64,000 nucleotides of DNA, from assembly GCA_903858935.1 (NCBI GenBank), contig CAIOKO010000191.1, positions 1 to 64,000 of the forward strand. Reading direction: 5' to 3'. Position 1 is the first letter of the stretch. Every line of letters starts with the position of its first letter. Positions 1-64,000 of this stretch are shown here, in pieces. A program made the position numbers and the translations under genes. The notes under the pieces are model-generated. The model ran no database searches and was not told the origin of the DNA. It saw only the letters and a program-made list of their open reading frames with translations. This DNA comes from an uncultured Schlesneria sp. GTDB taxonomy: Bacteria; Planctomycetota; Planctomycetia; Planctomycetales; Planctomycetaceae.

Positions 1-48
1 AACCTTCGCTTTGAAACTCCCGCTCCGAATCTTACGCTTACCGGGCAT
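1..48 (-). CDS. IS3-type transposase OrfA, N-terminal fragment (runs off the left edge)
   Basis: The minus strand has an ATG at 48-46 behind a strong ribosome site (GGAGGGGAAG). It opens a reading frame that begins MPGKRKIRSGSFKAKV and continues off the window. A short basic start followed by FKAKV is typical of the helix-turn-helix OrfA of IS3-family transposases, which binds the element ends. Only 16 residues are visible, so the family call rests on this motif plus the adjacent terminal repeat. Confidence 0.65.
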   Translation of the reverse strand, partial: MPGKRKIRSGSFKAKV

Positions 49-112
49 CTTCCCCTCCAAAACTGAACCACTGAAATTCTATCTTATTTCCTGGTCCAGT
101 TTTTGGGGTCCA
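1..112 (-). mobile_element. End of an IS3-family-like insertion sequence (partial)
   Basis: The outer end carries the sequence TGGACCCCAAAAACTGGACC (read on the minus strand, about 93-112), which looks like an IS3-family terminal inverted repeat beginning with TGG. Inside it a transposase OrfA-like start follows at once. The rest of the element, including OrfB and the other inverted repeat, lies to the left of the window. The boundary at 112 is inferred from the repeat alone; no target-site duplication can be checked. Confidence 0.7.
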
Positions 113-296
113 TCGTAGAGTTTCCAATTGGACTTGAGCGAATTTTTTCGATTGCAGGCATTTTTTATCTTATATTGATTGCTTGTCGGCTAAATTCCGA
201 TCAATCAAATAACCGATAAAGTTGACAGAGTTTACCCAGAATCGAGCAACGTCACTAAGTTCGCAATGATCAATTGGAGTTGGATTTCACGTATAA

Positions 297-2132
297 ATGA
301 GCTGGTCACTACGGGAAAAACTGCGACGCGATTTTGTGGCGATGCTCCCAAGTAGGTGTCAGGTGACTTCGGCATACGTACGACCGCGTCAGATTTTCAA
401 TAACCGGACAGTATCATTAGCCGTTAAACAATCTCGATGGTTACGCGTTCGCGACTTCGTTTTTACATTTGTCGTCGTTGCAGCAGTCAACGTATTCAGC
501 GAAAATGTCTTCGGTCAGGACGGGCTTGTCCCGTTGCGTATGTTAACCCCTGGAGAATCCTCTTCAGCTCAACCGACTTCGCTTGCGGCAGAATTCGCTG
601 ATCGTCTTGAAAAGAATCAAATCGAAATTGAGAAATCGAAAAAGAGCAAAGAGGAAAACGATTCAAAGACGGCTGAGATCGAATTAGCGGGATACATGAA
701 TGTTGATCTGAACAACACAATGGATACTGCGGATTCGCAGAAAACAACGTCGAGTCTCGCAAGTGATTTCGCGAAAAGATTGTCCGATGTCGAAAAGAGT
801 TTGAAGAAACGTGACGAAGCAGACGCCAAAAAAGCAAGCACCTATCCAACGCATAAGATAACCGGGTTCCTGCAGGTTGACAGCGCGTTTTATTCACAGA
901 CGCCTCGGAACATCGCGACCGTTGGTGACGCTCAGGACGGAATGGGGTTTCGGCGTGCCCGTTTTGCCGTCAATGGTAAGGTGGCCCAATTCACGAATTA
1001 TCAATTGGAAGTTGATTTTGCGGCGGCTGGTCGTCCCAGCTTTTTTGATAATTATGTTGAGCAAGGGAACCTGCCGATTCTTGGTGATGTCCGCATTGGT
1101 CAGTTCCTGCAGCCATTCAGCGTTGATGCGATGAGCGGTTTTCGCAATCTTGCATTTCTGGAACGGTCGTTGCCTTTCCTGGCCTTCGTCCCTTTCCGGC
1201 GCGTCGGCATCATGTCGTCAAACGCTACAGACGATGACATGACACACTGGGCCTACAGCGTCTTTCGCACTGGCGGTTACAACAACGCTCCGCTTGGGGA
1301 TTCTCGTTTTGCAACCGATTTCGGCAATGTCGGAGGCTACTCGTTTTCCACTCGTCTTACGCATTTGCTTTATTACGACGAGTGTGAAAAGGACCGCTAT
1401 TTATGGCACATCGGTTTCTCGTACAACTTCAGTGAATTGGGCGCAGACGATGCGACCGGGGCTGGAGCTAATGGTAATGCTGGTACTCCAAAACCGTTCT
1501 ATCAGTCGCGCACAACACCTGAGTTTTTTCTCGGCTATCCTGAGAACAGCACCACGTTCGACACTGCCGTAAATGGCACGCCCATATTTGTGGATACCGG
1601 TAAATATCAGGCGAAAAACTTTAACCTGATGGGAATAGAAACGGTCTATCAGGCGGGAGCGCTGAGTCTTCAGTCCGAGTACATGGCGACTGTAGTGGAA
1701 AGTGTCGTTGGTCCAGTATTTTACCAGGGTGCGTACGGAGAAGTGATGTACCGGCTGACGGGCGAACATCGTGGTTACGACAAAAAGCTTGCATCGTTCA
1801 AGAATCCAATCCCGTATGCGGATTTCCTTCCTCTGAAATGGGACGGCGTTCGTGGCTGGGGGGCTTGGGGTCTCGCTGCTCGGTGGTCGGTTGTTGACCT
1901 GACCAATCCCTCAAAACTCGATGGGCATTACTACAATAGTAATTCAAACTCGTTCAATACAACGAATAAGGCCGGTAACGGAGTCCTTAATGATTTCACT
2001 TTTGGTGTGAACTGGTACTTGAACCAGCACACGAAATTCCAATTCAATTGGATTCATGCGATGCTGGATAACACGAAAAAAGGGAGCAGTACAGCCGAAC
2101 TTTTTGTCACTCGTATGCAAGTCGACTTCTGA
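297..2132 (+). CDS. Outer-membrane porin, OprO/OprP-like
   Basis: Predicted beta-barrel porin of the phosphate-selective porin type; it would sit in the outer membrane and pass small solutes. At 611 residues it has a long N-terminus: a hydrophobic export segment at about 53-68, two charged coiled-coil stretches (about 95-118 and 152-175), then a barrel domain from about 186 rich in alternating aromatic and polar residues, ending in Phe (MQVDF), as barrel proteins usually do. The two coiled coils share the pattern SLAxxFAxRL and look like an internal duplication. The start is uncertain: the ATG at 297 leaves about 50 residues before the hydrophobic segment, so the true start may lie downstream. 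Its stop (TGA 2130-2132) abuts the stop of the convergent next gene. Substrate is unknown. Confidence 0.8.
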   Translation: MSWSLREKLRRDFVAMLPSRCQVTSAYVRPRQIFNNRTVSLAVKQSRWLRVRDFVFTFVVVAAVNVFSENVFGQDGLVPLRMLTPGESSSAQPTSLAAEFADRLEKNQIEIEKSKKSKEENDSKTAEIELAGYMNVDLNNTMDTADSQKTTSSLASDFAKRLSDVEKSLKKRDEADAKKASTYPTHKITGFLQVDSAFYSQTPRNIATVGDAQDGMGFRRARFAVNGKVAQFTNYQLEVDFAAAGRPSFFDNYVEQGNLPILGDVRIGQFLQPFSVDAMSGFRNLAFLERSLPFLAFVPFRRVGIMSSNATDDDMTHWAYSVFRTGGYNNAPLGDSRFATDFGNVGGYSFSTRLTHLLYYDECEKDRYLWHIGFSYNFSELGADDATGAGANGNAGTPKPFYQSRTTPEFFLGYPENSTTFDTAVNGTPIFVDTGKYQAKNFNLMGIETVYQAGALSLQSEYMATVVESVVGPVFYQGAYGEVMYRLTGEHRGYDKKLASFKNPIPYADFLPLKWDGVRGWGAWGLAARWSVVDLTNPSKLDGHYYNSNSNSFNTTNKAGNGVLNDFTFGVNWYLNQHTKFQFNWIHAMLDNTKKGSSTAELFVTRMQVDF

Positions 2133-2441
2133 TCACTCCGCGGGCTTTTCGACTTTCTTCTCGACCTTGGGACGAATTTTGCCTGACTGAATATCTTTGA
2201 CGACTTCGGCTACTTGTGCCGGATCGCCGGTCTTCATCACGTGTTCAACCCGTGATGGGGGAGTTCCTAGGCGTTCCATCAACTCTTTCGTTGATTCCCA
2301 GAGCTTGGGCTTTTTCTTGTCGTTTGCGAGGTATAACTCCGTCGCTAACTCCGCCAAACGCTGCTCGTCGAGCGCGGGCCGATTGTCGTAATAACGCTGG
2401 ATGACCTTCTTCTGATATCTCGAAAAATCCTGGCCTGCCAT
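2133..2441 (-). CDS. Small conserved-looking hypothetical protein
   Basis: A 102-residue soluble, highly charged protein beginning MAGQDFSRYQKKVIQRYYDN. I do not recognise a named family. The body is rich in Glu, Lys and Arg and predicted mostly helical; the tail is Lys/Glu/Pro-rich. The start at 2441 was chosen over the in-frame ATG at 2471 because a near-perfect ribosome site (GGAGGGAG) lies just upstream of 2441. Its stop codon touches the porin stop in a shared TGATCA. Real gene is likely from the ribosome site and composition; function unknown. Confidence 0.7.
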   Translation of the reverse strand: MAGQDFSRYQKKVIQRYYDNRPALDEQRLAELATELYLANDKKKPKLWESTKELMERLGTPPSRVEHVMKTGDPAQVAEVVKDIQSGKIRPKVEKKVEKPAE

Positions 2442-2724
2442 GATCGACTCCCTCCGAAAGTTTGATGTCACGAGCCAAACGATTTGTCGTTAGGTCCTCA
2501 GATGAATCGCCTGTTTCATCTTCAATTACTGCGAGTATATCGAACGGAGCATCCGTTCGGCATTGAAAAAATATGGCAGGTCCGATCATGCCGAATAAAG
2601 GCAATTTCAACGGAGAATAGACCTGGGATTATCAATTCGGGTCATTAATGTCGTTTTTGATCCGTTAAAATTAATTCACTCAGTTTTTTGACGCATCTCT
2701 TTTAGCGTAATACCGGATGTATTC

Positions 2725-5700
2725 TCATTCACTGATCAAGCGAGCGCCGCCCCAATATCCGAATTCAAAGGACCAGCCCGTCGCGACATTCATCAGCTCC
2801 AGACGAATTTCTTTGCCTGCAAATTTGCTCAGGTCTACCTTAAAAGTTGCCCATCCGCCTGAGCACGTTTTTGGACTGACATCCTCTTTCAGCACCTGCT
2901 CTCCATTAGCCTTGATCACTAGTTGCCAATCACCTCGCTGGTCGTGGCTGACATCCACGGCCAGTGTTGTCTTTTTGCCCGGGGGGATTGCAAACGTTCC
3001 AGAAAGGACACTAGGCTTTTCCGCTGACAGCGGGTGGGTGCGTAGCACTCCTGATCGACCAAAGTGTTCCTTCAAAATCCCGACGCCGTTTTCTCCGGAT
3101 GTCGCTGACGTGAACCCTGGCAGGATTTCATTCGCCGCCGATCCAAACTCTGCAGACTTGGGCACTTCTCTAGGAACAACTTCGCCCGCGCCAGCCAGTA
3201 GCCGCGCCGTCTTGTCAGAAGGATGCTTATCCAAAGAAATGAATGCAAACAGGTCAATGATCTCTTGAGGTGTCAGTTGTTTTTCCAACTGCTCGGGCAT
3301 CAGCGAGATTTCATTCACTTTGAATTCGTCAATATCCGCCCGGGGAATTACTTCCTGCTTGCCTCCCTGGACTTTCAACACAACACGTTGAGGGCTGTCT
3401 TCGGCGAGCAGTCCATTCAGCACTCTTCCGCCGTTTGTAACGACAGTGTAAGACCGATATCCCGCACCAATCACCAGGCTGGGATCGAAGACGTTTGACA
3501 ACAATTGATTAAAATCATTGCGGCCGTTCAGAGTGATGTCCGGCCCGACTTCGGCTCCTTCGCCGTAAATTTTATGGCACTGAGCACAGACCTTCTTGAA
3601 CGCCTTTTCCCCGGCGAATGGATCTCCTGGAGACTTGCGGATCAGTTGTCGCATGTCGGCAATATATTTTTCGCGGTTGGGATCGCGTCCCTCGCGTACT
3701 TGTCCCCAATGGGTTGCCAGTAACTTTGTCAGTTCTTCATCTTTGAGGTCTTTCAATCGTCTGGCTTGATTGAGATTGATGGTGGTCGCTGCAATTTTTT
3801 TATCGCCGATCGAAGCCAGTAAACTTTTGGCCCAACGTGCTCGTTGCGTCAGCAGTTCGATCGCACGCGGCTGAATATCAGGTTCGAGTTTTGTGTAACG
3901 AGCGAGGATGACGTCTGCGACCTTGGGGTCATCGAGTTTACTGAGTGAGGCGAGAATCTGTGATTTAAAGCTTGATGGCGTCGCAGCCGAGTCGAGAGTC
4001 GCTGCAACTGAATCAATCAGGCCGTCGTCGTTCGCTGTAATTAACGAATTCAGTGCAAGCAACCTTTGGTCCTGGATTGCTTTATCTGACGTAAAAATCG
4101 AGCGGACTGCTTTAATTCCCTGTGAATCATTCCAGCTTGTCGCGAGAAATGCCGCAGGCAAGTACAACGGCGACGTGGTAGATCCTTTTAGAATCGCTTC
4201 GAGTTTGTCAGACATCGCGAGTTTCATCGCAGTGATTTGGTCGACCGACAGTTCACGGTTTTGTACCTTCGACGCAAGTTGACCAAGCCCCAGGGCAGCT
4301 GTGTCTGGTTGGAGGTCAATTAGCAATGAGACGACCGCGGCAACTGGCTTGGGATCGAACTTTTTCCGCCCAAGCAGGCGATCAATGATCCTGGGCATCA
4401 TGGCGATGAGAGAGGATGACCTCTTTGTTTCCGGTCCCTTCAGCAATTCGACAAATTCATCTGCATTCGTTTCGAGGTGTGGGTGCAAGTTTTGCCACAC
4501 GACTTGTGAAAGAATTGGATCGTTCTGGTCCCAACGCAGGGCGTTGATGTAAATTTGGAAGAGGGTCTCGACTTGAATCTCGATATGTGCGGCGCGGGCT
4601 CGTTGAAACAACTTCGTCGCTGCAACTACTGCCTGCAGCGATTGTCGAGCACCCCGTTGCGCCAACAGATGTGAACTTAACTCGCTCAAAATAGGAACGG
4701 CTTCCGGGGCATCTGCCAAATGTCGTAGCTGCCAGCTTTCAATGACCTCGTCTTTTGGAGCAGGTGATTGAAGGAGATCGACCAAATCGCCATTCGGATC
4801 TGAAAGGCCGCAAGCGGTCAAAAACATTCGACGACGAATTTGTGCGTCAATCAAGCCTTCGCCGTAAACACCATCGAGAAGTGAACGGAGAATCGATTTT
4901 GTGTTACGTTCCTGCAGTATTCGACGGGCCGTGTCGCGGATGAAGTCGTTGTTTGCTCCCAATCTTCCGACCAATTGCCCGTCTGTTTCCTTGGCGAGAT
5001 TAAAATCCTTCGCAATCCGCGGAGTCTCTTTGTAACGAACTCGATAGAGTCGCCCCTTCAGACGGTCAATTCCTGCGGGGTCACGATTGGCATCCTGATA
5101 ACAGTGATACCGATCGTACCAGTCGAGAACATACAGGCTGCCGTCAGGGCCGGTTTTCTGAACGACGGGCATGAACCACGCATCGTTTGCCGTCAGAAAA
5201 TCGGGTTCAGCAAAGCCTTGATAGGTTGAGCCTTTCGACTCAACGCGGTCGACGTTAATGCAGCCGCCGTGAATGTTTCCCATATACAGCTTACGACGGT
5301 ATTTCTCGGGATAGGCATCGCTGTCGAAGAAGTGGATACCGCAGTATGCCGCCTTTTGGTGTTTGTGTTTGACGATCGATTCGATCTTCCAAGTGAAGGG
5401 GGGGTAGGGGCCACCTTGCCGATGGTAATAACCCGTTTCCACCAGGTGCCACAGGTGATCGATCACGCAGGCCGACACGAAAGCTTCCCCTTCGTCATTA
5501 AACGCGATCCCCCACGGGTTGCTTGTCCCTTCGCAGAAGACCTGGAATTCTCGCGTTCGGGGATGAATCCGGTACATGGCGCAAGTCAGTGGCCAACCGG
5601 GATGCTTTTCATCATAGTTCGGGTTCGTCTTCGCATATTTGACGTGCGAGTGATTGAAGACCCCGTTCAATCCATACAGCCAGCCATCAGGCCCCCAAGT

Positions 5701-6240
5701 CAGGCTGTTTGGTAGCTCGTGCGTATCGGTGCGACCAAATCCGGTGACAACGACTTCCTGCTTGTCCGCTTTGCCATCTCCATCGGTATCCTGCACAAAC
5801 AGGATGTCGGGTGAATTGGCGATCCAGACACCGCCGTGTCCGACCGCGATCCCGCTGGGGATATTCAGTCCCTCCATGAAGACCGTGAACTTGTCTGCCG
5901 TGCCGTCACCATCCGTGTCTTCCAGAATTTTGACTCGGTCTTTGCCTAGTCCCGGTTCACGACGGGGATATTCGAGTGACTCGGTAATCCAGAATCGGCC
6001 TCGTTCATCGATCGTCATGGCGACCGGGTTAACGATATCCGGTTCGGCTGCCACAACCTCGACGGAAAAGCCTTCAGGAACGGTCATCATCTTCGCCGCG
6101 GTGATCGGATCACGCGGATCATTCGGCGGTTTGTCCTGGGCATGAGGAATCAGCGGCTGCTTGACCTGTTGTGCGAACAAAACCGAACCGCAGCAGGCCA
6201 TCAAACCAATCACGGTGACAAATCGAAACGCTTTGCACAT
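2725..6240 (-). CDS. PVC-type membrane-bound dehydrogenase with HEAT-like repeats and haem-binding CxxCH domain
   Basis: A very large exported protein (about 1171 residues) of the planctomycete/verrucomicrobial family with an N-terminal sugar-dehydrogenase-like beta-propeller (about residues 30-430), a helical HEAT-like middle, a single cytochrome-c motif CAQCH near residue 883, and a C-terminal beta-rich domain. Such proteins are presumed to act outside the inner membrane in redox steps of polymer breakdown; the substrate is unknown. The start at 6240 gives a clean signal peptide (MCKAFRFVTVIGLMACCGSV) with GAGGA-type ribosome site; the longer frame to 6306 has none. The propeller contains repeated Asp/Gly calcium-type loops (DTDGDGTADK, DTDGDGKADK). 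It shares architecture with the protein at 35269-38130. Confidence 0.9.
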   Translation of the reverse strand: MCKAFRFVTVIGLMACCGSVLFAQQVKQPLIPHAQDKPPNDPRDPITAAKMMTVPEGFSVEVVAAEPDIVNPVAMTIDERGRFWITESLEYPRREPGLGKDRVKILEDTDGDGTADKFTVFMEGLNIPSGIAVGHGGVWIANSPDILFVQDTDGDGKADKQEVVVTGFGRTDTHELPNSLTWGPDGWLYGLNGVFNHSHVKYAKTNPNYDEKHPGWPLTCAMYRIHPRTREFQVFCEGTSNPWGIAFNDEGEAFVSACVIDHLWHLVETGYYHRQGGPYPPFTWKIESIVKHKHQKAAYCGIHFFDSDAYPEKYRRKLYMGNIHGGCINVDRVESKGSTYQGFAEPDFLTANDAWFMPVVQKTGPDGSLYVLDWYDRYHCYQDANRDPAGIDRLKGRLYRVRYKETPRIAKDFNLAKETDGQLVGRLGANNDFIRDTARRILQERNTKSILRSLLDGVYGEGLIDAQIRRRMFLTACGLSDPNGDLVDLLQSPAPKDEVIESWQLRHLADAPEAVPILSELSSHLLAQRGARQSLQAVVAATKLFQRARAAHIEIQVETLFQIYINALRWDQNDPILSQVVWQNLHPHLETNADEFVELLKGPETKRSSSLIAMMPRIIDRLLGRKKFDPKPVAAVVSLLIDLQPDTAALGLGQLASKVQNRELSVDQITAMKLAMSDKLEAILKGSTTSPLYLPAAFLATSWNDSQGIKAVRSIFTSDKAIQDQRLLALNSLITANDDGLIDSVAATLDSAATPSSFKSQILASLSKLDDPKVADVILARYTKLEPDIQPRAIELLTQRARWAKSLLASIGDKKIAATTINLNQARRLKDLKDEELTKLLATHWGQVREGRDPNREKYIADMRQLIRKSPGDPFAGEKAFKKVCAQCHKIYGEGAEVGPDITLNGRNDFNQLLSNVFDPSLVIGAGYRSYTVVTNGGRVLNGLLAEDSPQRVVLKVQGGKQEVIPRADIDEFKVNEISLMPEQLEKQLTPQEIIDLFAFISLDKHPSDKTARLLAGAGEVVPREVPKSAEFGSAANEILPGFTSATSGENGVGILKEHFGRSGVLRTHPLSAEKPSVLSGTFAIPPGKKTTLAVDVSHDQRGDWQLVIKANGEQVLKEDVSPKTCSGGWATFKVDLSKFAGKEIRLELMNVATGWSFEFGYWGGARLISE

Positions 6241-6383
6241 GAATGCAGAATCCTCGAGGCCGAAGTCTGAAAAGGGATTTTCATATGTTAAAGCAGAGCA
6301 CGCCAAGTTGCACTTCTGGTAAATGCCAATGCAGGGCGAAAACTGTCGAAACGATTTAAGTCCTGAAAATCATCAAAGAAATA

Positions 6384-6421
6384 AAAAGTGCGAGAGACTT
6401 CAGCAGGTCTCCCGCACTTTT
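6384..6421 (-). terminator. Rho-independent terminator after the EF-hand gene
   Basis: A long hairpin: arms 6384-6398 and 6407-6421 pair over 14 of 15 positions (one A/C mismatch) around an 8-nt loop. Reading the minus strand, the stem ends in a run of T. It lies 18 bases past the stop of the EF-hand gene. Confidence 0.85.
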
Positions 6422-6439
6422 CTTGAGCATCAAGAACGA

Positions 6440-7216
6440 TCAGTCTGGTCGTCGAGGCCGTTCGGGACGATCCCCGCCGCCTCCACCCGGCCGGCCACCG
6501 CCAGGGCCGCCAGGAGGTCCGCCAGCGCCTCCTCCACGCGGTCCGCGACCGCCGCCCGGTCCTTCTCCACCACCAGGTCCGCCAGGACCTTCAGGGCCCC
6601 CATGAAGCTGAACAAAGTCATCAATGAACTTTTTCATTTCGTCTTTGCTGAGTTTGCCGTCTTTGTCCGTGTCAAACTCAAATGCATGGCTCAGCATTCG
6701 CTCGGGATCAGGGCCTGGTCGACCTCCACCAGGAGGCCCTCCTTCTGGGCCACCACGACCGGGACCGCCGGGTCCACCGCCAGGCGGGCCACCTTCGGGA
6801 CCACGACCGCGGCCTCCGCCCGGAGGTCCTCCAGGTCCTTCGCCGCCAGGGCCACCGGGACCACCCGGTCCTCCGCGTCCCCCACCAGCACGTTCACCAG
6901 GCCCGTCGCCGCCGGGACCGCCACGACCACCTGGACCGCCCGGTCCTCCTGGTCCACCTGACGGTCGATATTCGTCTTCGGTCAGTTTCCCATCTTTGTT
7001 TTTATCGAGCGTCAGTAATGCTGCTGTCGCGTTTTTCAATTCTTCTGCTGAAATCACTCCGTCATGATCGGCATCCAAGGCCTCAATCACCGGCATCGGC
7101 CGTCGGCCGCCAGGGCCACCCGGTCCACCTCCACCTGGACCGCCGGGAGGTTGAGCAATCGCCAACGTTGCACCAGCGGCAACGATGGCACCGAGAGTCC
7201 ACATCCAACGTTTCAT
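6440..7216 (-). CDS. Exported Gly/Pro-rich protein with three EF-hands
   Basis: A 258-residue secreted protein with a signal peptide ([22 protein letters not shown]) and three canonical calcium-binding EF-hand loops at residues 48-59 ([12 protein letters not shown]), 71-82 ([12 protein letters not shown]) and 182-193 ([12 protein letters not shown]). Loops 2 and 3 are separated by about 100 residues of GGPGGP-type low-complexity sequence, and a similar tail follows. The likely role is calcium binding in the periplasm or cell envelope; a partner is not evident. The start has a strong ribosome site (GAGGAG). The Gly/Pro region makes the gene locally very GC-rich and gives long open frames on the other strand, which are not genes. 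Confidence 0.9.
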
Positions 7217-7279
7217 TACAGTCTCCTCAAATTCGGGGTGTTAACTACAGTAAATACATTTGATCGTCGCCGACACGGA

Positions 7280-8587
7280 CTACTTCTTCTGTATCGCGAC
7301 GCAATACAAGAAGCGATTTGACCTCAAGAACAGTTCGTCCTGGCTGATTGCCGGGGTCGCGTTGAAATCACTTTCGTCGTTGAATTTATTTTGAGCAAGC
7401 ACCTGGTACTGAGGTTTGGCCGGAAGCACCAGCACTCCGTTCCATCGAGTGGGGACATAAATACTCCCCTTGGCAAGTACCGGCGAGGCGTACACCGGTC
7501 GTCCGCCCGCTTCGAGTTCAGCAACTCGCTCACGATAAACCATCTCTCCCGTTTTCGCGTTAAGACAATAAGCCTGACCTCGATCGTCAATCCAATATAA
7601 GTGACCTTCGAAAAAAACAGGTGTTGAAACATACGAACTGGTTTTGCTTGTCCAAAGCACCTTGGGTTTGGGTGACGTTTTTTCTCCACTGATCTGCAAA
7701 GCCAGACTTCCCGCCGAACGGAATCCACCAAACACGAAGACGGTCTCTTTATCCGCAACGATACTGGGGCAGATATTGCCCGTCAGTTGATGTTCTTCGA
7801 ACCAGCGAATCTTACCCGTATCAGGATTGAGTCCCCAGATTTCTCCGGGAACAGCGATGACAAGATCGGTCCGCCCTTCGTTTAATGTGATTAATGAAGG
7901 GGTCCCATAGGCAAGTTCCAGAGCTGCGCCCGACGCCTTCCAGATCTCTTTTCCGGTCTTTTTGTCTAAGGCCCGAATCGATTGACTCTCTTCAGAGGCA
8001 TTTACGATGACATAGTCTTTATAAAGAATCAGACTCGCCGCCGATCCCCAGCGTCGATTACTCGATTCTTTTCCCACTTCCGTTTGCCAAAGTTGATTAC
8101 CATCGAGATCAAACCCGACTACACCACTCTTCCCGAAGAAACAATAAATTCGTTCGCCATCTGTGACCGGAGTATTGCTGGCGTAACCATGCTCGGAAAT
8201 ATACCCCTGATAATTATCTTCCGGAAGAAGGCCAGGAACGGTTTTTGTCCAAACGATCTTTCCGTCGGTCCGCGAAACTGAAGTGAGGTGACGTCGGAGC
8301 GACTTGACGTCTCCACCATTTTCTTTCGGCACACCATAACCGGAATAACTTGTCACGAAGATCCGATTACCAAGAACGATCGGACTGGATGAACCAGCAC
8401 CCGGCAATTCCGCTTTCCATTTCAGATTTTCTGAATCGTTCCATGTCAACGGAAGGGTTGAGTCGGTACTGATACCGGCGCCGCCAGAGCCGCGGAATTG
8501 AGTCCAATCCGCAGCCAGACAACATTGCGTCACCAAGACGAACGCAATCATAGAGAGCGGGTATCGAGTCATCGTGAGAGGCCGCAT
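7280..8587 (-). CDS. Exported PQQ-like beta-propeller protein (BamB-like)
   Basis: About 435 residues: a signal peptide (MIAFVLVTQCCLAADW) followed by repeated propeller blades with the pattern of a DG/TG turn then IxW (for example SRTDGKIVWTK, DTGKIRWFEEH, KTGEMVYRE). These are PQQ-like/WD-type blades; in planctomycetes such proteins are common exported scaffolds or sugar-alcohol dehydrogenase relatives. Enzyme activity is not shown. The start 8587 lies 7 bases downstream of the stop of the YHYH protein, implying one transcript with coupled translation; 8572 (MTRYPL) is an alternative start. An in-frame extension to 8860 overlaps the upstream gene and is rejected. Confidence 0.85.
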   Translation of the reverse strand: MRPLTMTRYPLSMIAFVLVTQCCLAADWTQFRGSGGAGISTDSTLPLTWNDSENLKWKAELPGAGSSSPIVLGNRIFVTSYSGYGVPKENGGDVKSLRRHLTSVSRTDGKIVWTKTVPGLLPEDNYQGYISEHGYASNTPVTDGERIYCFFGKSGVVGFDLDGNQLWQTEVGKESSNRRWGSAASLILYKDYVIVNASEESQSIRALDKKTGKEIWKASGAALELAYGTPSLITLNEGRTDLVIAVPGEIWGLNPDTGKIRWFEEHQLTGNICPSIVADKETVFVFGGFRSAGSLALQISGEKTSPKPKVLWTSKTSSYVSTPVFFEGHLYWIDDRGQAYCLNAKTGEMVYRERVAELEAGGRPVYASPVLAKGSIYVPTRWNGVLVLPAKPQYQVLAQNKFNDESDFNATPAISQDELFLRSNRFLYCVAIQKK

Positions 8588-8594
8588 AAAATTT

Positions 8595-10226
8595 CTATTT
8601 CTTTCGTTCGTATTGGAAATCCAAGGTCCCTTCGGCGATCGTGATATTTTTGATCGCCGACAACAAATTCGCTCGAGTCGCCTCATTGGCCGAAAGTTTT
8701 GGTTCGGCTGATAGCGCATAGACAGTGATATGATAAGTCTTAATTCCAGGTCCTTTAGAGCACATCGGGTCATACGCCGCTCGTCGTTTGTCGTTGAGCC
8801 CCAGCGTACCCGTTGATTTGGCGTTTTTGGCCAGAATTGTGACATTGGACGGAATGCCATAAATAACCCAATAGGACTTTTCTATATCAGGAGCGGTATG
8901 CCAGAGGCTCAGGGCGTAGCACTTTGTTTCTGGAGGCGCGCCGGTCCATTCCACGGGAGGAGATGCACTCGCTCCGTCACAGGTGAATTCGGCTGAAATG
9001 TAACCGTTTTCATCCAAGGCAGCGCTGCTGATCGCCAACTGGGGAAGGTTACTACGAGGCTTGGCTTTATTGTCTTGCCGCGTGTTTTTCGGGCCCCGTC
9101 CATTATCGCGGGGAGGGCCTGGCTGTTCGCCTCGAGGTGGCGGACCATCTGCCCGAGGTGGCGGCGGAGGTCGTCGGTCATTGCCGCCACGGCCGCGTCG
9201 TTGTGGCGTGTAAGTTTCGCTTCTCGACCCGCCAGCCGGATCGACGTACGTAAAATTCGCAGTGCCATCGTTTGCAAGCACGTAGCTGACAGACCCTTGT
9301 TTTCCCCGCACTTCATAGGTCAGCTTGTAACTGCCCGGTTGCGTTTCGACAAAGTCCGTGATTTTCGCATCGCGCAACGGCCTGCCATCGGGGCGAACCG
9401 GTTCGGCTCGCGGTTGTGGATCGACCTGCCCACCCCGCTCGGTCACCTCACCGTGGAAACCTCCGTTGAGATAGGGGTAAGTTTTGGTGGCGTGATAATG
9501 GTAATTTCCTTTTGAGTCCTGGTGACCATTGAATTGGTCGAGTCCCACAACTTTGGAGCCATCCGTCTCGGTATATCCATAAATCGGAAAACCATCGAGT
9601 GCATAAGCGATGGGCAAGCCCTTGCCGATCGTTTTTTCCAGATGAACTGGTGCAATGTGATAATGGTAATCGTCAGCTCGCCCGCAATGCCCACCAAATT
9701 CATCGAGTTCCCCGATCGCGTAGGAATCCTCACCGCGATTGTTCAGCGGGTTAAAAATCGGGATGCCGTTGGCAGCCAAGGCGATGGCACCGCGCAGAAA
9801 GCGGTTCTTCGTCGAAAGGGGAGTCTTAGCGGGAACTGGGCGAAGCGGGATACGCCATGCATTTTCACCGGAATAAGGTTGGGGCAGGGGAACCTGCTGC
9901 TGCCATGCGGTGATGCCGACCATCATGGGATGGCTGGGAATACCGTTGGATTCTACATAGAAGAAGTTTTCGTCCCAGCGAGTGCGGATCGCTTTTGTTT
10001 TCAAAAATGCATCAAACGCCTTGGCAATCTCAGGACGTTTATCGTCATCGTGGCCGCGATTTTCAGTGCTCAGCTGTGCAAGCAGAACCGGCAGTTTTCT
10101 GGCCGCAATCTCGTCCAACATTTGCTCATCATTCTCATCGTGTGAATGACCGGGATGTGCCGTCCCAATCGATACCGCACAAAACCAGGCGACCAGCGTA
10201 ACAGTCGATATCAATCCTCTGAGCAT
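8595..10226 (-). CDS. Exported YHYH-domain protein with C-terminal PEBP (YbhB/YbcL-like) domain
   Basis: A 543-residue exported fusion. After a signal peptide ending near SIGTAHPGHSHDE comes a YHYH domain (about 75-270) with DYHYHIAP and GNYHYHATKTYP motifs, then a Pro/Arg/Gly-rich linker (about 340-390), and a C-terminal domain resembling phosphatidylethanolamine-binding proteins (YbhB/YbcL type), including the segments YISAEFTCDGASASPPVEW and YDPMCSKGPGIKTYHITVYAL. YHYH domains are of unknown function; PEBP folds bind phospholipid headgroups or small anions. His-rich residues suggest metal binding (inference). Strong AGGAG ribosome site. Heads a two-gene unit with the PQQ-propeller gene. 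Confidence 0.85.
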   Translation of the reverse strand: MLRGLISTVTLVAWFCAVSIGTAHPGHSHDENDEQMLDEIAARKLPVLLAQLSTENRGHDDDKRPEIAKAFDAFLKTKAIRTRWDENFFYVESNGIPSHPMMVGITAWQQQVPLPQPYSGENAWRIPLRPVPAKTPLSTKNRFLRGAIALAANGIPIFNPLNNRGEDSYAIGELDEFGGHCGRADDYHYHIAPVHLEKTIGKGLPIAYALDGFPIYGYTETDGSKVVGLDQFNGHQDSKGNYHYHATKTYPYLNGGFHGEVTERGGQVDPQPRAEPVRPDGRPLRDAKITDFVETQPGSYKLTYEVRGKQGSVSYVLANDGTANFTYVDPAGGSRSETYTPQRRGRGGNDRRPPPPPRADGPPPRGEQPGPPRDNGRGPKNTRQDNKAKPRSNLPQLAISSAALDENGYISAEFTCDGASASPPVEWTGAPPETKCYALSLWHTAPDIEKSYWVIYGIPSNVTILAKNAKSTGTLGLNDKRRAAYDPMCSKGPGIKTYHITVYALSAEPKLSANEATRANLLSAIKNITIAEGTLDFQYERKK

Positions 10227-10883
10227 CAGGTTCTCCTGGAACCGTTTATCACCAACTTGCGTTTCATAATCAAGTATTCATTGTCGTAGTGCGATTCGAA
10301 AGCGAGGTGATGAATTGGTGACCTGACAAATAGTCACGAAGCAACAGGTAAAACCGCCGAACATGGACATGTTTTTTGATGTTTCCTTTCGGTGCATGTC
10401 ACGGAAAAGTGTGTTTTTGATTTCTTCTGTTACTTATTCATGCGATTCGTGGTTAGAAATCCTTTGCATGATCCATCAGTCGCCAGAGCATAACTCAAAG
10501 ACTTGATTATCGAATCGGATTCTGACAACACAATTCCCGCCTTCTCCCCTTTGAACACTCCAGCGGACGAAACGGGTCGCTTTTTTCTGGGATTCATGCA
10601 ACTTTTTCGAGAAACGAAAATCTCCCTGTCCGTTTGCCGTTGAATTCGGCGGCAAGGGGTCTGATCGAGCGCAAATCAATCTTTCCACAAGACACAAACG
10701 GGGGTTCACGCATTTGGACACTTTAAAATCGTCGTGCGCGATGGCGTGATACTCCAATTCGAAAAACATGATCCGTCTTGGATATTTACGTAATTATTCG
10801 CGCTTTGCCGCAATCATTGTGGTACGATCCACGTCGGGATGGAAGCGCCATTTCAGACCCCGCCGCCTTAGATCGGAACCAAC
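10227..10883. other. Intergenic region, divergent promoters expected
   Basis: About 650 bases between the divergent YHYH and transglutaminase-like genes. One minus-strand frame at 10476-10769 (97 codons) is open, but I see no family match and no good ribosome site, so it is not called. No clear terminator, repeat or RNA was seen. Confidence 0.5.
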
Positions 10884-11726
10884 ATGTTGATCAGAGTCGG
10901 TTATGAAATTGCCTTCGAATCGCCCGAGCCTGCAGCCATGATTTTGATGCTTTACACACATCCACTGCGGTCTCCGACCATTCGAAAGCCAGAGCACCTG
11001 CAGATCGAACCGTTTGTTCCGGTCTCAGATTTTATTGACGCTTATGGTAATCGATGTGCGCGAGTCTTTGTTCCCGCTGGGAGAGTTGTCTTTCGCAACG
11101 ATGCGGTCGTGACGGATTCCGGGCTGCCGGATTTACGAGTTCCCGATGCATCACAGCAAGCCGTTCAAGACTTGCCTTGCGAAGTTCTGCAGTATTTATT
11201 GGCCAGCCGATATTGCGAAGTTGACAGCGAATTGAAGGACGTGGCGTGGACGCTGTTTGGTGGAAGCCAACCGGGCTGGCCGCGGGTCCAGGCCATTTGC
11301 GACTTCGTTCACCAGCACATTCGCTTTGATTATATGAAGGCTCGGGCCAATCGAACGGCACTGGAAGTCTATCGCGAACGGCACGGAGTCTGTCGAGACT
11401 TCATGCATCTGGCAATTACCTTTTGTCGCAATTGCAATATTCCGGCACGTTACTGCACGGGATACTTGGGAGATATCGGCGTCCCTCCCGTTGCCGCAGA
11501 TATGGATTTTAGTGCATGGTTCGAGGCCTATCTCGGCGGACAATGGTACGCATTTGATGCTCGAAACAATGTCTGTCGAATTGGCCGAGTTCTTATGGCG
11601 CGGGGTCGCGATGCGGCAGATGTGGCTCTCACAACGACGTTCGGGGCCAACACGCTGAAATCGTTCAAAGTCTGGACGTACGAAGTGCCTGAAGGCAATT
11701 TATTATCGGGAACTGCAGCCAATTGA
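10884..11726 (+). CDS. Transglutaminase-like superfamily protein
   Basis: A 280-residue cytoplasmic protein with an N-terminal beta-rich domain and a C-terminal transglutaminase-like core. The nucleophile region is GVCRDFMHLAITFCR (Cys170), followed by IPARYCTGYLGD and then DFSAWFEAYLGGQWYAFDAR. In most of the superfamily the second catalytic residue is a His in an HAW motif; here that position is Ser210, while the Asp (225) is kept. This may be a subfamily trait or mean altered chemistry. The family hydrolyses or exchanges amide bonds on peptides or proteins. Its TGA stop overlaps the TTG start of the next gene (TTGA), so the two are translationally coupled. Confidence 0.85.
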   Translation: MLIRVGYEIAFESPEPAAMILMLYTHPLRSPTIRKPEHLQIEPFVPVSDFIDAYGNRCARVFVPAGRVVFRNDAVVTDSGLPDLRVPDASQQAVQDLPCEVLQYLLASRYCEVDSELKDVAWTLFGGSQPGWPRVQAICDFVHQHIRFDYMKARANRTALEVYRERHGVCRDFMHLAITFCRNCNIPARYCTGYLGDIGVPPVAADMDFSAWFEAYLGGQWYAFDARNNVCRIGRVLMARGRDAADVALTTTFGANTLKSFKVWTYEVPEGNLLSGTAAN

Positions 11727-12181
11727 AGATTTACTACTTCGCGTATGGCAGCAATCTGTGGATCGAACAAGTGGTCCAGCGAATAGGACCGGTTGATCGG
11801 AATGACGGCTGGCCGCGGCGCGCGTCCCTGGCTGGCAATCGTCTGGTGTTCAACATGCTGGGCGAAGATAGAAACATTTATGCGAATATTGAAACAGCGT
11901 CGGAATCCAGCGTTTTGGGCGTTGTCTACCGTTGCACTCCAGATGCGTTGCGAATCATGGATCAGTACGAATCCGGATACGAACGGCGACAGACGACTGT
12001 CACCTGCGAAAATGGTGATCGACTTGAGGTCACGATGTACGTTGCATTGGCCGATCGTGTGACAACAATTGCGACTTCTCCGACCGACGAATACCTGCAG
12101 AGGATCATTAGCGGAGCAACGGAGCAGGGACTACCTGAGACCTATATCCGCAAAATCATATCAAATGCCCACAAGTGTTGA
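11723..12181 (+). CDS. Gamma-glutamylcyclotransferase-like protein (AIG2/GGCT fold)
   Basis: A 152-residue protein with the family's N-terminal FAYGSNLW substrate-binding loop and a likely catalytic acid in MDQYESGYERR. GGCT-fold enzymes release 5-oxoproline from gamma-glutamyl amines or peptides. It starts with TTG overlapping the stop of the transglutaminase-like gene by 3 bases (11724-11726), so both are made together; the pair suggests related gamma-glutamyl or isopeptide chemistry, but this is inference. Confidence 0.85.
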   Translation: MKIYYFAYGSNLWIEQVVQRIGPVDRNDGWPRRASLAGNRLVFNMLGEDRNIYANIETASESSVLGVVYRCTPDALRIMDQYESGYERRQTTVTCENGDRLEVTMYVALADRVTTIATSPTDEYLQRIISGATEQGLPETYIRKIISNAHKC

Positions 12182-12705
12182 AGAAGCACGGATTAACTCG
12201 TCCCGAAAAAATAAGCGAGTACAACTGTCCGGCTTCACCTCGCAGTCGCCAATTAAGTCTTTGCGGGAACTGTCTGTTTTCAGGGCGTTTGCCAGAAGTC
12301 TTCGGTTGAGAGGGCTGGTGGCCGGAAGGTCACGATTTGTATCCCTGAAAGTCGCTATTCTCACATCCCGTTTGTCCGTAGGTGTCCCGATCCTGTGAAA
12401 GGGGCCGACCGAAGGTCACATCCCAGCTACCTGGCGCTTTCGTCAAACGCGTTGCCTTCAACAGGAAATGATTGCAGATTTTCTGGAGCGAAAGCATGAT
12501 CCGTTGTGTAACAAATCACGTTGACGACCTGTAAGGGCGAAGAGGAGATCTTCGGTCGCTCACTCCTAAGTGGCGGGGGCTCTCGCACAACGCGTTCGAG
12601 CGAAACTGCATGCACAACAGCATCCCGTGAACCCATCGAAATGCCGAGCCCCTGAGGGTTCGCCCAAATATTCAATGTTCATAAGACCGTACTGGAAGGG
12701 ACAAA
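12182..12705. other. Intergenic region, no supported gene
   Basis: Some 520 bases. A minus-strand frame at 12427-12675 (82 codons) has coding-like composition but no recognisable family and no ribosome site; it could be a gene remnant. Nothing else stood out. Confidence 0.45.
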
Positions 12706-13095
12706 GTGACCAGGGGAGTACCAATCGAACCCGAGCTTGTTATCGATCCTGAAAAGCACCAAAAAATTGAACAACTGCGGAGAATCGCTGAGCTTCTCGA
12801 TGGTCAGTTTCGCATTCCCGGTACAGATATCGAGTTTGGACTCGATGCGATCATCGGTCTGGTTCCCGGTATCGGCGATCTCATCTGTGGCGGTATTTCC
12901 ATGTGGCTCATTCGCGAGGCTCGACGGCTTGGGGCTCCTCGCTGGTTGATCGCAAGGATGGTCTGGAACGTCGCCGTTGATGTGAGTGTGGGAGCTGTTC
13001 CCGTTCTCGGTGATATGCTTGACGTCGCCTGGAAAGCAAACCGAATGAATATTGAATTGCTAAGCCGGCATTTCAAAATGTCCTCTCGGCGATAA
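12706..13095 (+). CDS. DUF4112 small membrane protein
   Basis: A 129-residue protein matching DUF4112: a charged N-terminus, LLDGQFRIPGTDIEFGLDAIIGLVPGIGDLICGG with a conserved GLDAxxGLxPGxGD core, then a second GAVPVLGDMLDVAWKANRMN motif. Two short hydrophobic hairpins make it a probable inner-membrane protein. Function unknown. GTG start with GGAAGGGAC ribosome site upstream. Convergent with the next gene. Confidence 0.85.
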   Translation: MTRGVPIEPELVIDPEKHQKIEQLRRIAELLDGQFRIPGTDIEFGLDAIIGLVPGIGDLICGGISMWLIREARRLGAPRWLIARMVWNVAVDVSVGAVPVLGDMLDVAWKANRMNIELLSRHFKMSSRR

Positions 13096-13187
13096 GAGGT
13101 TTTGATGAATCAGGCCTTGGTATCTTGGGAAAATCGCTTGTTTCCGCAGAGGACGGTCAAGCTCGACGAACAACCTCACGGAGGTGT

Positions 13188-13988
13188 TCATCGCCCCATC
13201 ACCTTGCGATTTCCGCTGAAGGCATCAAGACTTCGGTTGGCCGGCTGGGAATATGCGGGTCCGCTGTAAGTCGCAACAGCGCCTCCCCCTTCTCGTTCAT
13301 GAATATCGTCATGGAGTGAGCGAAGTTCTTCGGTCGACCAGTTTTCGATGGCTCCATACGCAGCAGAAGAATTCCCATGGATTCCCCGCAGGTGTCTTAA
13401 GACCGTCTCTTTGCTGGGGTTCGGATCGCTTTCCACCGTCCAGTGATTACCTCGCAATCGGTAATTTCCCGTTGATTCCACTCGTGCGGCTTCGGAAATG
13501 GCGGATTTTGGTCGCTCGTTTTCCCCTTTCAGCAGCCATCCGAATGTCCAGACGTCGAGAGGTGTGGTGCAACCGTCCTTGAATGAGCGAACAATTTCGC
13601 CGTCTACGATGCAGGCGACTGTGGGAAATTCTTTCGCTTTCAGGAGTTGCATCAGTTCGGGGATGTTTTCAAAGTCAACGATCTGAATGTGGTTATTCGG
13701 ACCATCGCCAATTCGCCAACCTGTTGACTGCAGCTTCTCAAAAACCCCTCCTGAGGCACGTAGGCGATTCAATTCCGTCTCGCAACGTTCACAGCCTTGT
13801 TTGGTAATGAAAAGAACACGTGAACGAAGTCCTTTGGGTTCAGCGGTTTGCCGTTTGCCATCGGCTTCCGTGATGATCTTGCGGGTATTGATCTCAATCG
13901 CGTCTCGTCCCTGTTCTTCCGCAAAAATCGTGATTCCAGCTACGACAGCAAGCAGCAATGCTGCATAAACCGGCGACTTCTTCGACAT
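13188..13988 (-). CDS. Exported thioredoxin-fold-like hypothetical protein with CxxC
   Basis: A 266-residue protein with a signal or anchor segment (VYAALLLAVVAGITIFAEE) and an N-terminal domain that reads like a thioredoxin fold: LFITKQGCERCETELNRL with a CERC motif, then VDFENIPELMQLLKAKEFPTV, whose FPTV resembles the cis-Pro loop. The C-terminal half includes LRGNHWTVESDPNPSKETVLRHLRG and a WSTEELRSLHDDIHEREGG stretch that I do not recognise. It may be an extracytoplasmic thiol protein; partner unknown. Confidence 0.7.
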   Translation of the reverse strand: MSKKSPVYAALLLAVVAGITIFAEEQGRDAIEINTRKIITEADGKRQTAEPKGLRSRVLFITKQGCERCETELNRLRASGGVFEKLQSTGWRIGDGPNNHIQIVDFENIPELMQLLKAKEFPTVACIVDGEIVRSFKDGCTTPLDVWTFGWLLKGENERPKSAISEAARVESTGNYRLRGNHWTVESDPNPSKETVLRHLRGIHGNSSAAYGAIENWSTEELRSLHDDIHEREGGGAVATYSGPAYSQPANRSLDAFSGNRKVMGR

Positions 13989-14617
13989 TCGATAAAGCCT
14001 CTATAAAATGCAATTGGGGAATTGGATTCAGGTGGAGTTTTGGGCTGAAAGGAAATCATTCAACAGGACACCGTAGCACCGAATCACGTCGAAAACACGA
14101 GGTTCCACGTGGTGCGACGACAAGTTCTCACCCGCATGGCGTCGGTAGAGGCATACCGCATGCCACGAGTTTCGGCAGAATCTGCGCCTGTGAAAATATT
14201 CGTCCCAACGTTGATTGAGGCTTTGGCTTTGGCGGCATCGCCGATCGTTTTTCTTAAAATCGGACATTGACATCCGGTATAATCCGCATGGCCGGTTTGC
14301 GTACTGGGGTTTATAGAAAGTCGGTCGGGAGGGTTTTTGAAAGTGAGGTGGCGGATCAAGGCATCAATAAATTCGATGATGGGACCGATGAGACGTGTGA
14401 GACGACTCAATTTTATTGGCCTAATGATTCAATGCGCGCCATGAATCCCATTCTTGAATTAAGCCAAACGACCGAATCTCAGGCCGACCATCCAGAAAAA
14501 ACAGTGCTCTTACCGCAAAACGTGTTTGACCAATCATTAGCCGGTCGATTAGTATCAACAACGGCCGATGCGTCGGTCGCCTGCCGGAATCTCCTGCCTG
14601 ACCCTAAGGGCCCGCCT
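13989..14617. other. Intergenic region between divergent genes
   Basis: About 630 bases. The frame from 14267 is open into the DUF1501 gene, but family members begin at the MFRIDV-like position, so this stretch is treated as leader DNA. It holds a small CCACGTGG palindrome near 14108. No RNA or repeat recognised. Confidence 0.45.
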
Positions 14618-15997
14618 ATGTTTCGAATCGATGTTGGATCTACCCGCCGTTACTGTGATGGGATGTCGCGCCGAAGTTTTGTTCAACTCGGTGTCGCGGG
14701 GATGGCGTCGGTTGGGATTCCGCGGATTTTGCGAGCGAAAGAAGCCTCAGTTGAGCGAGGGCATTCGAGTAAAAAGACCAGTGTGATCTTGCTTTGGCTG
14801 GACGGCGGACCAAGTCATCTCGATCTTTATGACCTGAAGCCTCAGGCACCGGCAGAATATCGTGGAATCTGGAATCCGATCCGGACGAATGTCGATGGGA
14901 TCGAGGTCGGCGAGCTATTTCCGTTACAGGCGAAGTGCGCCGATAAGTTCTCGATCATCCGATCTCTACATCACGGCTCAGGCGACCACTTCACGGGTGG
15001 CCATTTTATGCTCACGGGGCGGGGCGGGGTGAGCGGTGCCGCGACGCAAGGAAAATCGCCCTTTGTCGGGTCAATCGCCACAAAAATGACAGGTGCGCGG
15101 CAACCGGGAATGCCCCCATATGTTGCGGTCCCTTATGGAATGAGTATCGGGCTGCGGCCAGGATATTTTGGTGCCAATTATATCGGGGCTTCGCATAATC
15201 CTTTTGAAACCGATGGTGATCCGAACGCGGCCGGCTTTAAAGTCCAGAATATTCAAATGCCTTCCGGTATGACGGTTGATCGATTGGATGACCGCGCTGC
15301 GCTTGCAAAGCATGTTGATCGGCTACGGCGCGATGTCGAGAGCAAGGGAATGCTCGATTCGATGGATCGATTCGATCGCCAGGCGTTGGATCTTGTGACA
15401 GGTCAGGCGGCTCGGACGGCATTTGATCTGGGGTTAGAAGATCCTAAAATTCGTGATCGGTACGGACGTCACAGTTGGGGGCAAAGTACGTTACTGGCTC
15501 GTCGGCTGGTGGAAGCTGGAACCACATTCGTCACCGTCCATTTTGGTGGCTGGGATCATCACTGGGACTTGAAATCAGGGATGGAAAGATATCTGCCGAT
15601 CGTAGATGCGGCGGTTTCTGCGCTGTTTGAAGACTTGTCTCAGCGTGGACTGCTTGATGATGTCCTCGTGATACTCTGTGGTGAGTTCAGTCGAACTCCT
15701 CGTATGAATAACGGGGGTAACGGTGGTCCGCCGCTCAGTATGGGAACTCCGGGTCGCGATCATTGGGGGAATGCGATGTTCTGCCTGATGGGTGGCGGCG
15801 GCGTGCAAGGTGGGCGTATTGTTGGTTCCACAAACAAGTTAGGTGAAGTTCCTCAGGATCGACCTGTCACTCCTGCGGATATTCACCACACGATGTTCCA
15901 TGTGCTTGGAATTGATCCACAGGTTAGTTTCCTTAACCACAGTGGACGACCGACTTCAGCACTGGAACCGGGTTCTGTGATCCAAGAATTGCTGTAA
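14618..15997 (+). CDS. DUF1501 exported protein (sulfatase/phosphatase-like fold)
   Basis: About 459 residues, Tat-type start (MSRRSFVQLGVAGMASVG after MFRIDVGSTRRYCDG). DUF1501 proteins are distant alkaline-phosphatase/sulfatase-fold proteins abundant in planctomycetes, usually paired with DUF1549/DUF1553 cytochrome-type proteins in presumed polymer degradation. Family hallmarks seen: LLWLDGGPSHLDLYDLKP, GDHFTGGHFMLTG, CGEFSRTPRMN, GRDHWGNAMFCLMGGGGVQGG. No DUF1553 partner is next to it. The start at 14618 was chosen because family members begin at this kind of sequence and AAGGG lies upstream; the frame stays open to 14267. Confidence 0.88.
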   Translation: MFRIDVGSTRRYCDGMSRRSFVQLGVAGMASVGIPRILRAKEASVERGHSSKKTSVILLWLDGGPSHLDLYDLKPQAPAEYRGIWNPIRTNVDGIEVGELFPLQAKCADKFSIIRSLHHGSGDHFTGGHFMLTGRGGVSGAATQGKSPFVGSIATKMTGARQPGMPPYVAVPYGMSIGLRPGYFGANYIGASHNPFETDGDPNAAGFKVQNIQMPSGMTVDRLDDRAALAKHVDRLRRDVESKGMLDSMDRFDRQALDLVTGQAARTAFDLGLEDPKIRDRYGRHSWGQSTLLARRLVEAGTTFVTVHFGGWDHHWDLKSGMERYLPIVDAAVSALFEDLSQRGLLDDVLVILCGEFSRTPRMNNGGNGGPPLSMGTPGRDHWGNAMFCLMGGGGVQGGRIVGSTNKLGEVPQDRPVTPADIHHTMFHVLGIDPQVSFLNHSGRPTSALEPGSVIQELL

Positions 15998-16134
15998 ACC
16001 CACTTCCTTGACCGTCATTTCCTGTTCAAGTAGTATGTCACGCTTCACTCGGGGGACAGTCCCGCCAAATTTTTTGGCAATCTGGGTTATTTCCTCGTAT
16101 ATTCATTGCCTCGATAGGTTGGGAACAACTCAAC

Positions 16135-16314
16135 ATGGCCGCACCTAAGCGTCGTCAGTCAAAAGGTCGTTCACGCCGTCGTCGAAGTCACGACGGGTTG
16201 ACGCCAGTTCAACTTCACAATTGTCCGAAATGTCAGACAAAGATTCCTTCGCACGTCGTCTGCCCGACGTGCGGCGATTACATGGGGCGGACACTCGTCG
16301 AAATCGAGGAATAG
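16135..16314 (+). CDS. rpmF: 50S ribosomal protein L32
   Basis: A 59-residue protein: basic N-terminus MAAPKRRQSKGRSRRRR and a four-cysteine zinc ribbon CPKC...CPTC (Cys30, 33, 43, 46), the L32 pattern. Its stop is 6 bases before plsX, the usual rpmF-plsX linkage that ties ribosome and phospholipid synthesis. Confidence 0.95.
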   Translation: MAAPKRRQSKGRSRRRRSHDGLTPVQLHNCPKCQTKIPSHVVCPTCGDYMGRTLVEIEE

Positions 16315-16320
16315 TCCTCT

Positions 16321-17328
16321 ATGCGGATTGCACTGGACGCAATGGGCGGGGACTTTGGTCCTCAGCCTAATCTTGACGGAGCGATTGCGGCCCTCAAAGA
16401 GAACCCGGATCTTCATGTGACACTGGTTGGCGATGCGCCATCCCTAGAGATGTTCGTGTCGAAATCTGGTTTTAGCAGCGATCGCTTAACTCTTAAGCCA
16501 GCTGATGGTTGGGTTGAGATGAGCGAAAAGCCGGTTGAGGCGCTGCGCAGCAAGCCTAATTGTTCGATCATTGTTTGCTGGCAGATGATGGCGACCCAGC
16601 AAGTTGATGCAGTGGTCAGTGCCGGTCACACCGGGGCTGTCGTTGCGGCAGGTTTGCGTACGCGTCTGTTCCTTAAGGGTGTCAAAAGGCCTGGGATTGC
16701 TGTCGCGTTGCCCACAACGAAGGGCAAGACCGTTCTGATGGACGTGGGGGCCAATCCCGGTGCTCGTCCGGAGCATCTGGTCCAATACGGGACCATGGGC
16801 TCGATCTACGCCCGTGAAATGCTCGGAATCGAACGGCCAACTGTCGGTATCATGAATATCGGCAGTGAAGACGGCAAGGGGACGGATGACGTGCGCGAAT
16901 CGCTTGCGTTATTCGCAAAGAGCCCGTTTCGAGATCGTTTTATTGGCAATGTTGAAGGTCGCGACCTTTATTCAGGGGGAGCCGACGTTGTCATTTGCGA
17001 GGGTTTCGTGGGAAACGTGCTTCTGAAAGCGGCAGAAGGGATGGTCGACATGCTGATGAAGTCGGTCTCTGCTGAAGTTTTGAGTGCTCTTGATAAAGAA
17101 AAGCCTCAGGCAATTGATGCGTTTCGAAATCTGGGGAAAAAGTTTGAGTACCATGAAGCTGGTGGAGCGCCCTTGATCGGTGTAGATGGGATTGCGATTA
17201 TTTGCCATGGTTCAAGCAATTCGCGATCGATTTATAACGCGCTTCGTGTTGCGACGACGCTGAAAAATCGTCGGATCAACGAACAGATTGTTGAAGAGTT
17301 ATCTCTGGCAGCCATTGCTGCGAGTTGA
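16321..17328 (+). CDS. plsX: Phosphate acyltransferase PlsX
   Basis: 335 residues, full length. PlsX converts acyl-ACP to acyl-phosphate, the donor for PlsY in glycerol-3-phosphate acylation. It opens with the signature MRIALDAMGGDFGPQ and has SAGHTGAVVAAG, ALPTTKGKTVLMDVGANP, NIGSEDGKGTD and VICEGFVGNVLLKAAEG. Second gene of the rpmF-plsX-fabD-acpP-fabF block; the ribosome site (GAGGA) lies in the end of rpmF. Confidence 0.97.
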   Translation: MRIALDAMGGDFGPQPNLDGAIAALKENPDLHVTLVGDAPSLEMFVSKSGFSSDRLTLKPADGWVEMSEKPVEALRSKPNCSIIVCWQMMATQQVDAVVSAGHTGAVVAAGLRTRLFLKGVKRPGIAVALPTTKGKTVLMDVGANPGARPEHLVQYGTMGSIYAREMLGIERPTVGIMNIGSEDGKGTDDVRESLALFAKSPFRDRFIGNVEGRDLYSGGADVVICEGFVGNVLLKAAEGMVDMLMKSVSAEVLSALDKEKPQAIDAFRNLGKKFEYHEAGGAPLIGVDGIAIICHGSSNSRSIYNALRVATTLKNRRINEQIVEELSLAAIAAS

Positions 17329-17460
17329 TGCGAAACGCAAATTGAAAGTACGGCTTTGAATACGATCAAAGTCAGTCGATCAAGCAATTCAAAAACCGTT
17401 TGAGTTTCATGGCATAACAAGCCGGTTTTTCAAAATGGTGCGGTAAATTGGGGACGGCAC

Positions 17461-18372
17461 GTGGCTAAGATCGCATTTCTATTTCCAGGTCAAGGGGCGC
17501 AGCACGTCGGGATGGCGAAATCCCTGTCCGCACGTTTTCCTGCTGCGAAGGCGCTCTTCGACCAAGCACGTGAAATCCTTGGGTTCGACCTTGCGTCGAT
17601 ATGTTATGACGGGCCAACAGAGCGTCTCGATACGACCGTAATAAGTCAGCCAGCGTTGTTTGTGAGCAGTCTGGCTGCGTTGGAAATGCTGCGAGCCGAG
17701 CATCCTGAAGTTGTCGACAACTGTGCCATGGTTGCCGGATTGAGTCTCGGTGAGTACACGGCCCTGGTTTTTTCTGGAGCGATGTCATTCGAAGATGGTT
17801 TACGAGTGGTGCAACGGCGCGGCGAAGCGATGCAGCAAGCCGCTGATGCGAACCCATCGGGAATGGTCAGTGCCCTTTTGTTAAACCGCGAACAGGTTGC
17901 CCAGGTCCGGGACGAAGCGTCGGTTGCAGGTCAAATCTGGATTGCAAATTACCTTTGCCCTGGAAACACGGTATTGTCTGGGGAAAAACCCGCGTGTGTT
18001 CGTGCAACTGAATTGATTGAAAAGCTTGGCGGGAGTGCCCGAACACTGGCTGTTGCCGGTGCCTTTCATACGCCTCTGATGGCGACCGCCTGCGGTCAGC
18101 TTGAAGAAGTTCTACGGAAGGTTCAGATTAAAGCGGGACGAATACCTGTCGTATCGAATGTTGATGCAAAAACTCATTCAAATGCCGATGATTTGCAGCA
18201 AATCCTGATAAGGCAGGTGACCCAGCCTGTTTTATGGGAAGACTGCGTTCGCGAGTTGTTGGCGCAGGGGTGCGATCAGTTTTATGAAATTGGCCCTGGT
18301 AAAGTGCTAAAGTCGCTCTTAAAGCGAATTGATCGAAAGATGGATTGCCAGTCAATCAACGATGATGGCTGA
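17461..18372 (+). CDS. fabD: Malonyl-CoA:ACP transacylase FabD
   Basis: 303 residues. It transfers malonyl groups from CoA to ACP for chain elongation. Motifs: FLFPGQGAQHVGM at the start, the nucleophile elbow GLSLGEYTAL, and the catalytic His in GAFHTPLM. GTG start with GGGGAC upstream. Sits 132 bases after plsX; that gap has a weak AAAAACCG/CGGTTTTT inverted repeat. Confidence 0.96.
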   Translation: MAKIAFLFPGQGAQHVGMAKSLSARFPAAKALFDQAREILGFDLASICYDGPTERLDTTVISQPALFVSSLAALEMLRAEHPEVVDNCAMVAGLSLGEYTALVFSGAMSFEDGLRVVQRRGEAMQQAADANPSGMVSALLLNREQVAQVRDEASVAGQIWIANYLCPGNTVLSGEKPACVRATELIEKLGGSARTLAVAGAFHTPLMATACGQLEEVLRKVQIKAGRIPVVSNVDAKTHSNADDLQQILIRQVTQPVLWEDCVRELLAQGCDQFYEIGPGKVLKSLLKRIDRKMDCQSINDDG

Positions 18373-18635
18373 GCTAAATTTGTGTTGAAACCGGCTGAAA
18401 AACGCGTCTGGACGTAAAGTTTTCTTGTCTGTCAGATTGTTTTCTTTTCTGTCGGTGGCAGCGGATTGGGTCGCTGATATTTTCATTGCCGTTTACACGA
18501 CTGTCAAAACCCTGTATACCGTCGCGAAACCGTGTAAGAAGTCTGTATTCTTCGACTGATTGACACTGAAATTTCCACCACGATCGCCGTGATGGTCAGT
18601 ACTGTTTTTAAGATTCGGCTCCAAAGGAGTGAGGC

Positions 18636-18887
18636 GTGGCGTCGTCGACTGAAGAAAAAGTAATTGAAGAAAAAGTGATTGGGATCGTCAGTGAGCAACT
18701 GAATATTCCCAAGGAAGATATTAAGTCTGCCAGCAATTTTGTTGCGGATTTGAAAGCTGATTCGCTCGATCTTGTGGAATTGGTTATGGAATTTGAAGAC
18801 CACTTTGGTGTGCAAATTCCAGAAGCTGATCAAGCGAAGATCATGACCGTAGGCGATGCAGTTAAGTATATCACGGAGAAGCAGTGA
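18636..18887 (+). CDS. acpP: Acyl carrier protein
   Basis: 83 residues. The acyl chain is carried on 4'-phosphopantetheine attached to Ser43 in the conserved ADSLDLVEL motif. The N-terminus has a tandem five-residue repeat (EEKVI twice), a little unusual. GTG start behind a strong AAAGGAG site. A 263-base gap from fabD may hold its own promoter, as is usual for the abundant ACP; its stop is 3 bases before fabF. Confidence 0.97.
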   Translation: MASSTEEKVIEEKVIGIVSEQLNIPKEDIKSASNFVADLKADSLDLVELVMEFEDHFGVQIPEADQAKIMTVGDAVKYITEKQ

Positions 18888-18890
18888 CGG

Positions 18891-20132
18891 ATGTCCAGAC
18901 GCGTGGTAGTGACAGGGATGTCGGTCATCACCGCCCTCGGCTCAGAAATTAATGAGTTTTGGGAACGCCTTTGTGCGGGTAAAAGCGGTGTTGGCCGATT
19001 GGGGCGATTTGATTGCTCCGACTTTAAAGTCAACTTTGGAGGCGAAGTCAAAGACTTTCGTCCCGAAGAGCATTTTGACTCAAAGGAAGCTAAGCGACTG
19101 GACCGATTCAGTCAGTTTGCGCTAGCGGCTGCGCAGAAAGCGATCCGGCAATCTGGTATCGATTTCAAGGCGGTACATGATCCTTATCGTTGCGGCGTGA
19201 TCATAGGAAGCGGTATCGGTGGATTGAACGAGATCGAAGAACAGCATGCAAAGCTGTTTGATCGCGGCCCATCCCGGGTCTCACCATTTATGATTCCAAA
19301 ATTGATGGTGAATGCTGCGAGTGGAAATATTTCGGTCCAGTTCGGTCTTAAAGGGCCAAGCAGCGCTGTTGCCACCGCATGTGCCTCTGCCAGTAATGCA
19401 ATTGGTGACGCATTTCGTCTAATCCAGCACGACGTCGCTGACGTTCTGGTTGCAGGCGGAAGCGAAGCTGCAATTACACCCATGGGTTTATCAGGCTTCG
19501 CACGAATGGGGGCACTGTCGACAAGAAATGACTCTCCTGAGTCAGCTAGTCGCCCGTTTGATCGAGATCGAGACGGCTTTGTGCTCGCAGAGGGTGCAGG
19601 GGTTGTTGTGCTGGAAGAGTTTGAGCATGCAAAAAAGCGAGGAGCCCAGATTTTTGGCGAAGTCCTCGGTTACGGTATGTCGTCAGACGGTTCTCATATG
19701 ACAGCCCCAGACCCAGAGGGGGCAGGGGCCGCTCGTGCGATGAGTTTATCACTTAAAGATGCCAGGCTTTCCGTAGCAGAGATCGAATACATTAATGCAC
19801 ATGGGACAAGTACGCCGCTTGGTGATAAGGCTGAAACCAATGCCATCAAGCGCGTGTTCGAAGCCGAGTCCAAGCGGGTCTGTGTCTCAAGTACAAAAAG
19901 CCAGTTGGGCCACTTGCTTGGGGCATCAGGTGGAGTCGAATTCGTCGTCGCAGTGTTGAGCTTGTTACATCAGGTCATTCCGCCAACCATCAATCTTGAG
20001 AATCCTGATCCTGATTGCGATCTCGACTACGTTCCCAATAAAGCACGTGAAGTTCGCATCAATCGTGTGATGTCGAACAGTTTCGGGTTCGGCGGTCACA
20101 ATGCCTGTTTGGTAGTTGGGCGAGTGAACTGA
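18891..20132 (+). CDS. fabF: Beta-ketoacyl-ACP synthase II
   Basis: 413 residues, full length. It condenses malonyl-ACP with acyl-ACP. The Cys-His-His triad is complete: Cys164 in VATACASASNAIG, His in NAHGTSTPLGD and His in KSQLGHLLGASGG. It starts 3 bases after acpP. The following gene is a homologue that lacks the Cys. Confidence 0.96.
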   Translation: MSRRVVVTGMSVITALGSEINEFWERLCAGKSGVGRLGRFDCSDFKVNFGGEVKDFRPEEHFDSKEAKRLDRFSQFALAAAQKAIRQSGIDFKAVHDPYRCGVIIGSGIGGLNEIEEQHAKLFDRGPSRVSPFMIPKLMVNAASGNISVQFGLKGPSSAVATACASASNAIGDAFRLIQHDVADVLVAGGSEAAITPMGLSGFARMGALSTRNDSPESASRPFDRDRDGFVLAEGAGVVVLEEFEHAKKRGAQIFGEVLGYGMSSDGSHMTAPDPEGAGAARAMSLSLKDARLSVAEIEYINAHGTSTPLGDKAETNAIKRVFEAESKRVCVSSTKSQLGHLLGASGGVEFVVAVLSLLHQVIPPTINLENPDPDCDLDYVPNKAREVRINRVMSNSFGFGGHNACLVVGRVN

Positions 20133-20218
20133 CGGAAATTTTTAACGGAAGTTTTGATGGTTTCTGCGTGATCGCCAGACGTTTGGTTCGCCGTGTGCGA
20201 CCACTTTGACGCAGATAC

Positions 20219-21559
20219 GTGGCCGCCAATGAGCACCAAATCGTGACCAGATCCTCAGAGAATCGGCAAGTTGTTATCACCGGCGTTGGCATCGTCAGCC
20301 CGATTGGCATCGGTGTTGATGCCTTCTGGGATAGCCTGTCTGCGGGCCGTTCCGGAGTTCGGCACGCTGGGTTGTTTCCCGGATTCGCGGCTCCCGACGG
20401 TGTGGGTGCTGAAGTTCGCGATTTCACAGATGAATCTGCTCGCAAAGTCTACCTGAAAGAGCAGCGCAAAAACCTTAAGGCGATGTGTCGCGAAATTCAA
20501 TTGGGCGTCGCTTCAGCTCTATTGGCATTGCAGAATTCTGAGATCGATCTCAGTCAGATCGATCACGAACGGCTGGGCGTCGAATTCGGTGCGAATTTAA
20601 TGCTCAGTCCTCCGGAAGTGTTATTGGAAGGATGTGTGGCGTGCTGCGACGAAGGGACAACACGCTTTCAAACGACACAGTGGGGGCAGATGGGGCTGAA
20701 CAAGCTTGAGCCGTTGTGGTTATTGAGATATCTCCCGAACATGCCGGCCTGTCACATCAGTATCTCGGCCGATGCACGAGGACCAAGTAATTCCCTGACG
20801 CTGGATGATGCTTCGGGTAATACCGTGATTGGTGAAGCGATGCGGATCATTCTTCGTGGTTCCGCTGACATGATGATTGTCGGAGTGACTGGAACCACTC
20901 TGCACCCTATCAAGACATTACATCAGGCATTGTGGAACGATCTTGCGAGAACTCCAGACGCGCCTGATAGCCGCGCTCGACCATTCGATCTGAATCGATC
21001 GGGGCGAGTTGTCGGAGAAGGATCTTGCTCCTTTATTCTGGAAGATCAGGAACATGCCACGAAACGTGGCGCCAAGATCTGGGGGCGTGTTCTTGGGACC
21101 GGTTCATCATGTGTGACGAGCCCTGACCAGAAGGCCAATTATCGCTTGGCTTTAGCCAACGCGATGCGTGGCGCACTGCGAAGTGCAGGTCTTCGGGTCG
21201 ATCAGATTGGCCATATTAACGCACATGGCTTGGGAACTATCGACGTTGATATTGCAGAATCACAAGCGATTCTGGACGTGTTCGGAGACGAATTAGGTCG
21301 ACGTATTCCCGTCACGGCTCCGAAGAGTTTTCTTGGCAATTCTGGTGCGGGATCTGGATTGCTGGAATTGGCGGCATCGGTCATCGCCCTTACTCATGGA
21401 GTGATTCCGCATACTTTGAACTACGATACACCTGATCCAGAATGCCCGTTAAACGTGGTCTCTGGGCAGCCGCTGGCGACTACTAATCGTATCGTCCTCA
21501 GTATCAACGTCACTCGCATTGGCCAGGCAGCCGCCTCGATTGTTGAAGTCAGTGCGTGA
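20219..21559 (+). CDS. KAS-II-like protein lacking the catalytic Cys (chain-length-factor-like)
   Basis: 446 residues with a thiolase-fold ketoacyl-synthase pattern from end to end (VVITGVGIVSPIGIGVDAFW at the start, NAHGLGTIDVD, PKSFLGNSGAGSG). Aligned to FabF next door, the catalytic Cys164 becomes Asp197 (LTLDDASGN for ATACASASN) and the second His becomes Asn; the first His is kept. It therefore should not condense acyl chains by the normal route. By analogy with chain-length factors (KS-beta, Cys to Gln) it could be a partner of FabF or a decarboxylase; both are inference. GTG start at 20219, no strong ribosome site, 86 bases after fabF. Confidence 0.88.
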   Translation: MAANEHQIVTRSSENRQVVITGVGIVSPIGIGVDAFWDSLSAGRSGVRHAGLFPGFAAPDGVGAEVRDFTDESARKVYLKEQRKNLKAMCREIQLGVASALLALQNSEIDLSQIDHERLGVEFGANLMLSPPEVLLEGCVACCDEGTTRFQTTQWGQMGLNKLEPLWLLRYLPNMPACHISISADARGPSNSLTLDDASGNTVIGEAMRIILRGSADMMIVGVTGTTLHPIKTLHQALWNDLARTPDAPDSRARPFDLNRSGRVVGEGSCSFILEDQEHATKRGAKIWGRVLGTGSSCVTSPDQKANYRLALANAMRGALRSAGLRVDQIGHINAHGLGTIDVDIAESQAILDVFGDELGRRIPVTAPKSFLGNSGAGSGLLELAASVIALTHGVIPHTLNYDTPDPECPLNVVSGQPLATTNRIVLSINVTRIGQAAASIVEVSA

Positions 21560-21775
21560 GTTGCCTTAAAATCTTTCCTCGGCAGGCGAAAGGTTGGTCC
21601 TTTTTTAAGGCTGGCTGTCATCGCGTGCGTAACGAGGACATGAACTTGTCTTACCAAATTTCCAGGATCATTTCCGGTCGTGCGTTGTAGCTTCGACGCT
21701 GGTAATCTGAATCCGGTTGACGGATCGTGAAGAGATCTTTCGTCAGGATCCAATCAACGTCCGTGGAGTTTTGAC

Positions 21776-23023
21776 TTGCGCTGGATACGTCTCGCACCGA
21801 TGACCGCCGAGTCGCTCGTTGTTTGCGTGGCGGTTTACTTAGCGAGCGTTTTTCAGGCGATCGCAGATCGAGAACCATTCGAGGAAGTCCAGCGCTCCTG
21901 GGGGGCGATTTGTTTATTACATCAGCCCGCGATTCATGATGGAGTACGACGTTCGTTGGATTCCGATCTCTATGGTCCATTTGACGTCTGGTCCCGGGAA
22001 TGGTGGCGAATTCCGATAACGGCCTTTCATCATGCCAATTTGATTCATCTCATGGTGAACCTTGTTGGAGCATGGTATCTGGGGTATCGCCTTGAGCAGC
22101 GATGGGGCAGCTTCACAATGGCTCTCTTCCTGATTCCGGCGATTTGTGTTCCGATCATGTCCGAGCTTTGTTTCGGCAAGGCGGTTTTGGGGTTTTCCGG
22201 CGCGACTTGCGCCATGCTAGGAACGCTGGCGGTTTTGAGGCATTTTGATGACAAATTGGCCAGGTCAATTCCCTCAGAGGCGGTCGGATTTGGTGTCGGA
22301 ATGATTGCGCTGGGCTGGCTGTTGACGGTTTTTGACGTGTTTGATTGCGCGAACATCGCTCATTTGACAGGTTTCTGTTACGGCGCTGTGATCGCATTTT
22401 TGACGGACGGCCCGCTTCGACACGTTTTCTTACTTCGAATCAGCGTCTGTCTGGTTCATATATGGTTGCTGCCGGGGTTGCTTCTCGTCATGCACCCCTA
22501 TTGGATTGGGCGGTATCACTGGTACCAGGCGACGTCTGTGAGTAGCCCGCAACGTGCCGAAAGGTTTTTGGAACGAGCGATCAACTGTGATTCGTCGCTT
22601 GCCGGAGCATGGCTGCTGTGGTCTCAGTCTGCTGAACGGAGAAGCGACTTACCTGAGGCGTGGCAACGACTAATCGAGGGAATCTCACACAATCCGTCAA
22701 ATCCGCCTTTAATGGATAGTACACGTCGACTGTGGCGGCATCTGGATTCACGTCAACGTCGAGGAGCAGAGCGTGTCCTGGCGCGGATATTGGGGGCGCG
22801 CTCTGGTGCCTGGTTGATTCAGATACGCAAAGAAGTTTACGAAAAAAGCATCGATTCCGGTGACGAATCAACGACATTCCATCCAAAGGTTGAGCTTTCG
22901 GAATGGCTGCTCGATCAGAAGATTTTGCTTCAACCCCTGAGGATTACTGAAGAACCATCTGATCCGCCAGGGAGTTTCAATGAAAATCAGTTCGACGATG
23001 CAGCGGAAGGGCAGCGGCTTTAA
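21776..23023 (+). CDS. Rhomboid-family intramembrane serine protease with C-terminal extension
   Basis: 415 residues, with hydrophobic helices over about 10-215 and a soluble tail. Rhomboid motifs are intact: HLMVN (His91, Asn95), the nucleophile GFSG (Ser141) and the His in CANIAHLTGFCYG (His196). It should cleave membrane helices of unknown substrates. The tail (about 240-340) has a TPR-like helical pattern (RAERFLERAINCDSSLAGAW, SDLPEAWQRLIEG), so it may bind partners. A TTG start at 21776 has a GGAG site at the right spacing; ATG 21800 is the alternative. Its place within a lipid gene block is notable. Confidence 0.85.
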   Translation: MRWIRLAPMTAESLVVCVAVYLASVFQAIADREPFEEVQRSWGAICLLHQPAIHDGVRRSLDSDLYGPFDVWSREWWRIPITAFHHANLIHLMVNLVGAWYLGYRLEQRWGSFTMALFLIPAICVPIMSELCFGKAVLGFSGATCAMLGTLAVLRHFDDKLARSIPSEAVGFGVGMIALGWLLTVFDVFDCANIAHLTGFCYGAVIAFLTDGPLRHVFLLRISVCLVHIWLLPGLLLVMHPYWIGRYHWYQATSVSSPQRAERFLERAINCDSSLAGAWLLWSQSAERRSDLPEAWQRLIEGISHNPSNPPLMDSTRRLWRHLDSRQRRGAERVLARILGARSGAWLIQIRKEVYEKSIDSGDESTTFHPKVELSEWLLDQKILLQPLRITEEPSDPPGSFNENQFDDAAEGQRL

Positions 23024-23355
23024 AGTTTCCGCCGACCAATATACTTTGAGAAGTCAGCGGCGATTGGCCAGAATTCTCAGCGTGGTAAGCAAAAAAATGA
23101 ATCTGATTCGTCATGCGCCATGCATTCGGCATAATCTGGCGTCGAGTTGTTCATCGGCAACGATTGCGCCTCATTTACTGAAAGCTCCAAATGGCGAAAC
23201 TTTTTTTGCCACTTGATGTTGCACACGGTTTTAGTTGTCAGAAGACGATTGAAATGATCTCTCGAATCGAGTTAGACTAAGTTTCGTCTTTGGAACGATT
23301 TTGTTCCCGCACATATGCTTGCGAGACAGCTGCCTCCCCTGCGGAACATCATCCT
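23024..23355. other. Intergenic region, no supported gene
   Basis: About 330 bases between the rhomboid and SDR genes. A frame from 22980 overlaps the end of the rhomboid gene behind a GGAG-like site but its product looks non-protein-like, and it is not called. Confidence 0.45.
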
Positions 23356-24828
23356 ATGAGTTATCATCTGTTGACCGGGGCTACCGGCCTGCTCGGTAAC
23401 TATTTACTTCGCGACCTTTTGATTCGCGAGATCCCAGTTGCTGTTGTTGTCAGGCCGACTCGCAAGCAAACCGCTCGACAGCGAATCGAATCGGCGTTGT
23501 GTCAGTGGGATGCGGAATACGGTAGACCACTGTCACGGCCTGTTGTCATGGAAGGTGATATTTCTCTGCCAGACCTCGGTCTGGATGCTGTGGACCTGCG
23601 TTGGGCTGCGGAGTACTGTTCGGCGGTCATTCACAATGCAGCAAGTTTGACGTTTCATTCGACGAGTACCGCTGGCGAGCCTTGGCGATCGAATATTGAA
23701 GGAACACGAAACGTTCTTGAATTCTGTCGAAACGCGGGAATTCGCAAGTTCCACCATGTTTCCACCGCCTACGTCGCAGGTCTGAGACAGGGCAAAGTTC
23801 TTGAAACCGAACTGGATGTTGGCCAGCAGTTCTCGAACGATTATGAATGCAGCAAGCTCCAGTCAGAGACGCTTGTAAGAGAGGCTGAGTTTCTGGACGA
23901 ACCGACAGTCTTCCGTCCAGGCATAATCATAGGTGATTCACAAACCGGACTGACAACCACGTACCACGGGTATTACGCGGCATTACAACTCGTACATACC
24001 ATTGTTCGATCAATACCTCCAAACGAGACTGGGCTGGTTGGAGGGAACGAGGTGCGGTTGACTCTGTCCGGAAACGAAACCAAACATCTGGTTCCCGTCG
24101 ACTGGGTCTCAGCGGTGATGGCACACGTGATCACACATGCGAAATGGCATGGAAAGACGTATCACCTGACACCGAAGCATCCCGTGACGGTCCGTTTGCT
24201 TCGGGACGTTCTGGAACAGTCTGCGGGTTTTTACGGTGCCACGTTTTGCGGGGCAGGCGAACGACCCCAGAATGCCTCGGAATCCGAAGTTCTCTTTTAT
24301 GAGCACATCCGAGTTTACAACTCGTATTGGAAAATGGACCCTGAATTCGATACGTCCAATACCGATTTGGCACTGCCTCAACTTCCATGCCCTCATGTCA
24401 ATCGAGAATTGCTGTTGAAGTTGTCTCGTATCGCCATAGAAAGCGGCTTTCCCACTCCCAGCAAGAAGCCGATTGAACCGGAATTCGACGCTGAAAATCA
24501 CCTCAGGCCGCTAATTGATCACGCGGGAAATATGACGTTGAGTAATCTGGATGAACGTTTTCTCGGGCTAGATATCGTCGGCCATGGTGGCGGCCAATGG
24601 CAACTTGTCGTTCGAGGAGAGGAATTGATATCTGTTGAGACTGGACTGCATGCCGATCGATTGGCAACGTGCAGGGTCGATATTGGAACCTATGCTGATC
24701 TGGTAAGTGGTCGGACCACTTGGCGACAAGCATTTTTGACGAAATCGGCTGAACTGAGTGGGAATGGGCGAAGCGTGGCTGAGTATGCGACGATTCTTGA
24801 TCAACTTGCCTCTTTGTCCGTGAAGTGA
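23356..24828 (+). CDS. Thioester-reductase-like SDR fused to an SCP2-like lipid-binding domain
   Basis: About 490 residues. The N-terminal part is an extended SDR of the NAD-binding-4/thioester-reductase type: LLTGATGLLGNYLL (GxxGxxG), VIHNAASLTFH, HHVSTAYVAG, and NDYECSKLQSE (Tyr-x-x-x-Lys). These enzymes reduce acyl thioesters to aldehydes or alcohols. The last 110 residues (MTLSNLDERFLGLDIVGHGG, WQLVVRGEELISVETG, ATCRVDIGTYADLVSGRTTW) have the pattern of SCP2 sterol-carrier domains, which bind lipids. Position after acpP-fabF supports an acyl-ACP or acyl-CoA substrate (inference). Start at ATG 23356 was preferred to TTG 23290. Confidence 0.8.
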   Translation: MSYHLLTGATGLLGNYLLRDLLIREIPVAVVVRPTRKQTARQRIESALCQWDAEYGRPLSRPVVMEGDISLPDLGLDAVDLRWAAEYCSAVIHNAASLTFHSTSTAGEPWRSNIEGTRNVLEFCRNAGIRKFHHVSTAYVAGLRQGKVLETELDVGQQFSNDYECSKLQSETLVREAEFLDEPTVFRPGIIIGDSQTGLTTTYHGYYAALQLVHTIVRSIPPNETGLVGGNEVRLTLSGNETKHLVPVDWVSAVMAHVITHAKWHGKTYHLTPKHPVTVRLLRDVLEQSAGFYGATFCGAGERPQNASESEVLFYEHIRVYNSYWKMDPEFDTSNTDLALPQLPCPHVNRELLLKLSRIAIESGFPTPSKKPIEPEFDAENHLRPLIDHAGNMTLSNLDERFLGLDIVGHGGGQWQLVVRGEELISVETGLHADRLATCRVDIGTYADLVSGRTTWRQAFLTKSAELSGNGRSVAEYATILDQLASLSVK

Positions 24829-25350
24829 CAAGGTTGCGGGGGATCCTCGAGCATGTCTGACGGACCCGCTTCGGACAATTGCTCAATCGTCGGAATGTGC
24901 GGCGCTAACTTGAAGCGTTGCTTATCAGTTTTTGTTGTCGTTTTGAATATCTGATCTTACGACGTTGGCAGTACGATGCCGCCGAGGATCAGCAGGCAAT
25001 TTTTGCAGGCATGGGGAATCGCCTAAGAGAGTTCTGGCGTGAACCCCCTATTCTTCGTCGAACACGAATTCGTTTGCGCGGATACCACAACCGAGCGAAG
25101 TACTTTCGATGCCGAGGGGCGGCCGTTCGGCGGTTTTTGCCGGAATAGTCCTAAAATTGTCACAGATTTTACCGCTGGTAACGATTTTAACGACTTCATT
25201 GTCTCTGACTTTACTAAGAGGCTCTATAATTCCGATGGTTATGATGAGGGGCTTTATCGATAAGGCTCAGATTCCGAAGAGCGTGGCCCTGGAACCGTTC
25301 ATGTGAACGGAGACCATATACAGTTTTCATGCAAAGTTTAGGAGCCGGAC
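24829..25350. other. Intergenic region, no supported gene
   Basis: About 520 bases. Open frames (24918-25148, 25039-25263, 25109-25306) look like chance. A TATAAT box near 25230 with a weak upstream element could be the promoter of the next gene; this is tentative. Confidence 0.4.
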
Positions 25351-25935
25351 GTGAGCAAAGGATTCGCCTTTATTAAGAGTGCATCGGTCGCACTCGCCAT
25401 GGTCGGGATTGTGTTTCCTCAAACACGAATTCTGGCCGAACAGAAACTTTCACCAGCCCCTGCGGTCAAGATTATCCCGGAAAACTCGGTACTTGACGTC
25501 AGCCTCGGGAAGTCAGACACGTTCAACGGTCGAACGGTTGATCACACTGGCGCTCCTGTCAAAGGTGCGAAGGTCATTCTGAAGCAAGGTAAGGCTGAAG
25601 TTGGTCAATCCGTGACCGACAGCGAAGGGCGTTTCGCCGTTCAAAATCTGAAATCCGGTGTTTACCAAGTCAGTTGCGGAGCCACGGAAGGGACCTATCG
25701 TCTCTGGTCTCAGCAATCGGCACCTCCAGCAGCGAAAACACAAGGTCTGTTGGTACTTGGTGAAAACGGCGCACGCGGTCAATATGGATGCTGTTGCGAC
25801 GACGGATCAGGTGTCTGGTTATGCTGTGCTGGCGCGCTGCTCGCCGGTATCGCCGTTGCAGCACTGGTGATTGCCATCACCGCAAACAACAAATCTGATA
25901 ACGATCCAGCTCCTCCAAAGCCAGTTTCCCCTTGA
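25351..25935 (+). CDS. Exported protein with carboxypeptidase-regulatory-like domain and Cys-rich C-terminal membrane segment
   Basis: 194 residues: a signal peptide (ASVALAMVGIVFPQTRILAE), then a Cna-B/CarboxypepD-regulatory-like beta domain (about 55-120: GRTVDHTGAPVKGAKVILKQ, TDSEGRFAVQNLKSGVYQV), then YGCCCDDGSGVWLCC and a hydrophobic helix (about 160-178). Such domains are small beta-sandwich adapters. The Cys cluster directly before a membrane helix is unusual; a lipid or thiol role is possible but unproven. GTG start behind AGGAG; a strong terminator follows. Confidence 0.8.
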   Translation: MSKGFAFIKSASVALAMVGIVFPQTRILAEQKLSPAPAVKIIPENSVLDVSLGKSDTFNGRTVDHTGAPVKGAKVILKQGKAEVGQSVTDSEGRFAVQNLKSGVYQVSCGATEGTYRLWSQQSAPPAAKTQGLLVLGENGARGQYGCCCDDGSGVWLCCAGALLAGIAVAALVIAITANNKSDNDPAPPKPVSP

Positions 25936-26268
25936 TCCGGGGATAAGATCCTCGCAAGAGAATTCGCCGCCAGAAGTTGTGTCGCACCTTCTGGCGGTGT
26001 TTTTTTGTATAAAGCGCAGCACGATATCGACAGATCGCTTTGGTCCCTGTTCTTCTTGATATATCCAAGTTCGCCCGCCACAAAACGTTTTGATCGTGCT
26101 GAGTTGTGCGTGTTTGCCGATCACACACATCCCCCAGTACGGCAAGGTTGGGAGAAGGATTGTGGTACCTCAGCGGAATTTGCAACTTCAAGGACCCATT
26201 GTGTGTGTTTGACGCGACGTGCTGCGCCAAATCGCCTCACGAGCCGCATCTGGAACGTGTTTCAAAAA
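25936..26268. other. Intergenic region after the terminator
   Basis: About 330 bases between convergent genes, starting with the terminator stem. Nothing further was recognised. Confidence 0.5.
25967..26006 (+). terminator. Rho-independent terminator
   Basis: A perfect 10-bp stem, CCGCCAGAAG (25967-25976) with CTTCTGGCGG (25988-25997), an 11-nt loop and then a run of T to 26006. It ends the 25351-25935 gene. Confidence 0.9.
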
Positions 26269-27147
26269 TCACAAATCTGGATTGCCTGAAGTATCTGCTT
26301 TAAGAGTCGGACTTTGAGCCCGTAGCGACTTTGAATCGTTCAGACGATTTCCTTCGTACCTTCCGACGACGTGCCCAGGGATCGCAAAAATCGCCGCACC
26401 GATCGAATTGGGGACCGGAGTAAACGAAGCCAGGTTGCTTCCGAGGTGAGCGCCGTACGACGGGTAAAGAAGATAATATCCTTCCCGTTCAGATTCCGGT
26501 AAATCGTCTTGGAGGTATTCCATCGCATAGCCCGTCGATACGGTTTCATGCCACATCGAAATCAATGGTAATGAATTGACGGCGGCGTATGTACCAGGCA
26601 ATGTTCGCGATTTGATGTCTCGCGCACGGCTTCCTTCTTTGACCGCGACGGCAGGAGCGTCTGAGAAAATCGAGATCGTATTTGTGTAAGCGTTGTAATG
26701 GTCGCCGCCAAAGATCCGTCCTGGAAATATCGCTTCATCGGCCCAAGCCAAGACACCCAGCGTGTACCGCCAGCCCCAGCCGACAGTACGATTGGCATTT
26801 AGCCGCCTCCATTCGTCGATAGGCGCATATTGATTGAGTCGTACTTTTGTATCCTGCAGGTCCAGGTCACCGACATATTGTGTAATTGCCGACTCAGTTT
26901 CTGGTGAGATCTTGTGGTTGTCGATCCGTCGATCCCAAAGAATGATCTTCGACGGGATTCCGACAACCCATCCAATCCCATCAATCACAGGGCGGGGCGT
27001 CCCTCGCTCGATCTGAGGATGTGTTGACGAAAACGCTTCTGACGCGGAAGTCTGTTTATACCGAGCCCAGCTTCCAACACCGCCTGTACATCCGCCGACG
27101 GTTGTCAGAAGCCCCACAAAAAGGAACAGCCGCAAGAACTGAGGCAT
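26269..27147 (-). CDS. Putative lipoprotein, paralogue of the next gene
   Basis: About 292 residues. It has a type II signal peptide, MPQFLRLFLFVGLLTTVGGC, with a lipobox Cys. The mature part shares long stretches with the gene upstream: RLNQYAPIDEWRRLNANRTVG, PGRIFGGDHYNAYTNT, TLPGTYAAVNSLPLISMWH. Function unknown; probably a membrane-anchored periplasmic protein. Where the paralogue has VLHEAAYAKDI this copy has AVKEGSRARDI. Start 27147 has a GGAG site; the open frame to 27456 overlaps the paralogue and is rejected. No known family recognised. Confidence 0.8.
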   Translation of the reverse strand: MPQFLRLFLFVGLLTTVGGCTGGVGSWARYKQTSASEAFSSTHPQIERGTPRPVIDGIGWVVGIPSKIILWDRRIDNHKISPETESAITQYVGDLDLQDTKVRLNQYAPIDEWRRLNANRTVGWGWRYTLGVLAWADEAIFPGRIFGGDHYNAYTNTISIFSDAPAVAVKEGSRARDIKSRTLPGTYAAVNSLPLISMWHETVSTGYAMEYLQDDLPESEREGYYLLYPSYGAHLGSNLASFTPVPNSIGAAIFAIPGHVVGRYEGNRLNDSKSLRAQSPTLKADTSGNPDL

Positions 27148-27175
27148 GCTTTGAGACTCCGTTCTCGGTGACGAA

Positions 27176-28207
27176 TTATTTTCGCGAACCCCGCATCGGT
27201 AAGTCTTCGTCTTCAAGCGAATTCGAATTGGGGGGCGATTCTGATGAATGGTCGATAAATTGAATTTTCGACTTAGGTTCACTCGATTCAGGATTTGTTG
27301 CCAACATCGATTCTGATTCAGGGACTTCTTCCAGCACCAGTTCTTCTTTTTGCGCGTCCCGTTCCTTAGTTCGAATCGAAATGGCGACTTGACCAGTGAC
27401 ATGACCGGCTGTTGCTCCAGCGACGGTAAACAAGATTCCTTCCCACCAGGGGGCAAAAGTTCCGGTCAATGACATTGAGTGAACACCCATTTGCGGATAG
27501 ACGACTCGATAGGTCTCGCGTTCCACGGTCCAATCATCGTTCGTTCTTGCATAACCGAGAATGTCATTGACACCTTTTGTGTGTCGCCAAAGTGACATGA
27601 CTGGCAATTCGTTAAAAACGGCATACGTTCCAGGAAGTGATTGCGAATGAATATCCTTTGCGTATGCTGCTTCGTGCAAAACGACGGCAGAGACATCCGA
27701 ATTGATATAGAGCGTATTCGTGAAGGGGTTATAAGTATCTCCCCCAAAAACGCGTCCGGGGAGCAGCGTGTAATGAGCCATACTCACTAATCCTGCAGAA
27801 TACCTCCATCCGGCAGCGACGCGACGATTTTCTCGTAACCGCCGCCACTCCCCCTTGGGATCGTACTGATTCACACGGACAAGGACGTCGGTGAGATCGT
27901 TTTCTTCCAGGTACGCGGTCAGTTTGGCTCGGGTCTCGTCAGTTAAGTCGTGGTTATTCACGTGAGAATTAAGCGACAGAATACGAGACCAGATTCCCGT
28001 GACCCAGGCGATGCTGTCGAGTGTTTTCTGAGGCTGGCCGTAATCAAAAACAACTTCGGTTTGAGCGTCTTCTTCTGGTGGATGGAAACGTGAATACCTG
28101 TAAGGGACCGTCGCGCATCCGTTTCCACAGATCAAACAAACGACCGCGAGCCAAATCCACCGATGGGATGTTCGTTTCAGCCCGTAGATCGTCTTGCCAG
28201 TCACCAT
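27176..28207 (-). CDS. Putative lipoprotein, tandem paralogue
   Basis: 343 residues with a lipoprotein signal (WLAVVCLICGNGC). It is a clear paralogue of the gene at 26269-27147 (RVNQYDPKGEWRRLRENRRV, PGRVFGGDTYNPFTNTLYIN, SLPGTYAVFNELPVMSLWRHT). A VVLHEAAYAKDI segment resembles the HExxH helix of zinc peptidases, but the third zinc ligand position is Tyr, so a metallopeptidase is not supported. The C-terminal 60 residues are acidic and Ser/Glu-rich. The order and 28-base gap suggest one transcript and a tandem duplication. GGGAG ribosome site. Confidence 0.8.
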   Translation of the reverse strand: MVTGKTIYGLKRTSHRWIWLAVVCLICGNGCATVPYRYSRFHPPEEDAQTEVVFDYGQPQKTLDSIAWVTGIWSRILSLNSHVNNHDLTDETRAKLTAYLEENDLTDVLVRVNQYDPKGEWRRLRENRRVAAGWRYSAGLVSMAHYTLLPGRVFGGDTYNPFTNTLYINSDVSAVVLHEAAYAKDIHSQSLPGTYAVFNELPVMSLWRHTKGVNDILGYARTNDDWTVERETYRVVYPQMGVHSMSLTGTFAPWWEGILFTVAGATAGHVTGQVAISIRTKERDAQKEELVLEEVPESESMLATNPESSEPKSKIQFIDHSSESPPNSNSLEDEDLPMRGSRK

Positions 28208-28618
28208 CGCTCTCCCACCCGACGCTCTACAATTTTTACGGCGGCTATTTGCAAAGTACTTTTAAAATGACCGAGCACCGGGTCAGTGCGTCTCATATCC
28301 TTTCCACTGAAATCAGACAATTCTGAGTTGACGCTAAACCACATTTACGAGTTCGAATTCCGATATCGTAGAAATCCTGTCAGTGATGGACCTGTACACG
28401 AAATCCCCATGACATTCTGAAATCCTGGCCCGAAAGTGTCAAAAAAAGACGCCCAAGACCAACCGGCATCCGATTGCCCTGCGAAAATGTAAGAATGGTG
28501 ATCGGCGAAATCTGCGAGATCCGCCGCACCGGCTGACTTGGGGGATTAATAAACCGTCTGAGTCTCGACCCCGACAAGATCGCAAACGCTATTTCAACGC
28601 TTAAGGTTCCAAAACCTA
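28208..28618. other. Intergenic region, no supported gene
   Basis: About 410 bases between the lipoprotein pair and the oxidoreductase. It should carry the lipoprotein-pair promoter. The minus-strand frame at 28380-28685 overlaps the oxidoreductase end and is judged spurious. Confidence 0.5.
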
Positions 28619-29818
28619 TTAGCGTCGGGCGGCAGGATGCTTGAGTGGTAGCCACGCACCATCCAAAGCACTGCTCGCCACACATTGCTGGATAAAGTAC
28701 ATCCCTTCGACGCCGTCGTAAACATTTGGATAAACCGTGTTACGTCGTTCAAACGACTGGCCGGCGGCTCGTTTTACCATGTCGTCATAAGCGAAGCGAT
28801 AGACGTTGGCGAACGCTTCGAAAAACGCCTCGGGATGACCGCTCGGAAGCCGGCAGGCCGCTTTCCCTGAGGCATTCATGAACGAGGCGTTGGGATCACG
28901 GGTGTAAACCGAATGAGGTTGCCCGTTGCGGCGAACCATCATTTCGTTCGGGTTTTCCTGACGCCATGCCAATGCACCCTTCGTCCCGTCGACTTCGATA
29001 AAAAGATCGTTCTCGCGACCGTGTGAAATCTGACTTGCCGTCACCGTTGCAAGTCCGCCGTTTTCAAAACGAATCACGGCATGTCCATAATCGTCCAGCA
29101 ATCGGCCTGGCTCGAACGTTTTCAAATGGCAAGAAACCTTGTCCGGCAACAATCCGGTCATGTACCGGGCGAGGTTGTACGCATGGGTGCCGATGTCTCC
29201 AAAGCAACCCGCTGCGCCCGATTTTGTCGGGTCTGTTCGCCATGCGGCCTGCTTCTGGTCAGACGATTCCAACCGAGTTCGCAACCAGCCCTGGATATAG
29301 TTCGAACGAATCGCCTGGATCTCACCCAGCTCACCACCGAGGATCATTTCTCGAGCCTGTCGCACCAGTGGATATCCGGTGTAATTATGGCTGACGGCGA
29401 AGACTGCACCTGATTTCTCAACCAGCGAAGCGAGTTCTTCGGCCTGAGCCAGATCGAATGTCATTGGCTTGTCGCAAATGACGTTAAAACCCGCCTGAAG
29501 AGCCGCTTTCGCCACGGCAAAGTGAGTATGATTCGGGGTTGCAACCGTCACAAAGTCGATTCGCTTGTCGGCAGACAGTGCGGCCTCTTTTTGACACAAT
29601 TCTTCGTATGATCCATAAGCCCGATCATTTGCGATGTCGTAAGACGCAGCCGATGACTTGGCTCGAACGGGATCGGAAGACAACGCCCCGGCAACCAGCG
29701 CCGCGCGATTGTCGAGTACCGCTGCTGTCGCATGCACTCGGCCAATAAATGAACCTTGACCCCCGCCAACCAGGGCCATGCGCAGTTTACGGTTTAACGA
29801 TCCGTTGGTGGTTTCCAT
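28619..29818 (-). CDS. Gfo/Idh/MocA-family oxidoreductase
   Basis: 399 residues. An N-terminal Rossmann domain (MALVGGGQGSFIGRVHATAA; VTVATPNHTHFAVAKAAL; NVICDKPMTFDL) and a C-terminal domain typical of the family. The catalytic Lys is in CDKP and the substrate His region is in GDIGTHAYNLARY. These NAD(P)-dependent enzymes oxidise or reduce sugars and polyols; the exact substrate cannot be read from sequence. A GAGGA site precedes the ATG at 29818. No signal peptide, so cytoplasmic. Confidence 0.92.
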   Translation of the reverse strand: METTNGSLNRKLRMALVGGGQGSFIGRVHATAAVLDNRAALVAGALSSDPVRAKSSAASYDIANDRAYGSYEELCQKEAALSADKRIDFVTVATPNHTHFAVAKAALQAGFNVICDKPMTFDLAQAEELASLVEKSGAVFAVSHNYTGYPLVRQAREMILGGELGEIQAIRSNYIQGWLRTRLESSDQKQAAWRTDPTKSGAAGCFGDIGTHAYNLARYMTGLLPDKVSCHLKTFEPGRLLDDYGHAVIRFENGGLATVTASQISHGRENDLFIEVDGTKGALAWRQENPNEMMVRRNGQPHSVYTRDPNASFMNASGKAACRLPSGHPEAFFEAFANVYRFAYDDMVKRAAGQSFERRNTVYPNVYDGVEGMYFIQQCVASSALDGAWLPLKHPAARR

Positions 29819-30163
29819 GGTCTATTCCTCAAGAATGCAGAATCAAAAGATAAGGATACACGCGACAGGCCAGTGCTTCTGGCGCCACAATCGATGATTT
29901 GTTCACGTGCGAAATCGGAGCATATCGGGCGGGAACAGAAAATTGAAGTTCGCGAGCAGAAACCCGGTGTCGTCGAAATGTAATCCATTTTCATCGCTAC
30001 CGCTTACTGTCCAATTCAGCGACTCTCTAATCGGGTGCAGAAAACGGCGTTCGATGATTTTTAACAATTCTCAGATTTTGCGTGACATTCTGATATGTAC
30101 CTCGCCTTCCACAAAAGACGCGAATGCTGCATTCTTCGGCATCGATTTCAGGAGCAAATCCGT
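29819..30163. other. Intergenic region, divergent promoters expected
   Basis: About 345 bases between the divergent oxidoreductase and MFS genes. No RNA or repeat recognised. Confidence 0.5.
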
Positions 30164-31552
30164 GTGACTTCGCTGATTTCATTCATTCCGACACTCAAGA
30201 ACTTTTTCAATATGGTATCAAATATGGATAATGCTCGTACCAATCGCTTTGGATTCATGTGTCTGAATGCGACTCAGGCTCTTGGAGCCGCAAACGACAA
30301 TATCCTGAAGCAAGTTGTCGTCTTCGGGGTTGCCGCCGGAGGCATTTGGGCTGACCAGCTTGGAGAAGGAGCCCAGGCTGTGGGATCACTCTGCCTGGCA
30401 GGACCGTTCGTCCTGTTTTCAGGGTTCGCAGGCCAGTTTTCTGATCGCTACAGCAAACGTGATGTCAGCGTTATCGTCAAATTATCGGAAATCGTTATCG
30501 CACTCATGGCATTGGCTGGGCTGTGGATGTCGAATCTGTGGCTGGTACTGGGTTCGCTCATTCTGATCTCCACCCAGAGTGCTTTCTTCGGTCCCGCGAA
30601 ATATGGAATCCTGCCCGAAATTGTCGATCCGAAGTTGCTGAGCCGAGCGAACGGAACGATCAACATGTTTACGTATCTGGCCGTAATTCTGGGATGTGCC
30701 ATCGGCGGACCGCTCTACGACGCTTATGCCCCAGACACCAATAAATACCCCGACGCGACACGTCAGCTTTTGCTGCCTGGGCTTGTCGTTCTCGCGGTCG
30801 GAATCGCCGCCTCGGTTGCTTCGTTTGGAATTCCACGGCTGACGCCACAGAACCCAACGCTCAAAATCCGGCCGCTGTTGTTTCGTACCTATCTCGATAC
30901 CTGGCGCGAGATTTCCGGAACCGCGTTGTCGCACGTGATCATCGCCTGGTCATGTTTTTACTTCATCGTAGGGGGAGTCGCCCTTTTGATTCTTCCGGAC
31001 TACAAAGAGCTGCTTGGAATCAGTGCTACACAGACGGCAGGGCTGATGGCCATCCTGGGTATCGCCATCGGTGTCGGTGATTTTTGTGCTGGACGAATCT
31101 CGGGACACGCCGTTCGTCCGGGACTGATTCCGATTGGAGCCATCGGGACCACGGCCATGTACTTCGTGCTGGGACTGATTCCGTTGAATTTCTACTTGGT
31201 CGCAACATGTCTGACCGTAACAGGATTTCTCGCAGGTTTTTTCATGGTACCGCTGCAAACCATGACTCAGACGCTGTCGACCGAAGAACAGCGAGGCAGG
31301 GTGCTGGGGCTTTGGACTTGTCTCTCGTTCGTTGCCATCATCCTTGGAAATCTTCTGTTTCTGATCGTGAAGCGAACGGGGATGCCGTCGAATCAGGTGT
31401 TCCTGGTCTGCGGTGTTCTTGGGCTGATTTGTTCGGCGATGTATTACTTAAAGTGGCAAACGATTTTCACGAGAGCGCTAGACAATGCATCAATCGGAAC
31501 GCCAGAATCGGGATCGGAACCAGTTCTGTCTGCTGCTGCTGGTAAGCATTAA
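30164..31552 (+). CDS. MFS transporter (lysophospholipid-transporter-like)
   Basis: About 462 residues with roughly 11-12 membrane segments spread from residue 25 to 440. The pattern (RTNRFGFMCLNATQALGAANDNILKQ, SGFAGQFSDRYSKRDV, SLILISTQSAFFGPAKYGILPEI, LSRANGTINMFTYLAVILG) resembles LplT/Aas-type transporters that flip lysophospholipids across the inner membrane. That fits with dgkA just downstream. Start: GTG 30164 with a strong AGGAG site 9 bases upstream; the frame opens at 30095. Substrate not proven. Confidence 0.85.
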   Translation: MTSLISFIPTLKNFFNMVSNMDNARTNRFGFMCLNATQALGAANDNILKQVVVFGVAAGGIWADQLGEGAQAVGSLCLAGPFVLFSGFAGQFSDRYSKRDVSVIVKLSEIVIALMALAGLWMSNLWLVLGSLILISTQSAFFGPAKYGILPEIVDPKLLSRANGTINMFTYLAVILGCAIGGPLYDAYAPDTNKYPDATRQLLLPGLVVLAVGIAASVASFGIPRLTPQNPTLKIRPLLFRTYLDTWREISGTALSHVIIAWSCFYFIVGGVALLILPDYKELLGISATQTAGLMAILGIAIGVGDFCAGRISGHAVRPGLIPIGAIGTTAMYFVLGLIPLNFYLVATCLTVTGFLAGFFMVPLQTMTQTLSTEEQRGRVLGLWTCLSFVAIILGNLLFLIVKRTGMPSNQVFLVCGVLGLICSAMYYLKWQTIFTRALDNASIGTPESGSEPVLSAAAGKH

Positions 31553-31626
31553 CTTCTGATGAAGGATTTCAGGTTCAATCCCAATCGTCAGTTTCACGAG
31601 TTATTCGAAGACGGATCATTTGAGTC

Positions 31627-32028
31627 ATGAGTGAAAATGGTGACGGCGTCAAACGTTCAGGCGGCTTGCGCCACTTGATGAATGCCTGCAAGAACTCTTA
31701 CGCCGGATTTCGCGATGGTCTGGCTCGAGAAATGGCTATTCGCCAGATCTTCGGAGCGTTCCTGGTCCTGTTACCGATTTCGCTGTTACTTCCTGTGAGT
31801 GCACTAGAACGCCTTTTCTTGATCGTAACCATGATGCAGGCGCTTCTGGTCGAGTTTCTCAACTCGGCCATTGAAAGCATCGTCGACCGCATCTCACTGG
31901 AACGTCATCCGTTATCAAAGCACGCGAAAGACTTCGGGAGCGTCGCCACCGGGATCGCTCTTCTGATCTCGGCCCTCTGCTGGATTGTGATTTCTGGTCC
32001 CGTCATCATTCGCTGGATTAGCAAATAG
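31627..32028 (+). CDS. dgkA: Diacylglycerol kinase
   Basis: 133 residues, three membrane helices, matching the small bacterial DgkA. It phosphorylates diacylglycerol to phosphatidate, recycling lipid. Conserved residues: the FRDGLAREMAIRQ segment and the active-site stretch VEFLNSAIESIVDRIS (Glu76) followed by HPLSKHAKDFGSVATG. It lies 74 bases after the lysophospholipid-transporter-like gene and probably shares its transcript. Confidence 0.92.
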   Translation: MSENGDGVKRSGGLRHLMNACKNSYAGFRDGLAREMAIRQIFGAFLVLLPISLLLPVSALERLFLIVTMMQALLVEFLNSAIESIVDRISLERHPLSKHAKDFGSVATGIALLISALCWIVISGPVIIRWISK

Positions 32029-32090
32029 CGGATGGACGACCCTCACTGACAGGTCCTAGAGGTCCCATAAGTCCCATTTGTCACATCAAA

Positions 32091-32240
32091 ACAAAATCTG
32101 GTGTCAAAGTTCGAGCAAGTTCGCGCGGCTTCGACCATTTGCCGTATTCCATAGGATTTCGTCGCCCATTTTTGCATTTTCCGTCGCAGAAAAGTTCGTA
32201 CGACTTCACCAGACTTCGCGCGAGTTCGACAGACCTTACC
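32091..32240. repeat. Intergenic repeat copy A
   Basis: Core GGTGTCAAAGTTCG followed by repeated AGTTCG/ACTTCG units about every 10 bases and ATTCCATAGG; a second AAAGTTCG...GACTTC block follows about 90 bases later. Matches copies at 32626 and 32864. Confidence 0.8.
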
Positions 32241-32300
32241 ATCGTCCACCCTGCCGATTTCATCCTAAAGTCGATTTCGTTCGATGAGCATTCTCAAAAA

Positions 32301-32385
32301 ACCTGGCCAAGTTGGTCAGGTTGGCCAAGTTCCTTTTTTTCAGGCCTTTTTACATATTTTGAAGTTGGCCAAGTTGGCCAACTTC
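32301..32385. repeat. GGCCAAG-type repeats with a 12-bp perfect palindrome
   Basis: GGCCAAGTTGG units occur at about 32304-32330 and again at 32361-32385. The second is a perfect inverted repeat: arms GAAGTTGGCCAA (32361-32372) and TTGGCCAACTTC (32374-32385) around a single base. Confidence 0.8.
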
Positions 32386-32625
32386 ACGCGTTCTCGCCTG
32401 GTTTTCGGAATGACTAGCCGAAGCCGATAGTCAGTTTGGAAAAAATAAGGAACGTTGAACAGAAGTTAACGAAGGTAACAAAGGAATTCAGAATGGAGCA
32501 TTCACCCCGAGCTTCAAGGACAGCTCTCGCGGAATTCTGCCAGCGCGACACTTTTTTCCCTTGGTTAACTTCGTTTCGATCTGTTCAGAAATCTTCTCTT
32601 CCACTCGGCTGTCATCCTGCGGCCG

Positions 32626-32775
32626 CAAAATTTGGTGTCAAAGTTCGATCAAGTTCGATCGACTTCGACCATTCCTCGTAATTCATAGGGTTTTACCGAT
32701 CATTTTCGTGTTTTTGGGGGGTGTTCGAGTTCGTTCGAGTTCGTCGCAGTTCGATCGACTTCGATCAAGTTCGGC
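32626..32775. repeat. Intergenic repeat copy B
   Basis: GGTGTCAAAGTTCGATCAAG followed by TTCGATCGACTTCGACCATT and CCTCGTAATTCATAGG; a second AGTTCG-rich block follows from 32723. Best conserved with copy C. Confidence 0.85.
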
Positions 32776-32863
32776 TTCCGTCATTGCTCCCCGGAGAGCC
32801 TGGTAGCGTATAAGCTCTCGGACTCTTCGTTCTCTTCAGTTCTGCTCTCAACAGGCCACCGTG

Positions 32864-33022
32864 GAAATTGGTGTCAAAGTTCGCGCGAGTTCGAGTGACT
32901 TCGACCATTCCTCGTAATTCGTAGGTTTTTCAAACCCACTTTCCATTTTTCCGTCGTAAAAAGTTCGCGCGACTTCATCTGAGTTCACCCGACTTCGCTT
33001 GAGTTCGACTAACTTCGTATTT
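32864..33022. repeat. Intergenic repeat copy C
   Basis: AAATTGGTGTCAAAGTTCG, then GTTCG units, GACTTCGACCATTCCTCGTA and ATTCGTAGG, a T-rich spacer and a second block AAAGTTCGCGCGACTTC with further GAGTTC units. Confidence 0.85.
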
Positions 33023-33637
33023 TCCTGATTGACTTTCATCTTTTTTTCGCGGGAAGCGAAGGCACCAAGAGGATCACGAAAGAACGAGAAAATCCTGCCC
33101 TCACTTTCGTCACCGTTGCGACCCTCTGCTCACAAATCTTCAGTTTATTCTGCCCTCATCATGCTGCCGCAAAATGTGATCGAATAGTTCGAATCCTAAC
33201 TATGATCCCAGCAACGTTCGCAAGATTTCGGCTGAAAGCCGTCCGACTATGCCGCTGGCATTGGGTTAAACGATCAGAAAAAACGCGATCAATTCTGTCA
33301 AATCGTTTGGCGATATAAAAATACAAAAAATAATGTCGCCTGTAAATAGAAAATGATGAGTAGCTTCTTAACGTTTGGAAGGTGCTCATTGAAATTCACA
33401 AGATCTTTTCCAGTAGCGAAGCCTGGCTTATATCTCACGGTCCTGTTCGGCCATCTGACTTGTCATCCGCAGGTCGCCATTGGTGTCTACCTGGCAGCAG
33501 GGGGAGCACTGATCGTCATGACCGGGTTGGAACTCAATATCGACCGCGATCGATACTGGATTTGCCAGCACAGAACGCCCCGAGTGAGGGGATTTTCCGG
33601 GGCATCGACTGGTGATAACGACGAACTATTGAATCAA

Positions 33638-35011
33638 TTAGCTGAACAAAGGCGAGATCACATTTCCCAAGTTAAGCCGATGTGGGCGACCTAGTGGGTC
33701 GACGATTGTGCTTGACGGTTCGACACCCAGTGCTGTGTAGATGGTTGCGCCCAGGTCGGCTGGATACCAGCCGCGCGTTGCTGGATATGCGGCATGAGCG
33801 TCACTGGCGCCGACCACCTGGCCACCTCGCACACCCGCACCCGCGAAGACTGCCGAAAACACACCCGACCAATGGTCCCGACCGGCAGTCGGATTGATCT
33901 GGGGTGTCCGACCGAATTCGCCAATCGCCACGACCAGTGTTTCGTCCAGCAGACCTTTCTCGGAGAGGTCCGTGATCAACGCCGAAAAACCTTGATCGAA
34001 CGGAGGGAGCAACCGATTTTTCAATTGGCCAAAGTTGTCGCCATGCGTATCCCAATTGTTCATGGTCCCCATGTTGGCCTGTACGATCGGAATGCCCGCC
34101 TCGACCAGCCGCCGTGCCAGCAGCAATGACTGCCCGAATGCGTGCCGTCCGTAACGTTCTCTCATCTCTGTCGTTTCCCGGTTCATATCAAACGCTTCGC
34201 GGAAACGGCCGCCGGCGCTCAATAGCTGATACGCCTCTTGCCGTGACCGACTGAGTGGTTGAGCTGCTGATACGGCATCAAGGTCACGACGTTGTCCATC
34301 GAGTTCAGACAAGAGCGCACGACGGTCTTGCACGCGTTGAACGGTCACTCCCGGTTGCAGTGTCAGTTCATCAAGTTGAAAGTTGGCTGCGTTAGGATCT
34401 TTTGTTACGTGCCAGGGATCGAGACGGCTTCCCATGAATCCCGCAGTCTGGCCAGAAAATCCATAGCCGTTATGCAGGTAGGTCGGCAACATCACACCCA
34501 TCGGCAGGCCATCCCCTTTGGGACGCAGTTCCTGTATGCCTGCCGAGTAACAAGGCCAGTCGTTGCGGCTGGCCATATGCGTCGCACCGGGCGGAAGCTG
34601 GTTCACTCCTGTCAGCACGAAATGTGTTGCTTGCTCATGACCTGGCAGATCATGTGTCATCGAGCGGACAATCGCATATTTATCCGCGATCTGTGCCAGA
34701 CGCGGAACATGCGGCCCGATTTGAATACCTGAGACGTTCGTGTCAATCGGCGTGTAGTCACCGCGAATTCCGACAGGGGCTTCGGGCTTCAGATCCCAGA
34801 TATCCTGATGAGACGGTGCTCCGGTCAGAAAAACCAGGATCACGCTTTTCGCTTTTCCAAACAGTGGCGAGAGGTTTTCGCTTTCACCACGAGTCTGCCG
34901 CCCTGAAATCAGGTCGGTCAGTCCAAACCCCAGCATTCCGGAAAAACCAACCTGAAGAAATTCTTTGCGATTCAAATGAAACCCAGGTCGGACAATTCGT
35001 GAAAACATCAT
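33638..35011 (-). CDS. DUF1501 exported protein
   Basis: 457 residues, a second DUF1501 member with a Tat-like start (LNRKEFLQVGFSGMLGFGLTD). Hallmarks: VILVFLTGAPSHQDIWDLKPEAP, LPGHEQATHFVLTG, IGEFGRTPQINPTAGRDHW and GAGVRGGQVVGASD. Alkaline-phosphatase-fold relative of unknown substrate; exported. GGAG ribosome site before the tandem ATG codons at 35011/35008. The PVC haem protein gene upstream is in the same direction 257 bases away, so co-expression is possible. Confidence 0.88.
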   Translation of the reverse strand: MMFSRIVRPGFHLNRKEFLQVGFSGMLGFGLTDLISGRQTRGESENLSPLFGKAKSVILVFLTGAPSHQDIWDLKPEAPVGIRGDYTPIDTNVSGIQIGPHVPRLAQIADKYAIVRSMTHDLPGHEQATHFVLTGVNQLPPGATHMASRNDWPCYSAGIQELRPKGDGLPMGVMLPTYLHNGYGFSGQTAGFMGSRLDPWHVTKDPNAANFQLDELTLQPGVTVQRVQDRRALLSELDGQRRDLDAVSAAQPLSRSRQEAYQLLSAGGRFREAFDMNRETTEMRERYGRHAFGQSLLLARRLVEAGIPIVQANMGTMNNWDTHGDNFGQLKNRLLPPFDQGFSALITDLSEKGLLDETLVVAIGEFGRTPQINPTAGRDHWSGVFSAVFAGAGVRGGQVVGASDAHAAYPATRGWYPADLGATIYTALGVEPSSTIVDPLGRPHRLNLGNVISPLFS

Positions 35012-35202
35012 TACCGGCTCCGGAATGCGTCAATAATCACCCGATAATCAGGCGAGTGCTCTTGCTCAGCGTGCCAGTGCCTGATCGTCCTCGGTCAAGC
35101 AGTGCTCTTCAACGGGCAGAAGAAACCACTCCTTCTCCGAAGACTCCGATGCAGTGACACAAAATCCTGATTTCGAAGTTTGACAATGCACGACTTATGT
35201 TA

Positions 35203-35220
35203 CATCAATCTATATTGATG
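35203..35220. other. Short inverted repeat in the DUF1501 leader
   Basis: CATCAAT (35203-35209) and ATTGATG (35214-35220) around 4 bases, between the two minus-strand genes. Could be an operator; no T-run, so not a clear terminator. Confidence 0.35.
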
Positions 35221-35268
35221 AATCAATCTGGTTCCCGTTGGTTGAGTGGGGCAGGGGAGTCGATGCGA

Positions 35269-38130
35269 TTACTTCCTGAAATTTGGATGATTCGGATCAC
35301 CCAATGATTCCAGGTAGGCCAGCAGGTCCAAAATCTCGTCCTTGTTGAACATGTTCAACAAGCCGGCCGGCATTGGCGAGGTTTTTGAGAGCGAACGTGA
35401 CTCGATCTCGGACTTCAACACCGTCACCGTTTCAGGTTCCAGGGGCTTTGGCCGAATGACGATCTTTTCGGGAGTCTCTTCCGCGATTCGTCCGACGACC
35501 ACCTGGCCACCCTTCGTTTCGATCGCGGTATTCATGTATTGTTCGGAAAGGACTTTGGATGGCTCGGTCGATGATTCCAGAATGTCCTGTCGCTTGAAAC
35601 GAGTCGCCACTGCGGTCAGGTCGGGGCCGACCATTCCCCCGAGATCACCATAGCGATGACAGGCGGCACATTGGGCTTCGATGAAAAGCTCTTTGCCCTT
35701 GGCAAAGTTGCGTCCGCGGGTGACTTCAGGCAATATCGGCTGCAGATCGGCCGTCGTCCATTCCTGAACCAGTTTGCGCGTAGCGGCATTCTTTGGCAGT
35801 AGCGGCTGGTTATTATGCGCCGCGCTGTAGGCGGTCAAAATATCATTCAGTGCGAGGATTTCTTCGGGGAGCATGGTGAACTTGGCCGCTTCATGTGCCT
35901 GTGCCATGAAGTTGGCAAAGCTGGCGCCGTTATTAAATCGAATTCCCGCCTCTTCAAACCATTTCACCACCTGAGCGGGATGTTCGGTCGAACGACCTGC
36001 GTTCCACCATGACAAATAGGCCCGGCGAAGGTCAGGATTCCAGCCGACTTTGGCATTGCGCAAGTTCATGGCGTAAGCGACTTGTCCTTCTTGAGTCGTT
36101 GCCGCCTGCATCAGAGCGACCGTTTTGGCCACTGCCGATGGAGCATTCAGAGCGACGAGAATCTGAGATAATTCGCGGTTTACAGATTCACTCATTGCTG
36201 GAAAACTGGGATCGAGTTTCGCGATGATTTGTTTTGCAACGTCGCCTGTTGGAACTCCCTGCCGTGCCATCGAAACTTCGATCACTCGCAGTTGCTCCAG
36301 TATTTGTTCTTCCGTAAGGCCGTGGAGAGGAAACGACGACAGCGACTTTATAATCGCCGGTTGAGTCTCCGGATCGCCCAGTCGGGCGAGAGCCAGTAAA
36401 GAAGTGAATGCGGCATGCGGCTGCATTTCGGCCAGGGCTTTTTCCTGCCATTCGCCGACAGGATTCCGCTCAATCGCCATCCGTGCGGCGTACCGTATGT
36501 AGCGATCGGAATTGTTCAAATAGGGCCAGGCAAACGCGACCGTCGAAGGGTCCGGATTGACATTCAGCGATTCCAGCTTGTGACGCAGATCACGTGCGGA
36601 ACGCCCCTCATTTTCCTGAAGTTGACTCGCGGGGATCGGCGTGGCAGGTTCGGTCCCGGTGTAGGTCACGCGGAACAAACTGGCGGCAGTCCCTCGACCC
36701 CCGATGGTGAAGTAGAGCGCGCCGTCGTCGCCGATGACGACATCGGTCAAGTTGAGCGGTGTTTTGCCTGCTTTGGCGTGAAGGGATTTGGGGGCGACAA
36801 AGTTTTCGAATGTCCCCGTGTAGCTGGCCCCCTTGGGTGTCAGATGCACGGCCATCAGGCGACCATAGGTCCAGTCGCAGATATAATAGGCCTTTTGATA
36901 CTTCGCCGGAAATTTTGCACCCGTTCCGAAGACGACTCCTGTCGGACAGCCGATGCCGATCGTCGTCGTTTGAGGCAGACTGTCGGCGTAATATTCAGGC
37001 CACTTGGCGCTTCCTTCGCGAAAACCGTTATCGCCACCTCGAACCGAATGGAAAACATGGACCGGACGATACCAGGGGCTGCCCCAGTCCCATTCCATGT
37101 CGCTGTCCCAGCCAAACAATTCCCCATCGGGATTGAACGCGATGTCATAAGTGTTTCGCTCGCCGGCGGAATACAGTTCGGCGTTCTTTCCGTCGAGGTC
37201 GACACGTGCTACGAACCCACCAGGTGGTTGGCGACCCGCGCCGAACCCGTTTCCATCTTCCGCCCGCTTTAGGGCCAGGTCATCTCCATAGCTGCGATGA
37301 GGTGACGTAGCGACCAGGTCACCGGGAACATCGACGAAGTTTCCGCAGACGATGTAAAGCATCTTGTCTGGCCCGAGGACAATGGCATGAGCGCCGTGTT
37401 CACCAGCACCACCGCGCCATTCCCGCAAGCACTCGACATCGTCATAGCTGTCGTCACCCTTGGTGTCCTTGCAGCGAAATAAGCAGTATTTGCCGTCAGT
37501 TCCAGCTCCGTTGAGGTACAGTACGTTATCAACGAACAGCATCCCCATTGTTTCCGTGACAGGGATTGACAATGTCTCGTCCTTGACGACCTTACCATCT
37601 TCGAGAGTGACACGAGTAATCGCCTGTCCGCGTTGTGCACCCAGAAGCAGACGGCCCTTGGGATCTTTTGTCATGTTAATCCAGGAAACCCCCTTGGTCC
37701 GTTCGGATTTCAAAACATGCTCGATCTTGAAGCCGGGAAGCGTTTCCAACACTTCCATGGGAGCGATGCTTGCGTCGTTCTGCTGCGGTGTGGAGCCGTC
37801 TAGAGGCCCATAAACGGCTTTGATGATGGCCAGCTTCTGACCATCCGGCGCCACGATCTCAAGCTTTCCACCTTCATTCACTTCACGTTTCAGTTTCTCA
37901 TCACCAATACGGTATTCAACAGTCAGTTTCTTCGGTATCCCTGGTGCCGTATCCGTAAAAGTCCCATTGTCAGCGGTTATTTTAAGCGAGTTGTCTTTGA
38001 CTGCCGCGGTTAACACCGACGTGACGTTCGTCGCATCTTCTGCGGCTTGGGCAAAACTTGCGGCCGACAGGATCAGGGCACCAATTACGATAGCCAGTAA
38101 TAAGCCCCTCGTTTCTGCGTATCTCAACAT
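35269..38130 (-). CDS. PVC-type haem-binding membrane-bound dehydrogenase
   Basis: About 953 residues. Signal peptide (LLLAIVIGALILSAASFAQAAED), an N-terminal domain, a sugar-dehydrogenase-like propeller (about 140-530, for example VSWINMTKDPKGRLLLGAQRG and DVVIGDDGALYFTIGGRG), a HEAT-like helical section, and a C-terminal CxxCH cytochrome domain (QCAACHRYG near residue 820) followed by LLAYLESLGDPN. Same broad family as 2725-6240, with a different N-terminus. Presumed extracytoplasmic redox enzyme; substrate unknown. Start 38130 preferred over 38151, as the signal peptide begins close to it. Confidence 0.9.
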   Translation of the reverse strand: MLRYAETRGLLLAIVIGALILSAASFAQAAEDATNVTSVLTAAVKDNSLKITADNGTFTDTAPGIPKKLTVEYRIGDEKLKREVNEGGKLEIVAPDGQKLAIIKAVYGPLDGSTPQQNDASIAPMEVLETLPGFKIEHVLKSERTKGVSWINMTKDPKGRLLLGAQRGQAITRVTLEDGKVVKDETLSIPVTETMGMLFVDNVLYLNGAGTDGKYCLFRCKDTKGDDSYDDVECLREWRGGAGEHGAHAIVLGPDKMLYIVCGNFVDVPGDLVATSPHRSYGDDLALKRAEDGNGFGAGRQPPGGFVARVDLDGKNAELYSAGERNTYDIAFNPDGELFGWDSDMEWDWGSPWYRPVHVFHSVRGGDNGFREGSAKWPEYYADSLPQTTTIGIGCPTGVVFGTGAKFPAKYQKAYYICDWTYGRLMAVHLTPKGASYTGTFENFVAPKSLHAKAGKTPLNLTDVVIGDDGALYFTIGGRGTAASLFRVTYTGTEPATPIPASQLQENEGRSARDLRHKLESLNVNPDPSTVAFAWPYLNNSDRYIRYAARMAIERNPVGEWQEKALAEMQPHAAFTSLLALARLGDPETQPAIIKSLSSFPLHGLTEEQILEQLRVIEVSMARQGVPTGDVAKQIIAKLDPSFPAMSESVNRELSQILVALNAPSAVAKTVALMQAATTQEGQVAYAMNLRNAKVGWNPDLRRAYLSWWNAGRSTEHPAQVVKWFEEAGIRFNNGASFANFMAQAHEAAKFTMLPEEILALNDILTAYSAAHNNQPLLPKNAATRKLVQEWTTADLQPILPEVTRGRNFAKGKELFIEAQCAACHRYGDLGGMVGPDLTAVATRFKRQDILESSTEPSKVLSEQYMNTAIETKGGQVVVGRIAEETPEKIVIRPKPLEPETVTVLKSEIESRSLSKTSPMPAGLLNMFNKDEILDLLAYLESLGDPNHPNFRK

Positions 38131-39300
38131 CGGTTTTCTCTCAGGATTCAAAATTTGAAGTCAAAGGTCGCCACTCGTTCCATCCACGCAAGGTTGGCCG
38201 TCGCAACACTCAATGTGTGGAAGCGTTTCCCAGCGGGCATCGTGTGCCGATTGTGACGCACTTCCACGAAGTCGGCAACTTGTTGCTGGCAATCCTTTCG
38301 CCAAAAACCAATGTGATCGTTCCTGTTCGATCAAGGTCTCACGGAAATCGTGGAAAAAGCGGCTCCGCTGACGTTGCCTTGATTGATACGCATTTCAGAT
38401 CGACATCCGAATTGGATCGCGGGGATTTCTTGTTTCCAGGCATTACAACAGGAAATGCCTTGCACGCATTTTGATGGGGTAGTCAAAGCTGAAAATTGGA
38501 ATTTCGGTTGCCGGTCGATCACAGCTTCCGTTGATTTTTTTGCTGCATTCAATTGTGTTATTGTACTAATTTGTTTCGGTTGCGCTTTTTAAAGAGCCGA
38601 TTTGGCCAAAGTTGATGGTTCTAAAATGCATGCGCAAATGCGCACAGCCTTGCTGCTAGCAGCATTTGTAAAAAATCTTTGATTTTGAGCATTTTCTTTA
38701 ACACTCTAGGTGGATATTAATATCCGAGCCTGGAAGCAACAGATCAACGATCATCCACGCAAATGCCGTGGTTGATTTAAATAAATACACTTCAGTATTC
38801 TTAATGGTTTTTTTTGCGTGTTATTCTCTCTGGCTCGGTTTGATTTAATTTGATCCATATTTACGCGCGTCGATCGTATTTGCTCAATCGCATTTTTGCT
38901 GACTAGGCTGAACCCTTTCGGTGTTCACCGTCCGGGAAGACGCTCGTTTTCCATGCGATGGACTGATGGGGGTATTAAGCTGTTTCGTTGTTTGGGAGCA
39001 TTAGTTTTTTGGGAAACTGCTGCCTGTTCGGATCTGTTGAGTTTGACGGGACAGGCACCCGATCGCCCAAAAGAGCTAGAGATAGATGAAAGGTGGTCCG
39101 CAGAAGCAACAGGCGGCCTGGTGACAAGGAAGTACTGCAAGGTCCTCCCAGCGATAAGTCGCGTTTCAGGCGAGATGCTGGCTACCACAACGCAACGGAT
39201 GCGATCCCACTAAATTGTTTTGCATGTTTTTATTGAAATATTCTGCCGTTTGCGTATCAAAAACGTCGTTCCAAGATCGCTCAAATAACTGAGGATTCGC
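38131..39300. other. Long intergenic region with palindromes upstream of the kinase gene
   Basis: About 1.17 kb, AT-rich in its middle. Frames at 38217-38474 and 38896-39213 are open but look non-coding. It holds three separate palindromes between 38651 and 38775 (separate entry). Confidence 0.6.
38651..38775. promoter_or_regulatory. Cluster of perfect palindromes, candidate operators
   Basis: TGCTGCTAGCAGCA (38651-38664) and GGATATTAATATCC (38712-38725) are perfect 14-bp palindromes; TCATCCACG (38751-38759) pairs with CGTGGTTGA (38767-38775) with one mismatch. They lie 530-650 bases upstream of the kinase ATG. None is followed by a T-run, which favours protein-binding sites or RNA structure over terminators. 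Function is inferred. Confidence 0.45.
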
Positions 39301-41364
39301 ATGCTGAACTCTCTTCTTGACAGTGCTTGTCAAACAAAACAGCAAGACGTGGAACAGGTCCGGCCGGAAAGCCACAAGACAGACGGCCTGGCGGGGCCGA
39401 GGCAAGTCTATCACGGCCGATATTCAAAACAGTCGGGTCGATTCGAAGAGGGGTGTGATCCAGAGGATCTGAAATTTCTGGAATCGTCGTTCCCGGAGTT
39501 GGCTGACTTTGAGTATCTCGGCAGGGGTGGGTTTGGTGCTGTCTTTTCTGCCAACCAGTCGCATATGAATCGCCGAGTGGCGGTAAAGTTGCTTCACGCC
39601 GATCTTGCGTTGAAAAAGGGTTTTGTCGAAAGGTTTCAACAGGAAGCTCAAGCACAGGCTCGTGTTGCGCACCCGAATATTGTCACTGTTTTTGATGCCG
39701 GCATTCGAAACGAGCGACCGTATATCATTATGGAATACGTCTCAAACGGGACTTTGCGAAATCGCATTTCGCGTCAGCCGTTTTCAAGTCGCGAGGCGCT
39801 TTTGATGCTGCAGCAGCTGTGCGACGCCCTTGAGTGTTCTCACGGTGCAAGTTTAATTCATCGCGACATCAAGCCAGAGAACATCCTGATCGACCATCAC
39901 GGGAATTTAAAGCTTTCGGATTTTGGTCTGGCTCGAATTGTGTCAGAGATGCAAGAGACGGAAAAATGCATTGACCATTATTATGCGGGGGGGACCATGA
40001 ATTATATGGCTCCCGAGTTAATTGGCAGGCCCTGGTCGGCTGACGCGCGGTCCGATCTGTATGCAGTGATTGTCGTCTTCTACGAAGCGATGATGGGTGA
40101 GATACCACGAGGTTCGTTTGAGGCACCGTCATCTCGAAGTCGAATGATCCGCCCGCTGAGAAAGCAGGTCGATACAATTGTCTTTCGAGGTCTCCAGTCC
40201 AATCCCAATCGTCGATTTCAGACCGCGATCGAATTGAGGAATCAAGTTGATGCAATTATTGCCGATCCTCGGCTGACAAAACGCATCTCGATGAAGTGGT
40301 CGTTGAATAAAGAGGAGTCTCGAAAGTATTGGCTGGTGGCGGCCATGGGGATTATGCTGATGCAGATGGCGTTCACGGGGTATTATTACATTCGCAGCAT
40401 CCGAAAACTCGATCGCCAGAGGGCATTTACGAGTCAAGCGATGGCTTCGGCAAAACAAAAAGAAGACGCACTCGTCGCCGTCGAGGCGGAGTTGAAAAAA
40501 CTCAAGAACCAGCAAGAGCAGCGAATGTCGTTAGTCGACCCGAACGAGTTCAACGCAATTGTTAAATTCTCCGATGACAGTGCCTGGCTCAATCGTGACT
40601 TTGGGGCTAAAGAGCTTTCGGTCGTTGATCGGCAGGCGATCGATCGAATTCTGTCCGAAATGCGTCAGGAGTATCTTCGCATTGAGTTGGCGAGCACGAT
40701 GCAGGAAGTTCGGTCCGACGAGACAATCGTGTCCACTGTCCGGATGAAGCATGAGTTTCTTGATCAACTGGAAGAGCAATTGTGGTCCAGGATCGATGCC
40801 GTGGTTCTGGTCGCCACTCAGAAGCTGTTGCGCGACACGCTTCCTCTGTTTGTGGACTGTACTTCGCTCGTCACGGAAATGCCTGGCAAGACAGATTCGA
40901 AACGACTTGAGTTTGGCAAGCTGATCACAACCGATCTTAGCGTGAGTTTGGATGGGGTCAGTAAGTTGAGATCGCAGGCCAAAAGGCTGTTTCCGAGCAA
41001 GCTCAGGTATCCGCAATTGTTTGGGTGGAGCCCGGAAGATATGCCCATCCGCATTAGCGTCAGGCGAAAGGGGATGTGGTTCGCCTGGGGGATTGAACAG
41101 TCGGTTCGCAATAAAATGACGGGCGAGGGGGTTCGGGGACATACAGCAGAAGCTTTAGAAACGTTTCGAGTCGTTGATTACGGGGAGTCTCCGATACTAC
41201 CGGCAGGTCTTCGCCGCTTCTGGTGGGATCCTTTAACTGCGGTCGAGAAGCCCGTCAAGCCGGTCGAGCAGCATTCAAGCCCCGAAATCGTAAGCCTCAG
41301 GGGGCCGGGTGCAATGGATCCGCGTGGAGCGTACGCTGGGGCCAAAAAACTGCAGTCCGATTGA
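39301..41364 (+). CDS. Transmembrane Ser/Thr protein kinase with unknown C-terminal extracytoplasmic domain
   Basis: 687 residues. Kinase domain at about 68-325 with a Gly loop GRGGFGAVF (74-82), Lys96 in VAVK, catalytic HRDIKPEN (187-194) and DFG (207-209). A membrane helix follows (about 343-363), then a coiled coil (about 370-408) and an extracytoplasmic domain (about 412-655) with FNAIVKFSDD, QKLLRDTLPL, LRYPQLFGW, IRISVRRKGMWFAWGI and LPAGLRRFWWDP. The second kinase (55688) carries the same domain, which I do not recognise. It would sense envelope signals and phosphorylate cytoplasmic Ser/Thr targets. A GAGG site precedes the ATG. Confidence 0.9.
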   Translation: MLNSLLDSACQTKQQDVEQVRPESHKTDGLAGPRQVYHGRYSKQSGRFEEGCDPEDLKFLESSFPELADFEYLGRGGFGAVFSANQSHMNRRVAVKLLHADLALKKGFVERFQQEAQAQARVAHPNIVTVFDAGIRNERPYIIMEYVSNGTLRNRISRQPFSSREALLMLQQLCDALECSHGASLIHRDIKPENILIDHHGNLKLSDFGLARIVSEMQETEKCIDHYYAGGTMNYMAPELIGRPWSADARSDLYAVIVVFYEAMMGEIPRGSFEAPSSRSRMIRPLRKQVDTIVFRGLQSNPNRRFQTAIELRNQVDAIIADPRLTKRISMKWSLNKEESRKYWLVAAMGIMLMQMAFTGYYYIRSIRKLDRQRAFTSQAMASAKQKEDALVAVEAELKKLKNQQEQRMSLVDPNEFNAIVKFSDDSAWLNRDFGAKELSVVDRQAIDRILSEMRQEYLRIELASTMQEVRSDETIVSTVRMKHEFLDQLEEQLWSRIDAVVLVATQKLLRDTLPLFVDCTSLVTEMPGKTDSKRLEFGKLITTDLSVSLDGVSKLRSQAKRLFPSKLRYPQLFGWSPEDMPIRISVRRKGMWFAWGIEQSVRNKMTGEGVRGHTAEALETFRVVDYGESPILPAGLRRFWWDPLTAVEKPVKPVEQHSSPEIVSLRGPGAMDPRGAYAGAKKLQSD

Positions 41365-41490
41365 TGGTCTGAAGCCGATTTGGTGGGATGCCGTGGCTCT
41401 CTTGCTGGATATCTTTTTACGCAGCGAGAAGGTTTGAGGCAGCGGAAGTCTTCCGCTTCCCTTGGGTTGCGGGCGAAGCCTCACATCGTG

Positions 41491-42117
41491 CTATATTTCG
41501 TCGATCGAAATTCCAGCTTTCATGATCACCTTCGCAAGGTCAATTTTCGATTCGACCTGGAGTTTGTCGAGAATGCTTTTTCGGCGAAGATCAATCGTTC
41601 GCAACGACAGGTTTAGCTTGACTGCAATCGACTTCAGCGGAGTTGAGCGTAGCAGCTCGCGCAGGATATCGGTTTCCTCGGTTGTTAATTTGCCCAGGCA
41701 TGCATTTACGTGCTGCCTGAATTTGCGGTCTTGAAGTCTGGTTTGGCCTTTTTCGATCGCCTGAATGATCGCGTCCCAGAGTTCCTGATCGCGATACGGT
41801 TTTTCTAAAAAGGTGAATGCCCCAGCTTTAAGCGACTCGACCGCCAGTCGGACGTCTCCGTAGCCTGTCACGATAATTGAAGGCAATTCCCATTGATGGG
41901 CAGCAATCTCTTTCACAAGCTGCAATCCACTCATGCCAAGCAGGCGAATATCTGTGATCAGGCAGCCATGTGGCTCGTCCGTCATTGAGGTGAGGAATTG
42001 CTCGGCGCTACTGAAGGCGAGGCTGGGTAGTCCCATTGATTGAACCATCGCTTCGACAGACCGGCAAAAGTCGAAGTCATTATCAACAACATATACAACA
42101 CCTGTATCTTTTCGCAA
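41491..42117 (-). CDS. FixJ-family response regulator (paralogue of 49003-49629)
   Basis: 208 residues: receiver domain with phospho-acceptor Asp56 (HGCLITDIRLLGMSG) and a C-terminal LuxR/FixJ helix-turn-helix (LTTEETDILRELL, LNLSLRTIDLRRKSILDKL). Predicted transcription regulator. It is near-identical in layout to 49003-49629, so one is a duplicate. TTG start behind AAGGGG. It lies about 1 kb downstream of the hybrid kinase gene on the same strand; a partner kinase cannot be fixed from sequence. Confidence 0.88.
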   Translation of the reverse strand: MRKDTGVVYVVDNDFDFCRSVEAMVQSMGLPSLAFSSAEQFLTSMTDEPHGCLITDIRLLGMSGLQLVKEIAAHQWELPSIIVTGYGDVRLAVESLKAGAFTFLEKPYRDQELWDAIIQAIEKGQTRLQDRKFRQHVNACLGKLTTEETDILRELLRSTPLKSIAVKLNLSLRTIDLRRKSILDKLQVESKIDLAKVIMKAGISIDEI

Positions 42118-43128
42118 TTTCTGGCCCCTTGTTGTGTTTTAAAAAAGGTGCGCAAGGTCTGTATTGTTCGTAAAGGCGAGCTTTGGGGTAGATCGTTTTT
42201 GTCTTAACTATTTTTTAGTTCACTTGTCTAATGTTATCGTTCGGGAACGGTTAGCGGAATCTTGAAGTTGTGTTGAAGGCATATTTTTGCCTAAACATGC
42301 AATCGATCTCTTCTTGCAGCCTCCGTTTGTGTAATTTTATATCATATAATTTGCGTTTAATGCATTATAGTTCTTTTTGTTGCTTGTTTTGGGTGGCCGT
42401 GTTGTTTCTTTTTGGGTCTCTTTGGCGGTGTGGTTCTTGGCGGAAATTTTAGTGTTTGATAATGCGTTTTTTTGGGGCGGTCTTTCAGTTCTTGGGATCG
42501 CTAATCGTTGGCGGCGTCGTGCTTCGGCTATCGAATTGTAGCGGTATTGTGTACCTGTGTTTAATTTCGCGTCTCCGGTCGGGTTGATGCGTCCGCAATG
42601 TGGTTGAATGCCGTTCCACACCGACGAATCTGTGCGGGAAGGAAGAATTGCGGTAAAGGATCCTTCGTCGAAAAAGCAGCGGTGAGAGCTAATTCTTTTG
42701 CCACTGAATATCCGTCGTCGGTCGCCTCAGCTTTCAATTTTGACATCAAAAGCTGAGGCAACTGCGTCGGAGAAGGCTTCAGAGACGTTTCGCCTCAGGC
42801 CAAAGTCGCCGTCTCAATCCGCTGAGACAATCGCCGAATTGCAGCAAATCTCGACTGGCACTTGAAAACCCCGATGGATCACAAGGTCGATGGCAATTCG
42901 GCTTTCTTCTCGGCGGAGCGAGAAGGCGACTTTGGAAGAACTGCTGAAACTTAAGTCAACGAATCAAGTTTCAAGCTCGAAGAAGTCCGATGCTTCAGCA
43001 AGCCACGTCTGCGTCTTTTTAAAGAATCCTGGCCTTGGGAAAGGAGAGAGGGGCAGTCATGACGACCGCGATTTTCCGAGGTGCTTCCATCCCTGTCAGA
43101 TTCTTTTTTTCTGTCGACGAGATGACCG
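42118..43128. other. Long intergenic region, T-rich in its first half
   Basis: About 1 kb with no supported gene. 42180-42480 is unusually rich in T with low GC compared with the neighbourhood. It then holds a hairpin (GCCTCAGCTTT 42724-42734 with AAAGCTGAGGC 42749-42759) and the structured repeat element at 42790-42990. A frame at 42270-42452 is open but judged non-coding. Confidence 0.55.
42790..42990. repeat. Structured inverted-repeat element, copy 1
   Basis: Arms 42800-42827 and 42908-42935 pair over 24 of 28 bases (CCAAAGTCGCC...). A further hairpin follows (TGAAACTT 42945-42952 with AAGTTTCA 42966-42973), then GAAGAAGTCC. Homologous to 49905-50150. Confidence 0.75.
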
Positions 43129-44748
43129 TTACGGCGTACTTGTCTGCAACTCGGCTAACAGTTCTATTAAAGTAGCAGGTTCAACCGGCTTAACCACATG
43201 GATATCGAAGCCGGCGTCTTTGGTCTTCTGCCGATCTTCTTCTTGTCCCCACCCGGTCACGGCGATGATCTTCATTCGACGGCCCCATTCCTGGCTTCGA
43301 ATCATTCGGCACGCTTCATAGCCGTTGACCTTCGGTAGTCCGATATCGAGCAGTACCACGTCGGGCTTGAGTGTCGCTGCAGCATCAACGGCTTCTCGTC
43401 CGTCGTACACAGTTTCAACTTCGTGGCCGGTCAGCTTTAAAACCATCGCTAGCGACTTGGCTGCATCCCGATTGTCATCCACAACTAATATGCGCAGGCA
43501 ACCTGCATTCGCGACTTCGTTGTTTGTCGGATTTGCACTCGCGACAGCGACTTCTTTGAGAATTGGTAAACGGACCGTGAACTCGCACCCACACCCAAGG
43601 CCTTTGCTTCTGACCTCGACGACACCGTCATGCATTTCGACCAATCTCCGGACCAGCGACAGTCCGATGCCAAGACCTTTTTGCGATCGCTCGACTGGTT
43701 GGCCGATTTGCGAAAACATGTCGAACACTTGTCCGTGGTGTTCGACGGGGATTCCGATCCCGTCATCTTTGATCGATGTCATCACCGTTTCATCGTCACG
43801 CTTCACCGTCAACCAGATGTGGCCATTTACGTGAGTAAATTTGGAGGCATTCGTCAGCAGATTGGCAAAGACCTGCGCTAATCGAGCGAAATCGGCGTCG
43901 AGATAGATTGGCTCGACAGGTAACTCGATCGCGAAATTCTGGTTTGCCGCGTCGACCATAGGTCTTATGGACTCGGCTGCTTGGTGAATGATCTGGGACA
44001 AATCGACCGTCGCCTTGCAGATCTCGAGCTTATCCGTCGAAATGCGACTAATGTCGAGGAGATCGTCGACGAGCCTCACCATCTGGTTCAGTTGTCGTTC
44101 CATCATGTCGCGGGTTTGCGCAATCAGTTCCTGATCCCCGGACGCGAGTCGCAACAGTTCCAGGCCATTTCGAATTGGCGCAAGCGGATTACGGAGCTCA
44201 TGAGCCAGTGTGGCAAGGAATTCATTCTTGCGACGATCTGCGAGCTTAAGGACTTGTTCGGCTCGCTTGGCCCTCATCAAATGAAATCGCTCGATGGAAT
44301 TGACAACGGTTCGGCTCAGACTTTCGGCAGTAATCCAGTCTTTACTGAGATAATCCTGGGCACCATGAAAAATGGCAGTCCGGCCATTCGTGCCACGGTC
44401 AGCAATCCCGGTCAGCACAATGACCGGGAAGGAGACCTCCGACTCGCAATCCTTCAGCTGTTGCAGTACGCCCAGTCCATCAAGGTCGGGTAAATGCATG
44501 TCGAGGATCGCGCAGTCGGGACGAATTTCCCGGCAAAGGTGCACGCCACGTGCCCCTGTGTCGGCATCGAAGATTGTGCATCGGAAATCGACACTTTGAA
44601 TCAAGTGACGACGAATTAAACTTCGGTCGTCGGGATTGTCTTCGATAATGACGATGCTCAGTTTCTGTGTATCGTCTGACAGATTTTCATCACTGGACAC
44701 TGCCCGAATTCTCTCGATTGTTCCGCTCGGATGAGGCGTTTCGGTCAT
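43129..44748 (-). CDS. Hybrid sensor histidine kinase (REC-HisKA-HATPase-REC)
   Basis: 539 residues, no membrane segment. N-terminal receiver with Asp83 (CAILDMHLPDLDG), HisKA domain with His183 (ATLAHELRNPLAP), HATPase with NLLTNASKFT and DDGIGIP and GLGIGLSLVRRLVE boxes (about 275-395), and a C-terminal receiver (LRILVVDDNRDAAKSL, VVLLDIGLPKVNGYEA). A cytoplasmic kinase that can relay phosphate internally; the input is probably its N-terminal receiver. Its ATG overlaps the stop of the upstream response regulator by ATGA (44745-44748), so they are translated together with the phytochrome. Confidence 0.92.
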   Translation of the reverse strand: MTETPHPSGTIERIRAVSSDENLSDDTQKLSIVIIEDNPDDRSLIRRHLIQSVDFRCTIFDADTGARGVHLCREIRPDCAILDMHLPDLDGLGVLQQLKDCESEVSFPVIVLTGIADRGTNGRTAIFHGAQDYLSKDWITAESLSRTVVNSIERFHLMRAKRAEQVLKLADRRKNEFLATLAHELRNPLAPIRNGLELLRLASGDQELIAQTRDMMERQLNQMVRLVDDLLDISRISTDKLEICKATVDLSQIIHQAAESIRPMVDAANQNFAIELPVEPIYLDADFARLAQVFANLLTNASKFTHVNGHIWLTVKRDDETVMTSIKDDGIGIPVEHHGQVFDMFSQIGQPVERSQKGLGIGLSLVRRLVEMHDGVVEVRSKGLGCGCEFTVRLPILKEVAVASANPTNNEVANAGCLRILVVDDNRDAAKSLAMVLKLTGHEVETVYDGREAVDAAATLKPDVVLLDIGLPKVNGYEACRMIRSQEWGRRMKIIAVTGWGQEEDRQKTKDAGFDIHVVKPVEPATLIELLAELQTSTP

Positions 44749-45182
44749 CTGTCGACTCCAGTCTGATACGAGACATTCTTAGCGAGCCAATATTCGATGA
44801 TTGTTTGCACGACGGCTTCAAACTCATAAAGGTCGATTGGCTTCAGGTGGTAGCTATTGGCACCGAAGCGGTAACAGGATTGGATATCACGAGGATTGGA
44901 TGACGTTGTGAACACAACGACTGGAATGATCCGCAGATTCTCGTCAGTCTTGATTTCGCGGAGCACTTCACGTCCATCTAATCCATGCATATTCAGATCT
45001 AACAGAACCAAGTCGATGCCGTGGCCGGGCTGCTGACTGCGCATCAGGTGAAGTCCGTGTTCGCCGTTGGTTGCACGAGTGATCTTGGCACGTCCTGTCC
45101 GAAGAATGACCCGCTCGATCGTTTCAAAGTCTTCGTCACTGTCCTCAATGACGAGAATAGGTCGTTTAAATTGTGTGATCAT
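44745..45182 (-). CDS. CheY-like (Rcp1-type) response regulator
   Basis: 145 residues, a stand-alone receiver: IEDSDEDFETIERV start, phospho-acceptor in LVLLDLNMHGLDGREVL, Thr/Ser in VVVFTTSSNPRDI and Lys in YHLKPIDLYEF. The layout matches the small receivers that pair with bacterial phytochromes, as in cyanobacterial Cph1/Rcp1. ATGA overlaps on both ends (with the phytochrome at 45179-45182 and the hybrid kinase at 44745-44748) place it as the link between the two kinases. No output domain. Confidence 0.92.
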   Translation of the reverse strand: MITQFKRPILVIEDSDEDFETIERVILRTGRAKITRATNGEHGLHLMRSQQPGHGIDLVLLDLNMHGLDGREVLREIKTDENLRIIPVVVFTTSSNPRDIQSCYRFGANSYHLKPIDLYEFEAVVQTIIEYWLAKNVSYQTGVDR

Positions 45183-47479
45183 TTTGGCTGGGTACGCCCC
45201 AAGGTGAAAAAGAAGGTCGCCCCTTTACCGGGTGAAGATTCAATCCAGATTCGGCCGCCATGTCGCTCGACGATTTTGCGGCAAATTGTCAGGCCGGCAC
45301 CCGAACCACCGCCGTACTCATCACGGCCGTGCAAACGTTTAAACATCTTAAAAACCTGTTCGTGAAAAGGGCTGGAAATGCCAATTCCATTGTCACGAAC
45401 ATAGTAAGTCGCTTCCTCGTTTTCCTCCTGGAATCCAATCTCAATCCACGGCTCGGGTTTGTCGTTATATTTCATCGCGTTGCCGATCAGGTTGAGATAC
45501 AGCTCACGCAACATCACATGGTCACCACTCACGTTAGGCAATGCTCTCGGTACGCGGAATTCAAACTTGGCCTCGGGTCGGCTTGCTTCCAGCAGCTCGA
45601 AAACTTCAGAGAGGACTTCGTTCAAGTCAACGTTAACCAATATCAGATCAAGCCGACCAACTCGCGAGTAGTGCGAAAGTGAATTGATCAATGCGTCCAT
45701 GCGACGGGTCAATCTCATGACACTGTTCAGTCGATTTTGCGAGTCATCGTCGAGTTTTTCGGAGCACGTCTCGATAAGGTGTTGGGCGTAATGGAGGATT
45801 CCCCGCAAAGGTTCTTTCAGGTCGTGGCTGGCGACATAGGCAAAGCTGTCTAACTCTTCGTTGCTGATTTCAAGTTGTCGATTCAGGACGGTGAGTTTTT
45901 CGGTATGATTGACGACAATTTCAAGGAGAGCGAACCGCAGCTTACGGGCCGCTTCGATTTCGAAAGGCTGCCAGTCGTTCGATCGCCCTTGCACTGTCTC
46001 TTTCCAGATTTCGAACGAAGTTCGTGGCATGAGGCGCGGACCGTGCGGCCCTTCGACGATTGGTTTTTCGTGAGGGTTTCCTCCCCATTTTACGGATTGA
46101 ATAAATTCGGGCCGAAACCACAGCAACCAGTCGTGCCCCGAGCGGGAAATGGGGGCTGCTAACAAGCCGCTGCAGACATCCTTGTAGGCGACGGCGGGTG
46201 GATAGAGTTGGCTCAACGAATCGGTGGCAAAGATTTGTTTTTCAGGGGTCGCGTTTTTTAGACGCTCACGCAGCCAGGAGATCAGCGCAACGCGCTGCTC
46301 GAGGGTGGGGACATCGCCAATGGCCCAGTTGCCGCCGCTACGGTGAACTGCCGCGCCGCCAGCTTCGATAAAATCGAGCAAAGTCGGTGAGGTTGTGATA
46401 AACGTCGAAAAATCGGCATTCTCGGGAAGTGCCCTGGCCAGCAGGCCATCGTAACCTGCCTGAATTCGATTTTTGTAAGCGAGATGCTCGCGCGCCTCAG
46501 ACGATTTCAATTGCAAAGAGATAACCAGGGCTAGAAACTCGCAGGATGCACGGATCTGGTAGGGAACGATTTTGGTCTCATAATGGTGGCAGGCAATCAA
46601 GCCCCACAGCTGGTCGTCACGCTTAATCGCCATCGTGAGCGTCATTCTGACGCGCATGTTCTCCAGATAGTCCGTATACATCTTGGACGCGCCGCGCAAG
46701 AAACAGTACGTCATGTCCAGCGGTCGACCGGTATCGGGATTCAAGAGAGGCACGATCTCTGCCGAAACGGCACGTGCATCGGGTAATGGTCGAAGCCAGA
46801 TTTTTTGATAAATGTCACGAGCTGGTTTGGGAATATCGACGGCCGGAAAGTGCAAGTCAAGAAAAGACTCCAGACCGTCTCGCTTCGTTTCAGCGATCAC
46901 CCATCCACTAAAATCTTCGTCGAAACGATAGACCATTACCCGGTCGAGACCTGTTAACTCAGCGACCTTGTCGGTGACGGTCTGGCAGAAATCTCGAAGT
47001 GAATCGGCCTGCTGCATGCGACGGAGGGCGTTGTTGACAAGGGCCAGATAATCGGGCGGCGGCCCTCCATCAGTTCGACCGGTTCTTTCCATCTCCAGAA
47101 TGAGCGACCCGTTCGATACGTGGGCCGTCACGTCAAGCGGCGAAGCTGAATGTTCGTTCCCCCTATCTGCAAAGGGAATGAATGAAAACGCATACTGAGG
47201 ATTGCTCTCCAGATGTTTTTGTTCGAGGATGGCTCGCAGGGCGTCGGCATTCACTTGGCCGACCACGACATCCACGGGTCGCCCGAGTAATTCGTCCGGA
47301 GACTTTCCCAGCCAAAGGTCGCTATTGTCGCTGACTTGAACGATGATCAGACCTGCTGGCCGGATACCAAGCAGAACGCCGTGAGGTTGGATACACCCAG
47401 GGATGTGGATTGGCTCTTTTTCACAATTGTCTGGTGTGACTTCGGCCGTCTTCATGCGATAGGGTTCAGGAAAGTTCAT
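45179..47479 (-). CDS. Bacteriophytochrome histidine kinase
   Basis: 766 residues: PAS (about 10-115), GAF (about 140-315), PHY (about 320-500), HisKA and HATPase. Biliverdin attaches to the N-terminal Cys19 in NCEKEPIHIPGC, as in other bacterial phytochromes. Other motifs: FPAVDIP in the GAF domain, LWGLIACHH, PRTSFE in the PHY tongue, the H-box SHDLKEPLRGI, and DNGIGI. The usual His in SPxHxxYL is Tyr (SKMYTDYL). Predicted red/far-red light sensor. ATG 47479 is preferred to GTG 47485, as it has AGGAAGG at 8 bases. ATGA overlap with the response regulator. A 212-base gap separates it from the haem oxygenase gene. Confidence 0.93.
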   Translation of the reverse strand: MNFPEPYRMKTAEVTPDNCEKEPIHIPGCIQPHGVLLGIRPAGLIIVQVSDNSDLWLGKSPDELLGRPVDVVVGQVNADALRAILEQKHLESNPQYAFSFIPFADRGNEHSASPLDVTAHVSNGSLILEMERTGRTDGGPPPDYLALVNNALRRMQQADSLRDFCQTVTDKVAELTGLDRVMVYRFDEDFSGWVIAETKRDGLESFLDLHFPAVDIPKPARDIYQKIWLRPLPDARAVSAEIVPLLNPDTGRPLDMTYCFLRGASKMYTDYLENMRVRMTLTMAIKRDDQLWGLIACHHYETKIVPYQIRASCEFLALVISLQLKSSEAREHLAYKNRIQAGYDGLLARALPENADFSTFITTSPTLLDFIEAGGAAVHRSGGNWAIGDVPTLEQRVALISWLRERLKNATPEKQIFATDSLSQLYPPAVAYKDVCSGLLAAPISRSGHDWLLWFRPEFIQSVKWGGNPHEKPIVEGPHGPRLMPRTSFEIWKETVQGRSNDWQPFEIEAARKLRFALLEIVVNHTEKLTVLNRQLEISNEELDSFAYVASHDLKEPLRGILHYAQHLIETCSEKLDDDSQNRLNSVMRLTRRMDALINSLSHYSRVGRLDLILVNVDLNEVLSEVFELLEASRPEAKFEFRVPRALPNVSGDHVMLRELYLNLIGNAMKYNDKPEPWIEIGFQEENEEATYYVRDNGIGISSPFHEQVFKMFKRLHGRDEYGGGSGAGLTICRKIVERHGGRIWIESSPGKGATFFFTLGRTQPK

Positions 47480-47697
47480 CGCCACGACCTTCCTCTAAAT
47501 ATATTATTTACGCTTCGCAAATTCTCACACGACGTGTCCACCATGGCGTCCTCAAGCACCGAGAATTGGTTTAGAAATCCTAGCCCTTCAGTCAAAACTT
47601 TTCACTTCCGGGCGACGGCATTATCGAGGTTATTTAGAAACGCGCAATCGTGCATTTGCTTCGAGACCAGATCGTCATTTGATGAATTTGCTGATTA

Positions 47698-48333
47698 TCA
47701 CGAATTTCGACTTGGTAATTGCCGTGTTTCATTCGATGCGGTTCGGTCGAATTCAATCTTGTTTCCCGCCTCAAACCAACGTCCGAAGGCCGCGAAAGTT
47801 TCAATCGCCGAGTCAACGATGGTGTCTTCAATTTGCGGACTGTTACTATACGCCGTCACGGTTTCACAAAACGCTTTCCACATCGATCCGACGGCAGGCC
47901 CATAACTGGAAAAGAATCGCCCCCCATTGTCGGGTGTGATACCTAACCGCTCTTGCAAATGTCGAGAAATGATCTGTCCGCCGAGCGTCGACCCTTCGAG
48001 GACATACAGGCAACCCAAGGCTTGTGGAATCGAATCGAGCACCGGTAAATCGTCACAGAGGGGCAATGCCTGGATTGTCGGTTCGTTCCAATCAAGAGAC
48101 GTCAAATCTATCCACAAAAGCGTCTTTTTTTGACGAGCAGAGAGGTTGAGAGGTAATTCTTCCAGTCCGACGACCCGATGGATCTTCGATTCGATCGGAA
48201 CATAAAACCCCCAGAAGCGGCCCAGTAACCAGGCGTACTCCTGTTTGGTCAGCATCCGGTTGAACAGATCTAATTGTTTTTCAGTCGCTTGATGCGATGA
48301 TCGCGTTTCGTCTTTGAGCCGCTTCAGAATCAT
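47698..48333 (-). CDS. Biliverdin-producing haem oxygenase
   Basis: 211 residues, matching the bacterial phytochrome-associated haem oxygenase type (BphO). It opens haem to biliverdin, the chromophore of the phytochrome encoded next. Proximal haem His14 lies in RSSHQATEKQL, and the distal-helix region LYVLEGSTLGGQIISRHLQ is present. 4 bases after the degenerate kinase gene, so probably co-translated; the phytochrome follows 212 bases later on the same strand. Confidence 0.92.
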   Translation of the reverse strand: MILKRLKDETRSSHQATEKQLDLFNRMLTKQEYAWLLGRFWGFYVPIESKIHRVVGLEELPLNLSARQKKTLLWIDLTSLDWNEPTIQALPLCDDLPVLDSIPQALGCLYVLEGSTLGGQIISRHLQERLGITPDNGGRFFSSYGPAVGSMWKAFCETVTAYSNSPQIEDTIVDSAIETFAAFGRWFEAGNKIEFDRTASNETRQLPSRNS

Positions 48334-48337
48334 GTTT

Positions 48338-48949
48338 TCAACCTTGGGAGTTCGATGGATTGGTCACGGTCGACATAATCTGCCCCAGGCGAACCTGCTG
48401 ATGGTGACGGGAATTTCTGATTTGAATGGTCGCATCTCCATCATCGGAGAAGGCCGAAAGCATCAACGATTCAGGAGAACCTGTATCTCCCTGAAATTCG
48501 CGATGTGATGCGGTGTCAAGAATCCAGTGGATTAGGGCAATCAGCACATTCGGATAATCCATCAGTACTTTATCTGAGATCAGTCCCGAGGGCGTTTCGT
48601 CGAGCTCATAATTGACCATTCCCTGTTCGTTCCTTAAACAGAACGACGCCATCTGGAAGGCTTCTTTTATGAGATCTGAAAGTCGGATTTCGACAGGTTT
48701 TCGATTTTCCGGCTTCGCAATCCCGGCGATGACAGAAATCGTTGAAGTCAAGCGATCAACGGCGTTGCGCATCTCGATCAAGGATTGTTGAATCAGTTTC
48801 AAATCGGGTGACGTTTCCTGCCGCTGCGCCAGAAAGCTTGCCGCGAACAGAGTGTTCTGAAGCACATAAAGCGGCTGCCGGGCCTGATGAACGGATGCCG
48901 TTAGAAGACGTGATTGTTGTTCCGTGTCGACTTCGTTGTGCTTTTGCAT
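48338..48949 (-). CDS. Degenerate histidine-kinase-like protein (dimerisation domain without complete ATPase)
   Basis: 203 residues. The N-terminus has an H-box-like stretch ASVHQARQPLYVLQNT (His21) as in HisKA domains, but the ATP-binding half is cut short: an N-box-like LIALIHWILDTA is seen, and no DxGxG or GxGLG boxes follow. It may be a phosphotransfer or decoy protein, or a broken kinase. It lies between the FixJ-like regulator (53-base gap) and haem oxygenase (4-base gap), suggesting a role in light signalling. Confidence 0.65.
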   Translation of the reverse strand: MQKHNEVDTEQQSRLLTASVHQARQPLYVLQNTLFAASFLAQRQETSPDLKLIQQSLIEMRNAVDRLTSTISVIAGIAKPENRKPVEIRLSDLIKEAFQMASFCLRNEQGMVNYELDETPSGLISDKVLMDYPNVLIALIHWILDTASHREFQGDTGSPESLMLSAFSDDGDATIQIRNSRHHQQVRLGQIMSTVTNPSNSQG

Positions 48950-49002
48950 CCACCCACGCCTTATTTGAAATTTCGGTGTTCGGAGCGATCAGCGCTCATT
49001 GC

Positions 49003-49629
49003 TCAGAGGTCATCAAGCTCAATCCCCGCTTTCGTGATCATCCTGGTTAATTCGATGTTGGTTGCAGCGTTGAGTTTGTCAAGAATGCTCTTTCGTCGAA
49101 GATCGATCGTTCGCAACGAGAAATTCATCTTCGCTGCAATCGTTTTCAACGGCGTTGAATCAAGCAGTTCACGAAGGACTTTGGTTTCCTCGGGTGTCAA
49201 TTTACTCAAGCACTCTTTGACCTGTAGCTTGAATTGACGCTCATCATAATTGGCTTGACTTTTGGCTAATGCCTGAACGATGGTGTCCCAAAGTTCCTGC
49301 TCACGGTAGGGCTTTTCCAGAAACGTAAAAGCACCTGCCTTGAATGATTCGACTGCCATGCGGACATCGCCGTATCCCGTCACAACAATAACAGGAAGTT
49401 GCCACTTCATCGCGGCGATTTCTTTCAAAAGCTGCAGTCCACTCATTCCCAGCATGCGAATGTCGGTGATCAGGCAACCATGGGGTTCTTCGGTCACTGA
49501 TTTGAGAAACTGTTCAGCACTGCTGAAGACCTGGGTCTGCAGTCCCATCGCTTGAACCATGATCTCGATGGACCGACACACAGCGCTATCGTCATCAACG
49601 ACGTAGATGATACCTTGCTCTGTTTGCAA
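49003..49629 (-). CDS. FixJ-family response regulator (paralogue of 41491-42117)
   Basis: 208 residues with Asp56 (HGCLITDIRMLGMSG) and a C-terminal helix-turn-helix (LTPEETKVLRELL, MNFSLRTIDLRRKSILDKL). First gene of the photosensory run, so it may control it or respond to it. TTG start with a GGGA site. It aligns end to end with the 41491 gene with mainly conservative changes. Confidence 0.9.
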   Translation of the reverse strand: MQTEQGIIYVVDDDSAVCRSIEIMVQAMGLQTQVFSSAEQFLKSVTEEPHGCLITDIRMLGMSGLQLLKEIAAMKWQLPVIVVTGYGDVRMAVESFKAGAFTFLEKPYREQELWDTIVQALAKSQANYDERQFKLQVKECLSKLTPEETKVLRELLDSTPLKTIAAKMNFSLRTIDLRRKSILDKLNAATNIELTRMITKAGIELDDL

Positions 49630-50429
49630 ATCTTCATTCCCAGATAGGTGCCAGGAACACAGTCTTTAAACGCCCTTCGCCTTTGCGACGATGCATTAGA
49701 ATGTGTTTTCTTTTAGTCGTGTGCGATTACAGAAATAGCTCCATTCTAGCTCACCTGCGACAAATGGCCACCTAGTCCGTTATGACTTATCGATAGTGCG
49801 CGTCTACGTGATCGCGCAATGAGATTACGCGAAAGCGCAATGAAGTTGCGCGATTGTTGCCATTGATATTTCCGTTTATTCCTTGGGATGAAAGATCCAG
49901 TGAGGCTTTGCCTGAGACCAAAGTAGTCATCATCGCTCCGCGTGATGAGCATTGTTCGCGAACCTGCCAAATTCCAATTCGCATGGTCTCAAATCAGAAA
50001 TTCAAACGGAATATCTGTCCCGATGCTTCGCCACTTTTGAATCGTTTCTGACCCCTGCTCATCACGCGGCGCGATGAAGGCTGCTTTGGAAGAAATTCTG
50101 AAACTTGACTTAAACTTAATGAGTCAAGTTTCAGACCCGAAGAAGTCCCTTCGAATGAAAGATCCCAAGCTGTGTATCACTTTGCCATCAGTGCTAATCG
50201 TCGTTTCGCGTGCCGTCGCAGGTTGGGGCGAATAGACGAAGACCGGTCGGGAAATTGACTTCGCAGGGCTCGCCCACGTCGTTGGGAGAGACCCAAACGT
50301 TTCCGCTCGTCTGTTGCCGATGGCGTAACAAGTCATCAAACTTGTCGGTATGGTATTTCCGATTGTTCTTGCTGGCCTGGTCACAGGATGATGTGTGGTC
50401 CGTTCACGCGATTAGCAAAGGGTTCTTTG
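49630..50429. other. Intergenic region with structured repeat element
   Basis: About 800 bases between the photosensory run and the divergent DUF3472 gene. It includes GCGCAATGA repeats (about 49813-49860) and the second copy of the structured inverted-repeat element. No supported gene. Confidence 0.6.
49905..50150. repeat. Structured inverted-repeat element, copy 2
   Basis: Arms 49931-49952 and 50056-50077 pair over 21 of 22 bases; flanking CCAAAG (49918) and CTTTGG (50084) extend it. A perfect 13-bp hairpin follows (CTGAAACTTGACT 50098-50110 with 50122-50134), then GAAGAAGTCC. Homologous to 42790-42990. Confidence 0.8.
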
Positions 50430-51296
50430 ATGTACAAATTCTCGCGGCGGAAACTGATTGCGGCGGCCGTGCTGATCTTTGGGTTTGGGGTGGCATGTGA
50501 GGGGGACGAAAAACTTAAGGGGATTGCCTGCCGTTCAGTCCATCTTGGCTACACAGCGGCCGAAAGCATCGCTTTTTGTGTCGACGTCCAGGTCGATTCG
50601 TCAGCGGCGGGGACTTATTTCATGGTCTGCGGCTGGGACTCGGGGTACTTTGGACTTCAAGAGCTGGCTAACGGTAAGAAGCTGATCCTGTTTTCTGTCT
50701 GGGACCCGAATGATCAAGATGATCCGAATTCTGTTCCCGAAGAGAAACGGGTGCGAACTCTGCACAAGGACGATCAGGTCCGGGTTGGTCGGTTCGGTGG
50801 AGAAGGGACCGGCGGACAGTCCTTTTTCGACTACAACTGGAAAATCGGTGAAACTTATCGATTCCTGGTGACCGGGAAAAAGAACGGCGACCGCGGCGAG
50901 TATTCTGGTTACTTCTTCGTCCCCGAACAAAATTCGTGGAAGCATCTGGTCACATTCTCTACGCCAAACGGCGGTAAGTTGCTGAAAGGGCTTTATTCGT
51001 TTGTTGAAGACTTTCGCCGCAATCGGGTCTCAACCACAAAAACTCGACAGGCACACTATTTTAATGGTTGGTTTCAGACCCCTGGTGGCGAGTGGAAACC
51101 GATTACCAAAGCGCGATTTACAGGCGATGCGAACCCTGTTGTCAACATTGATGCCGGCATCGATGGTGATCGATTCTTCCTGGCAACAGGTGGCGAAATT
51201 ACTAATGACCACGTGTCGCTTGGGAAGTCGATGATCTTGCCTGAGGATGCAAAACGGATTGCTCCCGCATCATTACCCGAAACGGTTAATGATTAA
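50430..51296 (+). CDS. Exported DUF3472-domain protein
   Basis: About 288 residues, signal-like start (MYKFSRRKLIAAAVLIFGFGVACEG) with a possible lipobox Cys at the end. The body (GYFGLQEL, ILFSVWDPNDQDDP, VRVGRFGGEGTGGQSFFDYNW, TYRFLVTGKK, HYFNGWFQTPGGEW) fits DUF3472, a beta-sandwich domain of unknown function often next to carbohydrate-binding modules. It may bind or modify glycans (inference). Start 50430 chosen for the signal and AAAGGG site over the longer frame at 50388. Confidence 0.82.
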   Translation: MYKFSRRKLIAAAVLIFGFGVACEGDEKLKGIACRSVHLGYTAAESIAFCVDVQVDSSAAGTYFMVCGWDSGYFGLQELANGKKLILFSVWDPNDQDDPNSVPEEKRVRTLHKDDQVRVGRFGGEGTGGQSFFDYNWKIGETYRFLVTGKKNGDRGEYSGYFFVPEQNSWKHLVTFSTPNGGKLLKGLYSFVEDFRRNRVSTTKTRQAHYFNGWFQTPGGEWKPITKARFTGDANPVVNIDAGIDGDRFFLATGGEITNDHVSLGKSMILPEDAKRIAPASLPETVND

Positions 51297-51364
51297 ATTC
51301 ATTCATTGGCTGGAAGCCGACACGAGGAAAACGAATATCGTCTTTAGGCTGGAGCATCATTTCT

Positions 51365-52411
51365 GTGCGAGTTTTTGTTTCAGAATTTCTCGTCGGTGGA
51401 GCGTCATCAGGATCGGCCGTATCAGCATCAATGCGTCACGAAGGTCTGGCAATGCTTCAGGCGGTCATGGAAGATATCGCTCGATTGCCCGGTTGTTCTG
51501 TTGTGACAACCCTCGAGTCAGGAGTTTCCTTTTCGCCGAATATCGAAGTCATTCGAGTCGATAACCCGTTTGACGAATTCGATTTGTTTCAGCGATTCCT
51601 CGGTGAAGTCGACGCTGTGCTCGTGATTGCACCGGAAACCGATCGAGTACTTGCCGAACGATGTCGGCAGGTCGCCGCAGCCAACGTTACTTCCTGGAAT
51701 TGTTCTGTCGCCGCGATTGAACTGTGCGGTGACAAACTGCAACTGGCCAGTCACCTGGCGGCTCATGGAATACCAACCCTTTTGACAAGGCTGGTCGATC
51801 TCGATCAACCGCCAGACAAGGAGTCGTTTCCGGTTGTGTTAAAGCCACGCGACGGGGCAGGGTCTTGCCTGACGTTTCTGGTCGAGAATTGTCAGCATTG
51901 GGAGCATGCTGCTCAGTCGTTTCATGATGCCGGGGTGCCGATCGAATGCCTTTCTCAACCGTATTTCCGGGGGCGCCCGTTGTCGGTAGGCGTTAATATC
52001 AGTCTGGATGGTCAGCGGATCGAATCTCTGCCGGTCAGCGAGCAACGTCTCTCAACGGATGGACGTTTTCAATACCTCGGTGGAACCGTCCCCGCGAACA
52101 TCTCGACTAAAGCGCAAGCCGCTATTCAAGATCTTGTCCTTGCAACCTGCCGTTCGATCAAAGGACTGGCAGGTTACATTGGACTGGATCTGTTGCTCGC
52201 AGAAGATGAGTTACCTGTGATCGTCGAGATAAACCCGCGACTCACGACGTCGTATCTCGGATACAGGCAGCTTTACGCCGAGCCGATCCCACTGCGATGG
52301 TTTTCGTCAGCAGACAGGAGACCTCCGACACCGTGTCGAGCAGAACCTGTCGAGTTTGCGCCAACACCGGTCGACGTCGTCACAAAACGGACAAACGACG
52401 CGAACTCGTAA
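51365..52411 (+). CDS. ATP-grasp family carboxylate-amine ligase
   Basis: 348 residues. An N-terminal pre-ATP-grasp domain (MRVFVSEFLVGGASSGSAV), then an ATP-grasp core: FPVVLKPRDGAGSCLTF, PYFRGRPLSVGVNI, YIGLDLLLAEDELPVIVEINPRLTTSY with the metal-binding E-x-N-P-R. Such enzymes join a carboxylate to an amine at ATP expense. It resembles MfnD/PylC-type ligases; planctomycetes carry tetrahydromethanopterin and methanofuran genes, so tyramine-glutamate ligase is one candidate, but no neighbour here supports that pathway. GTG start behind GGAG. Confidence 0.8.
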   Translation: MRVFVSEFLVGGASSGSAVSASMRHEGLAMLQAVMEDIARLPGCSVVTTLESGVSFSPNIEVIRVDNPFDEFDLFQRFLGEVDAVLVIAPETDRVLAERCRQVAAANVTSWNCSVAAIELCGDKLQLASHLAAHGIPTLLTRLVDLDQPPDKESFPVVLKPRDGAGSCLTFLVENCQHWEHAAQSFHDAGVPIECLSQPYFRGRPLSVGVNISLDGQRIESLPVSEQRLSTDGRFQYLGGTVPANISTKAQAAIQDLVLATCRSIKGLAGYIGLDLLLAEDELPVIVEINPRLTTSYLGYRQLYAEPIPLRWFSSADRRPPTPCRAEPVEFAPTPVDVVTKRTNDANS

Positions 52412-52546
52412 GTGTTCACGTTGTTTGTCCAACCGTCTGTGTTTACCGCAATCGTGAAGATGATCGAGGCCGGCAGCCTTGATTGGTCCTGGTCACCAAA
52501 GTACTACAGATCCAAATGCGTTTTAATTCCACACGAGGGATCAAGT

Positions 52547-53821
52547 ATGCTTAGCCGGCGTTCGTTTCTTGGTACTGTCGGGGCCGGGATTATCGGGGCC
52601 GGTCAGCTCGCATCTGCAATCGAACCCGTCGTGGCCACTCGAAAACGGCTGGCGGTCTTGACCACCGAGTGGAAGTATCACACGCACGCCTGGCACATGC
52701 CTGAGCGGTTCCTTCACGGCTATCCGATCAAAGGCCATTGGCATCGGCCTCCTTTAGATATCGTCGCGGCGTATGTCGATCAGCAGCCTGATGGAGATCT
52801 CAGTCGAAGCCGTGCTGATGAATTCGGCTTCAAAATCTATCCGACCATCGCCGAAACATTGCGTTGTGGCGGTGATCGACTTGCTGTCGACGCCGTTTTG
52901 ATCATTGGCGAGCACGGGACATATCCCAAGTCTGAATTCGAACAGACGAAATACCCGCGTTACGAATTCTTCAAACAGGTCACGGACGTCTATCGCAAGG
53001 ATGGAAAGTCATTGCCCGTCTTCAACGACAAACATCTGTCATGGAAATGGGAATGGGCAAAAGAGATGGTTGACCTCTCTCGAGAGTTGAACTTTGCGTT
53101 TGGAGCGGGATCGTCACTTCCGGTCACGTGGCGAATGCCAGATGTCGAGCTTCCTTATGGAACCGACGTCGAAGAACTGATGAGTGTCGCGATTGGTAAT
53201 GTCGACAGTTACGACTTTCATGCGTTGGAAGTGATTCAATGTATGGCCGAGCGACGGCGAGGTGGCGAAACGGGTGTCGTTGCGATGCACGCAATACGCG
53301 GTGACGCCGTCTGGAAAGCCATGGAATCCGGCAGTTGGACAAATGGCGGATGGGATCCAAAGCTGTTTGACGCCTGTCTTTCTCGCACGCAGACGCTGGC
53401 GCAGCCAGCGACATTCAGCCACCGATACCCGACGCCGGCACAAATTCGGGAGTGGGTTAAAGAGCCTGTTGCCTACCGGTTTGAATATGCGGATGGTGTC
53501 AAAGCGACGATGTTGCTGATGAATGGTCTCGTCGGTGACTTTACGTTTGCCGCGCGAATCAAAGGCCAGGCCGAGCCACTCTCGATGTTGTTCTACCTTC
53601 CACCGGTTCCGAATGTGGTTTACTCAGCGGAATTGATGTCGAAGGCGGAAGAGACCTTCATGACGGGAAAAGCACCATACCCGATCGAACGGACGTTATT
53701 GACGACGGGACTGGTTGAAGCGGGCGTTCGGTCCCTGGGGACTGGCCAGAAGCGCCTTGAAACTCCCCATCTGGCAATTCGCTATCAGGCCCCGAAAGAG
53801 TCAACACACGCTCGGTTTTAA
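52547..53821 (+). CDS. Tat-exported hypothetical protein
   Basis: 424 residues with a clear twin-arginine signal MLSRRSFLGTVGAGIIGAGQL. The mature protein begins RKRLAVLTTEWKYHTHAWHMPERF and contains VDAVLIIGEHGTYP, FNDKHLSWKWEWAKEM and LTTGLVEAGVRSLGTGQKRL. I do not recognise the family with certainty; the layout is reminiscent of a Rossmann-type exported hypothetical common in planctomycetes. Start 52547 was chosen for the Tat signal and a GAGGGA site; the frame opens at 52412. Ends 9 bases before the convergent TolC-like gene. Confidence 0.75.
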   Translation: MLSRRSFLGTVGAGIIGAGQLASAIEPVVATRKRLAVLTTEWKYHTHAWHMPERFLHGYPIKGHWHRPPLDIVAAYVDQQPDGDLSRSRADEFGFKIYPTIAETLRCGGDRLAVDAVLIIGEHGTYPKSEFEQTKYPRYEFFKQVTDVYRKDGKSLPVFNDKHLSWKWEWAKEMVDLSRELNFAFGAGSSLPVTWRMPDVELPYGTDVEELMSVAIGNVDSYDFHALEVIQCMAERRRGGETGVVAMHAIRGDAVWKAMESGSWTNGGWDPKLFDACLSRTQTLAQPATFSHRYPTPAQIREWVKEPVAYRFEYADGVKATMLLMNGLVGDFTFAARIKGQAEPLSMLFYLPPVPNVVYSAELMSKAEETFMTGKAPYPIERTLLTTGLVEAGVRSLGTGQKRLETPHLAIRYQAPKESTHARF

Positions 53822-53838
53822 AGGAGTAGATTACTCCT
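53822..53838. terminator. Short bidirectional hairpin between convergent genes
   Basis: AGGAGTA (53822-53828) pairs with TACTCCT (53832-53838) around 3 bases, overlapping the end of the TolC-like gene. No T-run, so a weak call. Confidence 0.35.
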
Positions 53839-55378
53839 GCACCGCACCATCCGGCTGCAGGACACCACTCACTGTCAATGATTCGAGAGGAGTGCCGGTT
53901 GATGCCGTGACCGCCACGGCGGCCTGTAACAATTCATTGAGAGCATCGAGATCGGCTCGCTGGTTCTGGAGCAGGCTGTTTCGCGCCTGCAGGACTCGCA
54001 GGATATCGACTTCACCCGCTTTGAATTGTTCTTCCAGACGTTGAAGCTCGACGGGCAGGGCGGCTTGTGGCGCATCGCCATTTTCCAGCATCAGTTGCCG
54101 TGCTCGTTCGTAGCGATCTGCCGCGGCGATCGCTTCCAGCCGCGCCCGGGTGGCCAGATTCTGCGAGGTCACTGCACGTTGATTGAGTTCCGCTTCCCGT
54201 TGCCTCAGCATGGGAACGCCGCTGTTGTTCACAGGAAGGTCCATCTGACCTTGGAAGCCAAGGAAGACGGTCCCGAAATCGTCTCTGGAATAGAACGGTC
54301 CGATCTGCACATCAGGAATTCGATTCGCATTCGCCAGGTTGGTGTTAGCACGAGCCGTATCGACATCGGCTCGTGCCGCCATGACATCCGGGCGAGCGGT
54401 CGCCATCTCGGCCAATTGCGACGACTCGGCAGGTCGCCACGTCCAGCGGATGACATCGTCGTCGAGTTCCAGTGGCATCTCTGACGGCAAGCCAAGATGC
54501 CGTTTGAGATCGAGCAACGCCGTCTGGAAGTTGGCCTCCGCAATGCGTCGCTGTTGTCGTGTCGATCGGGCATCAAGCCGAACAATCGCCACATCAGCCG
54601 CCGTCGACTGACCTTCTTCCAGTTGACGTTTTAGAATCACAAGTAACTGTCGATTGTTTTCGGCATTAATGTTGGCCAGATCGCGCAGGCCACGCTGATA
54701 GACCGCCGTAAAATAGAGTCGCTCGGTCTGAGCGACGTTCAACAATTCTGCCTGCAAAACGTTCCAGCGGATCCCATTCAATGCCGCACATGCGGCATCT
54801 TCGCGGTACTGCTGTTGATGACCAAGTTGAATCTGCTGCATCAGCAGGACGTAATGGAAAGTTGGTCCTGACCCGCCGGAGGTGTTCCGTTGATAGGGTG
54901 TCGAACGGACCTGGACAAACGGGTTGAACGGGTATGTCTGAGCCACTCCGACGGTTGCTGATCCAACCCCTTCCGCCTGTCTGAGCGAGTTCAGATCCGG
55001 GTTTTGGGCCAGTGCCGTTTCGACCGCGCTTTGGATCGAAAAATGACTGACGGGAACAGTTGATACGAGTGGAACCGTCGGGTCGTTGATCGCTTCTGCC
55101 GAGACTTGCTGGACAGTGGTACGCGGTGCTTGAATGGTCTCCGGTTCGCGTTCTTCGTTTCCAGGCAATCGATCCGATTCTGAGCCAACAACGGCATCAT
55201 CAGCAGTTTCTGCCGATTGAGATACGGAGTCCGTCGGTGTCTGAATCCTTCGAGTCTCAACCGGATGGGACGCAACGCGAATTGAACTTGCCGGACGATG
55301 CGCCACGGACGCAGATCGGCACGCTGGCACAAACGAGAGTGCAAGCGTGAGAGCGATTCCCGTCCGGTGAATTCTCAT
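53831..55378 (-). CDS. TolC-family outer-membrane efflux lipoprotein
   Basis: About 515 residues. A lipoprotein-type start (IHRTGIALTLALSFVPAC, Cys as lipid site), then a Ser/Thr/Pro-rich spacer and the TolC-like core from about 130: VETALAQNPDLNSLRQAE, QEAELNQRAVTSQNLATRAR-like helices, and YERARQLMLENGDAPQAALP. Such proteins form the outer-membrane channel of tripartite efflux pumps; no RND or adaptor genes are adjacent. Start 55378 has a GGAACG site and a proper signal; the frame to 55588 is rejected. Confidence 0.87.
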   Translation of the reverse strand: MRIHRTGIALTLALSFVPACRSASVAHRPASSIRVASHPVETRRIQTPTDSVSQSAETADDAVVGSESDRLPGNEEREPETIQAPRTTVQQVSAEAINDPTVPLVSTVPVSHFSIQSAVETALAQNPDLNSLRQAEGVGSATVGVAQTYPFNPFVQVRSTPYQRNTSGGSGPTFHYVLLMQQIQLGHQQQYREDAACAALNGIRWNVLQAELLNVAQTERLYFTAVYQRGLRDLANINAENNRQLLVILKRQLEEGQSTAADVAIVRLDARSTRQQRRIAEANFQTALLDLKRHLGLPSEMPLELDDDVIRWTWRPAESSQLAEMATARPDVMAARADVDTARANTNLANANRIPDVQIGPFYSRDDFGTVFLGFQGQMDLPVNNSGVPMLRQREAELNQRAVTSQNLATRARLEAIAAADRYERARQLMLENGDAPQAALPVELQRLEEQFKAGEVDILRVLQARNSLLQNQRADLDALNELLQAAVAVTASTGTPLESLTVSGVLQPDGAVQE

Positions 55379-55687
55379 GACGTTCCGTGTCTTTTTCGCG
55401 GTTTTGGCCAGTGACTGCGTCCGTACAATCTCATAGTCGTTTTCGACCCGTAATGATGTGGGAGTCGAGCCGATGTCCGGTATGGGAGAACACTTGAACT
55501 CGGATGGTGCCGAACATGCCAGACAAAGCGATTGGACCCGACGATCCTCTTGTAGGGACCACGATGAGTTTGCGGGATGCGACGTCAATTAGACGTTAAG
55601 TATTTACAAGTATTTGCGGAAATGAATCGAAAGGAAACGATTTCACATAACCCTTCTCATACGAACGAGTCGTTTTCTCGCGCCGCG

Positions 55688-57850
55688 TTAACCGGGCCCT
55701 GGGGTTGTATCGAGTTTGTTTGGATCGTTGATCACCGGACCCGGCGGTTGTCCCGTTGCGTCTGGTACAATCTTGAATCGCTCAGGGGTTTCCACTGGAG
55801 AGACTGGAGGAAATTCCAGCTCGTTCGATGGCAAGCCACTATTCAGAGGCGGTGCAAGATTCTTATCTTTTTCCGACCCAGCATCTCGTTTATCTGGCGA
55901 AGCTGATTGGGAATCGTTCGCGGTGATTTCTCGCCAGAAACGACGCAGACCGGACGGAAGCTCAGGGGCTTCTCCTGCGTCGACATCCTGAAAGTAAGTC
56001 TGAGATTGTAGACGTCTGGTTTCAGCAATCGTCCATCGGAACCATTTGCCACGCCGACCGATCGTGAAGCGAATGGGTAGCTTGTCTGATTTCCAGCCGA
56101 GAAGTTGGGAGTATCGCAGATTGCTTGGATTTGAGCTTGAACCCATTCCTCCCATCCCCATTCCTCCCATCCCCATACCGGGTGGCATGCCCATATTTTG
56201 CGGCATAGTGACCCCCATCGAGCCGCCGCCACCGTCCCCGCCAAAATTGGGTGAAAGACACTGCATTGGTTGAGAATCACTGGCATACAGGGGCAGTGTG
56301 TCACGTAGAAACTTTTGCTGGGCGACCGGAAGTTGCGAGTCGATTTCTGTCCAAAGGTCGTTTTCCAGTTTGGCGACCTCGTCGTCGCATTTCTTGATCA
56401 CCACGGTCGCTGGTAATCCGTCAACCATTGAACTCATTGTCCTGTGACGAGCTTCTATTTCCAGATATTTACTATGAATTCTGGCCAGGATCTGGTTCAG
56501 GATCACCCGATTTTCAGTGGCCAATAGATCTGTTCCGTAATGTCCATTCAACTTCGGAACAGAATCCGTGAACTGGACGATCGCATTGGCTTCAGTCGGA
56601 TCGAGCGTGGCCGCTTCAAGCTGTCGTTTGGCTTCGTCGCTGGCTTGTTGGGCCTGCTTTTCAGCCTGGAATTGTGTTAACGAAGCCTGGTATTGCTTGA
56701 TCGCAGCATCTTGTGCCAGCATCTGTTGCTGAGTGGCACGTTGGTTGGGTATGGATGCCAGAATTCCAAAGAGTACCATGACGGCGATCGTTGAAAGGAA
56801 TCCAACCAGCATCGCGAACAATACCTTTGCCATGGTCCAGGGTCGGCGTGGTTTCTGAACGACTGGTAGCGGTGCCACACGGGGCTGGCTTCGGATCGAT
56901 TCGACGTCGCATTTGACATCGCTGGCCTGCTGATAGCGGCGGTCTGGTTCCTTTTCGAGTGTTCGAAGTACGACGTCGTCGAGTCGTACATCGAGTTGAT
57001 ACTTCTGTGACGGAGGCGCGAAGCGACCCAGAGGTAATTCACCCGTCAGCAGTTCGTAGAAGACCACTCCCAGTGAAAAGATGTCGGCTCGATGATCGAC
57101 ACCGCGAGTTCCCTCCATCTGCTCGGGTGCCATATACATCGGTGTTCCCATCACCTGATGCGTTCCAGTCAAATTAGGCAGTTCTGGCGAATTACCGAGC
57201 AGCTTTGCCAGGCCGAAGTCGGCAATTTTCACTCTGCCTCGTTTATCAATCAAAATATTTTCAGGCTTGATGTCGCGGTGAACAACCCCTTCTTCATGAG
57301 CGAACTGAAGTGCATCGCAGATTTGAGTAACGATTGCGAGGGCATCTTTCGCAGTGATTTGACCAGCTCGAATCGCCTGCCTTAATGTGACCCCATCAAT
57401 GTATTCCATCAGCAGAAAGTAGACGCCGTCCCGCTGACCAAATTCATAGACTGTCACGATGTGTTGATGACCCAGCAGCGCCAATGCCCGGGCTTCCCTC
57501 TGGAATCGTTCGGCAAAACTGGGGTCGTGCGCGACTTCGTCTGGCAGAATCTTGAGTGCCGCCCAGCGATCGAGTTCTCTCTGCCGTACCTTATGAACGG
57601 CCCCCATGCCTCCCTGGCCAAGCAATTCGATAATTTCTAACTGAGGGAACCGGGGAGCAAGTTCGGCAGGAGTCGGCGATGTCCAGCTTCGGCGTCGACC
57701 TGATACACCGCTACCACTGGCGGAACTGGCTCCGCTCATGTAGGTGTTAGGAGACAACCCCTGCTGCAAAAGGCATGTTGGACAAATGCCCGGAGGAAAA
57801 TTGGCGGGCAGATCTGATCCACATCGTGGACATTTTGTGGAATCGCTCAT
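55688..57850 (-). CDS. Transmembrane Ser/Thr protein kinase with zinc ribbon and unknown C-terminal domain
   Basis: 720 residues. N-terminal zinc ribbon (Cys7, 10, 23, 26), a kinase domain from about 70 with GQGGMGAVHKV, Lys100, HRDIKPEN (191-198) and DFG (211-213), a membrane helix (about 345-368), a coiled coil and then the ectodomain shared with the kinase at 39301 (ANAIVQFTDS, QKFLRDTLPL, LRYSQLLGW, IRFTIGRRGKWFRWTI, LPSGLRRFWRE). A Met/Gly low-complexity insert (MGMPPGMGMGGMGMGG) interrupts it. It diverges from the ECF sigma gene, the usual planctomycete ECF-kinase pairing. Confidence 0.92.
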   Translation of the reverse strand: MSDSTKCPRCGSDLPANFPPGICPTCLLQQGLSPNTYMSGASSASGSGVSGRRRSWTSPTPAELAPRFPQLEIIELLGQGGMGAVHKVRQRELDRWAALKILPDEVAHDPSFAERFQREARALALLGHQHIVTVYEFGQRDGVYFLLMEYIDGVTLRQAIRAGQITAKDALAIVTQICDALQFAHEEGVVHRDIKPENILIDKRGRVKIADFGLAKLLGNSPELPNLTGTHQVMGTPMYMAPEQMEGTRGVDHRADIFSLGVVFYELLTGELPLGRFAPPSQKYQLDVRLDDVVLRTLEKEPDRRYQQASDVKCDVESIRSQPRVAPLPVVQKPRRPWTMAKVLFAMLVGFLSTIAVMVLFGILASIPNQRATQQQMLAQDAAIKQYQASLTQFQAEKQAQQASDEAKRQLEAATLDPTEANAIVQFTDSVPKLNGHYGTDLLATENRVILNQILARIHSKYLEIEARHRTMSSMVDGLPATVVIKKCDDEVAKLENDLWTEIDSQLPVAQQKFLRDTLPLYASDSQPMQCLSPNFGGDGGGGSMGVTMPQNMGMPPGMGMGGMGMGGMGSSSNPSNLRYSQLLGWKSDKLPIRFTIGRRGKWFRWTIAETRRLQSQTYFQDVDAGEAPELPSGLRRFWREITANDSQSASPDKRDAGSEKDKNLAPPLNSGLPSNELEFPPVSPVETPERFKIVPDATGQPPGPVINDPNKLDTTPGPG

Positions 57851-58113
57851 GGCAATACCTGACGAAGAGAATACGTTTCAAATGGAACCTATGATAAAGA
57901 GAAGATTCTTTTCGCAAACGTTACACGAAATTTTGGATCGAGGTGCCGGTTTTCCCAAATTCTTTCCAATGGGATCGTTTCGCTAGAAACAGAGTCCAGG
58001 TGAGCCGGGCGGCTTACGTTCTTGACTCACCCTTTCAACGCGCGAAAGATTGCCCTATTCTGCACCCGTTGTCCAACGCGCATCAACCGGCTGTGCCGGG
58101 TTCTGGAGCTCCC

Positions 58114-58884
58114 ATGGCTCGTCCGTCATCGATCGTCGCTCGTCGCTCGCCTCGGTTCGCAACGACGCGATGGAGTCTTGTGCTTCAGGCAAAAGATCAG
58201 CCCTCGCCTGATGCGTCCGAGGCACTCGCTGACCTGTGTCGAGCCTACTGGTATCCGCTGTATGCACTGATTCGGCGTCGATCACGTGATGGGCATGAAG
58301 CTCAGGACCTGACACAGGAATTCTTTTTCAGGCTGCTGGAGAAGGATTTTCTCGACGGTGTTGATCCTGCCCGAGGCCGATTTCGGGCTTTTCTGCTCGC
58401 TGCCGTCAAGCACTTTCTCTCCAACGAGTGGGATAAGGAGCATGCCGCGAAACGGGGTGGTGGACATCGCATTCAGTCACTTGACGGTCAAGCGTTTGAT
58501 TGGGATTCCGGAGAGTCCCGGTTTCTGACAGAGCCGTCGCACGAACTGACTCCTGAACGACTTTTTGAACGGACGTGGGCGATCGCGTTGCTCGACCGAG
58601 TCCTCAAACGCCTGCGGGATGAGTACTACAATCTGAATAAGATCAATGAGTTTGAAATGCTCACCCCGTTTCTTTCACGCGATCGGGATGGAGCCAACTA
58701 CGCCGAAGCGGCGCAACGACTTCATTCCAGCGAATCAAAAGTACGCGTTGCCGCTCATCGCCTTCGCAAGCGGTATCGCGAACTGCTGCGAGAAGAAATT
58801 GCACACACGGTCGCTACGCCAGAAGAGGTCGAAGATGAGTTGCGTTATCTGTTTGTCGTATTAAGCTCAACCAAATCACAGTAA
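58114..58884 (+). CDS. ECF-type sigma factor, kinase-associated
   Basis: 256 residues. Matches planctomycete ECF-like sigma-70 factors: FATTRWSLVLQA, LCRAYWYPLYALIRRRSRDGHEAQDLTQEFFFRLLEKDFL (region 2), FRAFLLAAVKHFLSNEWD and, for region 4, GANYAEAAQRLHSSESKVRVAAHRLRKRYRELL. It recruits RNA polymerase to a regulon. Start 58114 has a GGAG site; the longer frame to 57943 is rejected. 263 bases separate it from the divergent kinase, which may control it by phosphorylation (known pairing in the phylum; inference here). Confidence 0.88.
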   Translation: MARPSSIVARRSPRFATTRWSLVLQAKDQPSPDASEALADLCRAYWYPLYALIRRRSRDGHEAQDLTQEFFFRLLEKDFLDGVDPARGRFRAFLLAAVKHFLSNEWDKEHAAKRGGGHRIQSLDGQAFDWDSGESRFLTEPSHELTPERLFERTWAIALLDRVLKRLRDEYYNLNKINEFEMLTPFLSRDRDGANYAEAAQRLHSSESKVRVAAHRLRKRYRELLREEIAHTVATPEEVEDELRYLFVVLSSTKSQ

Positions 58885-58934
58885 CCGAGTTGTGAACATA
58901 TCCTCCAGACTGCTTGAAAAGGCCAATAAATTCC

Positions 58935-60563
58935 ATGACAAACGAGGTAATTGCGCTTATTAAACAATTGTCCGTTTTAGCAATCGTCTTCTGCATCATC
59001 GATGTCAGCCCGTTGGTCGCTGCGGAAGCCAATCCTCCCAACGTGCTGATCATTGTTGCGGACGATCTCGGTTATTCAGACTTGGGATGCTATGGGGGTG
59101 AAATTGCGACGCCGAATCTCGATCGACTGGCCGCGAACGGACTGAAATTCTCGCAGTTCTATAACACGGGTCGTTGCTGGTCATCTCGTGCGGCCATCCT
59201 GACAGGTTATTACGCTCAACAGGTTCGCCGAGACGCGTTGCCTAATGTACCAGCTGCCGGAGCACGTGGTGTCCGTCAGGGGTGGGCCAAATTGCTTCCC
59301 GAGATTTTGAAGCCGCTCGGTTATCGCAGTTATCACTCGGGCAAGTGGCATGTCGACGGACTTCCGCTGAAGAATGGGTTTGATCGATCTTATTCGCTGG
59401 ATGACCACGACCGATTTTTTGCCCCTCGTCAGCATACTGAAGACGGTCAGCCCCTTGCTCCTGTTGAACCGAACTCTAGCTATTACGCAACGACAGCGAT
59501 CGCCGAGCACTCGATCAAATGCTTGCGGGAACATGCTGAAAAACACCGCGAGAAACCGTTCTTTCAATACCTTTGTTTCACCTCACCGCATTTTCCACTG
59601 CATGCATTACCCGAAGATATTGCGAAGTACCGTTCGCGGTATCTTGCCGGTTGGGACGCGCTGAGAGACCAACGCTTTGCTCGTCAGCGTGAACTGGGTC
59701 TCGTCAATTGCAAATTGTCGACTCGCGCGGAAAAGACCGCGCCTCGCTGGAACCCTTCGGAAGAAGAACTCCAGCGCCGGATCGGTGCGGGAGAGATCGG
59801 CCGCGCCGTTGCATGGACCGATCTCACTCAGGAACAACAGGCGTTTCAAGCAGGAAAGATGGCGATTCATGCGGCGATGGTTGATCGCATGGATCATGAA
59901 ATCGGCCGAGTGATCGACCAATTGGTTGCCACAAACAGCCTCGACAACACACTCATCATGTTCCTGTCAGATAATGGTGCAAGTGCCGAGCAGATCATTC
60001 GAGGCGATGGTCACGATCCTGCGGCTACACCCGGTTCGGCAGGCTCCTATCTGGGGCTTGGTCCCGGTTGGTCGACAATGTCGAACTCACCATTCCGCAT
60101 GCACAAATCGTGGGTTCACGAAGGGGGGATTTCCACTCCGTTAATCGTGCATTGGCCAGCGGGGATCACCGAAAAAGGAGGGTTGCGTCATACGGCGAGC
60201 CACCTGATCGATATCGTTCCGACTTTACTTGAAGTGACACGAGCCAAACGAATCGAAAACTGGAACGGTCATCCCGTTCCCTCTCTACCGGGTCGCAGTC
60301 TGGCCCCGGCGTTTGTAATGGACGTCGTCGTACCACATGAGTTCCTGTGGTGGTTTCACGAGGGGAATCGAGCGGTTAGAGTGGGTGATTGGAAGCTTGT
60401 TTCCTGGGGCGCCAACGGGCCGTGGGAGTTATTTAATGTCCAAAATGATCGCAGTGAAACAACGAACCTCACCGAGACGTTTCCTGGCAAGGCCCGAGAA
60501 CTTGAAGAGGTCTGGAAAACGAAACTGGAGGAGTTTCAAGAACTGGCGTTGCAGAAGGATTGA
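58935..60563 (+). CDS. Exported sulfatase (arylsulfatase type)
   Basis: About 542 residues. Signal peptide (LSVLAIVFCIIDVSPLVAAE), metal-binding VADDLGYSDLG, and the formylglycine site CWSSRAAILTG, a Ser variant of C-x-P-x-R, which fits oxidation of the Cys by a formylglycine-generating enzyme. Further motifs: GKWHVDG, FLSDNGASAE and HMGG-like HKSWVHEGGISTP. It hydrolyses sulfate esters on polysaccharide or lipid substrates. Planctomycetes encode many. Start 58935 (ATG) is preferred to TTG 58914. Confidence 0.9.
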   Translation: MTNEVIALIKQLSVLAIVFCIIDVSPLVAAEANPPNVLIIVADDLGYSDLGCYGGEIATPNLDRLAANGLKFSQFYNTGRCWSSRAAILTGYYAQQVRRDALPNVPAAGARGVRQGWAKLLPEILKPLGYRSYHSGKWHVDGLPLKNGFDRSYSLDDHDRFFAPRQHTEDGQPLAPVEPNSSYYATTAIAEHSIKCLREHAEKHREKPFFQYLCFTSPHFPLHALPEDIAKYRSRYLAGWDALRDQRFARQRELGLVNCKLSTRAEKTAPRWNPSEEELQRRIGAGEIGRAVAWTDLTQEQQAFQAGKMAIHAAMVDRMDHEIGRVIDQLVATNSLDNTLIMFLSDNGASAEQIIRGDGHDPAATPGSAGSYLGLGPGWSTMSNSPFRMHKSWVHEGGISTPLIVHWPAGITEKGGLRHTASHLIDIVPTLLEVTRAKRIENWNGHPVPSLPGRSLAPAFVMDVVVPHEFLWWFHEGNRAVRVGDWKLVSWGANGPWELFNVQNDRSETTNLTETFPGKARELEEVWKTKLEEFQELALQKD

Positions 60564-60766
60564 GGATCAGGTGGATTTTGAAATTGCTGGCCCGATAGAA
60601 CCCGTCCGAAACCCCAGCGTCCCTGAAGCGAAGTTCAATGGGCCTTTGCACCAGCAAGAGCAGTCATCCATCGAGATAACATCATGCAAAATCCTGGGGC
60701 AATGGCCCGTTGAACACTGCCGCAGGTGCAGTGGGGCAGGGTCGTAGTTCGCCCCCCACACCGGAA

Positions 60767-63022
60767 TTATTTCGCGGTTGTTTCCGTCAGCTTGCTCGTT
60801 GGTTGGACCAGGTAATAGTCGTTGAGCGCGGTTGCGAAGACTTTCCCTTCGGCGTGTAGCTTCAGCACAACGTCTTTAAACATATTGTGGACGGCGGCAT
60901 GATGAATCATGTCGGGTTTGGGGACTTGATGTTCCATCCACCAGCTTGCCAGCTGGAGTGTGGTCAGTCCGATGTTCATGGCGAGTTGAGCATACGTCGC
61001 TTCGAGAACTCGTTGCAGATCGACCTCTGGGAACTTTGGTATCTCGACATGGGTACATTTTCCAAGCAATTGGCAAAGCACTGACGGATCAAGATAACGC
61101 TGGTTGCGATGGTGCGATTCATATACTTCGGCTTCAGTGATTGGCCGACTGAAACCGTCAGGCAGTATCGCTTCGAGATCTCCCGACCGGGCCAGCCCGA
61201 CAACAGCTTCAAAAGCATCGACCGTCGCGTATTGTTCGAAATCCAAAATGACGATCGAGAAGCGACCATTAAGAGACTTCAGTTTTTCAAGGCATGTCTG
61301 ACCCGCGCTTGCCAACTGAAGTGGTTCCCGTCCATCCACAATCAGGACTGCTCGATCCGGCCCGCCTGATCCTTCGAACTCCGTAAGAATTCGTTTCAGC
61401 ATGTTGGTCGCGACGAGGCCACTGAATGCATCTGCAACGGTCACGCCAATAGTCCGCTTAAGTCCCTGGGCCGAGTCTGGAAGGTGCTCGACAACCAAAT
61501 GAAACGCAGGCTTCTTACGGGACTTGGCCGAACTGATAACGATCCCCCCGAATCGACCGTATTGCTCAGTTCGAAACGGGGAACCCGCCTTTCCGCAAGC
61601 ATTCAAAAGCGTTGTCAGCAAACCAACGACATTTCCCGCATCGACCGGTAGTTCTTCCGGTCGCAGCATCCGCGATTGACGGTGCTCTTCAATCTTTGCC
61701 GAGACTTTCGTGTCGATCAGTTGAATGGTGTCGACGTCGTTGACGCCCAATGGTTTGAACGAGTCGCGACCGTGTTCGGGCCAAGCATGTAGCCAGGCGG
61801 CAACGCCTTGCTTTTCAAGTTCGCGGGATTGCTGGTCCCATGCAAGTCCCGCCTGATTGATAATCGTTCGGGGACGCAGGTCCGATTTCTGATCGCCAAC
61901 GATGTCGAACAGCGTCTGCCTGGCCCATACCTTTCCAAGTGGAAACAGCGGATCTCGTCTACGCTGTTTACAAATGTCGGTCAACGAATCAAATCGTGCA
62001 AATGACTGCTGTAACCGATCCTCAATCATCAGCCTCGCCGCATCCGCATCAATGCCTGACAAGTGGATCGAGAATTGCCGGATGCGATCCCAACTCGATT
62101 GGGACATCAGTTTTTGCCGTGTCCACTGGATAAGCGTGTCGTCGACGCCGCTGGTGACAACCAGCAAACGAGGGCAAATATCAAGTAGGGCGTGCGTGGT
62201 TGCAGACCAGCTTTGCACCTGTGCTTCGGTCAGCGTATCAACCTGATCAAAACAGAGGATGAACGACCGATTTCGAAACCCTGCAAATTGACATAAGGCT
62301 CGCAGGACCTCTTTCATCTGTTCCACGTCGAGCGAACATCCATCGTCCGAAACGGCCGAGACTTTTAAATCTAATTGCCGGGCTTCGTCTGGATCAAGAT
62401 ATCCACCCGAAAGCCAGCGTTTCGCTAGTTCAGCCCGTCCATTGGGTTGATGGCCATGAGTTTGATGCAGAATGTCCGCAAACAACAACCACATGACATT
62501 GTAGATCGAGGGGTCACCTTTCATGCGATTTAAGACGACGCTGTAAGCTCGATGAGCCGTTGGCAAGTCGACTTGTTCTGTGATTCCCTGAGTGGCCATC
62601 GCGTGATTCAGCGTCGCACAGACCAGTCGGTACAACCTTGTCTGCCCCGGCGACTTTGTCATTCCTCTGGTCAGAATACTGATCGACGTTCGCAGAATCG
62701 TCCGAAGAATATCGTTTGGCCCCGCCTGAAGGTTAAGCAGATAGACAAACGGGTATTTTTCGCTACGAGCCCAGTCTCCAAACCGCGCCAACAGGTGACT
62801 TTTTCCGACTCCTGGGGACCCGGTCACGACAATGCCGCAACCCATTTCTTTATTTTGAGCGGCTTTCCTCGCACGGCTCGTTAATTCATCGAACGCAACC
62901 GCATGAATCTGAGGAATATCACTCGTCAGCGAATCCGTCTGCGTAACGCGGTTTTCGTCGAACGGATTCGTGTATCGAACATGATCGGCGAACATCTCTA
63001 AAGTCAGAGCCGACGGGGACAT
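60767..63022 (-). CDS. AAA-type P-loop ATPase, large, unrecognised subfamily
   Basis: About 751 residues. Walker A GSPGVGKSHL near residue 68-77, Walker B FILCFDQVD near 254-262, and a following sensor-like stretch VVTSGVDD. The N-terminal ATPase resembles ORC/Cdc6-like or KAP-like loaders; the C-terminal part holds a beta-alpha segment (AVLIVDGREPLQLASAG, FSIVILDFEQYATVDAFEAVVG) and ends in a likely winged-helix region. The gene upstream ends about 50 bases before this start, so they probably form an operon. Role could be in mobile-element defence or DNA handling; no family match confirmed. Start at ATG 63022 (GGAAAG site) preferred to TTG 63052. Confidence 0.7.
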   Translation of the reverse strand: MSPSALTLEMFADHVRYTNPFDENRVTQTDSLTSDIPQIHAVAFDELTSRARKAAQNKEMGCGIVVTGSPGVGKSHLLARFGDWARSEKYPFVYLLNLQAGPNDILRTILRTSISILTRGMTKSPGQTRLYRLVCATLNHAMATQGITEQVDLPTAHRAYSVVLNRMKGDPSIYNVMWLLFADILHQTHGHQPNGRAELAKRWLSGGYLDPDEARQLDLKVSAVSDDGCSLDVEQMKEVLRALCQFAGFRNRSFILCFDQVDTLTEAQVQSWSATTHALLDICPRLLVVTSGVDDTLIQWTRQKLMSQSSWDRIRQFSIHLSGIDADAARLMIEDRLQQSFARFDSLTDICKQRRRDPLFPLGKVWARQTLFDIVGDQKSDLRPRTIINQAGLAWDQQSRELEKQGVAAWLHAWPEHGRDSFKPLGVNDVDTIQLIDTKVSAKIEEHRQSRMLRPEELPVDAGNVVGLLTTLLNACGKAGSPFRTEQYGRFGGIVISSAKSRKKPAFHLVVEHLPDSAQGLKRTIGVTVADAFSGLVATNMLKRILTEFEGSGGPDRAVLIVDGREPLQLASAGQTCLEKLKSLNGRFSIVILDFEQYATVDAFEAVVGLARSGDLEAILPDGFSRPITEAEVYESHHRNQRYLDPSVLCQLLGKCTHVEIPKFPEVDLQRVLEATYAQLAMNIGLTTLQLASWWMEHQVPKPDMIHHAAVHNMFKDVVLKLHAEGKVFATALNDYYLVQPTSKLTETTAK

Positions 63023-63073
63023 CACATAAACTTTCCGGGGGATTCGTGACAAGGTGATTCTTAACGAGTTCAG

Positions 63074-64000
63074 TTATTTTCGATGAACGAGTAAATGCGG
63101 AACATGATCAACTACAAGGCATGCCGACCTTTCCTCGTCGGTCAGTCCAAATCGGCCTTCAACCAGGCTTAAGGAATACCGTCCAGATCGTCGAAGTGTG
63201 AGTAATTCCCTGTCAAAAATCTCGCGCGGATATTTATTCAGGGCCGGGCGCAAATCGACCAGGCTGGCGTAACGTGGCAAACCAAGTTTTCCATCGAGAC
63301 TGGAAAAAGCTGAGTCAAAGTCGCTTACAAAATCCGCCGCGTCGAAAACGGCCTGAGTGCCAGGTGTCGCGTTGACAGCGACGTTGCCAACCACATCCGA
63401 TAATCGAAAAATCGACCACTTTCTCCCAATCTTCAATGCACCCAAATCTGAAGGAATGCGATTCTCGGAGATGTTTCGTTCGATCGATGATTGAAAATAC
63501 GGTCTTACTGCTGAATGAATCCCCTTGCACTTCACAATTTTGTCGACGGCAAGCACCTGGCTAGAATCCGTTCGAAGCTTTTCGAACGCAATCGAAAGCA
63601 GGTTTGGAGAACCGGCCAGGATGACTTCGTCGCCTACTAGCGCAACGTCGGCTTCTGGATCACCTTCAAATGAGACGATCGCTTGAGAACTAAACGGCTC
63701 AGACCTGATCGCTTTCTCGCGAATGGCTTGAGTTGTGGTACTCCCTGTCGATTCAAGAAGGGCGGGTAAGCCAGCTGGATAGGAATGTTTGCCCGCTGCT
63801 TTCAGACGCTTTAATTCATCTACTAACTTTCGACTCAGTTCCACTTCTGGTAAGGGAAATCGCTCGTCGTGAATCGCGAACAGTTTTTTCCGGCCGCTGA
63901 TCACGATAACCGGCAATAACCCTGCTGGCAGTTGCTGCGTATGGGTCGGCCAATAATTGTCGACCAGCTTTTTCAGTGGTTTGTCGAGAGACTGAGTTAA
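63074..64000 (-). CDS. Unrecognised protein, C-terminal part (runs off the right edge)
   Basis: The frame is open to the window end, giving at least 308 residues. Sequence is mostly alpha/beta with the C-terminal stretch LRPALNKYPREIFDRELLTLRRSGRYSLSLVEGRFGLTDEE, whose pattern suggests a winged helix-turn-helix. An inner start at 63916 (TTG) was not used, since the frame continues upstream. Ends 51 bases before the ATPase start, so they are likely one operon. The function is unknown. Confidence 0.55.
   Translation of the reverse strand, partial: LTQSLDKPLKKLVDNYWPTHTQQLPAGLLPVIVISGRKKLFAIHDERFPLPEVELSRKLVDELKRLKAAGKHSYPAGLPALLESTGSTTTQAIREKAIRSEPFSSQAIVSFEGDPEADVALVGDEVILAGSPNLLSIAFEKLRTDSSQVLAVDKIVKCKGIHSAVRPYFQSSIERNISENRIPSDLGALKIGRKWSIFRLSDVVGNVAVNATPGTQAVFDAADFVSDFDSAFSSLDGKLGLPRYASLVDLRPALNKYPREIFDRELLTLRRSGRYSLSLVEGRFGLTDEERSACLVVDHVPHLLVHRK

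Follow-up and report, generated by a model that had tools for sequence, protein, structure and literature searches.

The gene at positions 20219..21559 (forward strand) of the 64,000-nucleotide stretch of uncultured Schlesneria sp. DNA analysed here (the window) encodes a 446-residue protein, P0001, with a GTG start. Its open reading frame, profile matches, alignment, tree position and AlphaFold2 model identify it as a KSβ-like acid ketosynthase (acid KS), and from the sequence comparisons we consider it probable that P0001 is a KSβ, i.e., a ketosynthase-fold subunit that lacks condensing activity of its own and pairs with a catalytic ketosynthase. In the heterodimer that we infer, P0001 would provide the basic surface for ACP docking and would help to form the acyl pocket of its partner. 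The candidate partners are a KSα encoded in trans on contig C159 of the same genome, the FabF encoded by the adjacent gene, or both. Against this assignment, the P0001 gene is not located next to a KSα gene in the window genome (G000), and the neighbouring FabF, itself complete, does not require a partner.

P0001 begins 86 bp 3′ of the end of fabF, in the gene order plsX–fabD–acpP–fabF–P0001, all on the forward strand. The upstream genes are assigned by curated profiles: plsX (16321..17328; TIGR00182, 299.6 bits against a cut-off of 243.4), fabD (17461..18372; TIGR00128, 287.5 bits against 260.9), acpP (18636..18887; TIGR00517, 96 bits against 70.45) and fabF (18891..20132; TIGR03150, 628 bits against 493.75), the last of which encodes a canonical KAS II. 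P0001 matches both halves of the ketosynthase fold in Pfam (PF00109, 97 bits; PF02801, 77 bits) and stays below the NCBIfam cut-offs for FabF (262.9 against 387, and 260.3 against 493.75 bits). FabF is nearest to P0001 in both fold and sequence, with 33% identity to the adjacent copy. The AlphaFold2 model has a pLDDT of 92.6, and its best fold matches, FabF (Z 59.6) and the actinorhodin CLF (1TQY chain B; Z 58.2), are nearly tied, such that the fold comparison did not separate FabF from CLF. A CerJ-type (KAS III-like) identity finds no support among the Pfam matches of P0001, which are PF00109 and PF02801 only and include no KAS III-type domain. As for the flanking genes, a DUF1501 protein (315 bits) is encoded 5′ of plsX at window positions 14267-15997 (forward strand), and this position is kept in close congeners. 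A thioester-reductase-like protein (23290-24828, forward strand; NAD_binding_4, 159.7 bits), which could use an acyl-ACP product as substrate, is encoded two genes 3′ of P0001, with a rhomboid-family protein (21776-23023) in between. Of 18 loci, just those of G001, G004, and G005 have this pair behind the acid KS.

The adjacent FabF has its Cys-His-His residues intact and keeps the ACP-docking residues. When the two proteins are aligned, Asp197 of P0001 (GAT, 20807..20809) is found at the FabF nucleophile Cys163/164, and Asn374 (21338..21340) at catalytic His340 (His341 of the adjacent FabF). Lys369 (21323..21325), equivalent to Lys335, is kept, as is His336 (in an NAHG motif, 21224..21226), which corresponds to catalytic His303 and is not kept family-wide. 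The alignment agrees with the initial annotation, where Cys164 was read as replaced by Asp197, the third-position His as replaced by Asn, and the other His as kept. In addition to these changes, the C-terminal gate loop is lost, with GFGG replaced by TRIGQ (Gly435-Gln436, 21521..21526). Trp167 (20717..20719; all of these codons are on the forward strand) is located at FabF Phe133, which we take to extend into the pocket of the other subunit; Trp is present here in 66 of 67 acid-KS rows and in all five Cys-bearing KSβ rows. P0001 thus lacks the features that mark FabF/KAS II membership, i.e., Cys163, the second His, the GFGG loop with Phe400, and the curated score. The amide of Phe400 forms part of the FabF oxyanion hole (PMC7138838).

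An acid at the nucleophile site is shared by all 80 relatives inspected (70 Glu and 10 Asp), which are the best 80 of at least 588 confirmed stretches and were chosen, in a scan of named genome contigs, by two peptide patterns that leave the active site out. Apart from one titled merely bacterium, these are planctomycetes by title. Over 131 aligned rows, the site holds Glu in 89, Asp in 34, Cys in 5, Ser in 2, and Asn in 1, the Cys rows being the window FabF and four Cys-ketosynthases from the f20 group. The first His is present in 107 of the 131 rows and is replaced by Asn, Cys, Gln, Phe, Ser, Thr, Val, or Leu in 24, with the acid mostly staying; the second is Asn in 95. The acid is therefore better conserved than the His pair. 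The proteins' own acyl pocket is altered: Ala193 is replaced by Arg or Lys in 51 of 67 acid KS, Gly198 by Lys, Arg, Asp, or Ser in 49 of 67, and Phe202 is found in 3 of 67. The gate loop is gone together with its Phe400, and 31 columns of the acid-KS alignment are invariant. We regard the carboxylate at the dead nucleophile site as most likely structural, and a salt bridge within this site would be a likelier reason for the kept acid than carboxylate catalysis, although His303, Lys335, and Glu349, which are retained in most members, leave room for residual chemistry. One relative (L045/L175; G022:C10:860665-861906) carries Ser in the nucleophile position and retains both His.

Outside the window's own family, planctomycete families have the acid KS in a gene cluster with the order DH–(KR)–ACP–DH–KSβ–KSα. 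The dehydratases (DH) are FabA-like, a KR is often present and missing from some clusters, KSα is an intact Cys-ketosynthase, and an alpha/beta hydrolase and a GH3 enzyme often join the cluster. Such a highly reducing type II PKS gene set, with KS, KSβ, KR, DHs, and ACP in one cluster, was found in several families. Where the flank is long enough, KSα lies at most 2 kb 3′ of the cluster-borne acid KS at 24 of 25 loci, or in 23 of 24 groups once near-copies are merged at 85% identity; unmerged counts, here and below, hold copies from genomes present both as G entries and as named contigs. The single miss, L213, has KSα too, with an ORF called too long, and L016 and L024 are partial loci. This arrangement lends support to the analogy with KS-α/KS-β pairing that had been drawn from the placement of P0001 behind acpP-fabF.

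The corresponding block in the window genome, on contig C159 (L233:8143-13232), reads DH–KR–ACP–DH–KSα–hydrolase and contains no KSβ; its KSα is 60% identical to the reference KSα. Because this cluster lacks a KSβ, P0001 looks like a relocated one. The cluster without KSβ also occurs in ten relatives; two of these, G022 and G027, have acid KS that fall with Pirellulales-titled rows in a 116-row tree. G018 has KSα alone in the stretch examined, and in G016 the contig ends there. Lineages with such a cluster have acid-KS genes elsewhere in the genome. No enoyl reductase was recognised in the C159 block, which possibly belongs to an undescribed polyene or unsaturated lipid pathway, and no GH3 match was found in the window genome; the congener G012 has a GH3 gene ~8 kb from its KSα. 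Two congeners, G002 and G007, carry a second KSα-like gene beside an intact FabF-like KS (L284:7769-9102 and L285:7871-9335), both with Cys. In the window genome, contig C91 (L236:7529-10949) has two FabH-like genes (GCSG, HQAN) flanking a FabG-like gene, as well as two small, ACP-sized ORFs of 79-89 residues, and may be a further type II cluster.

A tree of 106 ketosynthases places all 67 Cys-less KSβ rows (65 with Asp or Glu, one Ser, and one Asn) in one clade with an SH-aLRT support of 99.9; together with the five Cys-bearing relatives, they form a clade of 72 (99.4). The 23 KSα rows make up a single clade (97). The acid KS of the window's type join the cluster-borne acid KS that partner KSα and not FabF, which rules out that P0001 is a recent duplicate of the adjacent fabF, and the two Streptomyces CLFs branch with their KSα and FabF, away from the acid-KS family. 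The trees are quick ones with SH-aLRT as the only support, and the 106-row set was thinned and leaves out the long-branched window ketosynthases C10 and C258. The 116-row tree agrees, although a separate group of unlinked acid rows has a support of only 45 there. Cluster-borne acid KS diverge early in this tree, consistent with a cluster origin followed by relocation; given the midpoint root, this order is suggestive.

A basic helix of P0001 (residues 80-91, KEQRKNLKAMCR, 20456..20491, forward strand) aligns over the FabF docking residues 65, 68, and 69, and is basic at the first two positions and not at the third. The ACP is bound in E. coli FabF by Lys65, Arg68, and Lys69, and in FabF and FabB alike the unloaded monomer supplies most of the ACP contacts (PMC7138838, Fig. 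3 legend). Positions 65 and 68 are both basic in 64 of 67 acid KS, in all five Cys-bearing KSβ, and in all seven FabF, but in none of the 23 KSα, although Cys and both His are intact in every one of the latter. In a larger set, position 65 is basic in 145/145 and position 68 in 142/145 acid KS, compared with 10/28 and 4/28 for KSα, a count that leaves out L094, six second copies, and L277; the FabF docking residues are basic in 29/29. Since the contacts come from the unloaded monomer, the live subunit would use the docking surface of its dead partner, while its own would serve nobody. The docking split is therefore as would be expected of an obligate heterodimer.

Some findings count against this reading. 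Position 69 is basic in none of the 145 acid KS compared with all 29 FabF, and FabF interface region 2 (Arg127, Lys128, and Arg206) is not retained in the acid KS. The helix register changes with the aligner used, one alignment setting KEQRK on KEQRK and MAFFT not, so the net charge of the docking helix, +3 to +5 in acid KS and -5 to +3 in KSα, is more dependable than any single docking position. Two Streptomyces KSα rows retain basic docking residues, and the split is thus not a general mark of KS/CLF pairs. Among 12 KSα of lineages with the KSβ-less cluster, position 65 is basic in 8, position 68 in 1, and position 69 in none. At FabF position 108, KSα has Glu (19) or Lys (4).

Possible intermediates are found in four f20 genomes outside the class, where KSβ has the basic helix and the Trp, yet an intact Cys-His-His-GFGG set, and where the KSα beside this Cys-bearing KSβ has no basic helix. 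A fifth f20-type case, G407, comes from a short contig. The KSβ Cys is Asp in f51, where the rest is intact, and Asn in f37, and the KSβ of f80, f53, and f62 have Glu or Asp at the Cys site. With docking already split and the Cys still present in f20, the division of roles seems to precede loss of the nucleophile, and f20 seems, on its residues, to retain an earlier stage of the KSα/KSβ split. The course of events might accordingly be pictured as follows. An ancestor of these planctomycetes would have had a highly reducing type II cluster of fatty-acid-like make-up in which KSβ originated, with docking divided between the subunits first and the Cys of one subunit lost later. In the window lineage and in Pirellulales, the KSβ gene would then have moved out of the cluster, and one descendant would have come to rest behind acpP-fabF (P0001) and another elsewhere (C44, a type of acid KS with Glu at the nucleophile site and 48% identity to the window type).

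P0001 is under purifying selection. Compared with its three nearest congeners, it has a dN/dS of 0.044-0.053 (0.088 against G008, the remaining pairs being saturated), whereas FabF has 0.018-0.027 in the comparison with these three. With such low values, chance or decay is unlikely. An acid KS is present in 30 of 30 near genomes (29 by best matches with residues read, and G024 from its locus), and so is KSα. A profile of the acid KS at E 1e-90 matches in 198 of 198 genomes of the class, a threshold that does not split acid from Cys ketosynthases, with residues read for a minority of these matches. In samples of the phylum, there are matches in 14 of 149 genomes (E 1e-70) and 35 of 294 (E 1e-125, class members included), and those beyond the class include Cys-bearing f20 members; the family is thus patchy outside the class. 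Among plasmid records, 24 have matches, all with less than 60% identity, and the 20 listed ones are annotated as fabF or beta-ketoacyl synthase. The acid KS of L095 (CAMDPK010000179.1), titled Candidatus Kuenenia stuttgartiensis, groups with Planctomycetaceae-titled rows, and this MAG contig may be mis-binned or mislabelled. Matches to an anammox S-layer model were weak and far below its cut-off, and f80 is therefore not called anammox.

Which ketosynthase would be the partner of P0001 is a matter of weighing position against descent. For the C159 KSα speak descent and its missing docking surface; for FabF speaks position. A sub-case of the KSβ assignment, in which C44 stayed with KSα in trans and P0001 joined the core fatty acid operon to pair with FabF, appears plausible, if somewhat short of probable. 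Of 63 loci with 5.5 kb or more of upstream sequence, 30 have fabF directly 5′ of the P0001-type acid KS (24 of 55 after merging), with gaps of 31-1947 bp. These linked loci come both from Planctomycetaceae and from contigs titled Pirellulales, L143 being one. In the C44 subgroup, 0 of 16 loci are linked in this way, and in a third unlinked subgroup 0 of 9 (0/25 for the two). The fabF linkage noticed initially thus holds within the P0001 subgroup and does not extend to the other two, and even in the former the linkage is missing from about half of the loci. Furthermore, 19 genomes of the window's family among the 30 each carry a P0001-type and a C44-type acid KS, and at FabF positions 107 and 265 changes are seen in the P0001 subgroup but not in the C44 subgroup. 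FabF itself, however, with its uniformly basic docking residues, shows no sign of specialisation, and in the tree the family does not join it. Of the original suggestion that FabF is the partner, the argument from position stands, but the cluster relatives pair with KSα, and it is KSα, not FabF, that lacks the docking residues. C44 may serve one of KSα and FabF, and P0001 the other.

Other functions have to be weighed against a non-catalytic KSβ. KSQ enzymes have Gln at the nucleophile site and retain both His. P0001 could be a KSQ-like malonyl-ACP decarboxylase that makes an acetyl-ACP primer, with an acid in place of Gln and with His336 and Asn374 as in KAS III, and the frequent presence of the first His, the mostly kept Lys335 and Glu349, and the basic docking surface would suit this role. 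Asp197 and Asn374 depart from the KSQ pattern, however, and a negative charge beside the malonyl carboxylate would be unfavourable. Both His have been called indispensable for decarboxylation (PMC2649909), but the first is replaced in 24 of the 131 rows while the acid mostly stays, and the second is usually Asn. Three FabH-like proteins with GCSG and HQAN motifs also exist for priming. With the needed His residues not conserved and FabH-like genes present, the decarboxylase proposed in the initial annotation is weakened, and we consider it unlikely. The same three genes leave P0001 unsupported as a stand-in for a missing FabH, although all FabH-like matches of the window genome are below the TIGR00747 cut-off. 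The better conservation of Asp/Glu than of either His, together with Lys335 and, mostly, Glu349, could instead point to a new enzyme with the carboxylate as nucleophile or base (in acyl transfer, hydrolysis, or the recruitment of a non-standard acyl group, the last of these having been suggested by Rattray et al. for the anammox paralogues), and a different substrate has already been proposed for such paralogues (PMC2649909). This reading has to contend with charged or changed pocket residues, the loss of the gate loop and Phe400, the interchange of Asp and Glu despite their different carboxylate placement, and the member with Ser, and is improbable. Finally, the lost catalytic residues and an evolution faster than that of FabF are what a decaying pseudogene or a passive fabF duplicate might display, but a dN/dS of ~0.05 and the acid KS in all 30 genomes effectively rule this out, and the 31 invariant columns and the position in the tree, which is not that of a FabF sister, are likewise contrary to it. 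We therefore retain the non-catalytic KSβ as the best explanation.

Inactive subunits that support an active one are known from other thiolase-fold enzymes, such as PqsB of PqsBC. PqsB belongs to the KAS III lineage and to a different pathway from that of P0001, and the comparison is one of working principle. The CLF of type II PKS (actinorhodin, 1TQY chain B) resembles the acid KS in having a KS fold without nucleophile, a gene beside that of a Cys-KS, and a kept Lys335. Unlike P0001, both Streptomyces CLFs have Gln at the Cys site, and the Act CLF has lost both His; in addition, they lie on a separate branch of the tree, and their KSα keep the docking residues. The ishigamide Iga11-Iga12 and aryl polyene ApeO-ApeC systems are similar to the planctomycete clusters in combining KS-CLF with KR, dehydratases, and ACP. 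In Iga11-Iga12 the ACP contacts the CLF, the Glu or Lys at FabF position 108 of planctomycete KSα recalls Asp113 of Iga11 (a putative equivalence), and ApeC is about half the size of its partner (PMC8358021). Compared by description, the planctomycete clusters differ by their GH3 enzyme and hydrolase, neither of which appears in the accounts of the Iga and Ape systems considered here. As for FabF (KAS II), P0001 is closest to it but has neither the Cys, the second His, the gate loop, nor the curated score.

The closest precedent comes from the same phylum and has the same Cys replacement. Rattray et al. in 2009 described Rhodopirellula (R.) baltica FabF paralogues with Glu163 (NP_866153) and Asp163 (NP_865682), which grouped with odd Kuenenia paralogues and for which another substrate, possibly a ladderane moiety, was proposed (PMC2649909). 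Our observation of the missing Cys is therefore a rediscovery, with the function having been left open there. Glu163, His298, Leu300, Asp302, Lys328, Asn333, Glu342, and Pro392 of NP_866153 match whichever residues rank first or second in frequency among the Pirellulales-type rows, a kinship drawn from the published residues. In the sections of that report bearing on these paralogues, which drew on few genomes and put forward the idea of recruitment for ladderanes, neither gene pairing nor a KSβ reading is given (PMC2649909). Planctomycetes have been named among the phyla with KS-CLF pairs (PMC10132072), and in the open-access literature, as far as its text was accessible, we found no assignment of a KSβ role to these acid-KS proteins.

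The wider scenario, in which the planctomycete KSα/KSβ arose independently of the actinobacterial CLFs, with docking and catalysis split before the Cys was lost, and in which one KSβ was recruited to the core operon such that the primary synthase became a FabF-KSβ heterodimer, is tentative, and taken as a whole we find it rather doubtful. If it is true, the neighbours kuste3605/3606 and kuste2804/2805 of the anammox ladderane clusters, where FabF genes are found beside non-canonical FabF or FabB genes (PMC4790861), would be KSα/KSβ pairs and not independent enzymes. The KSβ assignment proposes a testable function for a family that is present in all 30 near genomes and was without a function in the 2009 report. 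It also shows a possible stepwise rise of a two-subunit ketosynthase, surviving intermediate included, and suggests a lipid or polyene pathway, apparently undescribed, with its KSα present in the same 30 genomes. The odd FabF paralogues of anammox bacteria are likewise worth viewing as pairs.
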